From Balneola sp. (lineage in GTDB: Bacteria > Bacteroidota > Rhodothermia > Balneolales > Balneolaceae), in assembly GCA_002694685.1 (NCBI GenBank), contig NZMW01000004.1, positions 124,001-188,000 on the forward strand: 64,000 bases of DNA, written 5' to 3'. Positions 1-64,000 of this stretch are shown in pieces; the first letter of the stretch is position 1, and every line of letters begins with the position of its first letter. A program made the translations under genes and the position numbers. Below the pieces are notes generated by a model. That model saw only the letters and a list, made by a program, of their open reading frames with translations, did no database searches and was not told the DNA's origin.

Positions 1-3000
1 GCAGATATTGAGTTTGCCCAAACACTTCGTCCAGAGAAGAAGCTCCAATTTTTGAAAGCTCTCGGCGAACATCTTCGGCCAGATACTTAAGGGTGTCAAC
101 TACATGATCTTTATGACCTTTATACTTGTCTTTGAATTTCTGATCGTGAGTAGCAATACCTGTCGGGCAGGTGTTCTTCTCACAAATGCGGGCCATGATA
201 CAGCCTTCAGCTATAAGCAGGAGCTTGCCAAAATCAAATTCCTCAGCTCCTAAAATGGTCCCCAATACAATATCTTTTCCACACGACATTCCGCCATCTG
301 TTCTGAGTATAACATGATCACGTAGGTCATTTTCTACCAATGACTGATGAACTTCAGGCAGTCCAATTTCCCATGGCAGCCCGGCATGCTTCATCGAACT
401 CAACGATGCCGCTCCGGTTCCCCCTTCGCCACCGGAAACCTGAATGATATCGGCTCCGGCTTTAGCAACACCAACGGCAATGGTTCCGATGTTAACTCCG
501 GAAACTAATTTCACACTGACTTTTCCGCCGGGGTGAAGTTGCTTGAGGTCGTGAATAAGCTGCTTTAAATCCTCAATACTATAAATGTCATGCAAAGGAG
601 GAGGAGAAATGAGGTCAAACCCCGGATTTGCAAAACGAGCACGGGCAATATCTTCAGTCACTTTGATGCCCATTAGCTGCCCGCCTTCACCAGGCTTGGC
701 TCCCTGGCAGACTTTAATCTGAATCTCATCACCAGCTATTAAATACTCTGCATTAACCCCAAAACGTCCGGATGCAATCTGCTTAACAGAAGCAGAAATT
801 CCTTCCTTGAAGTAATAAGGGTTTTCACCACCCTCGCCGCTATTGCAGCGTCCTCCGATTTCTTTCATCGCGAGGAAAATATCTCGCTGTGCTTCTGCAC
901 TGATGGCTCCAAACGACATCGCACCTGATCCAAATCGCTGAAGAATATGGTCGATGGAATCCATTTTATCCAGCTCTAAAGAAGTGTCGGATTTCTTGGT
1001 ATCCAGAAGATGGCGCAATGCAACCGGTTCATCATCATGCCCGGCTTTAAGGTATTCGTCGAAGAGCTTCATATCTGTTAAGTCGAGCTCTTTGTCACGA
1101 ACTAATTCATGAATAGCTTTTGATCGTGAACTCGTCATGGAGTGTTTTTCCCCCATTTTACCACGAGCATGTTCTTTATACTGATAGGTTTTCAGCGGCT
1201 TCATTTCACTTAAATCTTCGCCATCTAAGTGTTTGGTGCGTTCGAGAATCAGTTCGCCAATTTGATCGAGTGTAATTCCTCCGATCGGACTTTGAATGCC
1301 TGGAAAGAAATCTTTGATCACTTTTTTGTCTAAACCAACGGCTGAAAACAGCTTGGCACTTTGATAACTCCGAACAACAGAGATACCGCATTTCGCCATA
1401 ATCTTTAACAGTCCCTGTTCCAGCGCATGCAGCAGATTCTTCTCTTTGGTGTCAGAATCTAAGTCTTTAAGTGCGCGATTGTCATCATTTCGGGCAACGT
1501 CCAGAGCCATATAAGGACAAACTGCATAAGCTCCGAATCCAATAATGGCTGCTGCATGATGAGTGTTTTTCACCTCTCCGGAATCAATGACTACAGAGGC
1601 ATTCAGCCGCAACCCTTCGTCATTTAAATTATTGACGACGGCTCTAAGCGCTAAAAGGGATGGAATGGCAGGATATTCATAGGAAGCATCCCGATCACTT
1701 AGAATAATGATGCTGTGTCCTTTTTCGGCAGCTTTAACCGCTTCATCGGCTATTTCTTTCAGTTTTGCTTTGAAACCCACGACACCATGAGTTCTTTTAA
1801 AAGTCATGGATAAACGGACAGGTACAATTCGTTCTTGAGTCAGGTCTCCACCAAGCAAAGAGGTTAAATGATCCATTTGTGAAAGACTCAGAAATGGACT
1901 TTTTAGCAGAAATGCCGGTGCCGGGGGAATCAATTCCTTCGGCTCAAATATATTTGGCTTCTTGCCGAGGTGTGTTTCCAAATCCGTCACCACTTGCTCG
2001 CGGATATAATCTAACGGTGGATTTGTAACCTGTGAAAAGTTCTGGTAGAAATGGTCAAAGAAGGAACGCGGTTCGGTTGAAAGAACAGCGAGTCGGGCGG
2101 TATCTCCCATAGAACCAACGGGCTCTTTACCCTCTGAAGCCATTGGATAAATCACTTTCTTTAGCTCTTCATCGGTATAGCTGAAAATGGGAAGTTTTTC
2201 TAAGTAGGATTCCTTCTGTTCGCCTACTGTTTCAGGAATAGGGATGAGCCGGGCATCAAATTTAGCATCTTTGTTTTCGCGGGAATGACTTGGATCACGG
2301 AAGTGAACTTCTCCTGAACTCAAATCCAGAGTAACTCCGCGGCCAGCAAATAAGGTTCCTTTAGCATCAATAATAGACTGATCAATTTCAAAAGTACCTG
2401 CTTCAGAGGAAAGGTAGAAATGATCCTCGGTTCGGGCCCACCGGGCAGGGCGGAATCCATTTCGATCAAGGCGGGCGCCGATGGTATATCCATTTGCGTA
2501 TGAGATGAAAGCCGGGCCGTCCCAAGGTTCCATTGCTCGGCTCCAGAATTTGTAAAACTCGTTATTCAGATTAGCAGGCGGAACCATCAACGCTAAAATA
2601 TCCTCAACGTTTGGAACTCCACTTCTATAGCGCATAGCTTCAACCATTTCGTTGAAGCTGCCGGAGTCACTGATTCCTTTGCGGGTTAGAAGCTCATATT
2701 TTTCAGCTCCAATCATTTTTTCGCGGGATTTAGCCCATGACCGGTTTCCGGCTATCGTATTAATTTCACCATTATGGCCAATCAATCGAAAGGGCTGAAC
2801 TTTGTCCCAGGATGTACGCGTGTTGGTACTAAAGCGACGGTGGAATAAGGTAAAGCGAGTTTTGTATTTCGGGTTCTTTAAATCCGGATAGAATTCTTCC
2901 AGAGCTTCTGCCTTACAAAGTCCTTTATAAACGATAGTCTTAGCAGAAAGAGAGGTGAAAAATAATGCCCCTTCCAGTTTCTGGGCGTACAGCTTTGATT

Positions 3001-3484
3001 TGGTGAGCTGCTTAGCTTGGTATAACAGTTTATCAAAAGAGAGATCAGTACGGGATCTTTCAGGTCGCTCAATTACAACCTGCTTAATAACAGGAAGCAT
3101 GACTTTCGCCTCCTTGCCAAGTACATCGGTATTGACAGGGACATCGCGGTACTCAAGTATTTTCAACCCAAAGAAGTCAAACGTTTTTTCAAAGATGCTC
3201 AGTCCTTTAGTCTGCTTAACAGCATCGTTCGTCAAGAAAAGAGTAGCAATGGCTACGGTGTCTTTTTCGTAGCCAAACATATCGAATGGGATATCCGTCA
3301 TGATACCGGCACCGTCACCTGTAACTCCATCGGCGCCACAAGCCCCGCGGTGTTCTACACATTTTAGTGCATGCAAGCCACTCTTTAAATGCTCGTTTGC
3401 AAATACTCCTTTTCTGCTGGCTATAAAACCCACACCACATGCGGATTTTTCTTCTCCAGTGTAACTTAAATTTATTCGGTTCAT
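1..3484 (-). CDS. gltB: Glutamate synthase large subunit (GltB), 3' end cut by window edge
   Basis: Makes glutamate from glutamine and 2-oxoglutarate in the cytosol, normally with the GltD subunit, which is not in view. About 1,161 codons of a roughly 1,500-residue family are present; the protein runs off the window at base 1. I start it at the ATG ending at 3484, which places the catalytic amidotransferase cysteine at about residue 16 (SACGVGF) after a short propeptide. The glutaminase domain continues with RGACGADG. Near the window edge the 3Fe-4S cluster cysteines are clear in CIMARICEKNTCPTG, and the FMN-domain segment SGGEGGTGAA lies just before them. I read the minus strand in one frame with no stop seen. 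GltD may lie beyond base 1. Assignment is secure. Confidence 0.95.
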   Translation of the reverse strand, partial: MNRINLSYTGEEKSACGVGFIASRKGVFANEHLKSGLHALKCVEHRGACGADGVTGDGAGIMTDIPFDMFGYEKDTVAIATLFLTNDAVKQTKGLSIFEKTFDFFGLKILEYRDVPVNTDVLGKEAKVMLPVIKQVVIERPERSRTDLSFDKLLYQAKQLTKSKLYAQKLEGALFFTSLSAKTIVYKGLCKAEALEEFYPDLKNPKYKTRFTLFHRRFSTNTRTSWDKVQPFRLIGHNGEINTIAGNRSWAKSREKMIGAEKYELLTRKGISDSGSFNEMVEAMRYRSGVPNVEDILALMVPPANLNNEFYKFWSRAMEPWDGPAFISYANGYTIGARLDRNGFRPARWARTEDHFYLSSEAGTFEIDQSIIDAKGTLFAGRGVTLDLSSGEVHFRDPSHSRENKDAKFDARLIPIPETVGEQKESYLEKLPIFSYTDEELKKVIYPMASEGKEPVGSMGDTARLAVLSTEPRSFFDHFYQNFSQVTNPPLDYIREQVVTDLETHLGKKPNIFEPKELIPPAPAFLLKSPFLSLSQMDHLTSLLGGDLTQERIVPVRLSMTFKRTHGVVGFKAKLKEIADEAVKAAEKGHSIIILSDRDASYEYPAIPSLLALRAVVNNLNDEGLRLNASVVIDSGEVKNTHHAAAIIGFGAYAVCPYMALDVARNDDNRALKDLDSDTKEKNLLHALEQGLLKIMAKCGISVVRSYQSAKLFSAVGLDKKVIKDFFPGIQSPIGGITLDQIGELILERTKHLDGEDLSEMKPLKTYQYKEHARGKMGEKHSMTSSRSKAIHELVRDKELDLTDMKLFDEYLKAGHDDEPVALRHLLDTKKSDTSLELDKMDSIDHILQRFGSGAMSFGAISAEAQRDIFLAMKEIGGRCNSGEGGENPYYFKEGISASVKQIASGRFGVNAEYLIAGDEIQIKVCQGAKPGEGGQLMGIKVTEDIARARFANPGFDLISPPPLHDIYSIEDLKQLIHDLKQLHPGGKVSVKLVSGVNIGTIAVGVAKAGADIIQVSGGEGGTGAASLSSMKHAGLPWEIGLPEVHQSLVENDLRDHVILRTDGGMSCGKDIVLGTILGAEEFDFGKLLLIAEGCIMARICEKNTCPTGIATHDQKFKDKYKGHKDHVVDTLKYLAEDVRRELSKIGASSLDEVFGQTQYL

Positions 3485-3805
3485 GATAGTTTGTTCTTCG
3501 ATGGTTAGGCGAGATGAGAACACACAAAAAGCACAATTTTTAGCATTTTGTCAAATTTAGGAAGGTGTAAAAATCTGTTTTTAAAGTTATTTAAAGTGTG
3601 ATTTTGGTTAAATTCAGATACTTGGACAAGGTGAATTTAACGCTTAATCATTATTGAGGAGTTAGAAAAGCGCTTACAAGAGAAAGATCGATACAACCTA
3701 AATTATTTAGGTTAATGGAGAAATAAATTTATTTGTTTCAGGAATGGGTGGTAGAAAAAACGGCGTTTTAAAGAAATAACACCTAATAAAGGTAAGGCTC
3801 TCAAA
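3485..3805. other. Intergenic region between gltB start and hisF end (321 bp)
   Basis: No convincing ORF or RNA gene. Reading toward gltB on the minus strand there is a TTTGACA at 3549-3555 followed after about 17 bases by a T-rich CTTTTTG, a plausible but weak gltB promoter. The hisF-proximal half is A/T rich and I see no clear terminator in it. Confidence 0.4.
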
Positions 3806-4567
3806 TTATTCAATGTATCGGACTTCGATATCAGCAGCCCGCATCTGCTTCTTTAGCTCACGGATCTCAATTTCTTTAAAGTGGAAAATGCTTGCAGCTA
3901 ATACAGCATCAGCATTGCCACTTTTTACAGCATCAACACAGTGCTGAATAGTACCTGCACCGCCACTTGCAATAACAGGAATATTAACGAGGCTGTTTAT
4001 CTTGGAGAGGATGTCGATATCGAAGCCGCTCTTTGTGCCATCACGGTCCATGCTGGTGAGAAGAATTTCTCCGGCACCTCGTTCTTCTACTTCCAGCATC
4101 CATTCGATAGCATCAAGGCCGGTATCTTCAGTTCCGCCTTTCACATAAACATTCCAGCTTGAGCCATTTCTTTTGGCGTCAACAGCTGCAACAATTGCCT
4201 GTGCCCCAAAAGCTGCAGATGCTTGATTAATCAGGTCTGGATTTTTGACAATACTGCTGTTCAGAGAAACTTTATCGGCGCCTGATTTAAGTAACTCTTC
4301 AATTTCATCCACCGCTTTAATTCCGCCACCTACTGTAAAGGGTATATTGATTTCAGCGGCAATTCTCTTGACGAGTTGAACGAGCGTTTTACGTTTTTCG
4401 AGCGTAGCTGTGATGTCAAGGAATACGAGTTCATCGGCTCCCTCATCGCTGTATCTTTTAGCTAATTCAACGGGGTCACCGGCATCACGAAGTCCTTCAA
4501 AATTTACACCTTTAACAGTACGCCCGTTTTTAATATCCAGGCAGGGGATAATTCTTTTAGTGAGCAT
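3806..4567 (-). CDS. hisF: Imidazole glycerol phosphate synthase cyclase subunit HisF
   Basis: Cyclase half of the HisFH complex of histidine biosynthesis: it takes ammonia from HisH and PRFAR to give imidazole glycerol phosphate and AICAR. 253 residues, the usual length. The (beta/alpha)8 barrel carries the catalytic Asp11 in PCLDIKNG and the second catalytic Asp at about residue 130 in AAVDAKRNG; phosphate-binding loops GGGI and SGGAG are present. HisH is not adjacent. HisA lies 2.3 kb away on the same strand, separated by two opposite-strand genes, so the his genes here do not form a single operon. Confidence 0.97.
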
Positions 4568-4734
4568 ATAATAATTTAGCTATTGAAGAGACCTTAAATG
4601 TTAACTCTTTAAATAATTTTAGCTACTTATAATATAGAAAATAATCAGTAATGGATTTTTGAATGCCTGCAAAAAATAGTTTTTAATTGTGCATTAAGTC
4701 AGAAATAATTAGCTCTGATTCTTAGTTTAGAAAT

Positions 4735-5562
4735 ATGAAATACAGAATCACTCCCTTAGATCAATCAGCAAAAGAGATTGTAGCTCACGTCATTCAAAGC
4801 GATCAGTCTCAGCTGCTAATTCCGCCAAGATTTAAAGACCTTGAAATGAATATCCCTTCTTTAAAAAAGACAGAAAAGCATATTGGGCTATTTTCAAGCG
4901 GGACAACAGGGACACCGAAGTGTATCTGGAATTCGTTAGAGCGTTTAAAGCGGAATGCATTATTTACGGCCGATGTATTTTTGGTTAAGCCCAAGCATAA
5001 ATTACTGATCTTAGCCGCTCCCTGGCATGTGGCTGGACTAAGCTGGGCGTTAATGGCCGAACAGTTAGGGTGTGAGTATGAATTCATCACCACAAAAAAA
5101 GGAGATGCTGAAAACTGGCTTGAAGCTGTAAAAGAAATAAAGCCGGATTTCTTACTTACCGTACCGGCTGTACTAAGAGCTTTATATAAGGAGGATTGGT
5201 TCGTGCCCAACATTGTATTTGGAGGCTATTCGGTTGAACCGGAAGATTTCGAGTCCCTAACAACACACTGTGAAACCATGATTCAGGGATATGGACAAAC
5301 TGAAGCGGGCGGATTGATTGCTGCTCGTAGCTGGGGCAGTTCGGAAAATATTGGAGAATTGGATCATTTATGCTGTGGGAAACCTATTGAGGGGGTACAT
5401 TTGAGGTGTGAAGGAAGTGCAGAAGAACCGACCCAAATTTTCATCCAGTCAAAAACGGCATTCACACCAAAAGAGTACCATTCTGGTGATTTGGGATTTA
5501 AAGATGGTAATGAAAACATATATATTTTGGGGAGAGCTGAAAAAGAAGTCAGAGAAAAATAG
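4735..5562 (+). CDS. Shortened AMP-binding (ANL superfamily) enzyme, MenE-like
   Basis: Adenylate-forming enzyme of the acyl-CoA ligase superfamily. The ATP-binding loop FSSGTTGTPK (about residues 53-62), the YGQTEAGG motif (about 185-192) and the SGDLGF aspartate motif are intact, and the layout resembles the short O-succinylbenzoate-CoA ligases (MenE) of Bacteroidetes. It stops 12 residues after the hinge motif ILGRAEKE, so the whole C-terminal lid domain of about 100 residues, including the catalytic lysine, is missing. The 57 bases between the stop and the serpin ATG encode nothing like that domain. No other menaquinone genes are near. It could be a decayed menE, or a half-enzyme that only binds or adenylates acids. 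Substrate unknown. Confidence 0.75.
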   Translation: MKYRITPLDQSAKEIVAHVIQSDQSQLLIPPRFKDLEMNIPSLKKTEKHIGLFSSGTTGTPKCIWNSLERLKRNALFTADVFLVKPKHKLLILAAPWHVAGLSWALMAEQLGCEYEFITTKKGDAENWLEAVKEIKPDFLLTVPAVLRALYKEDWFVPNIVFGGYSVEPEDFESLTTHCETMIQGYGQTEAGGLIAARSWGSSENIGELDHLCCGKPIEGVHLRCEGSAEEPTQIFIQSKTAFTPKEYHSGDLGFKDGNENIYILGRAEKEVREK

Positions 5563-5619
5563 TGAGTAATTTATTTACTCAGTTAGCATTTTGAAGCCGA
5601 ATCAAACTTGAGGAGAAAC

Positions 5620-6861
5620 ATGAGAGCCAAGTATTTAATCACTTTTATCGCAGCAATACTAATAGCAAGTGTCTGGGGATGTACTTCCAATGTATCGGGA
5701 CCGGACTTGAATGGTGAGTTGCCTCGAAGCTTGTCAACTTCTGAACAAGAGCTTGTTGAAAATGGTCGTTCATTTGCATTCGATGTTTTTAAAAATACGG
5801 TTGCAGCAGATAGTGCCGAGAATATTTTTATTTCTCCACTTAGTATTTCAGTAGCACTTGGGATGACCATGAATGGTGCAAATGGAGAAACCTACAATCA
5901 AATGCGGAATACCCTGAATTTTGAAGGGTTATCTCAGGATGAAATTAATGCCGGTTACCAAAGTTTGATAAGGCTGCTTGTTGATGCAGATCCGAAAGTG
6001 AAAATGCAAATTGCTAATTCTGTTTGGAGTAAAAAGGGGTTTGCAGTGGATAAGGAGTTCACTAATCAACTTGAAGAATATTTTGATGCACAAGTTAGTG
6101 AATTGGATTTCAATGACCCTGAATCGGCTAAGATCATCAACGACTGGGTTTCAGGAAATACCAATGGATTGATTGAAAAAATTATTGAAGGAAGAATCCC
6201 TAAGAATTTAGTGATGTACCTGATCAATGCCATTTACTTCCAGGGTGACTGGATGAATAAGTTCGATAAAGACGACACAGAAGAAAAAGCATTTAGCTTG
6301 GAAGAAGGGGGAGAGAAAATGGTTGATATGATGTCTCAGAAACATACTTTCAACAGTTACTCTGATGATGTAGTGGAGCTAATAGATCTTCCATATGGGG
6401 ATAGTCTTTACACAATGACCGTCATGATGCCAGCTGATTCAGATAAGGCTTTGTCAGAATTTATTGCTCAGGATTTAACCAGACAAAATTTCGATAATTG
6501 GATAGGGCAGGTCAGAAATAGGAATATGATTCTAGAGCTACCCAGGTTTGAAATGGAATATGAAATCAAGATGAATGATATCTTGATTTCAATGGGAATG
6601 GAAGATTTATTTAGCTCAGGTGAGGCTGATCTTAGCGGTATAAATGCTGATGTGCAGTTGTTTGTAAATGAAGTGAAGCATAAAACTTTCGTATCTGTAG
6701 ATGAAAAAGGAACCGAAGCTGCTGCTGTAACTTCTGTTGGTGTGTTTGTAACTTCAGTACCTCCATCTTTCAGAGCTGACCGACCATTTGTATTCTTAAT
6801 CAGAGAGCATAATAGCGATGCTATCCTATTTATGGGCAAAGTTAATAACCCGGAAAGCTAA
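5620..6861 (+). CDS. Serpin-family protease inhibitor, predicted lipoprotein
   Basis: Serine protease inhibitor fold of normal length (413 residues). I use the ATG at 5620, preceded by GAGGAG, rather than an upstream in-frame TTG. The N-terminus MRAKYLITFIAAILIASVWGC looks like a lipoprotein signal ending at Cys21. The reactive-loop hinge EKGTEAAAVT is of the inhibitory type (small residues, no proline or charge), and the C-terminal serpin signature DRPFVFLIREH follows. Aligned with alpha-1-antitrypsin from memory, the scissile bond falls at Thr-Ser in VFVTSVPP, suggesting elastase-like targets. Known relatives include miropin of Tannerella forsythia. Likely protects the cell surface from host, prey or self proteases. 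Family assignment is secure; the target is inference. Confidence 0.95.
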   Translation: MRAKYLITFIAAILIASVWGCTSNVSGPDLNGELPRSLSTSEQELVENGRSFAFDVFKNTVAADSAENIFISPLSISVALGMTMNGANGETYNQMRNTLNFEGLSQDEINAGYQSLIRLLVDADPKVKMQIANSVWSKKGFAVDKEFTNQLEEYFDAQVSELDFNDPESAKIINDWVSGNTNGLIEKIIEGRIPKNLVMYLINAIYFQGDWMNKFDKDDTEEKAFSLEEGGEKMVDMMSQKHTFNSYSDDVVELIDLPYGDSLYTMTVMMPADSDKALSEFIAQDLTRQNFDNWIGQVRNRNMILELPRFEMEYEIKMNDILISMGMEDLFSSGEADLSGINADVQLFVNEVKHKTFVSVDEKGTEAAAVTSVGVFVTSVPPSFRADRPFVFLIREHNSDAILFMGKVNNPES

Positions 6862-6867
6862 ATAAGC

Positions 6868-7584
6868 TCAGGAATTAAAGCGCACCATCTGCTCTAAAGA
6901 GATGCGGTTTTCGTAGTAGGCTTTTCCAACTACAACCGCATCCATCTGCGCCTGCTTCAGTTCCTCTAAATCTTGGACTTCAGCAACTCCACCCGAAGCA
7001 ATGAGCTTGATTTCCGGAAATTCAGATTTCAGCTTTTTATAGAGCTCAACATTCGGTCCGGATAGCGTCCCGTCTTTGGAAATATCTGTACACAATACTT
7101 CTTGCAAGCCATGCTCAATCATGCGGCTCAGAAAAGACTCTACTGATTCCTCAGCTGTTTCCAGCCAACCAGAGTAGGCAATTTTTCCGTCTTTCAAATC
7201 CATTCCTATAATCATTTGTTTAGGAAATTGTTTGAGTGATTTCAGCCAATCTTCTTCATTCTTAATGGCCATGGAGCTACAGATCACTTTAGAAAGTCCT
7301 GCATCCAGCAACATCTCCACATCTTCAAACTTCCGAATACCACCGCCGGTTTGTACCGAAATTTCAAGCTCTTCAATAATTTCTTTTATATAGGGAAGGT
7401 TGATGAATTTGCCTTCTTTGGCTCCGTTTAAGTCCACTACGTGAATATGTTCAAAACCGGCGTTCTTAAACTCACGGGCCTGTTCCAGAGGGGAATCATT
7501 ATAGACGGTAACTTCTTCGTAAGAACCTTTATGAAGGCGAACAGCTTGTCCATTCAGAAGATCGATAGCGGGAATTGTAAGCAT
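6868..7584 (-). CDS. hisA: Phosphoribosylformimino-AICAR-ribotide isomerase HisA
   Basis: Amadori isomerase converting ProFAR to PRFAR, the step before HisF. 238 residues, (beta/alpha)8 barrel. The general base Asp8 sits in IPAIDLLNG; the second catalytic Asp is in CTDISKDGT; phosphate loops QTGGGI and SGGVAE are visible. It is convergent with the serpin, with only 6 bases between the stops and no obvious terminator. It is similar to the neighbouring hisF, as expected for these ancient paralogues, but the motifs separate them cleanly. Confidence 0.96.
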   Translation of the reverse strand: MLTIPAIDLLNGQAVRLHKGSYEEVTVYNDSPLEQAREFKNAGFEHIHVVDLNGAKEGKFINLPYIKEIIEELEISVQTGGGIRKFEDVEMLLDAGLSKVICSSMAIKNEEDWLKSLKQFPKQMIIGMDLKDGKIAYSGWLETAEESVESFLSRMIEHGLQEVLCTDISKDGTLSGPNVELYKKLKSEFPEIKLIASGGVAEVQDLEELKQAQMDAVVVGKAYYENRISLEQMVRFNS

Positions 7585-7630
7585 AGAATATTTTTTTGAT
7601 CCAAAGGTAGGGCTTCAGCAACTTCTTTTC

Positions 7631-8023
7631 TTAAAACATTCCGTTTTCGTGGGCGAATTTGTCGGGCATAGTTTGTAGGACATCCCAATGTTCTACAATC
7701 TTTCCTTCTTCATCAAAGCGAAAAATGTCCATAGTTACATAATCATGTTCATCAGTAGGCCACTCCTGAAACGTGTGAAGCACTACCAGGTTTTCTTCAG
7801 CAATAGCTTTCTTAACGTGAACTTTTTTCCCGGGATAATCTTGGGCCATTTTCTCGAAATATTTGATAAAGCCTTCCTTCCCGTCTTCTACATGGGGATT
7901 ATGTTGTATGTATTCTGCCCCTGTGTATTTTTCGATAGCTCCACGGGGATCATTCTCATTAAACATCTGCTCATAAAATGCGATTGCATTCTCTTTGTTT
8001 TTCTGAAGGTTATTTGTGCCCAT
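7631..8023 (-). CDS. SnoaL-like / NTF2-fold small protein
   Basis: 130-residue cytosolic protein of the NTF2-like cone fold, closest in pattern to the SnoaL-like predicted ester-cyclase/aldol-condensation group. Typical pieces are the N-terminal helix with NAIAFYEQMFNE, the strand YIQHNPHVEDG with the conserved H-N-P, and the C-terminal strand EGKIVEHWDVLQ. No signal peptide. It sits 46 bases upstream of hisA on the same strand and may be co-transcribed, although no link to histidine synthesis is evident. The substrate cannot be guessed. Confidence 0.8.
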   Translation of the reverse strand: MGTNNLQKNKENAIAFYEQMFNENDPRGAIEKYTGAEYIQHNPHVEDGKEGFIKYFEKMAQDYPGKKVHVKKAIAEENLVVLHTFQEWPTDEHDYVTMDIFRFDEEGKIVEHWDVLQTMPDKFAHENGMF

Positions 8024-8284
8024 AAAGACTTTTACGTTTAGCGTTGAAGGTTTTCTCTAAGGATTCTTGAAAAAGTTAGTGATTGCATTAGCCGTTCTTT
8101 TCGGCTGGTTAGATAGTGCTCTTTTTGAGGCTTCCGGAATCAATACGAATTCTATTTATCAAAATAAATGATAGAAAAAAAGCAAAATGAGCGGATTCCA
8201 ATTCACGTCGCGTATGTACTTATGAATGGTGGGGAGAAATATAAAGCCTGCCAGATATCGTAATTATTAACAAAACGAAAAAGG

Positions 8285-11200
8285 ATGAATAGAACAGATA
8301 CGAGCAATAAATATACATTCAACGAGAGGAATCAGGGAGAGCAAAATTTTAAACCCGGCTTAGCCTTAATCACGATTTTTAGTTTGCTATTTTTTGTGAT
8401 GGGTACATTCCAGGCAAAGGCACAAAGTGGAAGCCTTAGCTTAGATGGAGATGCTGATTATGCCACTGCTGGTGATAGCCCAGCTTTGGATATCGCGGGC
8501 ACAAGCATAACCCTGGAAACATGGGTTAAACATGATGGAAATAGTGATGAAGATGCTTTTCTAATTAATAAAGCCATAAGTGGAGATGGGTATCGCTTGC
8601 AGCTGTATGGAGAGGGGGATGAAACCTATGTACGGTTTGTAGTTGGCGATGTAATCAATAACGGTCCGGCCGTTTTTTCGGAAACGGGAGTTCCTGCTAA
8701 CCGATGGACTCATGTTGCAGCAACCTATGACGGGCAATTTCTGAAAATATTTATCAATGGTGAACTGGATGCTACGTCACAGGAGACACGGACTATTGAT
8801 GCCAATGATGCCAGTTTGACGTTGGGAGTGAATCCCGCACTCACCGGTAATTTTTTAAGTGGTGAAATGGATGGCGTTCGTATTTGGAATACCGTTCGAT
8901 CAGCAACCGAAATTGCAGACTTTTATCTCGAAGAATTATCAGGAAGTGAAACAGGATTAGCTGCTTTATATCAATTTTCTACCGCAAGCGGCAGTTCAGT
9001 TAGTGATTTAGCTGGATCAAACACTCTTACGCTTAGTGGTGACAATGCAACGCTTTTAAGTCCGGGTGCTTCAACCATCGCTCCTGATTTATATACAACT
9101 AACGGTAATGTATCAGTAACCTTGACGTGGGATGAAAGGCTGGGTCCAAATAATGAAAATGCTGCTTCTTCTTTTGAAATTTATCGAGCAAAAGTTCCTG
9201 ATGAAGGTAGTTTTTCTTATCAAAATATTGGAACAGTAAGTGCGCCTAATAATACTTATACAGACGATAAGGCGGCTAATGGTGAAACCTACTATTACCA
9301 AGTTACTGCCGTTGATGGTTCTGGAAATGAAAGTGATCCTTCTCACTTCGTAGCAGCTACACCATTTCAAACTATGGGGGGCGGGAGTCTTAATCTTACA
9401 AAAAACGCATATGGTATTGTTTCGGATCGTCCTTCACTGGATATTATTGAAACCTCCGTATCCGTACATGCATGGGTAAAGCATGATGGGCAAAGTGATG
9501 AAAATGCTGTGATCGTTGCTAAAGGCTCTACCGGAGACGGATATTTGCTTCGATTTGACGGAGAAGGACAGGCTCCTAATGTAGCTTTCGCTGTTGGAGA
9601 TGTGATAAATGGAGGGCCAACCATTGTTTCTAATTCCAGTATCCCTGCCAATCAGTGGACGCACGTTGCCGCTACCTATGATGGAAGCGATCTGAAGATT
9701 TATGTTAATGGACAACTGGACAAAACCGAGCCAGAAACAAGAACGATTGATGGCAACGATTTTGACCTGTTTATAGGTGCAGATGCCGCCGCCTCTGATC
9801 AGTTTTTCAGTGGTAGGATTGATGAACTTGGTATTTGGAGCATTACTCTGCCACGTCAGGAGATAGAAAGCAGCTTCAATAAAGAGTTCACCGGAAATGA
9901 AGAAGGGCTCGAACTGTATTATCGATTTGACGATAGTGGCAACTCGTTTGTTCGAAGCATGGATACTTATCATACCGACATGGAGTTAACTCCTGTGAAT
10001 GGCTCAATAAATGTAGCTTCTCCCGGTGTATTTCCGGTTGCTCCATATAGCTTTGCATTAGGTGCTGAGACATCAGCTGATGTTGAGCTTGTAGACCGAG
10101 AACCAACTATTCCAGGTCAGCACAACGTGTATCGCTCATCACAGCAATCGCTGTCTGACAGAGCCGAGGTTACTACTTTGTCTCAAGGAGTGACAACATC
10201 AACAGAAGTCGGTTTGCAGCCTGAAAAAAGTTATTACTATCAGGTTACTGCAATTAATGCAGATGGACAAGAAAGTGATTACAGTCATCCTACGCCAATA
10301 AGAGCATCTTCTTATGAAGCAGGAAACGCACTAAAACTGGATGGCGATCTCGACTATGTGAGATTTGATGATCGAAATTCTTTGGACGGTTACGAACAGC
10401 TGTACGTTAATTTTGATGAAACGATGACGGTAGAAGCCTGGGTAAATCACGACGGCAATAGCGACGAAAATGCCGTTATCCTTCAAAAAGGAGCGAATAG
10501 TGATGGATATATGCTCCGCCTAGAAGGAACCGGAAGCTCGGTAGCAGCCTCATTCACCGTGGGCGATATCACCAATGGTGGACCTCGGGTTACCACCAAT
10601 TCCAGCATCCCGGCTAATCAATGGACGCATATAGCGGCTACCTATGATGGAACCGATTTAAAAATATTTGTAAACGGTTCCCTTGATGCCACGGATTCTG
10701 AAACCAGAAGCATTGACGCCAACACCCATCCCTTTTTAATTGGAGCAACGAATGCGCTTGATGGTAATTTCTATAGTGGTGAGCTGGACGAAATCCGGGT
10801 ATGGAATGTGGCAAGATCCGAATCCGAAATTTCGGATAATTACTATAAAGAATTGAATGGTAATCACGACGACCTGATTGCCTATTTCCGGTTTGATGAA
10901 AATCAGGATGAAGGTGAAACAGCAGCCTCAGATATCACCTACAGTTCAGCCCGACGAGCAATGAGCGGAGACTTAAACGGGGATGCTACCTTTGTGAATT
11001 CAAATGCACTAAGCAGTCAGCCCGTTGTTTCAAATCCTCTTCCCGAAATTACCCTGGATGAAGATTTTGGAACCTATGTAGCGGCCGATCTGGATACCGT
11101 ATTTCAGGATGAAGACACCCCAAATTTAAGCTACTCGATTACAGTGCCATGCCACATCGTAGAAGCTGAAATTCAGAGTGATACAAGTTTAGTATTCACT

Positions 11201-11881
11201 TCATTGGAAAATATATTTGGGACAGATACACTTACCATTCGGGCTACTGATGGTGCTTCATCCATCGAGCAATCCTTCCTCGTTCATGTAGAATCTGTGA
11301 ATGATGTACCGGAATTAGCCGGATTTGAAAACAATCTTCAGGTACCTATTGAAGGAGAGTATACCGCAGATATGTATGCACGCACAGCCGATGTAGAATC
11401 TGCCGATAGTGCACTTACCTTCAACTTTGCGGTTGATACCAGTGGTATAAACGTTGATTTTGATGGACAGATACTAACGCTTTCTCCAAATGGTGACTTT
11501 GATGGTTCAGGTACACTGGATATTGAAGTGACTGATGAAGCAGGAGAAACAACATCGTTATCTGTTGGGATAGAGATGGTATTAGGTACGGATATTGTGA
11601 ATGAATCCGGAGTACCGGAAGAATTCAGTTTGGCAAATAACTATCCAAACCCATTCAACCCAACTACTAAAATAGAGTACGCACTACCCGAAGCTGCCGA
11701 TGTTCGCTTAACGGTATTCAATTCCATTGGTCAGGAAGTGGCCAACTTGGTAAATAGCAGGAAATCAGCCGGAAAACATCGCGTTGATTTTGATGCCTCA
11801 CAACTTCCAAGTGGAATGTACATCTATCGTATAAAGGCAGGCGAATTTGAACAAACCAGAAAAATGACTCTTATCAAGTAA
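8285..11881 (+). CDS. Large secreted LamG-repeat protein with type IX sorting domain
   Basis: 1,198 residues. The N-terminus has a long polar lead then a hydrophobic segment ending FQAKAQ (about residues 27-47), a signal peptide. Three LamG/concanavalin-like domains (about residues 50-220, 365-545 and 680-880) share near-identical strands such as [11 protein letters not shown] and LKIFVNG. Fibronectin-III-like linkers containing YYYQVTA lie between them, and cadherin-like segments ([13 protein letters not shown]) follow at about 925-1100. The last 85 residues, from [15 protein letters not shown] to the final RKMTLIK, are a textbook type A sorting domain recognised by the type IX secretion system. 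Probably a surface-attached or released carbohydrate-binding adhesin; there is no catalytic domain. A strong terminator follows at 11906. Confidence 0.92.
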
Positions 11882-11905
11882 ACACCTTTTAGCTAACCTA
11901 ACACA

Positions 11906-11937
11906 AAGCGTCTGCCATTATTGGTAGGCGCTTTTTT
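11906..11937 (+). terminator. Rho-independent terminator after the LamG gene
   Basis: An 11-bp stem (AAGCGTCTGCC pairing with GGTAGGCGCTT, two G-U pairs) with an ATTATT loop, followed by a T run. It starts 25 bases after the LamG stop. Confidence 0.85.
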
Positions 11938-12039
11938 ATTGGAAGTTATTAATTACGTGTTCTTCAGGAACACTGGTTCGGTTGGTGATGTTTAGCACGG
12001 AGTTGTAAGAAGTATCATATCACAAAAAACGAATATCAA

Positions 12040-12747
12040 ATGCCCAATAAGTCTCACATTCAGTTAAACGACCTGACCAAAAGTTATCAGGAGGGAGATA
12101 AGCTACGCTCCGTACTGGATGAATTAAATCTATCTGTGGAAGAAGGAGAGATGATCGTCCTGCTTGGCCGTTCCGGCTCAGGAAAAAGTACACTGCTGAA
12201 CATGATAAGCGGGATTGATAAACCGGATCACGGCGAAGTTATAATAGGGGGAACCAATCTGGCGGCTCTGGATGAAAAGAACCGAACCCTATTTCGTAGA
12301 AAAAATATTGGTTTTGTATTTCAGTCCTTCAATCTCATTTCAACACTTACAGCTCATGAAAATGTATTGCTTCCACTGAAACTGAAAGGGGTTACGGATG
12401 ATGAGACACTCAATAAAGCCCAGCAATTTTTAGAAAAAGTGAGTTTGGGCGATCGCGGAGACAGTTATCCGGATCGACTCTCTGGCGGAGAGCAACAGCG
12501 CGTAGCTATAGCCCGGGCTTTGGCACACGAACCGATGCTTATTCTTGCTGATGAACCAACCGGGAATCTCGATTACGAAACCGGCCGACAAATTTTAGAT
12601 ATCCTCAACGATCTGGTGCGTGAAAACGGACGTACAATGATAATTGCTACGCACGACCGTGACATTTGTAAAATAGCTGACCGGGTCGTAGAACTGCGCG
12701 GCGGCAAGTTGAAAGAAGTTAAAGATCTAGCTGAAGCCGTTAAATGA
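12040..12747 (+). CDS. ABC transporter ATP-binding protein (LolD/MacB/AttE type)
   Basis: Cytosolic ATPase of 235 residues. Walker A is GRSGSGKST (about residue 43), the Q-loop VFQSFN, the signature [15 protein letters not shown], Walker [13 protein letters not shown] and the H-loop ATHD, all intact. It belongs to the LolD/FtsE/MacB subfamily that partners FtsX-like permeases for mechanical or envelope work rather than bulk import. Its stop overlaps the permease start (ATGA-type overlap), and the AttH-like gene follows, which fits an AttEFGH-like export module. Confidence 0.93.
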
Positions 12748-15299
12748 TGAGCAATCCTAAAGATTCAAATTTACTCTGGCTTTCCAGTTTACGATTTTTG
12801 ATGCGCCACCCCTGGCATTTTGCACTCTCAATTTTGGGAGTAGCACTGGGTGTAGCCGTTGTCGTTTCCATTGACTTATCAAATAGCAGTGCCAAGAAAG
12901 CATTTTCTCTTTCAACAGAAGCTGTAACCGGAAAAGCAACGCACCAAATCCAAGGCGCTGCTGAAAGCCTGGATGAAGAGACCTATCGGCAAGTAAGGTT
13001 AGATGCCAAAGTTCGAAAGTCAGCACCGGTGGTTGAAGGCTATGCAAGACTACAGGGAGTAAACCGGACATTTCAGGTTTTAGGGGTTGATCCCATTGCT
13101 GAAGCACCGTTTCGTGACTTTGCCAGTCAGGAAGCAGGTATTGAGCTTTCAGAATTTATGAGCGGTGAAAATACCGGGCTGGTTTCTGAGATGGTAGCTG
13201 AAGAATTGAGTGTAGAAATTGGCGATACCCTTTCGCTTTCGGTGGGAGGACGAGAGTTCAGTCTTCGCCTTATCGGACTTATAGAAGCTACAGATGACCG
13301 TAGTGAGCAAGCTTTGGAGTCTTTATTAGTGGTTGATATTAGCACCGCTCAGCGACTTTTTGATATGCAAGGAGCACTGACTCGTATCGACTTAATATTG
13401 CCATCTGATTCCGAAGAGTCACTCAAAAAGACAATCAATTCAGTACTACCTGACGGTGCAGCAATAGTTCGATCCGAATCTAGGACGGAAACGGTTGAGC
13501 AGATGACTCGGGCTTTCGAGTTCAATCTGCAAGCCCTCAGTATGTTGGCATTGTTGGTCGGAATGTTTTTGATTTACAACACGATGACCTTTTCAGTAGT
13601 ACAGCGCCGTCCGTTAATTGGTCGGCTGCGAGCGCTGGGTGTCACCCGAAATGAAATTCTGGCCACCGTTCTAAAAGAAGCAGTTTTGATTGGGTTTTTA
13701 GGAACTGTAATCGGAATTGTAGCCGGGATATTCTTAGCTCAGGTTTTGGTGAAGCTAGTAACACAGTCCATTAACGATCTGTATTTCGTTCTCTCCGTTC
13801 AAGAACTTTCTATTGATCTATTTTCACTAGGAAAAGGAGCCGTGTTAGGAATGGGAGCAACTTTGATAGCCGCTTTCTGGCCGGCAAGAGAAGCTTCACA
13901 GGCAGAAGTCTCAACTGTGCTTCGCCGATCTTCCAATGAATCTAAAATCACCGAACGAATTGTTCCGCTTTCATTGCTTGGGTTTTTGGTTGCTTTAGCT
14001 GGCATCTGCGTATTATTGATTCCAGGGGGAGGAATTGCAGCAGGATATTCATCCCTGTTATTTATGATTGTTGGTTTCTCACTTGTCATTCCACTAGTCA
14101 TTGTGGGGATGGCAAAAGTATTGCGTCCAGTTTTAGGAAAAATAAGCGGATTGATTGGTAAAATGGCGGTTCGTGGAGTAGTCACTGAACTTAGCCGAAC
14201 ATCCGTAGCTATAGCCGCTTTGGTAGTTGCAGTTGCGGCCACGGTTGGTGTTGGGGTGATGGTAGACAGTTTCAGAACAACCGTTGTTTCCTGGCTGGAA
14301 TCTCAGCTACAGGCTGATATTTATGTGCAGCCCCCAAGTTCCGTAGCCCGAAAAGCAGATGCGACACTGGAACCCATGCTCGTAGATCTGCTTCGTGAAA
14401 CAGAAGGCGTAGCTGATGCCAGCACGGTTCGAAGTGTAGATGTAAGAACCAATAAGGGCACCGATAATTTAGTAGCAATCAATCAGGGGCAAGCGGCGAA
14501 ACAAGCCTATCAATTAAAAGCTGGTTCCGAAAATTTTTGGCAGCGCTACACCAGTGAATCCATATTGATGGTTTCTGAAGTGTACGCCTATCGCAATAAT
14601 GTGGCTTTGGGCGATACCCTAACCATCGAAACTGATGCAGGAAACGCGCCATTCGTAATACAAGCCATCAACTTTGACTATGCCTCCGATATCGGAACCA
14701 TTACAATGAGCAGGCAGGTATATGATCAGTTTTTTGATGATGATGCCATTTCCGGATTGGCTCTGTATGCTGCGGAAGGAGTTGAAGTAGAGCAGTTGGT
14801 AGAACAGCTTCGTGAACAATCAGCTGGAATGCAGGAAGTGTTTATCCGGTCTAACAAAGGACTTCGGGAAGCTTCCATTGAGATTTTTGACCGTACTTTT
14901 ACCGTAACCATTGTGCTGAGGATGCTGGCAATCTTGGTTGCCTTTATTGGAGTATTGTCTGCATTGATGGCGCTTCAGCTTGAGAGGTCACGTGAGCTGG
15001 CAGTTCTCAGAGCAAACGGTATGACGCCGGGGCAACTTTGGAATTATGTAGTCACTCAAACCGGAGTAATGGGTGTGATGGCCGGATTGCTTTCGGTTCC
15101 GCTTGGTATTTTGATGGCTTACATTTTGGTATATGTCATCAACCTACGGTCATTTGGCTGGACGCTGCAGTTTATGATTTCAACCGAAGTATTATTGCAG
15201 GCCGTTGGGTTGGCGATTCTTGCAGCTTTGCTTGCGGGACTTTATCCATCCTGGAAAATGTCTAAAGCCAATCCCGCCGATGCACTTAGAAATGATTAA
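12744..15299 (+). CDS. FtsX-family ABC permease, duplicated (AttF/G-like)
   Basis: 851-residue inner-membrane protein. One TM segment near residue 25 is followed by a periplasmic MacB-like domain (about 50-250), then three TM helices (about 260-390) that form an FtsX core. More TM helices (about 405-510), a second periplasmic domain (about 520-720) and a second FtsX core at the C-terminus (about 725-851, ending KANPADALRND) follow. This is the fused, two-core arrangement of the large permeases paired with AttH-like lipocalins. It overlaps the ATPase gene by 4 bases. The substrate is unknown; lipid or lipoprotein handling is the family-based guess. Confidence 0.9.
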   Translation: MMSNPKDSNLLWLSSLRFLMRHPWHFALSILGVALGVAVVVSIDLSNSSAKKAFSLSTEAVTGKATHQIQGAAESLDEETYRQVRLDAKVRKSAPVVEGYARLQGVNRTFQVLGVDPIAEAPFRDFASQEAGIELSEFMSGENTGLVSEMVAEELSVEIGDTLSLSVGGREFSLRLIGLIEATDDRSEQALESLLVVDISTAQRLFDMQGALTRIDLILPSDSEESLKKTINSVLPDGAAIVRSESRTETVEQMTRAFEFNLQALSMLALLVGMFLIYNTMTFSVVQRRPLIGRLRALGVTRNEILATVLKEAVLIGFLGTVIGIVAGIFLAQVLVKLVTQSINDLYFVLSVQELSIDLFSLGKGAVLGMGATLIAAFWPAREASQAEVSTVLRRSSNESKITERIVPLSLLGFLVALAGICVLLIPGGGIAAGYSSLLFMIVGFSLVIPLVIVGMAKVLRPVLGKISGLIGKMAVRGVVTELSRTSVAIAALVVAVAATVGVGVMVDSFRTTVVSWLESQLQADIYVQPPSSVARKADATLEPMLVDLLRETEGVADASTVRSVDVRTNKGTDNLVAINQGQAAKQAYQLKAGSENFWQRYTSESILMVSEVYAYRNNVALGDTLTIETDAGNAPFVIQAINFDYASDIGTITMSRQVYDQFFDDDAISGLALYAAEGVEVEQLVEQLREQSAGMQEVFIRSNKGLREASIEIFDRTFTVTIVLRMLAILVAFIGVLSALMALQLERSRELAVLRANGMTPGQLWNYVVTQTGVMGVMAGLLSVPLGILMAYILVYVINLRSFGWTLQFMISTEVLLQAVGLAILAALLAGLYPSWKMSKANPADALRND

Positions 15300-15380
15300 A
15301 GAGCTGAACACAGATTAGGTAGATTTAGCAGATAATCATGAATATTTAAGTAAAATTTTCTGATTTGACCACAAAATCTG

Positions 15381-15422
15381 TTTTATCGTAGGGGCAATTC
15401 ATGAATTGCCCCTACGATAAAA
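15381..15422. repeat. REP-A palindrome, copy 1 (42 bp, perfect)
   Basis: Perfect 42-bp palindrome with no unpaired centre, built on the core GTAGGGGCAATTCA and its complement, with outer arms TTTTATC/GATAAAA. It lies between the permease and the AttH-like gene. The same core with different but still self-complementary outer arms occurs three times in the hem operon. Confidence 0.95.
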
Positions 15423-15450
15423 TGTCGATGACGAATTCTTATAAAACGCT

Positions 15451-16632
15451 ATGAAAAAAATTATTTGGGCCATCATTGGAATTTTTATCCTGATTGGGAT
15501 GGGATATGGACTATGGCAAACTTTTGAAAACGAATCTGAAATCTCTGCATCGGTCTCAGTGGCAGAAGCGATGGGAGGAGGAAGCAGTGAGGGCTATTTG
15601 AGTGTGACTGGTCCTAGGGAATTTGTATTTCCAGATGATCATGGCCCTCATCCTGGTTACAGAACCGAGTGGTGGTATTATACCGGTAATGTATATACAG
15701 AAGAAGGCCGGCAGTTTGGTTATCAGTTTACCATTTTCAGAAGTCAACTCAATCCGCCGGATAGTGGGGAAGTAGGAACAGCTCAAGGTACGGACTGGAA
15801 CACGGATCAACTTTATTTGGGTCACTTTGCGATTTCAGACGTGCAGGAAGAAAATCATGTTTTTGATGAGCGATACAGTCGCGGAGCGGCAGGTTTAGCC
15901 GGCGCTCAGGTAGAGCCATATGAGATTTGGCTTGAAGATTGGTCCATTGAACGCATCAATACAAACAATTCCGATGACAAAAATTTCCCCGTTCGGCTTT
16001 CAGGAACCATGGAGGACGGTTCAGCTATCAATTTTGTAGTTACTCCAGCTAAGCCACTTACTTTACAGGGGGAAGAGGGATTCGATAAAAAAGGCCCGGA
16101 AGAAGGAAATGCCTCATACTATTTATCATTCACTAGAATGGACACCGAAGGAACCGTCACGCTGGATGGAGAAGAGTTTGAAGTGAGCGGACAAAGCTGG
16201 ATGGATCACGAATGGAGTACATCAGCACTGGATCGAGAACAGGAAGGCTGGGATTGGTTTTCATTACAGCTCTCAAACGGTTACGATTTAATGTATTATC
16301 AGCTTAGGAATAGAGATGGTTCCGTGAGTGAATTCACGGTGGGTTCTTTAATTGGGCCTAATGGCGAAAAGACCACCATCACCCCAGAAAATGTGACTTT
16401 GGAAGTGCAGGACCGCTGGGAAAGTCCCCATAGTGGAGCAAATTATCCCTCAAAATGGGTCATGGGAATTCCGGGCCAAAATGTACGCCTGGAATTAGCT
16501 ACACTTTTTGATGATCAGGAAATGGATGTTTCGGTTCGGTATTATGAGGGAACGCTAAAAGTGGGCGGTACTATGAATGGGGAAGAAATTGGGGGTCAGG
16601 GGTTTATTGAAATGACGGGTTATGATGAGTAG
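15451..16632 (+). CDS. AttH/CrtC-like lipocalin-fold exported protein
   Basis: 393 residues with an N-terminal hydrophobic anchor or signal (KKIIWAIIGIFILIGMGYGL). The body has the two-lobed lipocalin-like fold of the AttH / hydroxyneurosporene-synthase family: the hallmark YRTEWWYYTGN at about residue 70, QFGYQFTIFRSQ, and the second-lobe marker WMDHEWSTS with GWDWFSLQL at about 250-275. In other bacteria such proteins are encoded with an ABC ATPase and FtsX-type permease, exactly as here, so a role in carrying or presenting a lipid at the envelope is likely. A carotenoid hydratase role is less likely because no carotenoid genes are near. Confidence 0.85.
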   Translation: MKKIIWAIIGIFILIGMGYGLWQTFENESEISASVSVAEAMGGGSSEGYLSVTGPREFVFPDDHGPHPGYRTEWWYYTGNVYTEEGRQFGYQFTIFRSQLNPPDSGEVGTAQGTDWNTDQLYLGHFAISDVQEENHVFDERYSRGAAGLAGAQVEPYEIWLEDWSIERINTNNSDDKNFPVRLSGTMEDGSAINFVVTPAKPLTLQGEEGFDKKGPEEGNASYYLSFTRMDTEGTVTLDGEEFEVSGQSWMDHEWSTSALDREQEGWDWFSLQLSNGYDLMYYQLRNRDGSVSEFTVGSLIGPNGEKTTITPENVTLEVQDRWESPHSGANYPSKWVMGIPGQNVRLELATLFDDQEMDVSVRYYEGTLKVGGTMNGEEIGGQGFIEMTGYDE

Positions 16633-16637
16633 ACTTT

Positions 16638-16679
16638 AATGACCAATGACCAATGACCAATGACCAATGACCAATGACC
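16638..16679. repeat. Heptamer tandem repeat, 6 x AATGACC
   Basis: Six perfect head-to-tail copies of AATGACC (42 bp) beginning 5 bases after the AttH-like stop. Noncoding. Being so regular it probably varies in copy number between strains. Confidence 0.95.
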
Positions 16680-16747
16680 AAAGTTTGGGATGCTAACTGC
16701 GAAGGATCTGCAAGATGTAGAATAAGACCAGATCATTAGTGCAGGCT

Positions 16748-16783
16748 TGTGAAGATTCTTCGGAGGTATCCTCGAAATGACGG
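16748..16783. repeat. Fragment of a dispersed GTCATTTCGA-type repeat
   Basis: The minus strand reads CCGTCATTTCGAGGATACC and on to AGAATCTT, resembling the GTCATTTCGA...GAAATCT elements common between Bacteroidetes genes. A second member is at 48168. Only one half is recognisable here. Confidence 0.45.
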
Positions 16784-16878
16784 TTGTTTTATTAACCACA
16801 CATTAATTTTTTGAAAACGCATTGTTTGGGTGTCATAAAATGGTGAACTTCATACCCGAAAAAGCATACAGATATAAA

Positions 16879-17217
16879 ATGGCTGATATTAAAACACTGA
16901 CGCAAAAAGATTACGAGTTTCTGATTGAATTGGAAGAACTGCTTTACGATCGAAAAAACGAGATGCCTTCCGGTTCGTATACTACTTCTATGTATAAAAA
17001 AGGGATCGATAAGATCGCTCAAAAAGTAGGAGAAGAAGCTGTTGAAACGGTAATCGCATCAAAGAATAAGAAGAATAAAGAGACGATTAACGAAGCAGCT
17101 GACCTGATTTTCCACTTGATGCTCCTTCTAGCCGAGAAAGAGATTCCACTTCATAAAGTGATCAAGAAACTCCGTAAACGCCATGATCATGGCTCGCATA
17201 AGCATATTGGTGAATGA
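16879..17217 (+). CDS. hisE: Phosphoribosyl-ATP pyrophosphohydrolase HisE (standalone)
   Basis: Hydrolyses phosphoribosyl-ATP to phosphoribosyl-AMP, the second step of histidine synthesis. I choose the ATG at 16879 (MADIKTLTQKD), giving 112 residues, rather than one 57 bases upstream. The MazG-like helical motif KVGEEAVETVIAS and the metal-binding NEAADLIFHLM are diagnostic. In many Bacteroidetes HisE is fused to HisI; here it stands alone and far from hisA and hisF. The C-terminus is basic and His-rich (KRHDHGSHKH). Confidence 0.93.
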   Translation: MADIKTLTQKDYEFLIELEELLYDRKNEMPSGSYTTSMYKKGIDKIAQKVGEEAVETVIASKNKKNKETINEAADLIFHLMLLLAEKEIPLHKVIKKLRKRHDHGSHKHIGE

Positions 17218-17219
17218 TA

Positions 17220-17302
17220 TTCGTTATTGATATGTCGTTAATCGTATGAGACAGTGGTTGAATACCAATGGCGATTAACGAAATACGAAATCAAATAACG
17301 AA
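17220..17302. repeat. Imperfect inverted repeat downstream of hisE
   Basis: Left arm 17220-17244 begins TTCGTTATTGATATG and ends GTTAATCG; right arm 17272-17302 is its imperfect complement (CGATTAACGAAATACG then AAATAACGAA), with a 27-base spacer. MITE-like or hairpin repeat that fills most of the hisE-lepA gap. The right arm is six bases longer than the left. Confidence 0.7.
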
Positions 17303-17367
17303 ATTTTAACAGCTCCTGCCTTCTTTGTATCTTTATTGTTTAAAGTGAGACGCACCTATACCCCTAC

Positions 17368-19173
17368 ATGAATAATATTCGAAATTTTTGCATCATTGCC
17401 CATATTGACCATGGGAAATCTACACTAGCCGACCGCCTGCTTCAGATAACGGGTTCCATTAGCGAACGCGAAATGCAAGAGCAGGTTTTGGACGACATGG
17501 ATTTGGAACGTGAACGAGGCATCACTATAAAAAGTCATGCCATACGCATGGACTATCAGCGTCCCAATGGCGATAAATACACCTTCAATTTAATTGATAC
17601 TCCGGGCCACGTAGATTTCGCCTATGAAGTTTCGCGTGCCCTTAAAGCTTGTGAAGGAGCCATTCTTGTGGTTGATGCCGCTCAGGGAATTGAAGCCCAA
17701 ACGCTGTCAAATTTGTATCAGGCTATTGAGCAGGATCTTGAAATCATTCCGGTATTGAATAAGATTGACCTTCCTGGTGCAGAACCAGAAGAAGTTGGAC
17801 AGCAAATTGTAGATTTAATTGGGTGTGACCATGAAGATATTTTGCATGTTTCAGGTAAAACCGGGGAAGGCGTTGATAAACTTCTCGAAGCAATTGTAGA
17901 ACGGGTGCCAGGCCCTAAGAGAGAAGATGACAAACCATTACGAGCCCTGATTTTTGACTCTATTTTTAATACTTACAGAGGCTCTATCGCTTACGTGCGT
18001 GTGATGGAAGGTACGCTAACGAAAGGCGACCTCTTTAAATTTATGGCCAATAAGAAGGAATATAACGCAGAAGAAATTGGCTACCTGAAAATCGAGAAGG
18101 AGCCTACAGAAGTGCTTCGTGCCGGTGATGTAGGTTATGTAGTTGGTAGTGTGAAGTCGCTGCAAGATGTCCGTGTAGGTGATACCATCACGAAAGTAAA
18201 AAACGCGGCTACCGAACCTATCCCCGGTTATCAAGAAGCAAAGCCGATGGTGTTTAGTGGAATTTTCCCTACTGATGCTGACGATTTTGAAGATCTCCGA
18301 TCAGCGCTTGAAAAACTTCAGCTGAATGATGCTTCTCTGAGTTATGAGCCTGAAACTTCCAAAGCACTTGGTTTTGGTTTCCGTGCCGGGTTCCTGGGAC
18401 TCCTGCACATGGAAATTGTTCAGGAACGTCTCGACCGTGAATTTGATATCGACATTATCACCACGGTTCCTAACGTTCAGTATGAAGTGAAACTGGAAGA
18501 TAGTGGCAAGATTATTGAAGTAGATAACCCAAGCCAGATGCCGGAAGTTGCCGACATCGATGCTATTTATGAGCCATACATCAAAGCAAGTATTATAACA
18601 CCTGCAGATTATATTGGTCCGGTAATGAAATTATGCCAGGATCGAAGAGGTATTTATGTAAATCAGCTCTTCATGCAAAATAATCGCGTCGAAATTACGT
18701 ATGAATTGCCAATGGCTGAGGTTGTTTTTGATTTCTACGACCGTTTAAAATCCGGAACACGCGGATATGCCTCTTTGGATTACGAATTCATCGAATTCAG
18801 AAAAGGCGACTTGGTCCGTTTAGATATAGTGCTAAATGGCGATCAGGTAGATGCGCTGTCTAGTATCACCCACCGTGACAAGGCTTATTACCTTGGGCGT
18901 AAAGTTTGTGGAAAATTAAAGGAACTTATTCCTCAGCAGCAGTTTGAAGTAGCTGTACAGGCGGCTATCGGAAGTCGGATTATTGCCCGTGATACCGTTC
19001 GCGCGATGCGTAAAGATGTAACCGCGAAATGTTATGGTGGTGATATCTCCCGTAAACGTAAGCTGCTTGAAAAACAGAAAGAAGGTAAAAAACGAATGAA
19101 ACAGGTAGGTACGGTTGAAATACCTCAGGAAGCATTCCTTGCCGTTCTATCTATGGATGAAGACGACAGATAA
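17368..19173 (+). CDS. lepA: Elongation factor 4 (LepA)
   Basis: Ribosome-bound GTPase that back-translocates or remodels stalled ribosomes and aids 30S assembly. 601 residues, full length. G-domain motifs: AHIDHGKST (G1), the RERGITIK switch, DTPGHVDF (G3) and NKIDLPGA (G4). EF-G-like domains II, III and V follow, and the LepA-specific C-terminal domain ends with the basic segment [20 protein letters not shown]. It is followed after 5 bases by an exported-protein gene and then lepB, an arrangement that recalls the classical lepA-lepB operon. Confidence 0.98.
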
Positions 19174-19178
19174 ATTTT

Positions 19179-19766
19179 ATGCAAAAAGTGACTAAACGAA
19201 TTCTATTATTTTTCGTACTGATGGTAATGATATCTACAGCTGCACAAGCACAGTTCGAAGAACCGGTTATTAAAAAGGTAGAAAACACCAAAGAAGCACG
19301 GGCTGAATTTCAGTCCCGATTCGGAGATATTAAATGGACCGGACAAGGTTTTAGGTTTAATGAATTAGATCGTATGCCGGCCATCGAAATCCGAGCAGTA
19401 TTGCAAGGTGCCTATGGCGACCCCACCCAAAAAGTAGAAGACATCATCGAAAAAGATGGATATTTACGGGACGGAAAATCTATACAGTTTGAATATTGGT
19501 TCGTGATAGACGGCGAAATACCAATGATGGTTTTAGATCTGGAAGGTCCGTTTGATAACGGATTGGTGTATGTTGGAGCCAGTCGCTATGTGGATTTAAT
19601 GCCACAGGTTAAACGAACTTTGACAAAAGAACTTAGGGAAACTTCTCCCAAAGAATACGTTGACTATTTTTTCTCACCGGAAAGAGGACAGTGGTATAAA
19701 GTTACTTATGAGGCCGGTGAATACAGAAAAGAAGAAATCAAGAAGCCCTCACATATCAAAACATAA
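19179..19766 (+). CDS. Exported protein of unknown function between lepA and lepB
   Basis: 195 residues with a clear signal peptide (KRILLFFVLMVMISTAAQAQ, cleavage near residue 25). I do not recognise a family. The mature part is mixed alpha/beta and charged, with FEYWFVIDGEIPMMVLDLEG at about 105-125 and a Lys-rich tail. No cysteines, TM helices or catalytic signature. It is tightly placed between lepA (5 bases) and lepB (15 bases), so it is surely co-transcribed with them; a periplasmic role linked to export is only a guess from position. Confidence 0.8.
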   Translation: MQKVTKRILLFFVLMVMISTAAQAQFEEPVIKKVENTKEARAEFQSRFGDIKWTGQGFRFNELDRMPAIEIRAVLQGAYGDPTQKVEDIIEKDGYLRDGKSIQFEYWFVIDGEIPMMVLDLEGPFDNGLVYVGASRYVDLMPQVKRTLTKELRETSPKEYVDYFFSPERGQWYKVTYEAGEYRKEEIKKPSHIKT

Positions 19767-19781
19767 TTAATACCCTCAATC

Positions 19782-20885
19782 TTGGAAGATAATAAGAATC
19801 CCGAAGAGCAAGGACTAAGCTCATACTGGAAGAAGCGTAAGGCTAAAAAGGACGAAGAAAATAAGAAAGCAAAATCATGGCTCCGCGAGTGGATAGATGC
19901 CATTGTTTTTGCGTTTATAGCAGCAGCTATTCTACGAGCATTTCTATTTGGCTCCTATAAAATCCCAACTCCTTCGATGGAGAAAACCCTCATGACCGGA
20001 GACTTGCTTATCGTCTCCAACATTACTTATGGGCCAAGAACCCCGATGGGATTGTGTGTACCATTTCTACAAGGATGGTGTGTTCCCGGCGTACAGTTAC
20101 CGTGGACGCGCTTGCCCGGCTATCGCGATATTGAGCGAAATGACATCTTTGTTTTTAATGTGCCTTGGGAAGTAAAACCTATTTCACAAAAGACGAATTA
20201 TATAAAAAGAGCTGTTGCCATTCCTGGTGATACGATGTCGATTGAAGATAAAATTCTCTATATCAATGGAGAAAAGTCGGTACAACACGAGGGAGTACAA
20301 CGCCATTACGTTTTAAGAATGGCTGAGCGAGTCCGGTTGAGCAATGCGAAAATGGAATCTGTAGGTGGAGAATTAATAGGTTACACCAACCAAGATACCT
20401 ATGTGGTGAATATGTCGGATGAGGTAGCTGCAACGGTAGGCGGTTGGGCTGAAGTTGATACCATGTATCTTAATGTAACACCTGATGGAAGTACAGAGAG
20501 AAATTATGTACAAAGTTCAGGTAGTTTTTCCAGAGGATTTAATAACCCGGACCAGCTTCCTGAAATTGTAGTTCCATTTGAAGGTCAAGAGATCCAGCTC
20601 ACGGATGAAAATTGGTATGTTTACGAAGACATCATTCAACGCTACGAAAAAAATGACCTTCGCAGAGAAAACGGCACAATCTTTATCAACGGTGAAGAGA
20701 CCAACACCTATACCATTCAGCAAGACTACTTTTTTGCAATGGGAGATAACCGCGATAATAGTCAGGATTCCCGATTCTGGGGATTTGTACCAAAAGATCA
20801 CGTGATTGGAAAAGCGGCGATTGTCTGGTTCTCTCTGGACGGATGGGTGCCACGCTTTGAACGGGTGTTTAATCTGATTGACTAA
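19782..20885 (+). CDS. lepB: Signal peptidase I (LepB)
   Basis: Inner-membrane peptidase that removes signal peptides. 367 residues starting at a TTG; no in-frame ATG lies ahead of the conserved region, so the TTG is likely real. One TM helix (about 38-57) is followed by box B with the nucleophile Ser65 in IPTPSMEKTL, the general base Lys142 in NYIKRAVAIPGD, and box E GDNRDNSQDSRFWGFVP. A long insertion (about 160-290) between boxes D and E matches the larger Bacteroidetes versions. Third gene of the lepA operon. Confidence 0.96.
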   Translation: MEDNKNPEEQGLSSYWKKRKAKKDEENKKAKSWLREWIDAIVFAFIAAAILRAFLFGSYKIPTPSMEKTLMTGDLLIVSNITYGPRTPMGLCVPFLQGWCVPGVQLPWTRLPGYRDIERNDIFVFNVPWEVKPISQKTNYIKRAVAIPGDTMSIEDKILYINGEKSVQHEGVQRHYVLRMAERVRLSNAKMESVGGELIGYTNQDTYVVNMSDEVAATVGGWAEVDTMYLNVTPDGSTERNYVQSSGSFSRGFNNPDQLPEIVVPFEGQEIQLTDENWYVYEDIIQRYEKNDLRRENGTIFINGEETNTYTIQQDYFFAMGDNRDNSQDSRFWGFVPKDHVIGKAAIVWFSLDGWVPRFERVFNLID

Positions 20886-21065
20886 CGGTAGGTCAGGTTT
20901 GAATTTTATCCGGCCCCGACACAATTGTTTGGTGTTCTAAACATTATAAATTCATCTCATAGCTTTGAAGTGATATCAAAGCTTACTATAATGAGGTAAA
21001 TGTCTAGGTAACAGAGGCTTAAAACCTATGTTACAAGTGTTTGTTCTTCACCAAATCAAGTTGTC

Positions 21066-22403
21066 ATGGAAAAATCAGCTACCAACTCTAAGCAAGAAGT
21101 TGTTTTAAGCTCAATAAAAAAACTCTTCCTGTATTCAGTTTTTATTCCTCTTTTCTTTTCGTCGTGCGATGAAAAAAGAACGAGTGTTGGCACTTGGACA
21201 GAATTTGAGCCGGTCTATATGACAGAAGAAGAGTTCAAGAATTCAGTGGCAACCGAGAGTCCGCGTGATCTGGAAGAACCCGGTAAAATTTATATTTATC
21301 AGGAATACCTTTTTGTAAATGAAATCAATGAGGGGATTCATATTTTTGATAATACCAATCCTGCAGCACCTGTAAACCTTGGGTTTATTAATATTCCGGC
21401 AAATAAAGACTTAGCTATCAAGGATGAGCTGTTATATGCTGATTCCCACAGCGACCTTTTGGTTTTTGATATTTCAGATGTTCAAAACCCGATATTACTG
21501 CATCGTGAAGAAGAGGTTTATAATATGAGCTCTTTGAATCTTGGTTATCCATATCAGCAAATAGATCCATCAAAGGGAATTGTTGTAGATTGGAAAGAAG
21601 TAAAAATGAAAGAGGTCTGTGATGAGGATTCTCAATGTGGCCCCAGGTGGGGATGGGGTTGGGGAGGTGGTTCCTTTTTCAATACGCTCGGTGTTACCAC
21701 ATCTAATGAGTTTGATGCTGCTGGGGGAGGGAATATAGGAAAGGGTGGTTCTATGGCTCGATTTACCATCTCAGGCGACTTCTTGTACGCAGTAGATAAT
21801 GAAAGCCTCACCTCTTTCGATATTTCAAATCCTGATCCTGTAACAACGGATTCGAAGACTTTAGGCTGGGGAATTGAAACGATTTTCCCTTACGGAGATC
21901 ATCTTTATATAGGTTCTAGAACGGCAATGTATATTTTCGATATTACCACACCGTCAAGTCCTGAAGGTACAGCACAGTATAACCACTTTACCGCTTGTGA
22001 CCCTGTAGTGGTACAAAATGATATTGCTTATGTAACGCTTAGAAGTGGTCAGTTTAATTGTCAACGAAACGTGAATAGATTAGAAGTTATAGATGTAGAA
22101 GACCCTGAAAACCCAACAGAAATGAAGACCTATGAGATGCAAAATCCACATGGATTAGGTATTGATGGGAATTATTTATTTGTAAGTGAAGGGGATAATG
22201 GCATTAAAATTATGGATGCCACAGATCCGCAAAATATAACGGAGATTCGTTTTGTGCAGAATATTAAAAGCTTTGACGTAATTCCTTTTAATAACGTACT
22301 GATGGTGACGGGGAAATCCGGGATTCTTCAGTATGACTATAGCAACATTCAAGACATAAAGCTCCTTTCTACCATACCTGTTGTTAAGGAAGACAACTCG
22401 TAA
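21066..22403 (+). CDS. LVIVD-repeat beta-propeller lipoprotein
   Basis: 445 residues. After a polar start, a hydrophobic stretch ends in the lipobox FFSSC (Cys at about residue 35), so it is a predicted lipoprotein. The body holds repeated units of the LVIVD/beta-propeller type: GIHIFDNTNPAAPVNLG, LLVFDISDVQNPILL, LEVIDVEDPENP, GIKIMDATDPQNI. A Gly/Trp-rich insert (RWGWGWGGGSFF, about residue 195) interrupts the blades. Function unknown; probably a surface scaffold or binding protein. Possibly co-transcribed with the next gene. Confidence 0.85.
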   Translation: MEKSATNSKQEVVLSSIKKLFLYSVFIPLFFSSCDEKRTSVGTWTEFEPVYMTEEEFKNSVATESPRDLEEPGKIYIYQEYLFVNEINEGIHIFDNTNPAAPVNLGFINIPANKDLAIKDELLYADSHSDLLVFDISDVQNPILLHREEEVYNMSSLNLGYPYQQIDPSKGIVVDWKEVKMKEVCDEDSQCGPRWGWGWGGGSFFNTLGVTTSNEFDAAGGGNIGKGGSMARFTISGDFLYAVDNESLTSFDISNPDPVTTDSKTLGWGIETIFPYGDHLYIGSRTAMYIFDITTPSSPEGTAQYNHFTACDPVVVQNDIAYVTLRSGQFNCQRNVNRLEVIDVEDPENPTEMKTYEMQNPHGLGIDGNYLFVSEGDNGIKIMDATDPQNITEIRFVQNIKSFDVIPFNNVLMVTGKSGILQYDYSNIQDIKLLSTIPVVKEDNS

Positions 22404-22440
22404 ATCAAGCTCCATAAATCATAAATAAGAAGTATTGATT

Positions 22441-23181
22441 ATGTCCAAATTTACCTTAAAACAGGTACTTGTTACGCTGTTCATCATTTTGACACCACTC
22501 TTGGCAATAGCACAGTCTGGAAATATGCAGGATGTGATTTACCTAAAAGATGGGACTATGCTTCGCGGATTAATCGTTGAACATGGAGAAGATGGAACGG
22601 TCAAAATTCAAATTATTGGCTACAATACCATTGTAGTGCCAAGAGACAAAATCGACCGAATTGATCGTGAACCTATTCCTGGAACTCAATACTATAAACA
22701 AACCGGGTATTTTAATACCACCTCAATAGCTTTTTCTCCTGGGGAATTAGGCAATGCTTTTCGGTTTGAAATGGTAAACGGATATCAGATTGATCCCAAC
22801 TTTTCAATTGGTATTGGGTTAGGATATGCTTCCTATGATGATGCTCCAATTGACGCCATACCCGCATATATTGATTTGAAATACAAAATTCTAAAATCCA
22901 ACAGTACTCCTTTTGCATACCTGAAAGCAGGTTACAATTTCACGATTAATGAAGAAGTTGATGAGAATAGCAGAAGAGAACCAGTAGATAAACACATCGG
23001 CGGTACAATAGCGAACATTGGCGTTGGACTTCATTTCGATGTAGCACAGAATCTGGCATTCAATTTCACTTTTGGGTATCTAGCCGATAATCTATCCTAT
23101 ACCCAAATGCAGGGATTCCGAAAAATAGAAACCGATCTCAATTACCGAAGAATTATCATTGGTTTCGGGCTTGGTTTTTAG
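22441..23181 (+). CDS. Putative outer-membrane beta-barrel protein
   Basis: I use the ATG at 22441 (246 residues) rather than the upstream TTG. The signal peptide ends LLAIAQ. The first mature segment (DVIYLKDGTMLRGLIVEHG...IIVVPRDKIDRID) looks like a small SH3-like or SMr-type strand unit, followed by about eight amphipathic strands ending in GFGLGF, as in OmpA/OprF-type 8-strand barrels. The C-terminal Phe supports membrane insertion by the BAM complex. Its stop overlaps the convergent stop of the next gene. Confidence 0.75.
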   Translation: MSKFTLKQVLVTLFIILTPLLAIAQSGNMQDVIYLKDGTMLRGLIVEHGEDGTVKIQIIGYNTIVVPRDKIDRIDREPIPGTQYYKQTGYFNTTSIAFSPGELGNAFRFEMVNGYQIDPNFSIGIGLGYASYDDAPIDAIPAYIDLKYKILKSNSTPFAYLKAGYNFTINEEVDENSRREPVDKHIGGTIANIGVGLHFDVAQNLAFNFTFGYLADNLSYTQMQGFRKIETDLNYRRIIIGFGLGF

Positions 23182-23759
23182 AAGGGGACTTTTAAGCCTG
23201 TGCTAAAATGAAAGTAGCCACCATTTTTTGAAAATGGGACTATTGAAGCTTCTGCTGTAAGGATAACTTTGTACTCTACTTCAAATCCAAAGCCAAAGTC
23301 AGGTCCAATTCTTATTTCCGTTCTATCGTATTCGGTTACCCTGACATCGTAAGGAGGCGCATCATTGCGGAAGGTAAAGGTACCTTCGAGGTTTGTTAAA
23401 AAATGGCTTAATCCTGCTTTTCCGTAAAAGTCGCAAAACTTGAATGAGAATAAATGACTCTTTAGAAAAACACCTAAATAAGCTCCACTCTTATCGTATA
23501 CATCCGTATAACCAAAACCAGTTTCCTTAACATCAATTTTGAAATAATAGCTACTGGATACAGTAGTTGAGAACCTATCATTTAGATCTCTTTCAAGAGT
23601 TAGATTAATTCCATTGTAGTTTCGAAAGGATGAAATATTGTGAAAGTTAGCACCAACCGCCCAACCCTTATCTGACTCTTGGGCTTGAGATGGAATAGAA
23701 CTCAAAAGCAGAAAAGCAGCTACTATTGAAGAAATGTATATGGAAGCTTTTTGAAGCAT
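23178..23759 (-). CDS. Putative outer-membrane protein, 8-strand type
   Basis: 193 residues, signal peptide ending IPSQAQ at about residue 27. Alternating-hydrophobicity strands (FSTTVSSSYYFKIDV, YLGVFLKSHLFSFKF, PDFGFGFEVEYKVI) and a terminal FSTGLKVPF suggest a small outer-membrane beta-barrel. It converges with the previous barrel gene, the two stop codons overlapping by 4 bases, so there is no room for a terminator. No known family recognised. Confidence 0.7.
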   Translation of the reverse strand: MLQKASIYISSIVAAFLLLSSIPSQAQESDKGWAVGANFHNISSFRNYNGINLTLERDLNDRFSTTVSSSYYFKIDVKETGFGYTDVYDKSGAYLGVFLKSHLFSFKFCDFYGKAGLSHFLTNLEGTFTFRNDAPPYDVRVTEYDRTEIRIGPDFGFGFEVEYKVILTAEASIVPFSKNGGYFHFSTGLKVPF

Positions 23760-23896
23760 AATGATAGATTAAACATATACCTCAAGATGTGCTAAAAAAG
23801 TAAAGGAATCAACAATTTAGTATGACCTGATAGTGCAAAATTTTAAAAATACTTTCGTGCTTTAGAGATTTCGTGGCAAATAGGAGTAAGCTTGAA

Positions 23897-25009
23897 CTAA
23901 TTCTTAGCCATTGTTTTGCCTTTGGGAGCTCCTTCCCGAATGGCAAGCTGACCACAACCTGCATCAATATCATCTCCGCGGCTTCTGCGAACTGTTGCCC
24001 TGACATCATTTTGAATGAGTGTGCGCATGAAGTCATCAAGTCGTTCTTCACGAGCTCGTTTCAGCTCTACACCAGCTACATTATTGTACATAATGATGTT
24101 CACCTTACTGGGAGCCCACTTCACAATTTTGGCTAAGTTTCGGGCGTCTTCAGGACTATCATTGAAATTATCGAAGAGTAAATATTCATACGTGATCGGT
24201 CGTTCTGTAGCCTTGTAGTAATGCCGTACAGCGTCCTCGAGGCTCTCCAGATTCATCGAACTGTTGATGGGCATAATCTTGTCCCGCTTTTCATCAGTAG
24301 GGGCGTGAAGGGAAATTGCGAGATTGAATTCTTCCTGATCATCCGCCAGTTTCTTGATCTGTTTAGTTAAGCCAACCGTAGAGACCGTTATCCGTTTTGG
24401 AGAAAGCTCAATACTTAAAGGATCAGAAATAATATGGGCTGAATTTACAATCGCTTTATAGTTATGAAGTGGTTCACCCATCCCCATATAAACGATATTG
24501 GTAATTTTCTTTCCGTACTTCTCTTCAGCAAGGTCGTTGATATACTGAACCTGATCTACAATCTCACCATGGGTTAAATTTCTAAACAAGCCCATTTTTC
24601 CGGTGGCGCAAAAAGCACATCCAAATACACAACCTACCTGAGATGAAACACAAACCGTAAGTCGGCGGGCAGCTCCATCCGCAAAGAAGTCAGGGATCAA
24701 AACCGCTTCAACTTTATATTCTTTATCCGGATCATTCAGCTGAAAAAGAAACTTAATGGTTCCGTCTTTACTCTCTTGCTGCTGAACCAGTTTAATCCGG
24801 TTGATGGTGGCGATTTCACGAAGTTTCTCTCTCAAGTCTTTGGAGAGGTTCGTCATCTCTTCAAAATCAGAGGCTCCCTTTTGGTATAACCATTGAAAAA
24901 CCTGGTCGGCACGAAAACTTTGCAGCCCCAGATCTTTACAGAAATGATTGAGTTCCTCTTTAGTAAGAGCTTTAAGGTCGGTTTTTTGGGCGGTTTCAGT
25001 AGTTGTCAT
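23897..25009 (-). CDS. rlmN: Dual-specificity 23S rRNA/tRNA adenine-C2 methyltransferase RlmN
   Basis: Radical-SAM enzyme methylating A2503 of 23S rRNA and A37 of some tRNAs. 370 residues. The 4Fe-4S motif is CVFGCAFCATGKMG (CX3CX2C), the SAM-binding GMGEPLHN follows, and the resolving cysteine that carries the methyl sits in DIDAGCGQL near the C-terminus. The N-terminal accessory HhH-like domain (ELNHFCKDLGLQSFRADQVFQW) is intact. Typical and probably monocistronic. Confidence 0.97.
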   Translation of the reverse strand: MTTTETAQKTDLKALTKEELNHFCKDLGLQSFRADQVFQWLYQKGASDFEEMTNLSKDLREKLREIATINRIKLVQQQESKDGTIKFLFQLNDPDKEYKVEAVLIPDFFADGAARRLTVCVSSQVGCVFGCAFCATGKMGLFRNLTHGEIVDQVQYINDLAEEKYGKKITNIVYMGMGEPLHNYKAIVNSAHIISDPLSIELSPKRITVSTVGLTKQIKKLADDQEEFNLAISLHAPTDEKRDKIMPINSSMNLESLEDAVRHYYKATERPITYEYLLFDNFNDSPEDARNLAKIVKWAPSKVNIIMYNNVAGVELKRAREERLDDFMRTLIQNDVRATVRRSRGDDIDAGCGQLAIREGAPKGKTMAKN

Positions 25010-25064
25010 AGACGATTAAGATACGGATTATTCCTCCGAACATCGACTACAACCCATGGGAGTT

Positions 25065-25577
25065 TTATCTTCCGCCACCGGCTCTACGTCCTCCACTTTT
25101 CCGGCTATCTTTTAGGAAAGTATCCTTCATCAGGGTCTTGAATTTTTGCTGCTGCTCCGGAGACAAAACCTCCTTCATCTCCGACATATGCGAATACAGA
25201 GCTCCTTCAACCTCAATATATCGGCTGGAAAGTTCATTCATTAGAGAATCCCTTTTTGGGCTGTTACTTGCATCATTGCTCATGATAAAATCAAAATAGG
25301 CCCGACGGCTTTGCTCAAGCTGTTTTCTCAAGGAGTCCATTTCCTTAAAATGCGCCTGGCGAAGGGAAGCCATTGATTCTACTTGTGGTTCGGACAGTCC
25401 CAGTTCCTTTTTCATGAATTGGTGAATAGCTGTACGGCTACGATCATCCATGCGGTGTTGTCGCCAGTCAACGCCTCTGGGTTGGTTCATCCATAAGGTA
25501 GTTAGCGTGGCAAGATTAAGGATAATCATTAAGATTAATCCTGTAACCGCCCATCTATACTTTTTTTGTGTATCCAT
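25065..25577 (-). CDS. Membrane-anchored CpxP/CnrX-like periplasmic sensor
   Basis: 170 residues. An N-terminal TM anchor (AVTGLILMIILNLATLTTLW, about 9-28) is followed by a helical periplasmic domain of the Metal_resist/Spy class, with two LTxxQ-like sites (LGLSEPQVESM and VLSPEQQQKF). The tail is basic (SRKSGGRRAGGGR). Its ATG shares a base with the stop of the anti-sigma gene (TAATG), and the sigma gene comes before that, so it is the third gene of a sigma/anti-sigma/sensor operon, like cnrH/cnrY/cnrX. It may sense metal or envelope stress. The signal is unknown. Confidence 0.8.
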   Translation of the reverse strand: MDTQKKYRWAVTGLILMIILNLATLTTLWMNQPRGVDWRQHRMDDRSRTAIHQFMKKELGLSEPQVESMASLRQAHFKEMDSLRKQLEQSRRAYFDFIMSNDASNSPKRDSLMNELSSRYIEVEGALYSHMSEMKEVLSPEQQQKFKTLMKDTFLKDSRKSGGRRAGGGR

Positions 25578-25909
25578 TATTCTGCCTCATAAGTTTCGTA
25601 ATAGTTTAGGTCAAATACCTGATATTCATAAGCAAGCTCTTCGATAACCTCTTCACGGTTGGTGGTGATATTATCATCAGTAAAATTGAATTGTGAAATC
25701 AGGACCATGTTCAAAGCCAATACCAGAAAAACGGCGGCCACAGAAAATTTAAACGCCCATTCCCCTGATTCATCTGACCCCATTTGGCGTTGCTCAAGCT
25801 TAGCAGAAACGCGACTGTAAAAGAAGGCATCGGTGGTGGCAGGTTCAATGCCATCCAGTGCTTCCATGGTTTTTTCAACTTCTTTGTCGATATGCTTTTT
25901 TGTGCTCAT
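25577..25909 (-). CDS. Small one-TM anti-sigma-like protein
   Basis: 110 residues. The cytoplasmic N-terminal half (about 1-50) is acidic and helical with THIS order: KEVEKTMEALDGIEPATTDAF then EQRQMGSDE, typical of short anti-sigma tails. A single TM follows (KFSVAAVFLVLALNMVLI, about 52-70) and a short acidic periplasmic tail. No ZAS-type zinc motif. It starts 4 bases from the ECF sigma stop and overlaps the sensor gene. Assignment as the cognate anti-sigma rests on size, topology and position rather than a sequence motif. Confidence 0.75.
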   Translation of the reverse strand: MSTKKHIDKEVEKTMEALDGIEPATTDAFFYSRVSAKLEQRQMGSDESGEWAFKFSVAAVFLVLALNMVLISQFNFTDDNITTNREEVIEELAYEYQVFDLNYYETYEAE

Positions 25910-25912
25910 TTC

Positions 25913-26536
25913 TTAGTCCAATTCGTTTTGTTGATAATAAGAATGCAGTTGTTTCTTAAGGTTTTCTTTAGCTCGATAAATCAAAGATTCTACTGCCGGT
26001 AATTTTAGCTCCATCACGTCCGCTACTTCCTGATAACTCAGACCTTCTACTTTTTGTAAGGTGAAGGCCACTCGTTGCTTCTCGGTTAGTTTTTCAATTT
26101 CAGCAAATAAAACTTCTGCACGCTGTTTATTTTCAAGCTGAATGCCGGGATGCATATATGCAGATACATCTTCCTGCTCATCCGGTTCAGAAAACACAGA
26201 ACTGATAGCCTTAAAAAATCCAGATCGCTTTTCTCGTTTTTTGTATCGAATGAGTTCCAGCGATTTTGTAACTGCAATCCGGTAGATCCAAGTTGAGAGT
26301 GAAGACTCTCCTCTAAATGTATTAATGGAATCAAAAACCTGAATAAATACTTCCTGCGCTACATCTTCAGCATCCTGTGGACTTCGTAAAAATCCAAGGC
26401 AGGTGTTATAAACCCGATCTTTATGCGTGTTCACCAGCTCTTTAAAAGCTGCCTCGTCTTGCAAAGTAATCCGCTCTATTAATTCAGCTTCTTTGATTAG
26501 AGGTTTTTCTAGAATTTTTGGTTGTGAATTTCTCAT
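25913..26536 (-). CDS. ECF RNA polymerase sigma factor
   Basis: 207 residues. Region 2 (about 30-100) contains FKELVNTHKDRVYNTCLGFL, the QDAEDVAQEVFIQVF motif that binds core polymerase, and FRGESSLSTWIYRIA for -10 recognition. Region 4 (about 140-200) has LTEKQRVAFTLQKVEGLSYQEVA and a helix-turn-helix ending AVESLIYRAKENLKK. A divergent loop rich in acid residues (SEPDEQEDVS) links them. It heads the operon with the anti-sigma and sensor genes. A hairpin terminator stands 26 bases upstream of its start, after the spy-like gene. Confidence 0.94.
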   Translation of the reverse strand: MRNSQPKILEKPLIKEAELIERITLQDEAAFKELVNTHKDRVYNTCLGFLRSPQDAEDVAQEVFIQVFDSINTFRGESSLSTWIYRIAVTKSLELIRYKKREKRSGFFKAISSVFSEPDEQEDVSAYMHPGIQLENKQRAEVLFAEIEKLTEKQRVAFTLQKVEGLSYQEVADVMELKLPAVESLIYRAKENLKKQLHSYYQQNELD

Positions 26537-26561
26537 TCATAATAAGCATCGGGATATTCAT

Positions 26562-26592
26562 ATAAAATGCAGGGACTTTAACGGTCCCTGCA
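26562..26592 (-). terminator. Terminator between the spy-like gene and the sigma gene
   Basis: Minus strand TGCAGGGAC, GTTAAA-type loop, GTCCCTGCA, then TTTTATATG. Sited just after the spy-like stop (26608). It would let most transcripts end before the sigma gene, or act as a partial terminator. Confidence 0.75.
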
Positions 26593-26607
26593 CTTGTGAA
26601 GTCTGAG

Positions 26608-27099
26608 TTACTTTTTGAATCCTTGGCGTAGCCGCGAATTTTGTTTGTTGTGTTGAAATGAGTCAAATTTAATGCGTTGTTCATCGGTGAGTAATTCCCG
26701 TATTTCCTGATGATGACTTACTTGTTCGAGCATCATATCTGCTCTCAGGCCTGCAATGGTTTGGATTGTTTCCTGAACAGCTTGCTCATCATAGTTCTCT
26801 GAAGTTGTAAGTGTTCGTAAGCGAGCCATTTCTTCACGAAGCTGATTTCTCATAGGCAACATTGCTTTCTGTCCATTCAAATGAATCTCTTGCACCTGCT
26901 CTTTTTGTTCGTCGGTAAGGTCTAACCGCTTCATCATTGCAAGATGTTGTTTCCCTTGATTAGGTTGAGCCCGCTGCATTTGCTCTTGCCTGTCGCCTCG
27001 GGGTCGTTCAGCATTATTGGCTCGCTGTTGAGCAGTAGCGCTTATTGCAAAGGCCAAAATAAAGGCTGTTAAAATGGTTGATCTAAATAAAGTTTTCAT
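26608..27099 (-). CDS. Spy/CpxP-like periplasmic chaperone or stress protein
   Basis: 163 residues with a signal peptide ending AISATAQQ. The mature part is all helical with two LTxxQ-type motifs, LDLTDEQKEQVQEIH (about residue 65) and ELLTDEQRIKFD (near the C-terminus), and is rich in Gln, Met and Arg, as in Spy and CpxP. It lies directly upstream of the sigma operon, separated by a terminator, and is a natural candidate for its target gene. No metal-binding cysteines. Related to, but clearly different from, the anchored sensor at 25065. Confidence 0.82.
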   Translation of the reverse strand: MKTLFRSTILTAFILAFAISATAQQRANNAERPRGDRQEQMQRAQPNQGKQHLAMMKRLDLTDEQKEQVQEIHLNGQKAMLPMRNQLREEMARLRTLTTSENYDEQAVQETIQTIAGLRADMMLEQVSHHQEIRELLTDEQRIKFDSFQHNKQNSRLRQGFKK

Positions 27100-27386
27100 G
27101 ATAATTCTCCCTGTAAATGTGAGTGTTCATTTACTTAGATGACAAGGAGTGGGAAAACTTTCGGTGATTTGGAAAAAGATCAATGAGTGATAAGATTTCT
27201 CATCACCGCAATTAGAATGCAGATAAAACAATATTAATCAAGAATCCTGTAAAGAAGTTATGGTAGCAGTACTTTACTATTTAGGGAAAGAAGCATTCCT
27301 TCCAACAAATAGAACGCCAATCTACTTACACCTGTTAGCTAAGTGAATCGCAAAGCAATCAGGAATTAATAAAACGGAGTATTGAA

Positions 27387-28385
27387 ATGAAATATCGATT
27401 TTTGGGACGATCAGGACTTAAAGTATCCGCATTATCTTTTGGATCATGGGTGACTTTTGGTGAGCAGGTTGACACCGACCTTGCTTATAATCAGATGAAA
27501 ACAGCTTACGACGCCGGGGTTAACTTTTTTGACAATGCCGAGGCTTATGAAGCGGGAAAGTCTGAGACGATTATGGGGGAAGTCATCAAAAAAGCAGAAT
27601 GGAAACGATCTGACCTGGTGCTTTCCACCAAGATATTTTGGGGCGGGGAAGGACCAAATGATCAAGGACTTTCGGCCAAGCACATTAAGGAAGGAACAGA
27701 AGCTTCCCTGAAAAGACTACAAACTGATTATGTAGATCTCATTTTTTGTCACCGTCCGGATTTATACACCCCAATTGAAGAAACTGTTTGGGCCATGAGT
27801 CAGGTGATTCAGGAAGGTAAAGCGCTATACTGGGGAACCAGCGAATGGAGTGCGGATCAAATTCGCAAAGCCTATGATTTTGCAAAAGAAAATCACCTCC
27901 GCCCGCCGCTGATGGAGCAACCTGAATACAATATGTTTAAGCGAGACAAAGTAGAACAGGAGTTTTCTTCACTTTATGAAGATATTGGGCTGGGAACTAC
28001 TATTTGGAGTCCTCTTGCCAGTGGACTGCTCACCGGAAAATACAACGATGGTATTCCCGAGGGTTCTCGTCTTGATCTCGAGAAATACAGCTGGCTTCGT
28101 AAAAAGCTCCTTGAAACCGAAGAAGGAAAAGAGAAGCTTAGAAAAGTAGAAAAACTGGCTACTGTTTCAGATGAAATCGGAGTGCCTATGCCTCAACTAG
28201 CATTAGCTTGGTGCCTCAATAATAAGGACGTGAGCACGGTTATTACGGGTGCTTCTTCTGTGGAACAGGTAGAACAGAATATGAAAACGATGGACATTAT
28301 CGATAAAGTTGATGAAGAGGTCATTACCAAAATCGAAGAAATCCTCGACAACAAGCCTAAAAAACCAACTGACTGGAGACGATAA
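27387..28385 (+). CDS. Aldo/keto reductase (KCNAB/YghZ-like)
   Basis: NADPH-dependent reductase of 332 residues, (beta/alpha)8. The catalytic tetrad is visible as Asp49 and Tyr54 (DNAEAY), Lys82 (STKIFWG) and His122 (IFCHRPD). The NADPH-binding C-terminus includes VITGASSVEQVEQNM. The sequence pattern (YRFLGRSGLKVSALSFGSW, WGTSEWSADQI) groups with the potassium-channel beta-subunit and YghZ-like reductases rather than with AKR1-type enzymes. RBS ACGGAG precedes the ATG. The deaminase gene starts 9 bases after its stop, so the two are likely co-transcribed. Substrate unknown. Confidence 0.92.
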   Translation: MKYRFLGRSGLKVSALSFGSWVTFGEQVDTDLAYNQMKTAYDAGVNFFDNAEAYEAGKSETIMGEVIKKAEWKRSDLVLSTKIFWGGEGPNDQGLSAKHIKEGTEASLKRLQTDYVDLIFCHRPDLYTPIEETVWAMSQVIQEGKALYWGTSEWSADQIRKAYDFAKENHLRPPLMEQPEYNMFKRDKVEQEFSSLYEDIGLGTTIWSPLASGLLTGKYNDGIPEGSRLDLEKYSWLRKKLLETEEGKEKLRKVEKLATVSDEIGVPMPQLALAWCLNNKDVSTVITGASSVEQVEQNMKTMDIIDKVDEEVITKIEEILDNKPKKPTDWRR

Positions 28386-28394
28386 TTACAAAAG

Positions 28395-28835
28395 ATGGAG
28401 TCTGAAAAATATCTAAGGATGACATTTGAGTTGGCGAAGCAAGCTAAAGGGCTCGGAGACGGGCCTTTTGGTGCTTTAGTGGTGGACGAAAATGATCAAA
28501 TTATAGCAAGAGCAGGGAATACCACAAACAGCGAAAATTCAGTTACCTACCATGCTGAAATCAATGCTATCCAGCAGGCAGAGTACAACCGGGGTAAGGG
28601 CAAGCTAAAAGGCTGTACGTTGATTAGCAGTGCCGAACCTTGCCCCATGTGCGCTTCGGCAATTGTGTGGTCCGGATTAAGCAAAGTGGTGTATGGTGTT
28701 TCTATTTCTGCAATGGAAGAAATCGGGATCAAGCAAATTGATATACCGAGTTCAGCTATTTTGGAAAAGTCAGACCATGAAATACAGGTTAACGGACCTT
28801 TATTTGAGGAAGAAGCATTACTCGTTTTTAAGTGA
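28395..28835 (+). CDS. Cytidine/deoxycytidylate deaminase-family protein, guanine-deaminase-like
   Basis: Zinc hydrolase of 146 residues. Metal ligands are His53 and the catalytic Glu55 in HAEINAIQ, and Cys83 and Cys86 in PCPMCASAIVWSG. Length and the pattern SAEPCPMCASAI suggest the guanine deaminase (GuaD) branch, which gives xanthine and ammonia; a tRNA adenosine deaminase (TadA) is less likely because the tRNA-binding C-terminal features are absent. Second gene after the aldo/keto reductase. A small hairpin (ACCACA/TGTGGT at 28845-28862) follows the stop. Confidence 0.87.
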   Translation: MESEKYLRMTFELAKQAKGLGDGPFGALVVDENDQIIARAGNTTNSENSVTYHAEINAIQQAEYNRGKGKLKGCTLISSAEPCPMCASAIVWSGLSKVVYGVSISAMEEIGIKQIDIPSSAILEKSDHEIQVNGPLFEEEALLVFK

Positions 28836-28948
28836 AGCTCTTAAACCACACAACCATGTGGTGAATTACTTCAAGAATAGTATTTAATTACCAACCGATT
28901 GAGTTAGGGATTCAATTGTGAAAGTAGCTTTTCATAAGAGGTTGACCC

Positions 28949-28983
28949 AAAGCCACTGCTTAAGAGGGCGGTGGCTTTTTTTA
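28949..28983 (+). terminator. Rho-independent terminator after the AKR-deaminase pair
   Basis: Stem AAAGCCAC/GTGGCTTT with a 14-base loop, ending in T7. Reads on the plus strand; on the minus strand the T run is weak, so it serves the deaminase transcript. Confidence 0.85.
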
Positions 28984-28994
28984 TGGGATAAATT

Positions 28995-29351
28995 TTAGAA
29001 AGGAAGATCGTCGTCAAGGTCCATTTCCTGATTTCCATCCATCGTTAAACCTGGTGCGCTTGGCGGAGCCTGAACATCTCCCTGGGCTTTCTCAACTTTC
29101 CAGGCTTTCACATCGGTGTACCAGTTTCCTTTATACTCACGGCTCTGAATGTCGATAGAAGCTGTAACTTCATCGCCTTTATTAACCGCATTTTGGTCAA
29201 TATTATCGCCCCACTGGGTGATGCAAACTTGCTTGGGATACTGACCTTTGGTTTCAAGGATGAAATCTCGTTTTCTCCACGGGCCATTTTTTCCCTGTCC
29301 TGATTGTTCTTCTAAAATTTGTGTGACTTTCCCTGTAAGCTGAAGATCCAT
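28995..29351 (-). CDS. DUF3127 OB-fold-like protein with SSB-type acidic tip
   Basis: 118-residue cytosolic protein of the Bacteroidetes-type DUF3127 family, whose pattern of strands (KVTQILEEQSG, WRKRDFILET, VCITQWGD, KGDEVTASIDIQS, NWYTDVKAWKVE) suggests an OB fold. After a Pro/Gly-rich linker it ends in DLDDDLPF, closely matching the DDDIPF tip of SSB that recruits repair and replication proteins. Function is not established. A single-stranded nucleic-acid binder that competes for SSB partners is a plausible inference. Monocistronic, opposite to hemA. Confidence 0.85.
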   Translation of the reverse strand: MDLQLTGKVTQILEEQSGQGKNGPWRKRDFILETKGQYPKQVCITQWGDNIDQNAVNKGDEVTASIDIQSREYKGNWYTDVKAWKVEKAQGDVQAPPSAPGLTMDGNQEMDLDDDLPF

Positions 29352-29467
29352 GATATACGCTAATTTTTGTTTTCAAATAATATAGGGATTGATGGGTTGA
29401 ACATCGAGCAGGGAAAGGAGGAATGGCATAAATTTTCAAAAGAAGTAAACCAAGCATCACTGGGACC

Positions 29468-29508
29468 CTTCCTTGTTCCTTCCCTACTGCGCTTCGCTTG
29501 CAAGGAAG
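29468..29508. repeat. Hairpin repeat with CTTCCTTG/CAAGGAAG arms
   Basis: Eight-bp perfect arms enclose a 25-base loop containing GCGCTTCGCTTG. Looks like a REP-type element of the DUF3127/hemA gap. Confidence 0.6.
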
Positions 29509-29589
29509 GAGACGTTTGAAAAAGGGTTGGTATAGATTCTTACCATTGAAGCAGAAAGTATAGTACAGTATAAATCTAGCCAACGCGTC

Positions 29590-29626
29590 CTCTTTCCTTG
29601 GCGGGCTTTGCCCGTTAGGGAAAGAG
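29590..29626. repeat. Hairpin repeat with nested GC stem
   Basis: Outer arms CTCTTTCC/GGAAAGAG and inner arms CGGGC/GCCCG around a TTT loop: a compact REP-like cruciform 100 bases from the previous hairpin. Confidence 0.7.
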
Positions 29627-29794
29627 ACAGAGATAGGGTTTCGTTGGGTGAACCCAAGCTTACCTTATTAAACCAATAAACATTTTTGAATTACGATTTA
29701 GTGAGAGATACAGTATCTTCTATGCTGTTTAAAATACTATGAAAAACACTTAGTAAATAGCATCAGGACTCGATAAAAAGTGAATATGAATTTC

Positions 29795-29814
29795 TCTTCA
29801 CATAATCTTCACAT
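29795..29814. promoter_or_regulatory. Candidate operator: 9-bp direct repeat upstream of hemA
   Basis: TCTTCACAT occurs twice with an 11-bp period (29795-29803 and 29806-29814), 52-71 bases before the hemA ATG. One-turn spacing is typical of tandem binding sites for a response regulator or similar factor. The match may be chance in an A/T-rich region. Confidence 0.35.
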
Positions 29815-29865
29815 TCAGAAAGTAATTTGCCGTTCAATGTGCCGGAAAATTTTTAAGATCAATTT

Positions 29866-31047
29866 ATGAGGTTTAGTGCAATAGGTATTTCTCACTGGAA
29901 AAGTGAGGTTTCTATTCGTGAATTATTTTATTTAGACAATCATCGACGAGAGCTGCTGGATTTCCATACTAAAGAAATTCCAGGAGGTGTGATGATGCTG
30001 GATACCTGCAACCGTACTGAACTATATGCCTTTTGTGATCCTGAAGTGCTAATTTCCGCACTTTGTAAAGCAACCAATACGGAGCCTGAGTTTTTTGAAG
30101 ATCATGGGTATATCTATGAAGAAGACGAAGCTTACAATCATCTTTTTCAGGTAGGAACTGGACTCGATTCTCAGGTTTTAGGTGACGTTCAGGTTATACA
30201 GCAGGTTAAAAAAGCCTATAAGCAGTCCAAAGAGAAAGGCCTTTCCGGAGAATTTCATCAATTAGTACAATCCGTTTTCCGGGCACACAAACGGAGCCGT
30301 ACTGAAACAGATTTCGGGAGAGGCACAGCTTCTGTTGGGTTTGCAGCAACACAACTTGCACTGGAGCATTTTAAAGATCTGAGTGAGATAAAAGTTTTAC
30401 TGGTTGGCGCAGGTAAGATGGGTAAAGTGTCCTGCAAAAACCTTGTTTCTAACGGTGCTGAGCATATTTCCGTAGTGAACCGGACAATAGATCGCGCTAA
30501 GGAACTCGCCTCATCTTTTGATATTAAAGCACATGCATTTTCTGAACTCGAAGATGAAATTAAAAAAGCAGATTTAGTTATAGCTGCAACAGGCGCAAGA
30601 AAACCCATACTTCATCCGGAGCATTTTGAAGGGGTCGAAAGACACCAGCTTGTACTCGATTTAAGCGTTCCGCGTAATGTAGATCCAAAAGTAGCCGAAG
30701 TAGCCAATGTTACACTGGTGGATATGGATTCCATTCACGAAGCCAATAAAAAAGCACTGGATAAAAGAGAGAAGGCAATTCCAAAGATTAAGGGAATTAT
30801 AGAAGAAGAGAAGAAGGACTTTCTAAACTCGGTGCATCGCTCTCGATATCTGCTGCCAAGAATTAAAGAAATTGATCATCGTTTGAGTGATATTACTGAT
30901 TCGGAATTGGAGCGAATGAAGCACAAAATGGATAAAAAGTCATACGCCCAAATGGAGGAAGTAACTCGTCGTATCAAAAAGAAAATAATGGCCATTCATA
31001 TCGACCGAATCGACAAAGAATTCGAAAAGGCCCAGAATGAAGCTTAA
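29866..31047 (+). CDS. hemA: Glutamyl-tRNA reductase
   Basis: First committed step of C5 tetrapyrrole synthesis: reduces glutamyl-tRNA to glutamate-1-semialdehyde with NADPH. 393 residues. The catalytic Cys48 is in MLDTCNRTELY; the catalytic domain continues with QVLGDVQVIQQVKKAY; the NADPH domain has LLVGAGKMG (about residue 178) and VVNRTIDRA; a helical dimerisation domain forms the C-terminus. It heads the operon hemACDEFBL and overlaps hemC by 11 bases. Confidence 0.98.
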   Translation: MRFSAIGISHWKSEVSIRELFYLDNHRRELLDFHTKEIPGGVMMLDTCNRTELYAFCDPEVLISALCKATNTEPEFFEDHGYIYEEDEAYNHLFQVGTGLDSQVLGDVQVIQQVKKAYKQSKEKGLSGEFHQLVQSVFRAHKRSRTETDFGRGTASVGFAATQLALEHFKDLSEIKVLLVGAGKMGKVSCKNLVSNGAEHISVVNRTIDRAKELASSFDIKAHAFSELEDEIKKADLVIAATGARKPILHPEHFEGVERHQLVLDLSVPRNVDPKVAEVANVTLVDMDSIHEANKKALDKREKAIPKIKGIIEEEKKDFLNSVHRSRYLLPRIKEIDHRLSDITDSELERMKHKMDKKSYAQMEEVTRRIKKKIMAIHIDRIDKEFEKAQNEA

Positions 31048-31939
31048 AATTGGCACACGCAAAAGTAAATTAGCCTTATGGCAGGCGGAGTTGGTCAGTA
31101 AAAAGCTGAATGAACTCGGTGTGGAAACGGAGCTTGTCGAGATTGAATCTTTTGGTGATAAGGAGCAGGATCTTCCCATCCACAAACTGGGCGACAAAGG
31201 AGTTTTCACAAAAGCTCTGGACGAAGCCTTAATCAAAGGTGAAGTAGATCTAGCAGTCCATTCCCTGAAAGACGTACCTACTGTTTTTATAGATGAACTG
31301 CATCTGGTAGCTGTGCTGGAAAGAGGTAACCCGAGTGATGTTATTGTAAAACCCTTAGATGAAAAAGAAGCTGACATTCGAACAATTGCTACGGGAAGTA
31401 TCAGAAGGACAGCCTTTTGGAAAAATCGATTTCCTAGTGATGAGGTTGTTGGCTTGAGAGGGAATGTCCCAACCCGTGTTCAAAAGGTGGATTCAAGTGA
31501 CTGGCACGGCGGTATTTTTGCCTATGCGGGATTAGAACGAATTGGTCTTGACCAACGAATCAGTGAAGTGCTTGACTGGATGATTCCGGCACCCTCGCAG
31601 GGAGCCGTGGGGATAGTTGCCCGGAAGGATACCGATCATCAGGATATTTTTGACCGGCTGAATCATAAAGAAACACGAATTTGCGTAAATATTGAACGTG
31701 CCTTTTTGAATGAATTGGAGGCAGGTTGTTCTTCACCGGTCGGGGCACATGCTTCCATCAAAAAAGACGTATTGCATTTCGAAGGCGCTGTACTTGCTTT
31801 GGATGGATCTCGCCGCATGGATGTGGAACGTGAAATCCCGGTATCTGAAGCCACAGCAGCAAAAGGAAAAGAGTGGGCTAAAATATTGAAACAAGACGGA
31901 GCGGTTGACTTGTTAACTCATCGAAGTGACGATGCATAA
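31037..31939 (+). CDS. hemC: Porphobilinogen deaminase (hydroxymethylbilane synthase)
   Basis: Joins four porphobilinogens into hydroxymethylbilane. 300 residues. Motifs: IGTRKSKLALWQAE at the N-terminus, VHSLKDVPT, LRGNVPTRV, and the dipyrromethane cofactor cysteine in EAGCSSPVGAHA at about residue 231. Overlaps hemA before it and hemD after it, so translation is probably coupled. Confidence 0.98.
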   Translation: MKLKIGTRKSKLALWQAELVSKKLNELGVETELVEIESFGDKEQDLPIHKLGDKGVFTKALDEALIKGEVDLAVHSLKDVPTVFIDELHLVAVLERGNPSDVIVKPLDEKEADIRTIATGSIRRTAFWKNRFPSDEVVGLRGNVPTRVQKVDSSDWHGGIFAYAGLERIGLDQRISEVLDWMIPAPSQGAVGIVARKDTDHQDIFDRLNHKETRICVNIERAFLNELEAGCSSPVGAHASIKKDVLHFEGAVLALDGSRRMDVEREIPVSEATAAKGKEWAKILKQDGAVDLLTHRSDDA

Positions 31940-32621
31940 CCACAGAAAGCCCCGCATTTTATTTACCACGCAGCTCAAAAAGAAAAGACTGGCAGTATTA
32001 CATTCAACCGGTTTTTCTATCGAAAATATTCCATTTATTAATTTCGAGTACGTGATTCCTGCTATGTGGATTAGTCAGCTTCCAGATGAAACGGATGCCT
32101 GGATTTTCACCAGTAAAAAAGCAGTGAAAGCACTGAATCCGGTCATAGACGATTTAGAAATTCCAAAGCACATTTTTGCAGTAGGTTCTAAAACAGCGGA
32201 AGGACTTGAGGCATTGGGACTTAAAGTCACCGTGCCAGACGAGTTTAATGCTGTTTCGTTGGTTCAGAAAATGAATGAGCTGAAGTTAAAGCACATGACT
32301 CATTTCTGTGGAAACCTAAAAGCAACCGACATAAGTAAACTGCTTGGGGATGATAAGAATCTCACGTCCATCGAAGTTTATAGAACCAAATATGCTCCCC
32401 ATAAATTGGATGTATCAAAATATGAAGGCATCGTATTTATGAGCCCCAGTGCTGTAGAGTCCTTTTCTGAAAAGAACGTTATCGATGGAGCAACACAAGT
32501 TTTTTGTATAGGTCCAACAACAGAAGAAGCAGCTCTTGAAGCTGGTATTAAAGGCTGTGTCACCCCTGAATATTCAACCCTGGATTCGCTGATGGAATCC
32601 ATCCAAACACATTTTAACTAA
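31932..32621 (+). CDS. hemD: Uroporphyrinogen-III synthase
   Basis: Cyclises hydroxymethylbilane with inversion of ring D. 229 residues from the ATG at 31932; an in-frame GTG 6 bases earlier is an alternative. HemD is poorly conserved, but the two-domain pattern is present: AWIFTSKKAVKAL in domain 1 and GIVFMSPSAVESFSEKN plus VFCIGPTTEEAALEAGI in domain 2. Position between hemC and hemE settles the call. It overlaps hemC by 8 bases. Confidence 0.93.
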   Translation: MHNHRKPRILFTTQLKKKRLAVLHSTGFSIENIPFINFEYVIPAMWISQLPDETDAWIFTSKKAVKALNPVIDDLEIPKHIFAVGSKTAEGLEALGLKVTVPDEFNAVSLVQKMNELKLKHMTHFCGNLKATDISKLLGDDKNLTSIEVYRTKYAPHKLDVSKYEGIVFMSPSAVESFSEKNVIDGATQVFCIGPTTEEAALEAGIKGCVTPEYSTLDSLMESIQTHFN

Positions 32622-32623
32622 GT

Positions 32624-33655
32624 ATGGCATTTCCTGAATTGAAAAACCGATTATTACTGGATACGCTGGAAGGCAAAGAGACCGAGCGCCCCCCGGTTTG
32701 GATGATGCGCCAAGCAGGGCGTTATCTCCCTGAGTATATGGAGATTAAAAAGAAGTACGGCTTTTTTGAGCGGGTGGAAACGCCGGAGTTGGCATGTGAA
32801 ATAACGATTCAGCCTATCGACATTGTGGGTACCGATGCCGCTATTTTATTTTCGGATATTCTGGTTTTGATTCAATGTTTAGATATTGAAGTACAGTTGA
32901 AGCCCGGCTTTGGTCCTTATTTACCAGATCCAATCAGAACCGTGGAGCAGGTGAAGAATCTAAATATCATTCCTGCTGAAGAACAGCTCAGCTATGTATA
33001 TGATGCCTTAACTTTGACTCGTAAAACACTGGATGGACGAGTTCCACTTATTGGTTTTGCCGGAGCACCGTGGACACTCTTTTGTTATTTGGTGGAAGGT
33101 CAGGGATCCAAAACTTTTTCAACGGCTAAGTCTTTCTTGTTTTCTGAACCGGAGGCCGCACAAAAGCTGCTGGAAGTGATGACGGATCAAACGATTCAGT
33201 ATTTACATAATCAGGTGAAAGCCGGCGCACAAGTGCTTCAGGTATTTGAATCATGGGCAGCAGCATTAGGGCCGGATGATTTTAGAACGCTGGCACTCCC
33301 TCACTTAAAAAGAATAGCTTCAGAAGATTATGGTGTTCCGTTGATCATGTTTTGTAAAGATGCTGAATGGAGCTACCCGCATTTTGCAGATACAAATGTG
33401 ACCGGCTTTGGTGTCGGTTGGGGATGTACTCCGGAGCATGCCAGACAGTATGCCGGAGACAAAATCGTCCAAGGAAATTTTGATCCCTCTAAGCTTTTGA
33501 TGAGTCCTGATAAAATTGAAGCTGAAGCAACAGAGATGCTGAAGCGATTCGGAAAAGGAAATTACGTAGCCAATTTAGGGCATGGTATTTTACCAAACGT
33601 CCCTGTTGAAAATGCCAAACGATTTGTAGATACCGTTAAGAATTTTAGATATTAA
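32624..33655 (+). CDS. hemE: Uroporphyrinogen decarboxylase
   Basis: Removes four carboxyls to give coproporphyrinogen III. 343 residues, full length. Signature RPPVWMMRQAGRYLPEY at the N-terminus, ILFSDILV, GFAGAPWTLFCYLVEG and the C-terminal NLGHGILPNVPVENAK. Starts 2 bases after the hemD stop. Two different palindromic repeats occupy the gap before hemF. Confidence 0.98.
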   Translation: MAFPELKNRLLLDTLEGKETERPPVWMMRQAGRYLPEYMEIKKKYGFFERVETPELACEITIQPIDIVGTDAAILFSDILVLIQCLDIEVQLKPGFGPYLPDPIRTVEQVKNLNIIPAEEQLSYVYDALTLTRKTLDGRVPLIGFAGAPWTLFCYLVEGQGSKTFSTAKSFLFSEPEAAQKLLEVMTDQTIQYLHNQVKAGAQVLQVFESWAAALGPDDFRTLALPHLKRIASEDYGVPLIMFCKDAEWSYPHFADTNVTGFGVGWGCTPEHARQYAGDKIVQGNFDPSKLLMSPDKIEAEATEMLKRFGKGNYVANLGHGILPNVPVENAKRFVDTVKNFRY

Positions 33656-33660
33656 AAATA

Positions 33661-33686
33661 GGTTCCGACGCAGAACGTGCGGAACC
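33661..33686. repeat. REP-B hairpin, copy 1
   Basis: GGTTCCG...CGGAACC arms around ACGCAGAACGTG. Member of a second repeat family that also occurs at 37175 and 51411. Starts 5 bases after the hemE stop. Confidence 0.8.
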
Positions 33687-33739
33687 AGAGAAGAAGAGGA
33701 TTTCTGCGCAGTCCGCATCAAACCTGATTTTTAAAAAAA

Positions 33740-33777
33740 ACATCGTAGGGGTAATTCATGAATTACCCCTACGATGT
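33740..33777. repeat. REP-A palindrome, copy 2 (38 bp, perfect)
   Basis: Perfect palindrome, core GTAGGGGTAATTCA and complement, outer arms ACATC/GATGT. Relative to copy 1 the C at the core is T and its partner G is A, so pairing is kept. In the hemE-hemF gap. Confidence 0.95.
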
Positions 33778-33797
33778 GGGAATAACGTAAATAGACT

Positions 33798-34725
33798 ATG
33801 TCTAACCTATTGACCTCCAAAAAAGAAGAATTTAGTCAGTACGTCAGTGATGTTCAGCAGCATATCTGTGACGAATTGGAAGCGGTGGATGGTACGCAAA
33901 AATTTCTAATCGAAGATTGGGAACGTGAAGGGTTTGGTGGCGGAAGCACACGGATTATCGCTGACGGTGATGTGATTGAAAAGGGGGGAGTGAATGTATC
34001 AGCTGTAGGCGGACCACTTCCGGAAGCCATGCAGAAGAAGTTTGAAGTCCCTGAATCTGAATTTTTTGCCACGGGAGTCTCGCTGGTAATTCATCCCCGA
34101 AATCCGTTTGTACCTACTGTTCACGCAAACTACCGCTATTTTGAACTGTATGATAAAGAATCGGGCGAGCTCAAAGATCAGTGGTTTGGCGGTGGGGCTG
34201 ATTTAACGCCTTATTATTTATTTCCTGAGGACGCTAAGCACTTTCATAAAGTTCATAAGGAAGTGTGTGATCAGTTTGATGACGAATATTACAGTACTTT
34301 TAAGGCCGAGTGCGATACCTATTTCTACAATCATCACCGAGACGAAAGCCGGGGAATAGGTGGGTTATTTTTTGATTATCAGCGCCCGAACGAAAATCGT
34401 TCTGCTAATGATTTATATGAATTCGGCAAAGCGGCCGGATATGCATTTACCGATGCTTACGTTCCCATCATGAAAAAGCATAAAGATCATGAATACACGG
34501 AAGAGCACCGCAAGTGGCAGGAAATCCGTCGTGGCCGATATGTAGAGTTCAATCTGATTCACGATCGTGGTACTTTGTTTGGGTTAAAGACCAAAGGACG
34601 GATTGAATCAATATTGATGAGTTTGCCACCAAAGGTACAATGGGTGTATGATCACCATCCGGAACCGGGAAGTCCGGAAGCGGAATTAGTGGAACACCTG
34701 AAACCGATTGACTGGATTAATTATT

Positions 34726-34727
<2 letters not shown>
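33798..34727 (+). CDS. hemF: Oxygen-dependent coproporphyrinogen-III oxidase
   Basis: Aerobic conversion of coproporphyrinogen III to protoporphyrinogen IX. 309 residues. Motifs WEREGFGGGSTRI, VHANYRYFEL, WFGGGADLTPYYLF and the RGRYVEFNLIHDRGTLFGL segment with the conserved catalytic residues. Its presence indicates life with oxygen; the anaerobic HemN is not in this window. Its stop codon overlaps the next palindrome by 2 bases. Confidence 0.98.
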
Positions 34728-35772
<1,045 letters not shown>

Positions 35773-35799
35773 AGGGAATTTGATCCCCGTTTCTAAAAT

Positions 35800-35835
35800 C
35801 ACCGTAGGGGTAATTCATGAATTACCCCTACGGTG
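35800..35835. repeat. REP-A palindrome, copy 4 (36 bp, perfect)
   Basis: Perfect palindrome, core GTAGGGGTAATTCA and complement, outer arms CACC/GGTG. In the hemB-hemL gap. Confidence 0.95.
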
Positions 35836-35865
35836 GTAGAATTTTTTTAATTGAGATTTAAAATT

Positions 35866-37155
35866 ATGGATTATCCAAAGAGCAAAGAACTATTCGAACG
35901 AGCATCTAAAGTCATTCCGGGTGGAGTGAATTCTCCGGTTCGGGCCTTCAACAGTGTGGGAGGAACCCCCATATTTATCACCAAAGCGAAGGGTTCTTAT
36001 CTGTGGGATGAAGAAGGAAACCGCTACATCGATTTGATTAGTTCTTGGGGACCCATGCTTTTAGGTCATGCCGAACCTGATGTGATTAAAGCGGTTCAAC
36101 AAACAGCAGAAAACTCCACCTCTTTTGGAGCACCAACCCGACTAGAAGTTGAAATGGCTGAGCTGATTACAAGTTCAGTTCCGGGTGTTGATAAAGTACG
36201 TATGGTGAATTCCGGAACCGAGGCTACCATGAGCGCCATTCGTGTGGCCCGAGGCTATACCGGTAAAAACAAGATTATTAAGTTCAAGGGCAACTACCAT
36301 GGACATGGCGATTCTTTTCTGATTGAAGCCGGAAGTGGGGCATTGACGATGGGCGAACCCAGCAGTCCCGGAGTGACAGAGGGAACGGCCAAAGATACTC
36401 TAAATGCCCATTATAATGATCTCGAATCCGTGAAAAAGCTGGCAGAAGCCAATAAGGGTGATGTTGCTGCCATTATTCTGGAGCCGATTGCAGGTAATAT
36501 GGGATGCATTCCTCCCAAGGAAGGTTTCTTAGAAGGACTTCGTGAGCTTTGCGATGAGCAGGATATCGTCCTCATTTTTGATGAAGTAATGACCGGGTTT
36601 CGGGTTGATTTCCAGGGAGCCCAAAAAGTATATGGTGTTACCGCAGATATGGTAACCTATGGAAAAATAATTGGAGCCGGACTTCCTGTAGGAGCCTATG
36701 GCGGGAAAGAAAAGATCATGGATTATGTAGCGCCAACCGGACCTGTTTATCAGGCGGGAACGCTATCCGGAAATCCCTTAGCAATGGCGGCAGGGTATAC
36801 TTTGCTTAAGAAGCTCAAAGACAATCCAAACGTATATGAAGAGCTGGAAAAGAAGTCGCAGATTTTGGCTACCGGGATTACTAAGATTTTAGATGAACAG
36901 AATATCCCACATGCGATGAATCGTGTGGGGTCAATGATTGGGGTTTTTTATTGTGAAGGTCCGGTTGAGACTTTTGATGATGCCAATAAAACAGACAAGG
37001 AATTGTTTGGGAAAATCTTTCACGGAATGTTAAAGCGTGGGGTTCATTTGCCGCCGTCGCCATTTGAGGCATTCTTTCTTTCTAATTCATTGACTACAGA
37101 AGACCTTAGTTTCGTACTGACGGCTTTTGAAGAAACGATTAAAGAAATTAAGTAA
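35866..37155 (+). CDS. hemL: Glutamate-1-semialdehyde 2,1-aminomutase
   Basis: PLP enzyme turning glutamate-1-semialdehyde into ALA, the second C5-pathway step. 429 residues from the ATG at 35866; an in-frame TTG 15 bases upstream is less likely. VIPGGVNSPVRAF at the N-terminus, MVNSGTEATMSAIRVARG, the PLP-binding FDEVMTGFR, and the Schiff-base Lys at about residue 267 in YGKIIGAGLPVGAYGG. Last hem gene of the operon. A REP-B hairpin follows the stop. Confidence 0.98.
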   Translation: MDYPKSKELFERASKVIPGGVNSPVRAFNSVGGTPIFITKAKGSYLWDEEGNRYIDLISSWGPMLLGHAEPDVIKAVQQTAENSTSFGAPTRLEVEMAELITSSVPGVDKVRMVNSGTEATMSAIRVARGYTGKNKIIKFKGNYHGHGDSFLIEAGSGALTMGEPSSPGVTEGTAKDTLNAHYNDLESVKKLAEANKGDVAAIILEPIAGNMGCIPPKEGFLEGLRELCDEQDIVLIFDEVMTGFRVDFQGAQKVYGVTADMVTYGKIIGAGLPVGAYGGKEKIMDYVAPTGPVYQAGTLSGNPLAMAAGYTLLKKLKDNPNVYEELEKKSQILATGITKILDEQNIPHAMNRVGSMIGVFYCEGPVETFDDANKTDKELFGKIFHGMLKRGVHLPPSPFEAFFLSNSLTTEDLSFVLTAFEETIKEIK

Positions 37156-37174
37156 AATAGATAGCATAAAATCC

Positions 37175-37202
37175 TTGTTCCGCATGCTTTGCGTCGGAAC
37201 AA
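37175..37202. repeat. REP-B hairpin, copy 2
   Basis: TTGTTCCG/CGGAACAA arms around CATGCTTTGCGT, with a further ATGC/GCGT pairing and TTT loop. Lies 20 bases after hemL and could also act as a transcript-end hairpin, though it has no T run. Confidence 0.85.
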
Positions 37203-37251
37203 ATTAAATTTCCTAAAATCTACTGCTATTCTAAATCAAAACGACTATATC

Positions 37252-37653
37252 ATGAAGCAGATTAATCAGCTCACTCAGGTGCTGATTAAAATTATTGCTG
37301 CAGTTGCCGGACTAAAAGGCAAAGGAAGTTCTCAGGAAGCAATGGAGATGACCAGCCAGGCTTTCAGCGAATATCTCGACTTAGATATTGATGCGTTACT
37401 GAAAATGGATACGGAAGAAATGATCCATACGCTGAAATGTTTAGATGCAATGAATCATGAAAACCTGGAAAGTGTGGCTGATCTTTTTTACACACTTGCA
37501 ATTGCAGAAGTTCGGGAAGGTTCTGACATTGATGAACAGTCAAAGTTGTTACTAAAGCGCTCCCTTTCAATTTATAAGCATATCGAAGCCGAGGGCAATA
37601 TCTATTCAATAGATCGGAATCACCGAATAGTAGAGATTGAAAAGTTGATCTAA
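37252..37653 (+). CDS. Small helical cytosolic protein, DUF6483-like
   Basis: 133 residues from the ATG at 37252; a longer frame from a TTG at 37189 would begin inside a REP-B repeat. All-helical, acidic, no signal peptide or TM. The end (EQSKLLLKRSLSIYKHIEAEGNIYSIDRNHRI) looks like a TPR-like helix pair. The N-terminal LIKIIAAVAGLKGKG resembles DUF6483-type proteins, but I am unsure. It follows the hem operon in the same direction and could be its last gene. Confidence 0.65.
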   Translation: MKQINQLTQVLIKIIAAVAGLKGKGSSQEAMEMTSQAFSEYLDLDIDALLKMDTEEMIHTLKCLDAMNHENLESVADLFYTLAIAEVREGSDIDEQSKLLLKRSLSIYKHIEAEGNIYSIDRNHRIVEIEKLI

Positions 37654-37726
37654 AGCATCAAGAACTCTTGCACTTTCTCCCTAATTCTCTAAATTAGCTT
37701 TATCCATTCACAAATCCGGTAAAGCT

Positions 37727-38173
37727 ATGAGCACCATCACTGTAACTAAACAGGTAAAGGCTCCCAAAGAGCTGGTTTTTGAAACCGTCGCTGATATTCG
37801 AAATTTCTCCAAAGTTGTCCCGGATATAGTAAATGTTGAATTCCTGTCCGACCAAGAATATGGAGTGGGGACAAAGTTTAGGGAAACCCGGGAGATGAAT
37901 GGAAAAGAAGTCTCTACTGAGCTTGAAGTGACCGAACTGGTAGAAAATGCCCATATCAGGCTGGTATCTGATACAATGGGAACTGTTTGGGACTCCGTAT
38001 TTACTGTTGAAAGAAAAGAATATGGCACTGAGCTTACTCTGATTATGGATGCCAAAGCCTATAAACTACTCCCCAAAATCTTCAACCCTTTTATGAAAGG
38101 CTTTATGGCCAAAGCTCTTGAGAAAGATATGCTGGCTGTAAAAAGTTATTGCGAAGCAGAATCAGCGCCCTAA
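37727..38173 (+). CDS. SRPBCC (START-like) family protein
   Basis: 148 residues, helix-grip fold. The N-terminal strand VTKQVKAPKELVFETVADI, a Trp-free helix with PDIVNVEFLSD, the long strand pair (FRETREMNGKEVSTELEVTEL) and the long C-terminal helix (MKGFMAKALEKDMLAVKSYCEAE) are typical of polyketide-cyclase/dehydrase-type binders. No catalytic residues can be named. Probably binds a hydrophobic ligand in the cytosol. Confidence 0.85.
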   Translation: MSTITVTKQVKAPKELVFETVADIRNFSKVVPDIVNVEFLSDQEYGVGTKFRETREMNGKEVSTELEVTELVENAHIRLVSDTMGTVWDSVFTVERKEYGTELTLIMDAKAYKLLPKIFNPFMKGFMAKALEKDMLAVKSYCEAESAP

Positions 38174-38234
38174 AAACGTAACTAGAGCAAAGAATACACG
38201 TTTTGAAAAACCGAACTAACTAACGGTGAGTTAT

Positions 38235-39176
38235 ATGAAGAAAAGCGTGTCATATATTATTCTGCTGCTACTACTTTTTTCTGCTGGATATGTATCTGCC
38301 CATCCTTGGGGTGGATTGGTCGTAGATCAGCAAGGGAATATTTACTTTACTTTTATTTGTCCTTTGGTAGATGACGACCATTATGCGTGTGTCTGGAAAA
38401 TTGATGATACCCAGAAACTCAGTGAGTTCATGGAGTCTGCATACTCACCAAGTGATATCATCCTTTCTAGATCTCCGGACCGGGCGATTTATGCAGCTGA
38501 ACGAAATAACGCAGGCACTGCACTTCAGGCTCGGCTATGGAAGCTAAGTGATGGAGCAAAGGAACTCATCATAGAACCAACTACAGATGAAGAGCTTTTC
38601 TTTATTCAGGCTTATGCAGTTGCTGGAAATGGGGAGGTCTATTTTGCAAGGAATAATCAGCTTTTTAAGCGAGATAATGAAGGGACCATTGTTGAGGTAA
38701 AGCTTAAGGGAGAAACGACAAGAATTGACAATTTGGCCTGGGGGCTAGAAAACAAACTTTATATCCTGGATCGTGAAAGCATAAAAGTAATGTCCGACGA
38801 GGGAGCTATTACTACTCTGGCCGAAGGGTTGAAAAAGGATAATCCTGAAAACCTTCCATTCTCAGGAGCAAATATTTTATTCGATTTTGCAGTCGATGAA
38901 ACCGGAAATGTATTTGTGGCCTATTATGGAAATCGGCAAGTACTAAAGGTTTCTGTGAATGGTGAGGTATCCGTATTTCTGGAAGCCGAAGGCCCATGGT
39001 CTCCGCATGGTGTGGATGTTTTAAATGGTGAAGTATTTGTTCTTGAGTCTACATTTGGAACGTCAAAGTGGTGGGAATTTTGGGAAGAAGATGTGATTAT
39101 ACCCCGTGTTCGAAAAGTAGATGTGGAAGGGAATATCTCTACTGTTTTTGAATATGAGATTACGAATGGAAAATAG
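38235..39176 (+). CDS. Exported beta-propeller (NHL/SMP-30-like) protein
   Basis: 313 residues from the ATG at 38235; a GTG 9 bases upstream is possible. Signal peptide KKSVSYIILLLLLFSAGYVSA. Propeller blades are marked by repeated V(D)xxGNIYF-type strands: GLVVDQQGNIYFTF, YAVAGNGEVYFARN, FAVDETGNVFVAYYG, VDVEGNISTVFEY. Likely a periplasmic or surface six-bladed propeller; enzymatic lactonase function cannot be shown, because the metal-binding residues of SMP-30 are not apparent. Confidence 0.8.
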   Translation: MKKSVSYIILLLLLFSAGYVSAHPWGGLVVDQQGNIYFTFICPLVDDDHYACVWKIDDTQKLSEFMESAYSPSDIILSRSPDRAIYAAERNNAGTALQARLWKLSDGAKELIIEPTTDEELFFIQAYAVAGNGEVYFARNNQLFKRDNEGTIVEVKLKGETTRIDNLAWGLENKLYILDRESIKVMSDEGAITTLAEGLKKDNPENLPFSGANILFDFAVDETGNVFVAYYGNRQVLKVSVNGEVSVFLEAEGPWSPHGVDVLNGEVFVLESTFGTSKWWEFWEEDVIIPRVRKVDVEGNISTVFEYEITNGK

Positions 39177-39318
39177 TTTTTCTAGACAATTATTTTAACC
39201 AGAGCTGAGATACAGAAAGCGAAATCAGTGACTTTCTGAACTTCCTTTTGTCACATCTTTTCACTAATTAGTGAGCCGTATGATAATGTACTTTCCAGCC
39301 TAACTTATTTTTGCTTAT

Positions 39319-39837
39319 ATGAAACGACGTGATGCCATCAAGACTTTGATGATGGTTTCAGGTGGTGTGTTTATGACGCCTGCCTGGGCTTTTAATTGGA
39401 GCGAAGCAGATGTGCCAGAATTCAAAGGAAGCTTCACAGAAACAGAAATAAAGCTTATCTCATCCATAGCTGATACCATCATCCCATCAAATGGAGAAAT
39501 TGGGGCGCTATCTGTTAAAGTCGATGTGTTTTTAGTCGGACTAATTAGTGAGTGCTATGATGAAGACTTTCAGGCTGACTTGAAGAAACATCTTGATAAG
39601 CTTAATCAGTTAGCCGAAAAGAGGAACTCAATTTCTTTTAACAAATGCAGCCCAGCAGAACGGGAGAAACTGCTCTTGAAAATGCAGTCAGCAAATGAAA
39701 ATCAGGAAGCGTTTTTTGAATTCATTAAATCCCAAACCATACGAGGATTTGAAACCTCGAAAGAAGTGATGGTCGATTACCATAACTATGTGATGATGCC
39801 CGGTTTTTATGATGGAAATGTAGATGTGGAGGCTTGA
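39319..39837 (+). CDS. Gluconate 2-dehydrogenase subunit 3-like protein (Tat signal)
   Basis: 172 residues. The N-terminus MKRRDAIKTLMMVSGGVFMTPAWA is a twin-arginine-type signal. The mature domain (FTETEIKLISSIADTIIPS, DLKKHLDKLN, FEFIKSQTIRGFETSKEV, YHNYVMMPGFYDG) is the small gamma subunit of membrane-bound GMC dehydrogenases, which escorts the flavin subunit across the membrane by Tat. The partner gene begins 3 bases after its stop. A perfect TATTTTTG element (39306-39313), matching the Bacteroidetes -7 box, ends 6 bases before the ATG. Confidence 0.88.
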   Translation: MKRRDAIKTLMMVSGGVFMTPAWAFNWSEADVPEFKGSFTETEIKLISSIADTIIPSNGEIGALSVKVDVFLVGLISECYDEDFQADLKKHLDKLNQLAEKRNSISFNKCSPAEREKLLLKMQSANENQEAFFEFIKSQTIRGFETSKEVMVDYHNYVMMPGFYDGNVDVEA

Positions 39838-39840
39838 GAA

Positions 39841-41550
39841 ATGGCAAACGTAAATATTAAATCGAAGAAAGAACGAACGTACGATGCCATTGTCATTGGC
39901 TCTGGTGCAAGCGGTGGCTGGGCTGCTAAGGAGCTCTGTGATGCAGGCTTAAAAACCCTGTGCCTTGATCGAGGGAGGAATGTAAAGCACATTGAGGATT
40001 ATCCTACAGCGTCTAAGGCTCCGTGGGAATTTGAATTTCGAGGGAGTGTTCCTTTAGAAAAAAGATCAGGCTTACAGGGAGGTCGATGGCTTCGGGCTCA
40101 AACTATTCACTGGGCAATGGCTGAAGATGAGCAACCTGTTATATATGAAAAACCGTTTAGCTGGTTTAGAGGATATCATGTTGGGGGGAAGTCCAAACTA
40201 TGGGCTCGCCAAACGCAACGCTGGAGCGATTATGATTTTGAGGGACCAGCACGAGATGGCTTTGCTGTTGACTGGCCCATTCGATATAAAGATCTGGACG
40301 ACTGGTACACCTATGTTGAAAAATTTGCAGGTATCTCCGGCGATAAAGATGGATTGGATGTGCTTCCCGATGGTGATTTTCTGCCCTCGTTTGAATTGAA
40401 TGTTGTAGAAAAGCATTTCAAGGAAAGCCTGAAAAAACATTACGGCGATAGCCGGCATTTAATTTATGCCCGATGTGCACACTTAACACGACCCAAAGAA
40501 ATCCATGGGCAGCAAGGTCGGGGACAATGTATGAGCCAGGATATGTGCAACAGAGGGTGTAATTTAGGAGGCTATTTTAGCAGTAACTCATCTACCATAC
40601 CCTGGGCGCTCAGAACCGGTAATCTTACAATGCGCCCGGATGCAGTGGTTGAATCTGTTATCTATGATGAAGATAAAGGAAAGGCGACTGGTGTTCGCAT
40701 ATTTGACCGTAATACCAAAGAAGCTATAGAATACTACGCGGATATTATTTTTGTAAACGCCTCAACCATAAACTCCAATGCTATTTTACTGAACTCAAGG
40801 TCGAACCGGTTTCCAAATGGACTTGGAAATGACAATGAGCTGATGGGGAAATACTTAACCTGGCACAACTATCGTGGACATGCAGGTGCAAGTGTGGAAG
40901 GATTTGAACATAAAAAAGAAGCTGGTCGCAGACCTACCAATGCATATGTCCCTCGCTTCAGAAATGTAGAGAAACAGGAGACGGACTTCCTGAGAGGCTA
41001 TGCAATAGGGTTTGTAGCTGGTCGAGGAAGCTGGAGCGATAAAAGTAAAATCGGCTCAGAACTTACCGAGAGCATTCTAAATCCAAAATTAAATGATACG
41101 TGGCATGTTAGCACCTGGATGATGGGAGAATGTGTTCCTTATGAAGACAACCACATGCGCTTACATGAAAGCCTGGAAGACAAGTATGGAATTCCTCAGA
41201 TTGTGCTTTCCTGCGAATGGAAGGAGAATGACATCAAGCAAGCTGATGACTATGTGGAACAGAGCAAAGAAATGTTTGAGAAAGCAGGTTACGTGAACAT
41301 TCGGGCATCAAACCGTGATACAAAACCCGGATCTGATATTCATGAAATGGGGGGCGTCCGAATGGGTAATGATCCAAAAACCTCACTGCTCAATAAATGG
41401 AATCAACTGCACGAGTGTAAGAATGTGTTTGTAACAGATGGCGCCTGCATGACTTCAGGAGGAACTCAAAACCCTACCCTGCACTTTATGGCACTTACCG
41501 CTCGTGCTGCTAATTATGCCGTTGAGGAGAAAAAGAAGGGGAACCTATAA
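39841..41550 (+). CDS. GMC-family FAD-dependent oxidoreductase
   Basis: 569-residue flavin subunit paired with the preceding gene. FAD-binding IVIGSGASGGWAAKEL at residue 17, then RWLRAQTIHWAM and the GYHVGGKSKLWARQT segment. The C-terminal GMC_oxred_C domain holds DIHEMGGVRMG, with the catalytic His, and TSGGTQNPTLHFMALTARAA. No signal peptide of its own, consistent with piggy-back Tat export. Oxidises an alcohol or sugar in the periplasm. A cytochrome c subunit would be expected to take the electrons, but none is next to it. Substrate unknown. Confidence 0.92.
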   Translation: MANVNIKSKKERTYDAIVIGSGASGGWAAKELCDAGLKTLCLDRGRNVKHIEDYPTASKAPWEFEFRGSVPLEKRSGLQGGRWLRAQTIHWAMAEDEQPVIYEKPFSWFRGYHVGGKSKLWARQTQRWSDYDFEGPARDGFAVDWPIRYKDLDDWYTYVEKFAGISGDKDGLDVLPDGDFLPSFELNVVEKHFKESLKKHYGDSRHLIYARCAHLTRPKEIHGQQGRGQCMSQDMCNRGCNLGGYFSSNSSTIPWALRTGNLTMRPDAVVESVIYDEDKGKATGVRIFDRNTKEAIEYYADIIFVNASTINSNAILLNSRSNRFPNGLGNDNELMGKYLTWHNYRGHAGASVEGFEHKKEAGRRPTNAYVPRFRNVEKQETDFLRGYAIGFVAGRGSWSDKSKIGSELTESILNPKLNDTWHVSTWMMGECVPYEDNHMRLHESLEDKYGIPQIVLSCEWKENDIKQADDYVEQSKEMFEKAGYVNIRASNRDTKPGSDIHEMGGVRMGNDPKTSLLNKWNQLHECKNVFVTDGACMTSGGTQNPTLHFMALTARAANYAVEEKKKGNL

Positions 41551-41556
41551 AGAGTA

Positions 41557-43965
41557 TTACTTCAACTCCACAACCGTACAACCAGCACCGCCCCGTTCAA
41601 TAGGAGCCGTCTCTACACTTTTCACATCACTGCGGGTATTTAGGTACGACTGAATCTGGCTGCGCAGAATGCCATCGCCTTTGCCGTGAATAATATCTAC
41701 TTGATTCATATTTCGGTACACCGCCCGATCAATATATTGGGTGACTTCATGAAGAGCATCCTCCGTTCTCATTCCCCGAACTTCGAGAGATGGTTTTACG
41801 AGTCCGGTCGTCAAGTCATTATCACCAACCATGACGGATGAGCGAGCTTTTGATTTCTTCTGCTTTGGCTTATCAACTTTCACCAGGTTTTTGAACTTGG
41901 TTTTAAGACGAAGTCCACCGGCCTGAACCACCACATTTTTCCCGTTGATTTCAACCAGTTCCCCGGTCGTATTTCCATCTTTAAATCGTACATGATCACC
42001 CTTCTGTGGAGGATCATCGGAGATCTGTTCCCGCTCTTCTTTCTTGTCTTCAATTTCTTCCAGGGACCGGTCAATCTCTTCTTTCTCCTGATCAACTTCC
42101 TTGCGAATTTCCTTGATCTCGTCTTTATCTGCCCGGTTCTGTTCAACAATTTTCTGCACAGCTTGTTCAACCCGCTGATTGGCAGAATCCATGATGGATT
42201 TCGCTTCTTTCAGGGCTTTTTCCCGAATTTTCTCCTTGTCTTTTTCGATAGCCTGAATCTTATTCTCGTACTTCTTTTGTTCTGATTCTGCTTTAGCCTG
42301 AAGTTTGGAATATTTGTCTTTGAGGTCTTCTGCTTGCTGGGATTTAGTTTCCAGTTCGGTGATCAGCGACTCCATCTTGTCCTTGGCTTCACCTAACAGC
42401 ACCCGTGATCTTTTGAGTACACCTTTATCAAGATTCATTCGCTCGGCAATTTCAAAAGCATAGCTACTGCCGGGAATTCCCTTTTTGAATTTGTAGGTAG
42501 GAGAGAGTGAAGCCTGATCAAACTCCATAGAACCGTTAACCGCTTTGGGGTGCTCGTGAGCAAATACTTTTAAGGAACCATGGTGAGTGGTAACAATAAT
42601 CTTTCCATTTTTATCTAATAGCTTCTCAATAAAAGACTGAAATAATGCACCACCTTCTTCGGGATCGGTTCCGGCAGCGGCTTCGTCGATAAGCACTAAA
42701 CTTCCAGGTTCGAATTCCTCTATGGTTTCCCGCATCCATTTTAATCGGGATGAAAAAGTACTCAAGTCATTCTCTATGGACTGGTCATCACCAAGATCAA
42801 CAAACAGACCGGAGAAAATCGGGATTTCAGAAGTTGGGTCGGCCGGAACGCCATAGCCGGATTGAATCATAAGTGCCATCAAGCCAACGGTTTTCATAGC
42901 AACTGATTTCCCCCCTGCGTTAGGCCCTGTGATCATGAGGCATTGTTCATCGGCTTCCAGTTTCAGAAAAAGCGGGATGATGGTTTCCCGGTCTTCCTTC
43001 TTTTTGATATTCAGATTCTTCAGCCTGAGAATAGGATTGTAGGCCTCTTTAACACTCAGATATTGGGTTTTTGATATGATGGGGATTTCTCCATCCAGTT
43101 TCTGAGTAAGCTTAGCCTTGGCATAAATCACGTCAATTTCAGCCAAACACGAGATATTTTGGTCTATATATTCTGAATTTTGACGAACATGCTGGGTGAG
43201 CTCTCTGAGTATACGTTCAATCTCGCGCTGTTCTTCAGCTTCAAACTGACGTATTTCATTATTCAGATTGAGTGCTTCAACAGGTTCTATGTATACCGTT
43301 TGCCCACTGGCAGAAACGTCATGTACAAAGCCCTGCACTTTTCGCTTGAATTCTGACTGAATGGGAATAACCATCCGTCCATTGCGAATAGTTGGGCCTT
43401 CATCCGAAGCCATTCCATCTTTATTCGCATCCTTCATTGAGCGGTTGATGGTAGTTCGCAAATCGTTTTTACGCTTGTTGAGTTTTTTGCGGATGGCTCG
43501 CAGTTCCGGGCTGGCATCATCCCGTAAATCCCCATACTCAGTGACCTTATCCTTAATACTTCGCTCCAACTCCTTTGTGGGGATCAGTCCTTCGGAAACT
43601 TTAGTGAGCCGGGGTAGTTGGTCTGCCCGGGCTTTGAAGAATTTTTTCACGTTTCGTGAGATGGAGCAAACCTTCAAAATATCCACAAAAGCAGGCAGTG
43701 GGATAATACTTCCTTCAGCTTTGGAGGCACTTAGATATTCGCGCACTTCTGGAAACTCGCCCAGCGGAAAAGGATCGGGGGAGATGATGACTTCGAGCAT
43801 CTCTTTGGTCTGTTCCGTAAGCAGCTGCACTCGCTTTGGGTTTGAAGAGGGAGAGAGAGACTCCATAAACTCTTCAGAGCGTACCGATTGTGTTAATTCA
43901 AGCGTTGCTTTTCGAATCTGATCAAAGCCGAGTTTATCTAAAAGGGTATCAGGGTAAAGTTTCAT
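41557..43965 (-). CDS. mutS2: Endonuclease MutS2
   Basis: 802 residues. MutS-type core and clamp in the first 330 residues, Walker A GPNAGGKSVAMKT near 347, Walker B VLIDEAAAGTDPEEGG, then a long coiled coil (about 515-640, rich in E and K), a KOW-like segment (KGDHVRFKDGNTTGELVEI) and a C-terminal Smr nuclease domain with VRGMRTEDAL and IIHGKGDGILR. Known to suppress homologous recombination and to act on collided ribosomes in some bacteria. Convergent with the GMC gene, 6 bases apart. Confidence 0.96.
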   Translation of the reverse strand: MKLYPDTLLDKLGFDQIRKATLELTQSVRSEEFMESLSPSSNPKRVQLLTEQTKEMLEVIISPDPFPLGEFPEVREYLSASKAEGSIIPLPAFVDILKVCSISRNVKKFFKARADQLPRLTKVSEGLIPTKELERSIKDKVTEYGDLRDDASPELRAIRKKLNKRKNDLRTTINRSMKDANKDGMASDEGPTIRNGRMVIPIQSEFKRKVQGFVHDVSASGQTVYIEPVEALNLNNEIRQFEAEEQREIERILRELTQHVRQNSEYIDQNISCLAEIDVIYAKAKLTQKLDGEIPIISKTQYLSVKEAYNPILRLKNLNIKKKEDRETIIPLFLKLEADEQCLMITGPNAGGKSVAMKTVGLMALMIQSGYGVPADPTSEIPIFSGLFVDLGDDQSIENDLSTFSSRLKWMRETIEEFEPGSLVLIDEAAAGTDPEEGGALFQSFIEKLLDKNGKIIVTTHHGSLKVFAHEHPKAVNGSMEFDQASLSPTYKFKKGIPGSSYAFEIAERMNLDKGVLKRSRVLLGEAKDKMESLITELETKSQQAEDLKDKYSKLQAKAESEQKKYENKIQAIEKDKEKIREKALKEAKSIMDSANQRVEQAVQKIVEQNRADKDEIKEIRKEVDQEKEEIDRSLEEIEDKKEEREQISDDPPQKGDHVRFKDGNTTGELVEINGKNVVVQAGGLRLKTKFKNLVKVDKPKQKKSKARSSVMVGDNDLTTGLVKPSLEVRGMRTEDALHEVTQYIDRAVYRNMNQVDIIHGKGDGILRSQIQSYLNTRSDVKSVETAPIERGGAGCTVVELK

Positions 43966-44077
43966 TCAGGAAGTTAGTTGCCATTTATGCGCTCAACAAA
44001 GATACGGGGAATATGATTGTATTTCGAAGATGAATTAGGAGATCTTTTTCTCCAAATCTAAACTCAAGCTACTTCCT

Positions 44078-44210
44078 CTTGTTCATTTTGGCTTGACCCA
44101 AAACAAACCAAAAACTCAGGAAAACACGAAGATTGCAGGATTAATGAGATATGAATAGATCTAGCTCACGTAAGTCAAGTAGCGTTGATAGTAGTTTTTT
44201 ACGTGTTTTC
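44078..44210. repeat. 133-bp direct repeat, left copy
   Basis: Same orientation as the copy at 45314-45446, offset exactly 1,236 bp without gaps and about 90% identical by eye. Starts CTTGTTCATTTTGGCTTGAC and ends ACGTGTTTTC. It contains a short CACGTAA/TTACGTG inverted pair. The opening resembles intergenic elements often seen in Bacteroidetes. Confidence 0.93.
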
Positions 44211-44262
44211 AGGAGGGCTATTAAAAATCTACTATTGGTACTTAATATCTGATTTAAAGAAT

Positions 44263-44292
44263 CTCGTCCCCAATGAAGAGCTCGGGGACGAG
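44263..44292 (-). terminator. Terminator after the HEXXH lipoprotein gene
   Basis: CTCGTCCCC/GGGGACGAG stem with a 12-base loop, 20 bases past the minus-strand stop; the minus strand continues ATTCTTTAAAT, a weak T run. Confidence 0.65.
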
Positions 44293-44312
44293 TTCAAAAT
44301 AAAGAAGAAGTA

Positions 44313-45047
44313 TTACTCAGATCTTCGATCAATAATTTCATCTAATGTTGGTCTCTCACTTTGATCTAGTACGTTCTTCACAAACTTAAATTGAAAATAT
44401 CCATAGTGGTAGGCATTAGAACCTAACTCATTATAGTTTTCATTAAAATATTCTTCTTCAGAAACACCTTCTGGTGTTGGATTCTCTAAAAAATTGGTTA
44501 AAGCATTTAATTTAGGCTCAATTGATGCTAAAAAATCACGCCCTTCCTGACTACTTTCTAAATAAGCGATAGTAATTTCATTTGCTTCGATTTCGCTCAT
44601 ATATCTATTTGGACTTAGCTGGCCATCCATTTCAGATTGCGCCCAATGCGCGAACTCATGATAATAGAAGAAGGTGTTAAAGAACGTTTCAAAAAATTCT
44701 TCAACATCCATATCAGATGCGTCAGCAAAGTCCTGCATTACTACTAACATCTCACTTGAAAGGTCGTCATACCAAGGGACGTAAACCGCATTACTAATTT
44801 GATTATAGTAGATGAGTGCATTCGAATTTGAACTAACAAAAACGATAGGGATTTCGCCAGTCTGGACATCTTGGTCTTCCATCATTGCTTTAAGTTCGTT
44901 GGCCATGGTTTTGCCTTTCTCAACAAGCTGTTGCTTTGGAGTTAGTTCTTCTGGGACATCTTCGACTTCTGTAGAGTCTCCCGTGCTATTTGATGAACAA
45001 GAAATGAATAGTAAAATTAGTATTGATAATATTGCTGTACCCTTCAT
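44313..45047 (-). CDS. Lipoprotein with HEXXH zinc-metallopeptidase motif
   Basis: 244 residues. Signal peptide with lipobox LFISC (Cys17), then an acidic Ser/Thr-rich linker (SSNSTGDSTEVEDVPEEL). A HEFAH motif at residues 130-134 (FFYYHEFAHWAQSEMDG) is the HEXXH zinc site, and Glu residues in SEIEANEITIAYLE, about 20 residues later, could be the third ligand, as in gluzincins. No family recognised. It lies alone between two 133-bp direct repeats and has its own terminator. Probably an outer-membrane-anchored peptidase or a relic of one; activity is inferred from the motif only. Confidence 0.8.
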   Translation of the reverse strand: MKGTAILSILILLFISCSSNSTGDSTEVEDVPEELTPKQQLVEKGKTMANELKAMMEDQDVQTGEIPIVFVSSNSNALIYYNQISNAVYVPWYDDLSSEMLVVMQDFADASDMDVEEFFETFFNTFFYYHEFAHWAQSEMDGQLSPNRYMSEIEANEITIAYLESSQEGRDFLASIEPKLNALTNFLENPTPEGVSEEEYFNENYNELGSNAYHYGYFQFKFVKNVLDQSERPTLDEIIDRRSE

Positions 45048-45619
45048 TATAATATTGTTTTTATTATAAGTTGCGCCTACGATATTTAAATTAGGAGAAA
45101 AAATAAACCGGATTAAAAAATTTTAATCCCATGTTATTTCCTGTTAGCGTGGTGTATTTAGTAATGAAAATGAGCCCCTTTGAATCGTAAAGATGTCGAA
45201 AAAGAGTGGCTGAATCTAGACAAGGTTAAACCTAGTTTTTAAGCTCCTGCTTCACCTTCTCCATAATAAATCACCAGAAGTATTTTGCTAGATCTAGAAG
45301 TCGTGCCAATTCACTTGTTCATTTTGGCTTGACCCAAAACGAACCAAAAACTCAAGAAAACACGAAGATGTCAGTATTAATGAGCTGTGAATGAATCCAG
45401 CTCACGTAGGTCAAGTAGCGTTGATAGGTGTTTTTAACGTGTTTTCGGATTTAAGCCCGTTACAAGTTAGCAGCAGGTGTTGTTTGAATGAGCGATAATG
45501 TCATCCTTTGCACAAGCGAGGCGATTTCAATCCCTCGCGGGGGTGTATAGGGCAAGCTTTTTATTTTACATCCATCCAAAATGCTCCTACATTTCAGTTC
45601 AACAAAACAAGAGAAGCTT
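45048..45619. other. Intergenic region between the HEXXH lipoprotein and phzF (572 bp)
   Basis: No credible ORF. Holds the right 133-bp direct repeat (45314-45446). Other parts are A/T-rich with a short GCGAGG/CCTCGC pairing near 45515-45537. The lipoprotein promoter must lie in the first 150 bases. Confidence 0.65.
45314..45446. repeat. 133-bp direct repeat, right copy
   Basis: Partner of 44078-44210; 13 to 15 substitutions and no gaps. Neither copy has an ORF. Confidence 0.93.
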
Positions 45620-46405
45620 ATGAAATTACCGATTTACCAAGCCGACGCTTTTACTTCTGAACTATTTGGCGGAAATCCAGCCGCAGTAATTCCGCTTGAG
45701 GAGTGGCTACCCGACGGCGTAATGCAAAATATCGCTGCTGAAAATAATCTCTCTGAGACGGCTTTCTTTGTTGAAGAAGGGGACAGCTTTAGATTACGCT
45801 GGTTCACTCCGGCAGTGGAAGTGGATTTATGCGGACACGCCACTTTAGCCACATCACACGTTTTATTTGAAGAATTAGGCTATGAGCAACCCACAATTAA
45901 CTTTAACACCCTAAGCGGTGTTTTGTCGGTAGAAAAAAGTGGAGACCGCCTGGTTATGAACTTCCCCGCCGTTGAGCCATTACAGAATGAAGCACCAGCC
46001 ATTTTATTTCAAGCTTTAGGGGTAGAGCGAACATCGGAAGTGTATAAGTCTGACGACTACATGGTAGTGTTAAATTCTGAACAGGAAGTTGCAAACCTGG
46101 ATCCTGACTTTCGGATGTTGAATGAAGTAGATGCCAGGGGAATTATAGTCACGGCGCCAGGTGATGAAGTTGACTTTGTCTCCCGATTTTTTGCACCACA
46201 GGCCGGAATAGATGAAGATCCCGTGACGGGTTCGGCTCACACCAAAACAACTCCCTACTGGAGCAGGAAGTTGAAGAAAGATAAACTTTCAGCTCGCCAG
46301 ATTTCAAAACGTGGGGGAGAGCTTATTTGTGAGATGAAAGGAGATCGGGTCGAAATCTCAGGGGAAGCAGTGACTTATATGAAAGGGGAGATTACTCTTG
46401 CTTGA
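45620..46405 (+). CDS. PhzF-family isomerase/epimerase
   Basis: 261 residues from the ATG at 45620; a longer start at 45581 adds 13 poorly conserved residues. Two-lobed diaminopimelate-epimerase-like fold: IYQADAFTSELFGGNPAAVI at the N-terminus, the catalytic Glu in NNLSETAFF, DLCGHATLATSHV, and GIDEDPVTGSAHTKTTPYW in the second lobe. Unlike DapF, no catalytic cysteine pair. No phenazine genes are around, so the substrate is unknown. Overlaps the next gene by 8 bases, an operon pair. Confidence 0.92.
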   Translation: MKLPIYQADAFTSELFGGNPAAVIPLEEWLPDGVMQNIAAENNLSETAFFVEEGDSFRLRWFTPAVEVDLCGHATLATSHVLFEELGYEQPTINFNTLSGVLSVEKSGDRLVMNFPAVEPLQNEAPAILFQALGVERTSEVYKSDDYMVVLNSEQEVANLDPDFRMLNEVDARGIIVTAPGDEVDFVSRFFAPQAGIDEDPVTGSAHTKTTPYWSRKLKKDKLSARQISKRGGELICEMKGDRVEISGEAVTYMKGEITLA

Positions 46406-47210
46406 AATCCTAATATTGTTAGTGATAGGTTTAGCTGCAGGAATTTTAGCGGGGTTGATGGGAATTGGAGGAGGAATCATTTTTACTCCGGTTCTCTTTT
46501 TTCTATTTGAAGCAGAAGGGGTACAAAATCCTGTAATATGGACGGTTGCATCGGGACTGTTTTGCACCTTTGTCGCTGCATTCGGCAGTACTGTTAGGCA
46601 ATACGTTCAGGATAATATTTTTTGGCAGGAGGGAATCAAGTTAGGGGCGCTTGGTGCAGTGGGAGTATTTTTGGGTAAGTTAGTAATCACTTCTCCGTAT
46701 TACAGCCGGACTGAATTCGTGATTTTCTTTAGCCTGATGCTGCTTTACGCAGCCTTTATGATGTTTCGGCGCGGTAATGACATCGACGACGAGTATAAGC
46801 GTAAGTTTGCAAAGCTAAAACTCGGCGAAACATCGGTAGCTGGAGGTCTTGGTGGCTTTGTGGCAGCTTTAGCTGGTGTTGGCGGTGGGGGAATCATGGT
46901 TCCTATTATGAATCTTTTCTACAAACAACCCTTTAGAAAAGCAGTAAGTGTTTCTCAGCTTGCGATGACTATCATGGTTTTTACAGGATGGGGGCAGTTA
47001 GCAATGGAAGCTGGTGCTATTTCCGGAATTACGGAATTTAGTGTTGGCTATGTGGACTTTGGGGCAGCGCTTCCCCTTTCAGTCGGCGGATTAATTGGAG
47101 GATTTGGAGGAGCTTTTCTGAATCACAAAATCAATCGTAAATATCTGCAGTGGGGATTTGCCGCATTAGCGGTTCTAATGGCCGGCCGACTGATATATGG
47201 TATTCTATGA
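46398..47210 (+). CDS. TauE/SafE-family membrane permease
   Basis: 270 residues from a TTG start overlapping the phzF end. About eight TM segments. The hallmark motif GLAAGILAGLMGIGGGIIFTPVL occurs at the start and is repeated in the second half as GGLGGFVAALAGVGGGGIMVPI, the two-fold repeat of this family. C-terminal GFGGAFLNHKINRKYLQW is also typical. Family members export or import sulfite, sulfoacetate and similar organic anions; the substrate here is unknown and may relate to the PhzF partner. Confidence 0.9.
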   Translation: MLEILILLVIGLAAGILAGLMGIGGGIIFTPVLFFLFEAEGVQNPVIWTVASGLFCTFVAAFGSTVRQYVQDNIFWQEGIKLGALGAVGVFLGKLVITSPYYSRTEFVIFFSLMLLYAAFMMFRRGNDIDDEYKRKFAKLKLGETSVAGGLGGFVAALAGVGGGGIMVPIMNLFYKQPFRKAVSVSQLAMTIMVFTGWGQLAMEAGAISGITEFSVGYVDFGAALPLSVGGLIGGFGGAFLNHKINRKYLQWGFAALAVLMAGRLIYGIL

Positions 47211-47257
47211 TTTACAATCTCAACGGCTATATATCGCATTAAAACGGATTACTAAGC

Positions 47258-48139
47258 TTGTATTACTCCATTGAACTTATTCGGCTGATCTCGGTCATTC
47301 TTATTACATTCACGCATATTCGCCATAATTTCACAGATGGTGCCATGTTTGTGCTGCTGGAACAAATTCCACTTTATGGTACACTGATCCTGTCCATTAT
47401 TTCAGGATTTCTTTATTCAGAAATCACATCTAAGAAGGGAGGGTTGGTAAAGAAGAAAACCCGCAGTCTTTTGATTCCCTATTTGATTGCCAACATCGTT
47501 GTGATTATACCGGTTGTGATAGCCCATTTTTTTGGGATTGACGTATTGAACCGTCTGGATGTTGGGATTGAGCTGATAACTAATGGTTTGTTTTCCATAT
47601 CAGCTGCACCAGTTAATCCACCCACTTACTTTATCAGGGATTTATTCATCATCTTTATGATTGTGGAAGTACTCAGAAGCCGAAACTACTATCTGCTTGT
47701 AGGCTTGATTGGATTAGCTTTTTTTGGTGAACTGCTTTTGCGGTATGATATTCTAATTCTGTTTCTGTCAGGAGTGGTGCTTTCAAAAGTTAATGGCATT
47801 CACCAAGAATACTTTTGGTGGAGTGTAATGATAACCGTATTAGGTGCGGCGGTTTGTTTCTGGTTCCAGATTCCATTTGAAAAACACGTGTTATCCATTC
47901 TCTTTTTCATTCTGCTTATTAATTGGAAAGTGGGTTTTATGGATGTAGGGGGATATTCTTATACACTACATCTATATCATTCACCAGTGATTGTGGTATT
48001 ATTTCCCATCTTGTATGCATTTATACCAAACCCATATCTGCTGGTTGTAGCTCAGTTAGTTTGCGTATTTATTTTTGTAAGTCTGATTTTTCTGCTCATC
48101 CGAAAGTTCAAATTGAATGTAATGATCGGCGGGCGGTAA
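47258..48139 (+). CDS. Acyltransferase-3-like integral membrane protein
   Basis: 293 residues starting at TTG, about nine hydrophobic helices. The N-terminal helix YYSIELIRLISVILITFTHIRHNF places a His where acyltransferase-3 enzymes have their essential His, and FIRDLFIIFMIVEVLRS and GYSYTLHLYHSPVIVVL match later family elements (the Y-x-L-x-L-x-H motif). Probably O-acetylates an extracellular or membrane-linked sugar. The family call is moderate because the sequence is short and divergent. Confidence 0.75.
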   Translation: MYYSIELIRLISVILITFTHIRHNFTDGAMFVLLEQIPLYGTLILSIISGFLYSEITSKKGGLVKKKTRSLLIPYLIANIVVIIPVVIAHFFGIDVLNRLDVGIELITNGLFSISAAPVNPPTYFIRDLFIIFMIVEVLRSRNYYLLVGLIGLAFFGELLLRYDILILFLSGVVLSKVNGIHQEYFWWSVMITVLGAAVCFWFQIPFEKHVLSILFFILLINWKVGFMDVGGYSYTLHLYHSPVIVVLFPILYAFIPNPYLLVVAQLVCVFIFVSLIFLLIRKFKLNVMIGGR

Positions 48140-48167
48140 GAGGTTGATTGTTTATTTTTTACCACCT

Positions 48168-48195
48168 TTGTCATTTCGACCGCAGGGAGAAATCT
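48168..48195. repeat. GTCATTTCGA-type dispersed repeat fragment
   Basis: TTTGTCATTTCGACCGCAGG followed by GAGAAATCT. Same family as 16748-16783 in opposite orientation. Lies between the acyltransferase and ftsZ genes. Confidence 0.5.
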
Positions 48196-48215
48196 AAAGA
48201 TGTATTAAACCCAAC

Positions 48216-48250
48216 TAAAAAAAGAAGCCCTCTATCAAAGGGCTTCTTTT
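48216..48250 (-). terminator. Strong terminator closing the dcw operon (after ftsZ)
   Basis: GAAGCCC/GGGCTTC stem with a 9-base loop and T7 on the minus strand, about 117 bases past the ftsZ stop. The plus strand has only four T, so its effect on the acyltransferase gene would be smaller. Confidence 0.9.
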
Positions 48251-48366
48251 GTGTGTTAGCAATCTATAGCTTTGAAAAAGCTATAATCCAGTAAAATCAG
48301 TGGTTCTTAGCCGTACCATTCCCATGGTTGTCGGTTTCAAACCGATATTGGTAGTTCAACAACTCC

Positions 48367-49692
48367 TTAGTCCATGATTTTTCGGAGGAACGCCGGCTGG
48401 TCGGTATCGTCCTTGCGGATACGTTCCGTGCGGCTTTGGAATGGCGCAATGTTATCCTGCGCTTCATTCTTTTGCTCCTCTTCGTTAGGAACTTCGATCT
48501 CTTCTTCCTGCTTTCGAACATTCAGATCGCGTCGCAGATAAGAGGGAGTGTCTAATTTTTTAAGGTTGTTTTCGCCTTTATAGTAATCACCAGTGCCACG
48601 CTGGAACTTGTTAGGAACATCGGCCTTCTTATTGGAAGACTGCATGTTTACCTGAGCATTTTCAGCTGCTTTGTTTAGTGATTCCTTGTTCGGTGCTACT
48701 TTTGCAGATGTTCGGTCTTCGGCAAGATCAAATCCTGTAGAAATAACCGTTACGCGGATTTCATCTCCAAATTCCTCATCCAGGACTGTACCGAGAATAA
48801 TCTCTGCGTTGTCTCCGGCTTCCTGCTGGATGATGCTGGTTGCGGTTGTAGTCTCACGCATTCCAAGATTGGATCCGGCTGAGATGTTGACCAATACGTT
48901 ACGTGCACCTCTTATACTCACACCGTCAAGCAGTGGAGAGTTGATGGCTGCACGAGCGGCCATTTCAGCTCGGTCAGCACCTTCTGCTGTAGCTGATCCC
49001 ATAATGGCAGCACCACCGTCGCTCATGGTAGTGCGAACGTCAGCAAAGTCAAGGTTAATAAGACCAGGCATCAGAATAAGATCACTGATACCGCGCGTTG
49101 CATTATAAAGTACTTCATTTGCCATCGCGAAAGCTTCCATCAGGGAAGTGTTTTCGTCGGCGATATCGAGTAATCGCTCGTTGGGAATCACGATAACGGT
49201 ATCGCAATTTTTCTTGAGTTCAGTGATGCCTTCAAGAGCATATTTTTTTCTCACTTTCCCTTCACATTCGAAAGGAGTAGTGATGATACCCACCGTCAAG
49301 ATACCCCGGCGTTTGGCGATTCCGGCTACCACAGGAGCTCCTCCGGTTCCGGTTCCGCCACCCATGCCTGCCGTCACAAAAATCATATCGGCATTCTCGA
49401 TGGATTCTTCAATTTCATGGCGGTTTTCTTCCACCGCTTCACGACCAATTTCAGGTCGTGCCCCGGCTCCAAGTCCATTAGTAAGTGCAGAACCTACCTG
49501 GATCTTGATATCTGCCATGCTGTTTTTAAGTGCCTGTGCGTCTGTGTTAAGAGCGATATACTCCACACTTTCGAGGCCCATGTTAATCATATTGTTTATA
49601 GCGTTTCCGCCACCGCCGCCAACGCCGATCACTTTGATCTTAGCGTTTTCCTGGCTCTGTTCGTCGAAAAAGAAACGTGAATTGTTAGCCAT
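48367..49692 (-). CDS. ftsZ: Cell division protein FtsZ
   Basis: Tubulin-like GTPase that forms the division ring. 441 residues. The tubulin signature MGGGTGTGGAP is at about residue 109, preceded by GVGGGGGNAINNM for nucleotide binding. The C-terminal linker (about 330-425) is long and disordered, rich in E, K, N and Q. The tail ends DQPAFLRKIMD, the FtsA/ZipA-binding peptide. Last gene of the dcw cluster, before a strong terminator. Confidence 0.99.
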   Translation of the reverse strand: MANNSRFFFDEQSQENAKIKVIGVGGGGGNAINNMINMGLESVEYIALNTDAQALKNSMADIKIQVGSALTNGLGAGARPEIGREAVEENRHEIEESIENADMIFVTAGMGGGTGTGGAPVVAGIAKRRGILTVGIITTPFECEGKVRKKYALEGITELKKNCDTVIVIPNERLLDIADENTSLMEAFAMANEVLYNATRGISDLILMPGLINLDFADVRTTMSDGGAAIMGSATAEGADRAEMAARAAINSPLLDGVSIRGARNVLVNISAGSNLGMRETTTATSIIQQEAGDNAEIILGTVLDEEFGDEIRVTVISTGFDLAEDRTSAKVAPNKESLNKAAENAQVNMQSSNKKADVPNKFQRGTGDYYKGENNLKKLDTPSYLRRDLNVRKQEEEIEVPNEEEQKNEAQDNIAPFQSRTERIRKDDTDQPAFLRKIMD

Positions 49693-49950
49693 TGTTAACT
49701 CCTATTTGAGTTGTTGTATTTTTACTGGATTGTTATTGTAGATGATTGCTGATAGAAACGGTTCGTCATTGCGAGAAATGAGCTTTGCGAATACCGAAGC
49801 AATCTCCTTGATCCACTTGGGATTTTTTTAAAGGGAGATTGCGTCGTCGAAAGACTTTGAAGCCTAATTTTATCCAAAGTTGGTTCCTCGCAATGACAAT
49901 CTTTATTTACTTCTGTTTCCATAGCGTTCTTGATTGCTGATTTTTTACTT
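49693..49950. other. ftsA-ftsZ gap (258 bp)
   Basis: Holds the inverted-repeat element at 49765-49897 and otherwise A/T-rich DNA. No gene; a 66-codon frame across it is the translation of the repeat. An internal ftsZ promoter may be here. Confidence 0.6.
49765..49897. repeat. MITE-like nested inverted repeat, GTCATTGCGAG family
   Basis: 133 bp: outer arms GTCATTGCGAG (49765-49775) and CTCGCAATGAC (49887-49897), inner arms GCAATCTCC (49799-49807) and GGAGATTGC (49834-49842). This is the widely dispersed GTCATTGCGAG...GAAGCAATCTC type. It encodes no transposase. Confidence 0.85.
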
Positions 49951-51210
49951 CTAAAGCTCTTTGAACCAACTTTTCATGCGGTCGGTGATTTTCTGCATCA
50001 CTTGTTCCACATTGGTGCCTTGCGATGATGATGGCATCATCGTTTGGTTGTTGGCTGTACCTGACCGAAGGGCGTGCATCACCAAACCTACGCCGGTAGC
50101 GTAAATAGGGCTGTTCACTTCTTCCTTCAATCCTCCTGTAATGCCCAGCGGAATTCCCACTTTGGCATCCAGTCCTAGTATTTCATTCGCAAGGGGACAT
50201 ACATTCTTCACAAGTGACCCGCCGCCGGTAATGACGACGCCTGCACTCATTGAATCAGCATATCCGCTGCGCTTAATTTCAATTCCCACGATTTCCAGGA
50301 TCTCTTCCATCCGAGCCTGAACAATCTTGGCGAGAATACTCTTTGTGATTTCTTTGGGGGGTCTCCCTGCAATGCCGGGTACGGTAATGACTTCATCCTC
50401 TTCGATAAGATCAGCATAACTTTCGCCGTGCTTACGCTTCAGGGTTTCGGCCTGATCGTCAAGCACGCTCAGTCCAAGTCGGATATCGTCAGTTACTTTT
50501 TGTCCGGCAATGGCAATCACTGCGGTATGGCGGATAGTATTATCCTGGAAGATGGCTACATCAGTAGTTCCACCTCCGATATCCACCAATACTACACCGG
50601 CTTCTTTCTCCTCTTCGTCTAAAACAGAGTAGGAGGAAGCCAATGGTTCTAAAATGATGTCTGCAACCTGGTATCCGGCCCTTTCTACACAGCGATAAAT
50701 GTTTTTTGCCGCTGATACCAGTCCTGTAATAATGTGTACTTCCGCTTCCATGCGCATACCACTCATTCCTACCGGGTCGCTGATTCCATCCTGCCCATCT
50801 ACTACAAACTCCTGTGGTATCACGTGCAGAATCTGTTGGTCGGTCGGAAGCATGATACGCTGGCAATCTTCAAGCAGTCGCTCTACATCCTTAGCGGTAA
50901 TTTCGTTGTCTTTATTGTTGATGGTGATTACACCCTTACTGCGCATGCTGCGGATATGATCGCCGGCAATACCCACATTTACAGAGTTCACCTGAATGCC
51001 TGAAGCCAATTCGGCTTGTGCAATAGCATCTTTAATGGCATTTACGGTTTTGTCAATATTAACCACAACTCCACGGTTCAGGCCATCGCTTTGAGCTTTG
51101 CCTACCCCGAGGATGTGAATACGTTCCTGCTCATCAATTGAGGCTACGATTGCGCAAATTTTGGTGGTCCCGATATCGAGACCTACCATGATGTTTTCAT
51201 GTTCTTCCAT
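49951..51210 (-). CDS. ftsA: Cell division protein FtsA
   Basis: Actin-like protein tethering FtsZ to the membrane. 419 residues. ATPase motifs: VGLDIGTTKICAIVA (phosphate 1), VLVDIGGGTTDVAIF (phosphate 2), and GVVITGGGSLVKNV. The SHS2/1C domain lies in between (about 85-165). The C-terminal amphipathic helix MQKITDRMKSWFKEL is the membrane-targeting sequence. Upstream is a short, repeat-containing gap from ftsQ. Confidence 0.98.
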   Translation of the reverse strand: MEEHENIMVGLDIGTTKICAIVASIDEQERIHILGVGKAQSDGLNRGVVVNIDKTVNAIKDAIAQAELASGIQVNSVNVGIAGDHIRSMRSKGVITINNKDNEITAKDVERLLEDCQRIMLPTDQQILHVIPQEFVVDGQDGISDPVGMSGMRMEAEVHIITGLVSAAKNIYRCVERAGYQVADIILEPLASSYSVLDEEEKEAGVVLVDIGGGTTDVAIFQDNTIRHTAVIAIAGQKVTDDIRLGLSVLDDQAETLKRKHGESYADLIEEDEVITVPGIAGRPPKEITKSILAKIVQARMEEILEIVGIEIKRSGYADSMSAGVVITGGGSLVKNVCPLANEILGLDAKVGIPLGITGGLKEEVNSPIYATGVGLVMHALRSGTANNQTMMPSSSQGTNVEQVMQKITDRMKSWFKEL

Positions 51211-51281
51211 GACGATCCGCTGTGTTTTTGTTGATTGCTAAATTTATTTTCTGGGTTGATGACGAAGCCGAGTCAATAGTC

Positions 51282-51309
51282 GTGGGGGCGTATTGTGATA
51301 CGCCCTTAC
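51282..51309. repeat. REP-A-like hairpin, divergent copy in the ftsQ-ftsA gap
   Basis: Eight perfect pairs GGGCGTAT/ATACGCCC with a TGTG loop, extended by two G-U pairs and T-A/G-C. It shares the GGGGC motif with copies 1 to 4 but has a different inner stem, so it is a related subtype or a distinct family. Confidence 0.75.
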
Positions 51310-51410
51310 CTCCAATAGCTGAATAAAAATCAGAGACACTATCTTTTTTGCGTAAACCTCCCTTTGGCTCTCCAAGCAAAGTATCGAGTAACTTTCCTGC
51401 CCGAATCCCT

Positions 51411-51436
51411 CGTTCCGAACGCTCTGCGTCGGAACG
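51411..51436. repeat. REP-B hairpin, copy 3
   Basis: CGTTCCG...CGGAACG arms around AACGCTCTGCGT; inside, ACGC/GCGT pairs across a TCT loop with one bulged A. Between ftsQ and ftsA. Confidence 0.85.
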
Positions 51437-51500
51437 GCTTGAGGATGATTTTTTAAGCATAGAATATCCCTGGATGTCGCTATAGGATAAATGGTCGAAG

Positions 51501-52229
51501 TTAAATTTCACGGGTCACCACCTGGTTTGTAAACCGAAGATCGATTTGTCGCATCGATTGGATCCCTTTCGTCCGGATTACATCCGTGTAAAAAGCTTTC
51601 CAGTTCTCCAGTTTGGTTTGAAAATCATTTCTCCCAAAAAGTAACTTCACTCCATTTTCATGGCTCAAAGCCACCACGCCATCGGTTTCATCAAATACCA
51701 CCTCACTGATGGTATTCCAACCAAAGCCATCTATTTTGGCTCGCATCAAAAAGTCTCGTACTTGTGTAAATTCTTCTGTTTTAATGGTGTCGTCAGAAAC
51801 AGCACTGTACCCATACAAAAGAGGAACATCCTGAGTCTTGCCTTCCAAAATGGGTAATCGTACTCCTTCAGCATCCACGTATATGCGGTTTGCACCATTT
51901 ACCAGCAACGCAATAGGTTGCCGTTCAGCCACCGTCAATCTCAAATCACCACTGGGCTCGATATATGGTTTAACAGATCGCACGTAGTCTAATTTTACAA
52001 CACGATCAACAACTGCATTCAAATCCAGGCTATCGGGTTTCACACCTAAAGGAATGTCAGCAGCCAGTTTTACCTGCTCGTATTCAGTGAAATACAGATC
52101 ATTAACCTGAACATCCTGAACCGTTACATTCTTGTTCCAGTAGAGGGCAGCAAGTACAGCAATTCCAGTCACCATCAAAACGGTGGTAATCCAGGGCATT
52201 AAGCTTTTATTTGAATCTTGCTTACTCAA
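51501..52229 (-). CDS. ftsQ: Cell division protein FtsQ
   Basis: Bitopic divisome protein linking FtsL/FtsB to other components. 242 residues: short cytoplasmic tail, one TM (about 12-32, MPWITTVLMVTGIAVLAALYW), then a POTRA domain (VQDVQVNDLYFTEYEQVKLAAD) and the beta domain ending in the periplasm. It shares low identity with known FtsQ, as is normal, and the position between murC and ftsA decides the call. Its start follows the murC stop directly. Confidence 0.88.
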   Translation of the reverse strand: MSKQDSNKSLMPWITTVLMVTGIAVLAALYWNKNVTVQDVQVNDLYFTEYEQVKLAADIPLGVKPDSLDLNAVVDRVVKLDYVRSVKPYIEPSGDLRLTVAERQPIALLVNGANRIYVDAEGVRLPILEGKTQDVPLLYGYSAVSDDTIKTEEFTQVRDFLMRAKIDGFGWNTISEVVFDETDGVVALSHENGVKLLFGRNDFQTKLENWKAFYTDVIRTKGIQSMRQIDLRFTNQVVTREI

Positions 52230-53657
52230 CTATTTTGTTTTCGGTTTGAATTTTCCTGATTCCAATGCTTCTACAAACTCTTCGCCAAAGCGATAAATAT
52301 CACCGGCACCCATCGTAATGATGATGTCTCCGGGTTCTGCAATTTCTTTCAGTGTTTTGGTTACTTCTACCTTGTCTTCCACATAAATCACATTATTGTG
52401 ACCGTACTGCTCGGCCGTATCCGTAATTAATTTTCCGGTAACCCCTTCAATAGGTTTTTCCCGGGAAGGATATACATCCGTAACAATCAGCATTTCGGCA
52501 TCAAAGAAAGAGAGCCCAAATTCCTTATATAAATCCTGAGTACGCGAGTATAAATGAGGTTGAAAGACCGCTACAATTCGACGGTCCGGCCATCCTTTGC
52601 GGGCAGCCTGTAGCGTCGCCTGTACTTCGGTGGGGTGATGAGCATAATCATCAATAACCATACACCCATTCTCATATTTAAGCTGGAAGCGGCGGAAAAC
52701 TCCTTCATATCGCTCCAGTCCTTTTTTAATGAGTTTGAAATCGATGTCGAGTTCAAGTCCTGTTGCTATGGATGCAAGGGCATTTTTAACGTTATGCTCA
52801 CCCGGTGATTTCAAAGTAATCACCCCAAGTTTCTCGCCTTCCCATACCACCGAAAAAGTGCTGGTAAAAGCATCTGACCTAATATCAGTAGCACGGAGTT
52901 GGGCTTGTGGGGTCAGACCATAAGTAATAACCCGCTTCTCTAATTCCGGAAGGATACTTCGTACGTTTGAGTCATCCAGGCAGACAATCACAGCTCCATA
53001 AAAAGGCACTTTGTTAGCATAATCGATAAAAGCACGCTTTACATCCTCCAAGTCATCATAGATGTCGAGATGCTCTGCTTCAATATTCGTTATGATAGCA
53101 ATAGAAGGAGAGAGTCGAAGGAAGGTTCGGTCGAATTCGTCCGCCTCCACAACAATTAAATCGCCTTTACCAACTACAGCATTGGTTTTGTCGAAACTAT
53201 GGACTTTCCCGCCTACAATTATAGTTGGATCATAATTTCCGTCTTGGGTAACATGCCCCACCATAGTGGTTGTAGTCGTTTTTCCATGCGTTCCGGCTAC
53301 ACCAATTCCGAACTTCATCTTCATGAGTTCAGCGAGCATTTCGGCTCGTTTAATGGTGGGAATGCGTTCTTCGATGGCGGCTATAGTCTCTACATTTTCA
53401 TCTGCTTTTACAGCACTGGTATAGACCACAACATCGGCGCCTTCAATATTTTCAGCTTTGTGTCCTTTAAAGACGGTTGCTCCAAGTTCCTGAAGGCGTT
53501 TCGTAGTTTCGGTAACGGCACCGTCAGAGCCGGATATTTTATATCCGCGCTGTAATAAGATTTCGGCAATCCCGCTCATACCAATTCCACCAATACCCAC
53601 CATGTGAATATGTTTAGTTCGGCCAAAAACGGGTTGTGTCTCGATGCGTTTTTCCAC
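52230..53657 (-). CDS. murC: UDP-N-acetylmuramate--L-alanine ligase
   Basis: Adds L-Ala to UDP-MurNAc. 475 residues. N-terminal UDP-binding IHMVGIGGIGMSGIAEILL, the ATP loop GTHGKTTTTTMVG (about residue 120), EADEFDRTFLRLSP and the C-terminal AVFQPHLYSRTQDLY. Followed immediately by ftsQ. Full-length and typical. Confidence 0.98.
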   Translation of the reverse strand: MEKRIETQPVFGRTKHIHMVGIGGIGMSGIAEILLQRGYKISGSDGAVTETTKRLQELGATVFKGHKAENIEGADVVVYTSAVKADENVETIAAIEERIPTIKRAEMLAELMKMKFGIGVAGTHGKTTTTTMVGHVTQDGNYDPTIIVGGKVHSFDKTNAVVGKGDLIVVEADEFDRTFLRLSPSIAIITNIEAEHLDIYDDLEDVKRAFIDYANKVPFYGAVIVCLDDSNVRSILPELEKRVITYGLTPQAQLRATDIRSDAFTSTFSVVWEGEKLGVITLKSPGEHNVKNALASIATGLELDIDFKLIKKGLERYEGVFRRFQLKYENGCMVIDDYAHHPTEVQATLQAARKGWPDRRIVAVFQPHLYSRTQDLYKEFGLSFFDAEMLIVTDVYPSREKPIEGVTGKLITDTAEQYGHNNVIYVEDKVEVTKTLKEIAEPGDIIITMGAGDIYRFGEEFVEALESGKFKPKTK

Positions 53658-53664
53658 TACTGTT

Positions 53665-54774
53665 CTATAACTTCGATTTTGCGATTTCTAAAATTTCTTT
53701 GGCAATCAATTTTGCAGCATCCGGTTTCGCTAAATTCAATGCTGCTTGATTCATACGCTGCAGGTTTTCCTGATCAAAGATCAGCTGTTCTACCAATTCG
53801 GTCATGGTTTCTTTCATAGCATTATCCTCCAACAGTTTAGATGCACCTGCATCCACCATTGCTTTAGCGTTTTGTGTTTGGTGATCTCCGGCAACGTTGG
53901 GAGACGGGACCAATACACTAGGTTTTCCCGTAAGCATTAACTCCGAGCACGAACTGGCTCCGGCACGACTAATTACCAAATCTGCTGCTGCATATGCGCC
54001 TGCCATGTTGTCGAGAAAGGCTGTGAGCCGCAGGTTATCTAATTTATTTTCGTTGATTTCAGTGGAGAGCTCATCATAATAGCGGGCTCCACATTGCCAA
54101 ATAATCTGTAAACCGGCGTCATCATGGAGCTTCTCAATATTGGCTTTCATAGCCTCATTGATGGTTTTTGCTCCACCACTTCCGCCCATAACGAGCAACA
54201 CCGGTTTGCTATCATCAAAACCAAAAGACTTCAATGCTTTTGATTTATCAGCTCCGGTCAAAGTAGCACGGGTTGGGTTTCCGGTGACTTCCGTTTTTCC
54301 TTCAGGGAGATACTGATCCGCCTCTTTGAAAGCTGTAAATATCTTAACGGCAAATTTTGCAAGCAGTCGGTTGGTAACACCAGGGAAACTGTTCTGCTCT
54401 TGAATTACAATTGGAATACCTTTTTTGCCGGCAACCCATCCAACGGGGCCTGCTACGTATCCGCCACAGGAAACCACAACGTCCGGTTTATATCCGGAAA
54501 GAATTCTTAAACTCTGAACTAAACTGGTAGCCAGTTTCACCGGAAACATTAAATTTTTTAGGGTGAACCGTCGATGAAATCCGCTAATCCAAACATTTCG
54601 AATATCATATCCGGCTTTGGGGACAGCTTGCCATTCCATGTGGTCACGTGTTCCTACAAAAAGGATATCCGTACTTTGCTGTTCTTTCTTCAAAGCATCG
54701 GCAATAGCGATGGCCGGATATACATGTCCGCCCGTGCCTCCGGCAGCTAATAAAATGCGAGGGTTCTTATCCAT
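53665..54774 (-). CDS. murG: UDP-GlcNAc:undecaprenyl-PP-MurNAc-pentapeptide transferase MurG
   Basis: Makes lipid II from lipid I at the inner face of the membrane. 369 residues. GGTGGHVYPAIAIADAL at the N-terminus, IQEQNSFPGVTNRLLAKFA, VMGGSGGAKTINEAM and ISRAGASSCSELMLTGKPSVLVPSP in the C-terminal domain. Overlaps ftsW by 8 bases. Confidence 0.98.
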   Translation of the reverse strand: MDKNPRILLAAGGTGGHVYPAIAIADALKKEQQSTDILFVGTRDHMEWQAVPKAGYDIRNVWISGFHRRFTLKNLMFPVKLATSLVQSLRILSGYKPDVVVSCGGYVAGPVGWVAGKKGIPIVIQEQNSFPGVTNRLLAKFAVKIFTAFKEADQYLPEGKTEVTGNPTRATLTGADKSKALKSFGFDDSKPVLLVMGGSGGAKTINEAMKANIEKLHDDAGLQIIWQCGARYYDELSTEINENKLDNLRLTAFLDNMAGAYAAADLVISRAGASSCSELMLTGKPSVLVPSPNVAGDHQTQNAKAMVDAGASKLLEDNAMKETMTELVEQLIFDQENLQRMNQAALNLAKPDAAKLIAKEILEIAKSKL

Positions 54775-55957
54775 AAAATATGGCCCTCCGGTCCCGATTA
54801 TGTTTCGAGATATTGAGAAGGATACCCGCCATCAAACCGGCAAAAAGCATACTTGTGCCACCATAACTCACAAAAGGCATGGGAAGCCCCGTTACCGGAA
54901 GGATGCCACTGGCAACTCCGGCATTTACAAATCCATAAAAAACGATCGTCAGCGTACAAGCCACGGCCAGCAAAGATCCCAGGTGGTCTTCCGCATTTCG
55001 GGCAATAAATACGATGCCCCTGAATAGGATTAAAGTAAAAATAAGGATGAGCGACATTGCTCCAATCAGTCCATATTCTTCGGCTATAATCGCAAAGATA
55101 AAATCGTTATAAGGGGCAGGGAGGAAGTCGCGCTGTGAGCTCTTACCAATACCCACACCCATCAGTTCACCTTTAGCAATAGCAATGTGAGCCTGTTGCG
55201 CCTGATATCCGCTACCCTGGATGATATGGTCGCTGGGAATTTCTTTAATCTGGCTCAAATACTGCTCAATACGATCCTGTCTATTCGTTGACTGACCAAG
55301 CAGCAGAACGCCACCTAATATTCCTATCGCAACTAGTGAACCCAATTGAATCACACTTACACGTCCAATAAACATCACAACAAGGCAGATTCCCAATAGG
55401 ATAGCTGCACTACTGAAATCCTCGATACCAATAAGTCCGCATGTTAAGATCACCCAGAACATGATGGGCATAAATGTCTTTTTAAAGTCTTTGATATACT
55501 CCTGCTTTTCACTCAAAAGCACACACACGTGAAGCATTAGGGAGACGGTAGCAACCATGGAAGGCTGAAAGGAAAAGCCACCTACATTCAGCCAGCGTTT
55601 AGCGCCAAACTGTTCTGTTCCAAAAGCCAGCACAGCCAGCAGGAGGAATAAACTGACAACCATACCAATTCGGCTAAACTTAGCAATGGTGTGATAATTC
55701 ATCTTGGAAGCAATTAGCATCACAAAAAAGGCGATCCCTAATTTCACCAAGTGACCAATAATTAACTGCCCGGCCGTCGTAGATTTTGTTTCCGCAAAGA
55801 AAGCGATAGACGAATACACCGCGAGCATCCCGAAAGTCATCAGGATAACTACCGACATCAGCAGAAACCGATCGCTGCCTTGGTTGCGCGTATCGATATC
55901 CTCAGCTGTAGTGCCGATGATGTTGTTAATATTGCTATGTGGACTGGTGTATATCAT
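54767..55957 (-). CDS. ftsW: Lipid II polymerase / cell division protein FtsW
   Basis: SEDS-family glycosyltransferase of the septum. 396 residues from the ATG at 55957 (MIYTSPHSNINN); a longer frame starting at 56017 would begin inside an inverted repeat. Ten TM helices. Motifs KRWLNVGGFSFQPS, EDFSSAAILLGICLVVMFIGR, EEYGLIGAMSLILIF and GLPMPFVSYGGTSML at the C-terminal side are diagnostic. The start is separated from murD by a hairpin-containing gap. Confidence 0.97.
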   Translation of the reverse strand: MIYTSPHSNINNIIGTTAEDIDTRNQGSDRFLLMSVVILMTFGMLAVYSSIAFFAETKSTTAGQLIIGHLVKLGIAFFVMLIASKMNYHTIAKFSRIGMVVSLFLLLAVLAFGTEQFGAKRWLNVGGFSFQPSMVATVSLMLHVCVLLSEKQEYIKDFKKTFMPIMFWVILTCGLIGIEDFSSAAILLGICLVVMFIGRVSVIQLGSLVAIGILGGVLLLGQSTNRQDRIEQYLSQIKEIPSDHIIQGSGYQAQQAHIAIAKGELMGVGIGKSSQRDFLPAPYNDFIFAIIAEEYGLIGAMSLILIFTLILFRGIVFIARNAEDHLGSLLAVACTLTIVFYGFVNAGVASGILPVTGLPMPFVSYGGTSMLFAGLMAGILLNISKHNRDRRAIFYG

Positions 55958-55979
55958 ATTTATAGTTGCAAAGTATCTA

Positions 55980-56034
55980 AGTGAGAGCGTTACAAAGTGG
56001 GTAGGATCAAAACCCACTTTGTAACGCTGTCACT
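55980..56034. repeat. 23-bp-arm inverted repeat in the murD-ftsW gap
   Basis: Arms 55980-56002 and 56012-56034 pair with one mismatch; the inner 16 bp (GCGTTACAAAGTGGGT) is perfect and the spacer is 9 bases. No T run follows on either strand, so it is not a plain terminator. It ends 19 bases past the murD stop. Confidence 0.9.
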
Positions 56035-56052
56035 ATGTTACTCTGATTGTTA

Positions 56053-57408
56053 TCACAATTTGTTTACTTCGTCTTTGAAAATTTTCCCGCGGTGTTCGTA
56101 ACTGTCAAACATATCGAAAGAAGCACAAGCCGGACTTAATAGCACGACTTCTCCTCGTTTGGCACCCTTTTGAGCAGCTCGTACAGCTCCGCCCATGGTT
56201 TCAACACGTACAAAGTTGGGAGCCACATTTCCGAGTTGTTCTTCAACGCGATCTTTAGATTCACCAATAGCGATTACGGTATGAACCTTTTCGCGAATTT
56301 GGGATTCCAGCTCGCTGTAATCATTTCCTTTGTCGCGGCCCCCTAAAATCAGGGTAACAGGGACATGGAAACTATCCAGTGCAAACCATACGGCATTCAC
56401 GTTGGTCGCCTTGCTGTCGTTGATGTATTTCACGCCATCTACTTCCCGAGCCATTTCAAGCCTGTGTTCAACACCGGTAAAGCTTTTCAGGCTTTCGCGG
56501 ATGGCTTCATTTTTAATTTCTGCAGCTCGGGCTGCCAATGCTGTGGCAAGGCCATTACTTAAATTGTGCCGGCCTCGTAATCCTATTTCTTCTACTGGCA
56601 TAAGTGGTTCTTCTTTGTCGTTGAATTTGAAGATGATATGATTGTCGCGAACAAACGCTCCTTCAGGGACTTCATTCGTATTTGAAAAAGCCCAAAGTTG
56701 GGGAGCAGATTGCTTTTGCTTTAGCTGTTCAACATGCTTTTGAATGATCGGGTCGTCATAATTAAAGATGAACCGATCATCCGCTGTCTGATTTTCTGTT
56801 ATCCTGAATTTAGCCGCGGCATATGCCTCAATACTATATTGATAGCGGTTCAGGTGGTCCGGAGTGATATTCAAAATCATACTCACGGACGGTTTAAAAT
56901 CTTTGATATGATCAAGCTGAAAACTGCTGACTTCAAGCAGGAAATCACCCTTATTGTTCTCAATTGTATCAGAAAAGGCTACACCAATATTTCCGGCAAG
57001 GGAATGATCTCGTTTAGCCGTACTCCAAACATGATCAAGCCAGTTTGCGACAGTTGTTTTACCGTTACTCCCTGTAACTGCAATAATATCCTGGTCAGTA
57101 AACCAGCCGGCAGCTTCAATTTCAGAAAACACTTCCTTTCCGTCATTAAAGTAATGCTGGATGATTGGTGATTCTGTTGGTACGCCAGGGCTCACAACTA
57201 CAAAATCAGCTGACTTCGCTTTTTCGGTGTGTCCATTTTCCTCATAAGGAATGTTGGCTTGATCCAATTTCTTTTTTCCATCTTCAGAAATCTGTCCGTA
57301 ATCAGATACAAAAATATCCGCTCCTTTTTTCTGAAGGAGGAGAGCAGCAGCAATGCCACTTTTGGCAGCGCCGATCACAACGATATGTGTGTTCTTAACT
57401 TCTCTCAT
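56053..57408 (-). CDS. murD: UDP-N-acetylmuramoylalanine--D-glutamate ligase
   Basis: Adds D-Glu. 451 residues from the ATG at 57408 (MREVKNTHIVVIG), which overlaps the mraY stop by 4 bases; the 18 extra codons upstream lie within mraY. ATP loop VTGSNGKTTVANWLDHV, NITPDHLNRYQYSIEAY, NDSKATNVNAVWFALDS and LSPACASFDMFDSYEHRGKIF are all typical. Full length. Confidence 0.97.
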   Translation of the reverse strand: MREVKNTHIVVIGAAKSGIAAALLLQKKGADIFVSDYGQISEDGKKKLDQANIPYEENGHTEKAKSADFVVVSPGVPTESPIIQHYFNDGKEVFSEIEAAGWFTDQDIIAVTGSNGKTTVANWLDHVWSTAKRDHSLAGNIGVAFSDTIENNKGDFLLEVSSFQLDHIKDFKPSVSMILNITPDHLNRYQYSIEAYAAAKFRITENQTADDRFIFNYDDPIIQKHVEQLKQKQSAPQLWAFSNTNEVPEGAFVRDNHIIFKFNDKEEPLMPVEEIGLRGRHNLSNGLATALAARAAEIKNEAIRESLKSFTGVEHRLEMAREVDGVKYINDSKATNVNAVWFALDSFHVPVTLILGGRDKGNDYSELESQIREKVHTVIAIGESKDRVEEQLGNVAPNFVRVETMGGAVRAAQKGAKRGEVVLLSPACASFDMFDSYEHRGKIFKDEVNKL

Positions 57409-58541
57409 CGGATTTTTAGCGTCAACAGACTTAGAATTCCCAGTAAAACCGTGATAATCCAAAACCGAACAACAATCTTCTGTTCAGGCCACCCTTTCTT
57501 TTCATAATGATGATGGATAGGGGTCATCAGGAATACCCGACGGCCTTCTCCATATTTTCGTTTGGTGTACTTGAAATAGGTTGTTTGAACAATCACGGAC
57601 AGCGTTTCGAAAAAGAACACGCCGCAAATAAAAGGCAGTAATAATTCCTTATGAAGCATCAGGCCCAGGGCACCAAAAGCTCCCCCAAGTGCAAGCGAGC
57701 CAGTATCGCCCATAAAAACGGAAGCCGGGTTGGTGTTATACCACAAGAACCCAATACAAGCCCCAATTAGTGAGGCAGCAAAAATGGTGAGTTCTCCGGT
57801 TCCGGGGAGATAGATAATGTCTAGGTATCCAGAGGAATCAACCCGGCCGGATACGTAAGCAAAAATCGCAAATACAATTCCACAAATGGCAGATGTTCCG
57901 GCGGCAAGCCCATCAAGACCGTCCGTAAGATTCGTAGCATTACTTACTGCGGTTATTACAAAAACAGCGACGCCGAGGTAAATCATCCAGCCCAAGGTAT
58001 CTCCGAAGTAGGCGTAATCAATGTTTACATTCTTCAGAAAGGGGACGGTAGAAAGTGAATTAAAGGTCTCAAAATCAGGGTGGAAGTACAGTACGGCTCC
58101 AACAACGAGGCCGACTATTACTTGTCCGGCAATCTTAAACCAACCGGCGAGTCCACTTTTATCTTTCTTGACTACTTTTATGTAATCATCAATAAAACCA
58201 ACAATACCCAGGGAGAGCACCACAAATACAATGAGCCAGCTGTAGACGCTTTCCATTTTCATCCATAGGAGTGCTGGAATTACAATAGCCAAAATAATAA
58301 TGACACCACCCATGGTTGGAGTTTCGCCTTTGGCAAGATGGCTGTCTAATCCAATGTCATCACGGATTACTTCACGCAATTGTAGCTTACTTAGCCAGTG
58401 AATGATTTTTTTACCCACAAAAAGGCTAATCAATAGGGAAGTAACAGCTGCAAGAGCGGTACGGGTAGAAATAAAAGCCACTGCTCCGGTTCCAGGAACA
58501 TTATAGGTGGTATCAAGCCATGTGAAGAGTTCGTGTAACAC
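57405..58541 (-). CDS. mraY: Phospho-N-acetylmuramoyl-pentapeptide transferase MraY
   Basis: Makes lipid I by linking the pentapeptide to undecaprenyl phosphate. 378 residues starting at GTG, whose G is also the last base of the murE stop. About ten TM helices. Conserved PTMGGVIIILAIV, SNATNLTDGLDGLA (catalytic Asp), FMGDTGSLALGG and TPIHHHYEKKGWPEQKIVVRFW, all intact. Confidence 0.98.
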   Translation of the reverse strand: MLHELFTWLDTTYNVPGTGAVAFISTRTALAAVTSLLISLFVGKKIIHWLSKLQLREVIRDDIGLDSHLAKGETPTMGGVIIILAIVIPALLWMKMESVYSWLIVFVVLSLGIVGFIDDYIKVVKKDKSGLAGWFKIAGQVIVGLVVGAVLYFHPDFETFNSLSTVPFLKNVNIDYAYFGDTLGWMIYLGVAVFVITAVSNATNLTDGLDGLAAGTSAICGIVFAIFAYVSGRVDSSGYLDIIYLPGTGELTIFAASLIGACIGFLWYNTNPASVFMGDTGSLALGGAFGALGLMLHKELLLPFICGVFFFETLSVIVQTTYFKYTKRKYGEGRRVFLMTPIHHHYEKKGWPEQKIVVRFWIITVLLGILSLLTLKIR

Positions 58542-60001
58542 TAATTCCCTCCCTTAGCTTTGGCCGTGAGAAATTCTTGTGCAATCTCGCGATCATCAAA
58601 GTGATGACGCTCACCATCTACTTCCTGATAATCTTCATGACCTTTTCCGGCAATCAGTATAATTTCATCCGCAGAAGCGTCTTCAATTGCTTTTTGAATG
58701 GCTTCCTTGCGGTCAGTGATGCTTTTTACATTTCCTAAATCATCAAAGCCATCTAGAATATCAGCGATAATTAAATCTGGATTTTCAGATCTGGGATTAT
58801 CACTGGTTACAATGATTTTGTCAGCAAAGGCCGCAGCGGCTTGAGCCATTTTCGGTCGTTTGCCGGAATCACGATCGCCACCGGCTCCAAAAATCACCGT
58901 TAGCTTTTGATGTTCATCCTTAACCGAAGAAAGGGTAGAGCAAACATTTTGAAGAGCGTCTGGTGTGTGGGCATAATCAACGATTACGACCGGCAGATTC
59001 GCTCCTTCAACAACAACAGGCTCCATTCGGCCTGCGGCTCCTTTTGCTTCGCCTAACGCTGTAGCAATATCTTTGGAAGCTAACCCGAGTGCTTTACAGA
59101 TCAGAAAGGCTTCACCTACATTATAGGCATTAAAGGCTCCTACTAAAGGACTTTCAATTTTTTCTCCATCAATAACAATGGTGATTCCTTCGGGAGAATT
59201 CTTCAGTATATGTGAAGATTCATTGCCAAAGCTTAGAAGTGATCTCTTTGCTTTGCAGTCTTTCATCATGAAATTACCTTGAGCATCATCTGTATTTACA
59301 ACTGCAGTTGATGATTCAGGGAGGTTATCGAATAATATCTTTTTAGCCTTGGAGTATTCATCCAGCGTTTCATGATAATCGAGATGATCCTGGCTTAAGT
59401 TCGTGAAAGCAGCTACTTCAAAATCGAAACCGGCAACCCGATCTTGATCTAAGGCATGAGATGAAACTTCCATCACTAAATACTCTGATCCAGCTTCAAC
59501 CATAGTTTTCATATCTCTGGCCAATTCAATAGGGTCAGAAGTAGTGAGCTTGCTGTCGAAAACGTCGTCTAAAATTCGTTTACTTACCGTTCCGAGTAGT
59601 GATGCTTTTTCTCCACAGGCACTCAAAACCTGATAAACAAGAGTAGCTGTTGTTGTTTTACCATTGGTACCGGTTATACCAATCACTTTTAAATCCTTAG
59701 CAGGATAATCAGCGAAAGCCTGAGCAAGAGGTCCAGCCAGCTTCTGTGTGTCTTCGACTTCTATAATGCAGACATCGTCTTCCGTGTAATACGATTCTTC
59801 ACAAATGATGACTTTAGCACCACGACCGATAGCATCTTCCAAAAACATATGCCCATCAACCTGAGTGCCGCGAATTGCGATAAAAACAGTTCCCTCTTTC
59901 ACATCACGAGAGTCGATGGCAAACGTAGTTATCTCTCCATCAAATTCTTTATTAGTGACGTGAAGCGGATTACAAATTTCTATGAGTTTATCTATCGTCA
60001 A
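58541..60001 (-). CDS. murE: UDP-MurNAc-tripeptide synthetase MurE (meso-DAP type)
   Basis: Adds the third amino acid of the stem peptide. 486 residues, TTG start right after ftsI. ATP loop GITGTNGKTTTATLVYQ, and the substrate-selecting loop SDNPRSENPD, whose D-N-P-R is the meso-diaminopimelate signature, so a DAP-type wall is expected. MurF, the next ligase, is absent from this cluster. Confidence 0.97.
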   Translation of the reverse strand: MTIDKLIEICNPLHVTNKEFDGEITTFAIDSRDVKEGTVFIAIRGTQVDGHMFLEDAIGRGAKVIICEESYYTEDDVCIIEVEDTQKLAGPLAQAFADYPAKDLKVIGITGTNGKTTTATLVYQVLSACGEKASLLGTVSKRILDDVFDSKLTTSDPIELARDMKTMVEAGSEYLVMEVSSHALDQDRVAGFDFEVAAFTNLSQDHLDYHETLDEYSKAKKILFDNLPESSTAVVNTDDAQGNFMMKDCKAKRSLLSFGNESSHILKNSPEGITIVIDGEKIESPLVGAFNAYNVGEAFLICKALGLASKDIATALGEAKGAAGRMEPVVVEGANLPVVIVDYAHTPDALQNVCSTLSSVKDEHQKLTVIFGAGGDRDSGKRPKMAQAAAAFADKIIVTSDNPRSENPDLIIADILDGFDDLGNVKSITDRKEAIQKAIEDASADEIILIAGKGHEDYQEVDGERHHFDDREIAQEFLTAKAKGGN

Positions 60002-62173
60002 TTATCGCTTGTCTGTTTGAGTGAGTAATTCCAATGATCTCGCTTTGCCGCGAACGGTTACGGTATATCCCTTTCGAAGCAGTTGTCCCTTTTTGGGATA
60101 CTGCGCAAATACGGTTCCTGAACCAATGATTTCAGTTTCAAGACCGCGTTCGGTAAGTAAATTTGTGGCCTGACGCATATTCATGCCAATCAGGTCTGGG
60201 ATTTCGGAGTAGCCGTCTTTTACTTTTGCACTATCAGAAGCAGCATAAGTTTCCGACAAAGTGAGAGAAATTTCTTGCCCAATGAGTATTTCTGTTCCGG
60301 CTTCAGGAGTTTGTTCTGTGATGTATCCTGATTTACCGTCTATTTCATAAGAAAGATTTAAACTGGTGAGGAGATTTTTTGCCTGTTTTTGAGTAAGTCC
60401 TTTCAGGAAGGGAACTTGAGCAAAGAGAGGTTCTTCATCTGCACTTCCTTTCATATTCTGCTGAATATTATTGTCTAACCCTGCAATACGCTTGGCAATG
60501 TTTCGGAAAATTGGAGCTGCTGTATATCCGCCGTAACCGCTTGTCTTAGGTTCATCAAGAAGAATAAAGCATACATATTGTGGGTCGTCTACAGGAAAAA
60601 ATCCAACAAAAGAACCTCGATAATTATTGGTATAGCGCCCCTTAACTACTTTTTTAGCCGTACCGGTTTTACCGGCAATTCGGAGCCCATTAACCTGCGC
60701 AAGATCACCGGTTCCAGAATCAGTAACTACACTTTCAAATACAGGATATAATTTCTCCAAAGTGGATGTTTTGGCAATTCGCCGAATTTCAACAGGCTCA
60801 TGCTTTGAAACTACTTCTCCATTTTTGTCCTCAATGCGCTCAACCAAATAAGGACGCATCATCCGGCCATCGTTTGCAAATGCCGCATAAGCCTGAGCAA
60901 TCTGCAGGGGAGTGGTTTGAATTTCATAACCGTGTGACATCCAGGGCAGCGTTACCAAACTCCATTCATAGGGTTTAGCAAGCCGGCCTTCAACTTCACC
61001 TGTAAGATCAATGTTTGTGCTCGATCCAAAACCCATATTGCGTGCATACTGATAGAACACTTCTTTGTCCATTCTCATAGCCAGTTCGGCTGTAGCGACG
61101 TTCGAAGATTTTTGAATTACTTCCTGGAAAGTCAGATTTCCGAGCGGGTCGTGATCTCTTAGGACTAAATCATGAATTACAACTTCGCCATTTTCAGGGG
61201 TTTCGATGATCTCGTCAAAATCAACAACACCTTGTTCTACTGCGGCGATTGCAGTTACCAGCTTAAAGGTGGAGCCGGGTTCAATCATATCAGAAATAGC
61301 AAAATTACGACGATTTTCTTCTTCAACGCTTCCCGGGTAATTAGGATCATAAGTAGGGTAATTCGCCAAAGCTTTAATAGCTCCTGTTCGGGGATCCATG
61401 ATGATGCCCGTTCCGTAATTAGCCAGATGTTTATCAACACCGGCTTTAAGTTCATCTTCCAAAATAGCCTGTAAGTAGGCATCTATAGTGGTGTGGAGTG
61501 AGTAGCCGTTGCGCGGAAGTTTTTTAGGAGCACCGACATATTCAAAAATTCTGTTAAAAGGATCACGACGAACCTGACGAACGCCATCTTCACCCTTTAG
61601 CTCATCATTATAATAGGCTTCAAGTCCAATTCGGCCATTGGTCTCATGATTTACAAAACCGAGTGCATGGGCTCCTAAAGACCCAAATGTATATTTCCGG
61701 CGGTAATTCTCTTCAAGGATAACTCCGTCTAAGTCAAGAGCTCTGATTTCATCTTTGGCAACAACAGAAAGATTTGTTTCCAATACGATGTATCGAGATC
61801 GAGAAGGAGCGGAATTGATTTTGGATCGATAAAATGAAACCGGCTTATTTGTTAAAGCAGCTAATTTGGTAGTCAGTAAAGCAACTTGTTCTTTAGGGAC
61901 ACCAACTTTCCCATCTACCGTTACTTTAGGATCAAAAGCGAGCTTATAATCTACAGCGTTAGTAGCTAATAGAGTGCCATTGGCATCATATATATTTCCA
62001 CGCTGGGCAGGAATAGGAATTTGATCGACCGCTTGTTTGCTCCAAAGCGCGCGAAGTTCTTCTCCTTCAAAGTAATTGATCCGGATTAACTGGAAACCCA
62101 GTGCGCAAGGGATGAGAAGTATCAACCCAAGAACGATAAACATTCGGCTTAATATGGCAGTGCGTTCATCCAT
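60002..62173 (-). CDS. ftsI: Septal transpeptidase (FtsI/PBP3) with two C-terminal PASTA domains
   Basis: 723 residues, one N-terminal TM (about 9-30), a pedestal domain beginning IPAQRGNIYD, then the transpeptidase. The active-site Ser lies in EPGSTFKLVTA at about residue 300, SSN in QKSSNVATAEL near 355, KTG in GKTGTAKK near 500. Two PASTA repeats close the protein (about 590-650 and 655-715, the second with IPDLIGMNMRQATNLL). A GGAG lies 9 bases before the start. The gene follows ftsL by 4 bases. Confidence 0.96.
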   Translation of the reverse strand: MDERTAILSRMFIVLGLILLIPCALGFQLIRINYFEGEELRALWSKQAVDQIPIPAQRGNIYDANGTLLATNAVDYKLAFDPKVTVDGKVGVPKEQVALLTTKLAALTNKPVSFYRSKINSAPSRSRYIVLETNLSVVAKDEIRALDLDGVILEENYRRKYTFGSLGAHALGFVNHETNGRIGLEAYYNDELKGEDGVRQVRRDPFNRIFEYVGAPKKLPRNGYSLHTTIDAYLQAILEDELKAGVDKHLANYGTGIIMDPRTGAIKALANYPTYDPNYPGSVEEENRRNFAISDMIEPGSTFKLVTAIAAVEQGVVDFDEIIETPENGEVVIHDLVLRDHDPLGNLTFQEVIQKSSNVATAELAMRMDKEVFYQYARNMGFGSSTNIDLTGEVEGRLAKPYEWSLVTLPWMSHGYEIQTTPLQIAQAYAAFANDGRMMRPYLVERIEDKNGEVVSKHEPVEIRRIAKTSTLEKLYPVFESVVTDSGTGDLAQVNGLRIAGKTGTAKKVVKGRYTNNYRGSFVGFFPVDDPQYVCFILLDEPKTSGYGGYTAAPIFRNIAKRIAGLDNNIQQNMKGSADEEPLFAQVPFLKGLTQKQAKNLLTSLNLSYEIDGKSGYITEQTPEAGTEILIGQEISLTLSETYAASDSAKVKDGYSEIPDLIGMNMRQATNLLTERGLETEIIGSGTVFAQYPKKGQLLRKGYTVTVRGKARSLELLTQTDKR

Positions 62174-62177
62174 CTGA

Positions 62178-62588
62178 TTACTCCTTTATGATGATGACTT
62201 TATCTGCCGGACCGCCGTTTACAAAGCCTTGTTCTTCGGCTTTACGGTAAATCTCCGCAGGACCAATCATTCGGTCATGGCGAAGTTTAAGCTCATCGTA
62301 TTGAGCCCGGGCGCGATTGTATTCTGCTTCCAGCGTCTGTACTTCTTCGAGAAGTTGCTGAGTAGCAAATACGTGGGTAAGATAGAGCAAACCTAATGCC
62401 CCGATGATGATACTTCCTACAATCACCTTCCAGGGTTTGACCTTGGGGAGGCCAATTTTAGTGCTTGCCTTACCCGTATGCTTTGCCTGACGTTTGTTTT
62501 TTGGGGAGGAAGATTTATTGTCGGGCAAAGATACTTTGCGAAGGTTTGGGCGAATGTCATGCTTTTTAAGTGGGGATTGCACGATCAT
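62178..62588 (-). CDS. ftsL: FtsL-like division protein
   Basis: 136 residues: basic cytoplasmic tail (about 1-53, Lys/Ser/Pro-rich), one TM (WKVIVGSIIIGALGLLYL, about 53-70) and a periplasmic coiled coil (EEVQTLEAEYNRARAQYDEL). Small bitopic coiled-coil proteins between rsmH and ftsI are FtsL. Sequence similarity is weak, and its position and topology decide the call. Overlaps rsmH by 4 bases. Confidence 0.85.
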   Translation of the reverse strand: MIVQSPLKKHDIRPNLRKVSLPDNKSSSPKNKRQAKHTGKASTKIGLPKVKPWKVIVGSIIIGALGLLYLTHVFATQQLLEEVQTLEAEYNRARAQYDELKLRHDRMIGPAEIYRKAEEQGFVNGGPADKVIIIKE

Positions 62589-63511
62589 GATCCGCCCCCT
62601 TCTACTTTTTCAGCAATCCGGAGTTTAGCGCTCCGGGATGCTGGATTTACGGAAACCTCTTCTTCTTTGGGGGTAATAACCTGTTTAGTAACAGGCGTTA
62701 TTGGGGATATCGGGTTTCCGTAAAAGTCTTTCTCAATTTTGCCTTCAAAGTTACCGGCTTTAAAAAAACGTTTAACAATGCGGTCTTCGAGGGAGTGGTA
62801 CGAAATAGCAACAATACGTCCGCCGGGCTTCAAAACTTCGAGCGATTCTTCCATCACTCGTTCCAACATATCCAGTTCGCGATTTACTTCAATGCGAATT
62901 CCCTGAAATACTCGTGCAAGAGATTTTATCTCATATCGCTTGTTCACGACTTCGGAAACAACTTTCTGTAATTCACCAGTTGTTTCGATAGGGCGGTTTT
63001 CAATAATTGCGCGGGCAATCGGGCGACTTTGTTTTTCTTCGCCGTAGTGAAAGATCACATCACGCAGCTTTTCGTACTCATATTCATTTACCACCTGATA
63101 CGCAGAAACTCCGGAAAGATTTCCCATCCTCATGTCGAGCGGACCATCTTCCTGAAAACTAAATCCCCGTTCCGCTTCCTTAATCTGATGAGTTGAAACA
63201 CCTAAATCTAATAGGATTCCGGCTATCTGACCGTGGGTTTGGGGAGGTAGAAGAGTGGCCAGATAGCCGAAATTTCCTTTTATGGGGATAAAGCGAGGGT
63301 CATTACCAATATTTGCTGAAGCAGCTTCAAGTGCTTCATCGTCTTGGTCGATACCATAAAGCCTTCCATCTTCGCCGAGGTGTTTTAAAATTTCTTTGGA
63401 ATGTCCACCACCTCCAAGAGTGCCATCTACATAGATGCCATCCTTGTCCGTGATGAGGCCCTCAACGGATTCATTTAATAAAACCGGGATATGTTGGTGA
63501 TATGTAGTCAT
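62585..63511 (-). CDS. rsmH: 16S rRNA C1402 N4-methyltransferase RsmH
   Basis: SAM-dependent methyltransferase acting on the ribosomal P site. 308 residues from the ATG at 63511 (MTTYHQHIPVLLNE), one base past the mraZ stop; another in-frame ATG at 63523 would overlap mraZ. Motifs: YVDGTLGGGGHSKEIL (SAM binding), GIDQDDEAL, LLDLGVSTHQ, ERGFSFQEDGPLDMRM, and AISYHSLEDRIVKRFF near the end. Confidence 0.97.
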   Translation of the reverse strand: MTTYHQHIPVLLNESVEGLITDKDGIYVDGTLGGGGHSKEILKHLGEDGRLYGIDQDDEALEAASANIGNDPRFIPIKGNFGYLATLLPPQTHGQIAGILLDLGVSTHQIKEAERGFSFQEDGPLDMRMGNLSGVSAYQVVNEYEYEKLRDVIFHYGEEKQSRPIARAIIENRPIETTGELQKVVSEVVNKRYEIKSLARVFQGIRIEVNRELDMLERVMEESLEVLKPGGRIVAISYHSLEDRIVKRFFKAGNFEGKIEKDFYGNPISPITPVTKQVITPKEEEVSVNPASRSAKLRIAEKVEGGGS

Positions 63512-63512
63512 C

Positions 63513-63980
63513 TCAAGCAACATCGGTTTCAGGATTATCTCCCATCACTTGTTCAAAAATTTCTTCAAAGGCTCCGTCGTCGAGGGCAGCATCAGCTTCC
63601 TCTAATTTAGCCGGGTCCCACACCTCTATATATTCACCCATTCCAAGGAATACCGCTTTGCCGTTGATGGCAGCATATTCTGTGAGGTCGGAAGGCAGGG
63701 CAATACGGTTTTGCTTGTCAAGGGACACGTCTTCCGCATAGCGCAGAAAATTTCTTTTAGCGAGTCGGCCTTTTTTGGTGAAGTTATTTATGCGGGATAG
63801 TTTTTCTTCAACATGAGACCACTCATCTTCGGGGTATAAATAAAGGCAGGATTCCTGACCGCGTACAATAGTAAAGCGTTCTTGTGCGGAAGGACTCAAA
63901 GATTTGCGTAACTTGGCAGGGAAGGCCACGCGGCCTTTGGCATCTATACTATGCTCGTATTGTCCTTTAAAACTTGGCAC
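63513..63980 (-). CDS. mraZ: Transcriptional regulator MraZ
   Basis: 155 residues with two SpoVT-AbrB-like (MraZ) domains: FKGQYEHSIDAKGRVAFPAKLR at the start and RYAEDVSLDKQNRIALPSDL in the second half. MraZ usually represses its own dcw operon by binding repeated TGGGN boxes upstream of its start, but only 20 bases of that upstream DNA lie in the window, so the boxes cannot be seen. First gene of the division cluster. Confidence 0.97.
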   Translation of the reverse strand: MPSFKGQYEHSIDAKGRVAFPAKLRKSLSPSAQERFTIVRGQESCLYLYPEDEWSHVEEKLSRINNFTKKGRLAKRNFLRYAEDVSLDKQNRIALPSDLTEYAAINGKAVFLGMGEYIEVWDPAKLEEADAALDDGAFEEIFEQVMGDNPETDVA

Positions 63981-64000
63981 GATATCCCTGCGTGATTTTA

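Follow-up and report, generated by a model that had tools for sequence, protein, structure and literature searches.

A pair of 133-bp direct repeats, here called R1-L and R1-R, brackets a lipoprotein gene in the window, the 64,000-nt stretch of a Balneola sp. genome analysed here. We read this arrangement through one joint account, to which we give a probability of about 0.6: a labile slot with a lipoprotein gene as its older occupant, a late insertion of the left repeat, a loss of the gene in a related species in association with a different repeat (R2), and a gluzincin-type lipoprotein as the product. The two R1 copies would be members of a short, dispersed, structured and non-autonomous element, and the bracket that they form would have arisen incidentally, when a repeat inserted next to an accessory gene. 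Today the bracket would serve as a substrate for direct-repeat deletion.

R1-L (44078–44210) and R1-R (45314–45446) both lie on the plus strand, are 133 nt each and align without gaps at 89% identity (119/133 bases), with a start-to-start distance of 1236 and a gap of 1103 bp. This bears out the two same-orientation, ungapped repeats of about 90% identity described in the original prediction, and the second copy is recovered at E 1.4e-45 in a search of the whole 3.95-Mb genome, which places it beyond chance. R1-L has the compact form of the element, with a 5′ core hairpin followed by the arms GAAAACACG and CGTGTTTTC; R1-R has a right flank in common with the single copy of a congener, genome G029. 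The right ends of the pair are sharp and the left ends less so, and neither terminal inverted repeats nor target duplications are seen by eye around the two copies. Single-strand DNA folding gives z-scores of -0.64 and -2.03, unconvincing alone. The genome-wide count that had been proposed finds no further full copy in the 3.95-Mb genome, where the single other match at E ≤ 0.001 is a 34-bp match to the core.

The longest open reading frame between the repeats is a minus-strand gene of 244 aa (44313–45047) for an HExxH lipoprotein of gluzincin-like appearance, with its HEFAH motif at residues 130–134 and an orthologue in the congener G026. A terminator-like hairpin lies 3′ of it on the same strand (44263–44292), so both the gene and the terminator predicted between the repeats are in place, and no transposase gene is found among the open reading frames of this interval. 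The left anchor of the locus is a minus-strand gene at 41557–43965, which we take to be mutS2-like, and the right anchor is a plus-strand PhzF-like gene (PF02567, 45581–46405); a plus-strand TauE/SafE-like permease gene (PF01925, 46398–47210) is conserved beside phzF. The G+C of the stretch with the lipoprotein gene is about 0.36, against 0.43–0.46 in its neighbours, a hint of foreign origin at some time.

Whole mutS2 is found in 9 of the 10 genus genomes, the draft G027 showing weaker MutS-like matches alone. In seven of the nine, phzF follows mutS2 (the window genome, G000, together with G021, G022, G023, G025, G026 and G029). G024 has mutS2 with other neighbours; the G028 contig stops about 1.3 kb past mutS2, and no locus genes were found there. 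The contents of the mutS2–phzF slot vary among the seven. A TonB-dependent receptor gene (product 665–679 aa) is present in five (G021, G022, G023, G025 and G026), the lipoprotein gene in two (G000 and G026), as expected of a gene predicted to come and go among relatives, and R1 in two, with two copies in G000 and one in G029. The G026 slot combines the lipoprotein gene and the receptor gene without R1, its lipoprotein gene lying in the same place and orientation as in G000, and the G029 slot contains one R1 and no lipoprotein gene.

The mutS2 tree has the form (G000,(G029,(G026,G023))), with support of 96/98 and 100/100, and a tree of the receptor from five genomes is consistent with vertical descent. 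Placed on the mutS2 tree, the distribution of the lipoprotein gene makes it most simply ancestral to the four species; with four species compared, two independent gains at one place are a possible alternative. A search for a close TonB-dependent receptor elsewhere in the G000 and G029 genomes found none, the best matches being partial and at most 34% identical, and no receptor remnant was detected in the intergenic stretches of G000 (window 45047–45314) and G029 (best E 0.38). The slot thus appears to be a labile accessory site: the ancestor of G000, G029, G026 and G023 would have held both the lipoprotein gene and the receptor gene, the receptor gene would have been lost in G000 and G029, and the lipoprotein gene in G029 and G023. 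The locus offers a natural series of species for following one accessory gene's loss beside different direct repeats.

Against this background R1-R would be the older copy, shared with G029, and R1-L would probably have been added later in the G000 lineage, beside a lipoprotein gene that was already there. The G029 copy has 112 of 133 bases in common with R1-L and 113 of 133 with R1-R, and a later origin of R1-L is suggested because the two window copies are nearer to each other (119/133) than to the G029 copy; conversion between R1-L and R1-R would look the same. Over 25 nt on the right, the G029 copy has a flank that matches R1-R (13.0; 0/2000 shuffles) and does not match R1-L (4.5; 301/2000 shuffles). 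On the left, the nearest 40 nt also favour R1-R (12.0; 2/2000) over R1-L (5.5; 339/2000), whereas over 60 nt the comparison turns to R1-L (21.5, against 9.5 for R1-R), the outer part being sequence upstream of mutS2. The left 40 nt of R1-L and R1-R are themselves alike beyond chance (9.5; 8/2000 shuffles), and the left flank is therefore not decisive on a deletion between the two.

Such a deletion had been foreseen in the original prediction, and G029, with a single repeat and the lipoprotein gene gone, has the general appearance of one. Recombination between two R1 copies would also leave an outer left flank like that of R1-L and a right flank like that of R1-R, as seen here. We still consider this origin of the G029 state unlikely. 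The outer left flank belongs to the sequence upstream of mutS2, which is expected after any deletion, and the repeat itself is about equidistant from both window copies: at the 14 sites where R1-L and R1-R differ, it is R-like at 6, L-like at 5 and like neither at 3. The closer likeness of R1-L and R1-R to each other speaks for a later R1-L, and the receptor gene is gone in G029 too, so that an ancestor would have had to hold the receptor gene between R1 copies or to lose it separately. Of the predicted deletion, the single repeat and the missing gene hold, the flanks and the repeat sequence are not decisive, and the idea as such is plausible. The further suggestion that the gene was captured between two mobile copies fares worse. 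Were the R1 pair the ends of a mobile unit that brought the gene in, the recurrence of R1 elsewhere in the genus, the patchiness of the gene (an orthologue in 2 of 10 genus genomes, G000 and G026) and the low G+C of the stretch would all fit. A gene of a composite element travels with both flanking copies, however, and the G026 orthologue, at the same position and with the same orientation, has no R1 beside it, which makes capture very improbable; the interval between the copies lacks a transposase gene, and the window genome has no other full copies.

Our preferred reading, an older gene beside a later R1-L, assigns repeat-associated loss of the gene to another lineage. The best-supported and clearest instance is that of G023 relative to G026, and it involves R2 and not R1. 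R2 is a different repeat, composed of a GGAAGCCGGAGCTTCC hairpin and a GTCCCC hairpin. In G026 the lipoprotein gene is bracketed by two R2 copies. In the sister genome G023, whose sequence on both sides is 94% identical, there is a single R2 copy and the lipoprotein gene is missing. The two BLAST segments that join these genomes (1–498 to 30–527 and 1389–6099 to 473–5188) overlap on R2, and a crossover inside R2 may lie behind the loss, although the G023 copy is no clean left/right hybrid of the two G026 copies. Eight of the 10 genus genomes have R2-like matches (E ≤ 0.01). The terminator-like hairpin of the window has a weak likeness to the GTCCCC half of R2 (29 bp, 83%, E 0.034 against G023) and is not among the R2 matches of the genus search at E ≤ 0.01. 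In G027 (L089, L095; G027:C68:3005–3837) a Y1 transposase gene has R2 double hairpins on both sides, which contain a CGTC-like start; CGTC repeats are reported in one study to flank no such gene (PMC3733652).

The first 40 bases of R1 form a covarying hairpin with a loop, CTTGAN, that can pair with a downstream NTCAAG. Core helix pairs 10–19 and 11–18 are paired in all 22 distinct rows of the alignment, with two and three pair types, and the last loop pair is standard in 18 of the 22 (T-A, C-G, A-T and T-G), the window type having a C-C mismatch. Pair 5–24 counts against the helix, being paired in 5 of 22 rows and mostly an A-C mismatch; the remaining pairs of helix 1 are fixed by the search pattern and are uninformative for covariation. 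Other copies in the genus have the common ends CTTGTTC...GTGTTTTC. For 26 of 36 copies, an arm complementary to the sequence just 3′ of the core is detected (p ≤ 0.05), as judged against a crude two-base block shuffle and with copies that are not independent; 10 of the 36 lie above p 0.05, and one of 37 is too short. Only one copy was kept of any set identical over the 75 bases around the core, and G025 thereby loses three of its four copies, two of them without the 3′ arm. Among the 26, the arm ends at core+130 or 131 in 5, the compact type of the window, at core+184 to 191 in 16 and elsewhere in 5. The arm sequences differ between types and their spacing is usually kept.

In the genus, a strict form of the R1 core is present at 19 copies in 9 of 10 genomes, from 0 to 4 per genome, in keeping with the dispersed repeat that had been predicted, and a reversed control pattern has no match in the same genomes. 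In the class sample 15 of 117 genomes carry the strict core, and all of these fall into three genera of the family. With a looser core, the phylum sample gives 16 genomes out of 394, belonging to five genera: four from the family of the window, and G398, one genome of another family. G398 has nine copies, six of them arranged as three inverted pairs with distances of 186, 303 and 446 bp. In the G398 copies, one pair of the stem that is C-G in the window type is A-T. Three records of a single Parabacteroides distasonis strain (L245–L247) also show the R1 layout, placed immediately downstream of HU genes within repeated modules of HU, smalltalk and amidase genes; these records are labelled plasmids 3, 9 and 78 and may be chromosomal contigs. 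Several copies per genome are found in G063 and G025, and in two cases, G024f/G028b and G026/G023, a pair of species has a copy at a shared position. One G025 contig start (L056:250–9764; G025:C4) has four same-orientation copies within 10 kb, with a short gene, RelE-like by eye, between two of them. At a G024 locus (L061:3811–5967; G024:C6), two copies are each followed by a minus-strand gene, and the two proteins (158 and 147 aa), without a Pfam match, align over about 85 residues as if a unit of R1 plus gene had been duplicated.

The core was not found in viral contigs with exact patterns, nor in phages with the window copy as query. A 36-bp match to the Parabacteroides form of the core hairpin (E 1e-4) lies in the Microviridae genome MH572371.1 (L277:71–106), in an intergenic position beside the replication initiator gene of this single-stranded DNA phage, and the stretch folds far better than its shuffles (z -5.41). 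We treat it as a lead alone, because its loop and downstream partner differ from those of R1. Rfam scans returned no match at E ≤ 5 for window positions 43900–45700, one unrelated weak match alone (E 0.87) for 17 loci and no match for the three Parabacteroides loci. Our literature searches found no relevant paper on R1, and the repeat family is apparently undescribed.

As to the nature of the element, we tentatively entertain, at less than even odds, that R1 represents, in compact form, an undescribed modular structured family present across several branches of Bacteroidota, a mobile single-stranded DNA or RNA unit with its own mobilising enzyme. It would consist of a constant, pseudoknot-like 5′ module of 40 nt, whose loop pairs with NTCAAG, and of 3′ hairpin modules, about 90 or 150 nt long, that can replace one another. 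If this is true, some Bacteroidota genomes contain a structured repeat without a name, in which two interlocked helices at the start are joined to exchangeable hairpins, and the family would give a new handle on short-repeat mobility. No mobilising gene was found: none of 30 Y1 loci has R1 beside it, and the attC-like sites of the genus differ from R1. That R1 is instead a transcribed structured RNA, either a cis element or a small RNA, and not mobile DNA, is in our view doubtful. The covarying hairpin with its downstream pairing, the retention of the arm in 26 of 36 copies and the same-place copies of the two species pairs would suit an RNA. Across the 22 genus and family loci listed, however, gene neighbour and orientation are inconsistent; G063 and G025 carry multiple copies; and in G063 five of the eight copies lie in units of 168–347 bp with both 17-bp terminal inverted repeats (≤ 4 mismatches). 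The last observation recalls MITEs, which R1 resembles as a non-autonomous element in several copies, whereas the window copies have no such termini or target duplications by eye. In the G063 units (L219–L223), R1-like cores lie between inverted ends like GACATTACCCATGTAAT; four of the units are 325–347 bp long, and the 168-bp unit L219 is missing the inner hairpin module.

REP sequences, which go with RAYT transposases, are likewise short, intergenic, palindromic, dispersed and non-coding (PMC3733652; see also PMC6006769, PMC2817692, PMC3116915). R1 differs in its length of 133 to about 190 bp, in its two interlocking helices with a second, longer hairpin, and in its count of 0–4 strict-core copies per genus genome. 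Y1 transposase genes, the mark of REP/RAYT systems, had no R1 beside them at any of 30 loci (L102–L131, about 1.5 kb on each side, E ≤ 0.1), drawn from 58 Y1 matches. An integron origin, with R1 as an attC-like recombination site and the lipoprotein gene as a cassette, is very unlikely. In its favour, an integron integrase is present in 9 of 10 genus genomes, R1 is near attC in size (attC sites of roughly 120–130 bp are also imperfect palindromes), and 2 of 19 strict-core copies lie ≤ 3 kb from an integrase gene or fragment. R1 is by eye without attC-like ends when set beside the attC box consensus, it differs clearly in sequence, on comparison by eye, from the attC-like sites that the genus has in its own integron, a toxin-antitoxin array in G026, and the genes near R1 copies stand in either orientation. 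The identification with attC is accordingly set aside. In that chromosomal integron (L239:1–6140; G026:C1:868000–880000) the integrase adjoins a mostly minus-strand, toxin-antitoxin-like array (by eye), with attC-like repeats between the genes; an integrase of the same family is encoded in G000 (C1:314–1255).

The enclosed gene most likely encodes an exported, lipid-anchored putative zinc hydrolase of the gluzincin type, as its motifs and model would have it. Its N-terminus, MKGTAILSILILLFISCSS, is lipobox-like as read by eye. In an alignment of 54 sequences, F123, H130, E131, H134, E152, N156, P190, Y215 and Q219 are invariant, and HExxH is present in 53 of 53 usable relatives. The original prediction had named H130, H134 and a residue from E152 to E157 as zinc ligands; the two histidines and E152 hold, whereas the invariant acidic residue after HExxH is not E157, and E152 may be the third ligand. 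The AlphaFold2 model (pLDDT 90, pTM 0.83) places HExxH inside a helix (115–141) and E152 early in the next (148–163). A Foldseek search of the PDB with this model gave no match at E ≤ 0.001. A second structural aligner, by whose own caveat a Z below about 13 may reflect a mere shared helical arrangement, ranked puromycin-sensitive aminopeptidase (8sw0) at the top with Z 9.2 (rmsd 4.0 over 171), followed by human TFIID, no peptidase, at Z 7.9; insulin-regulated aminopeptidase (Z 6.8), Zmp1 (3zuk, Z 6.8), jannalysin (4jix, Z 6.5) and collagenase H (4ar1, Z 6.4) were also returned. The peptidases among these rows are, we presume, gluzincins, and together HExxH, the invariant glutamate and the mostly gluzincin peptidases of the top rows make a gluzincin-type zinc protein likely. 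In common with gluzincins (8sw0, 3zuk, 4jix and 4ar1), the protein has HExxH on one helix, an invariant glutamate on the next and a largely helical domain. It differs in that no sequence relation to them was found, and in that it would be a stand-alone, putatively exported domain of about 210 residues.

Searches of Pfam, NCBIfam and PDB sequences gave nothing above cut-off, in agreement with the predicted peptidase of no recognised family; a profile nevertheless recovers relatives. On sequence comparison, the lipoprotein is a divergent member of an unnamed family widespread in Bacteroidota, which the present case opens to testing as zinc hydrolases. The window protein alone as query found no relative in contigs of named genomes, and the profile was needed. 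With it, 74 loci were found in named genomes, including Flavobacterium, Algoriphagus, Pedobacter, Sediminibacterium and other Bacteroidota, as well as three Bipolaricaulota, and relatives were found in 5 further genomes of the 394 in the phylum sample. In the family-level search, 4 of 92 genomes had a match, the window's own included, two of the four being marginal (25% identity, in far longer frames). Between G000 and G026 the lipoproteins are 63% identical, against 90% for mutS2, and the pair is under constraint, with pN 0.23 against a saturated pS of 0.83.
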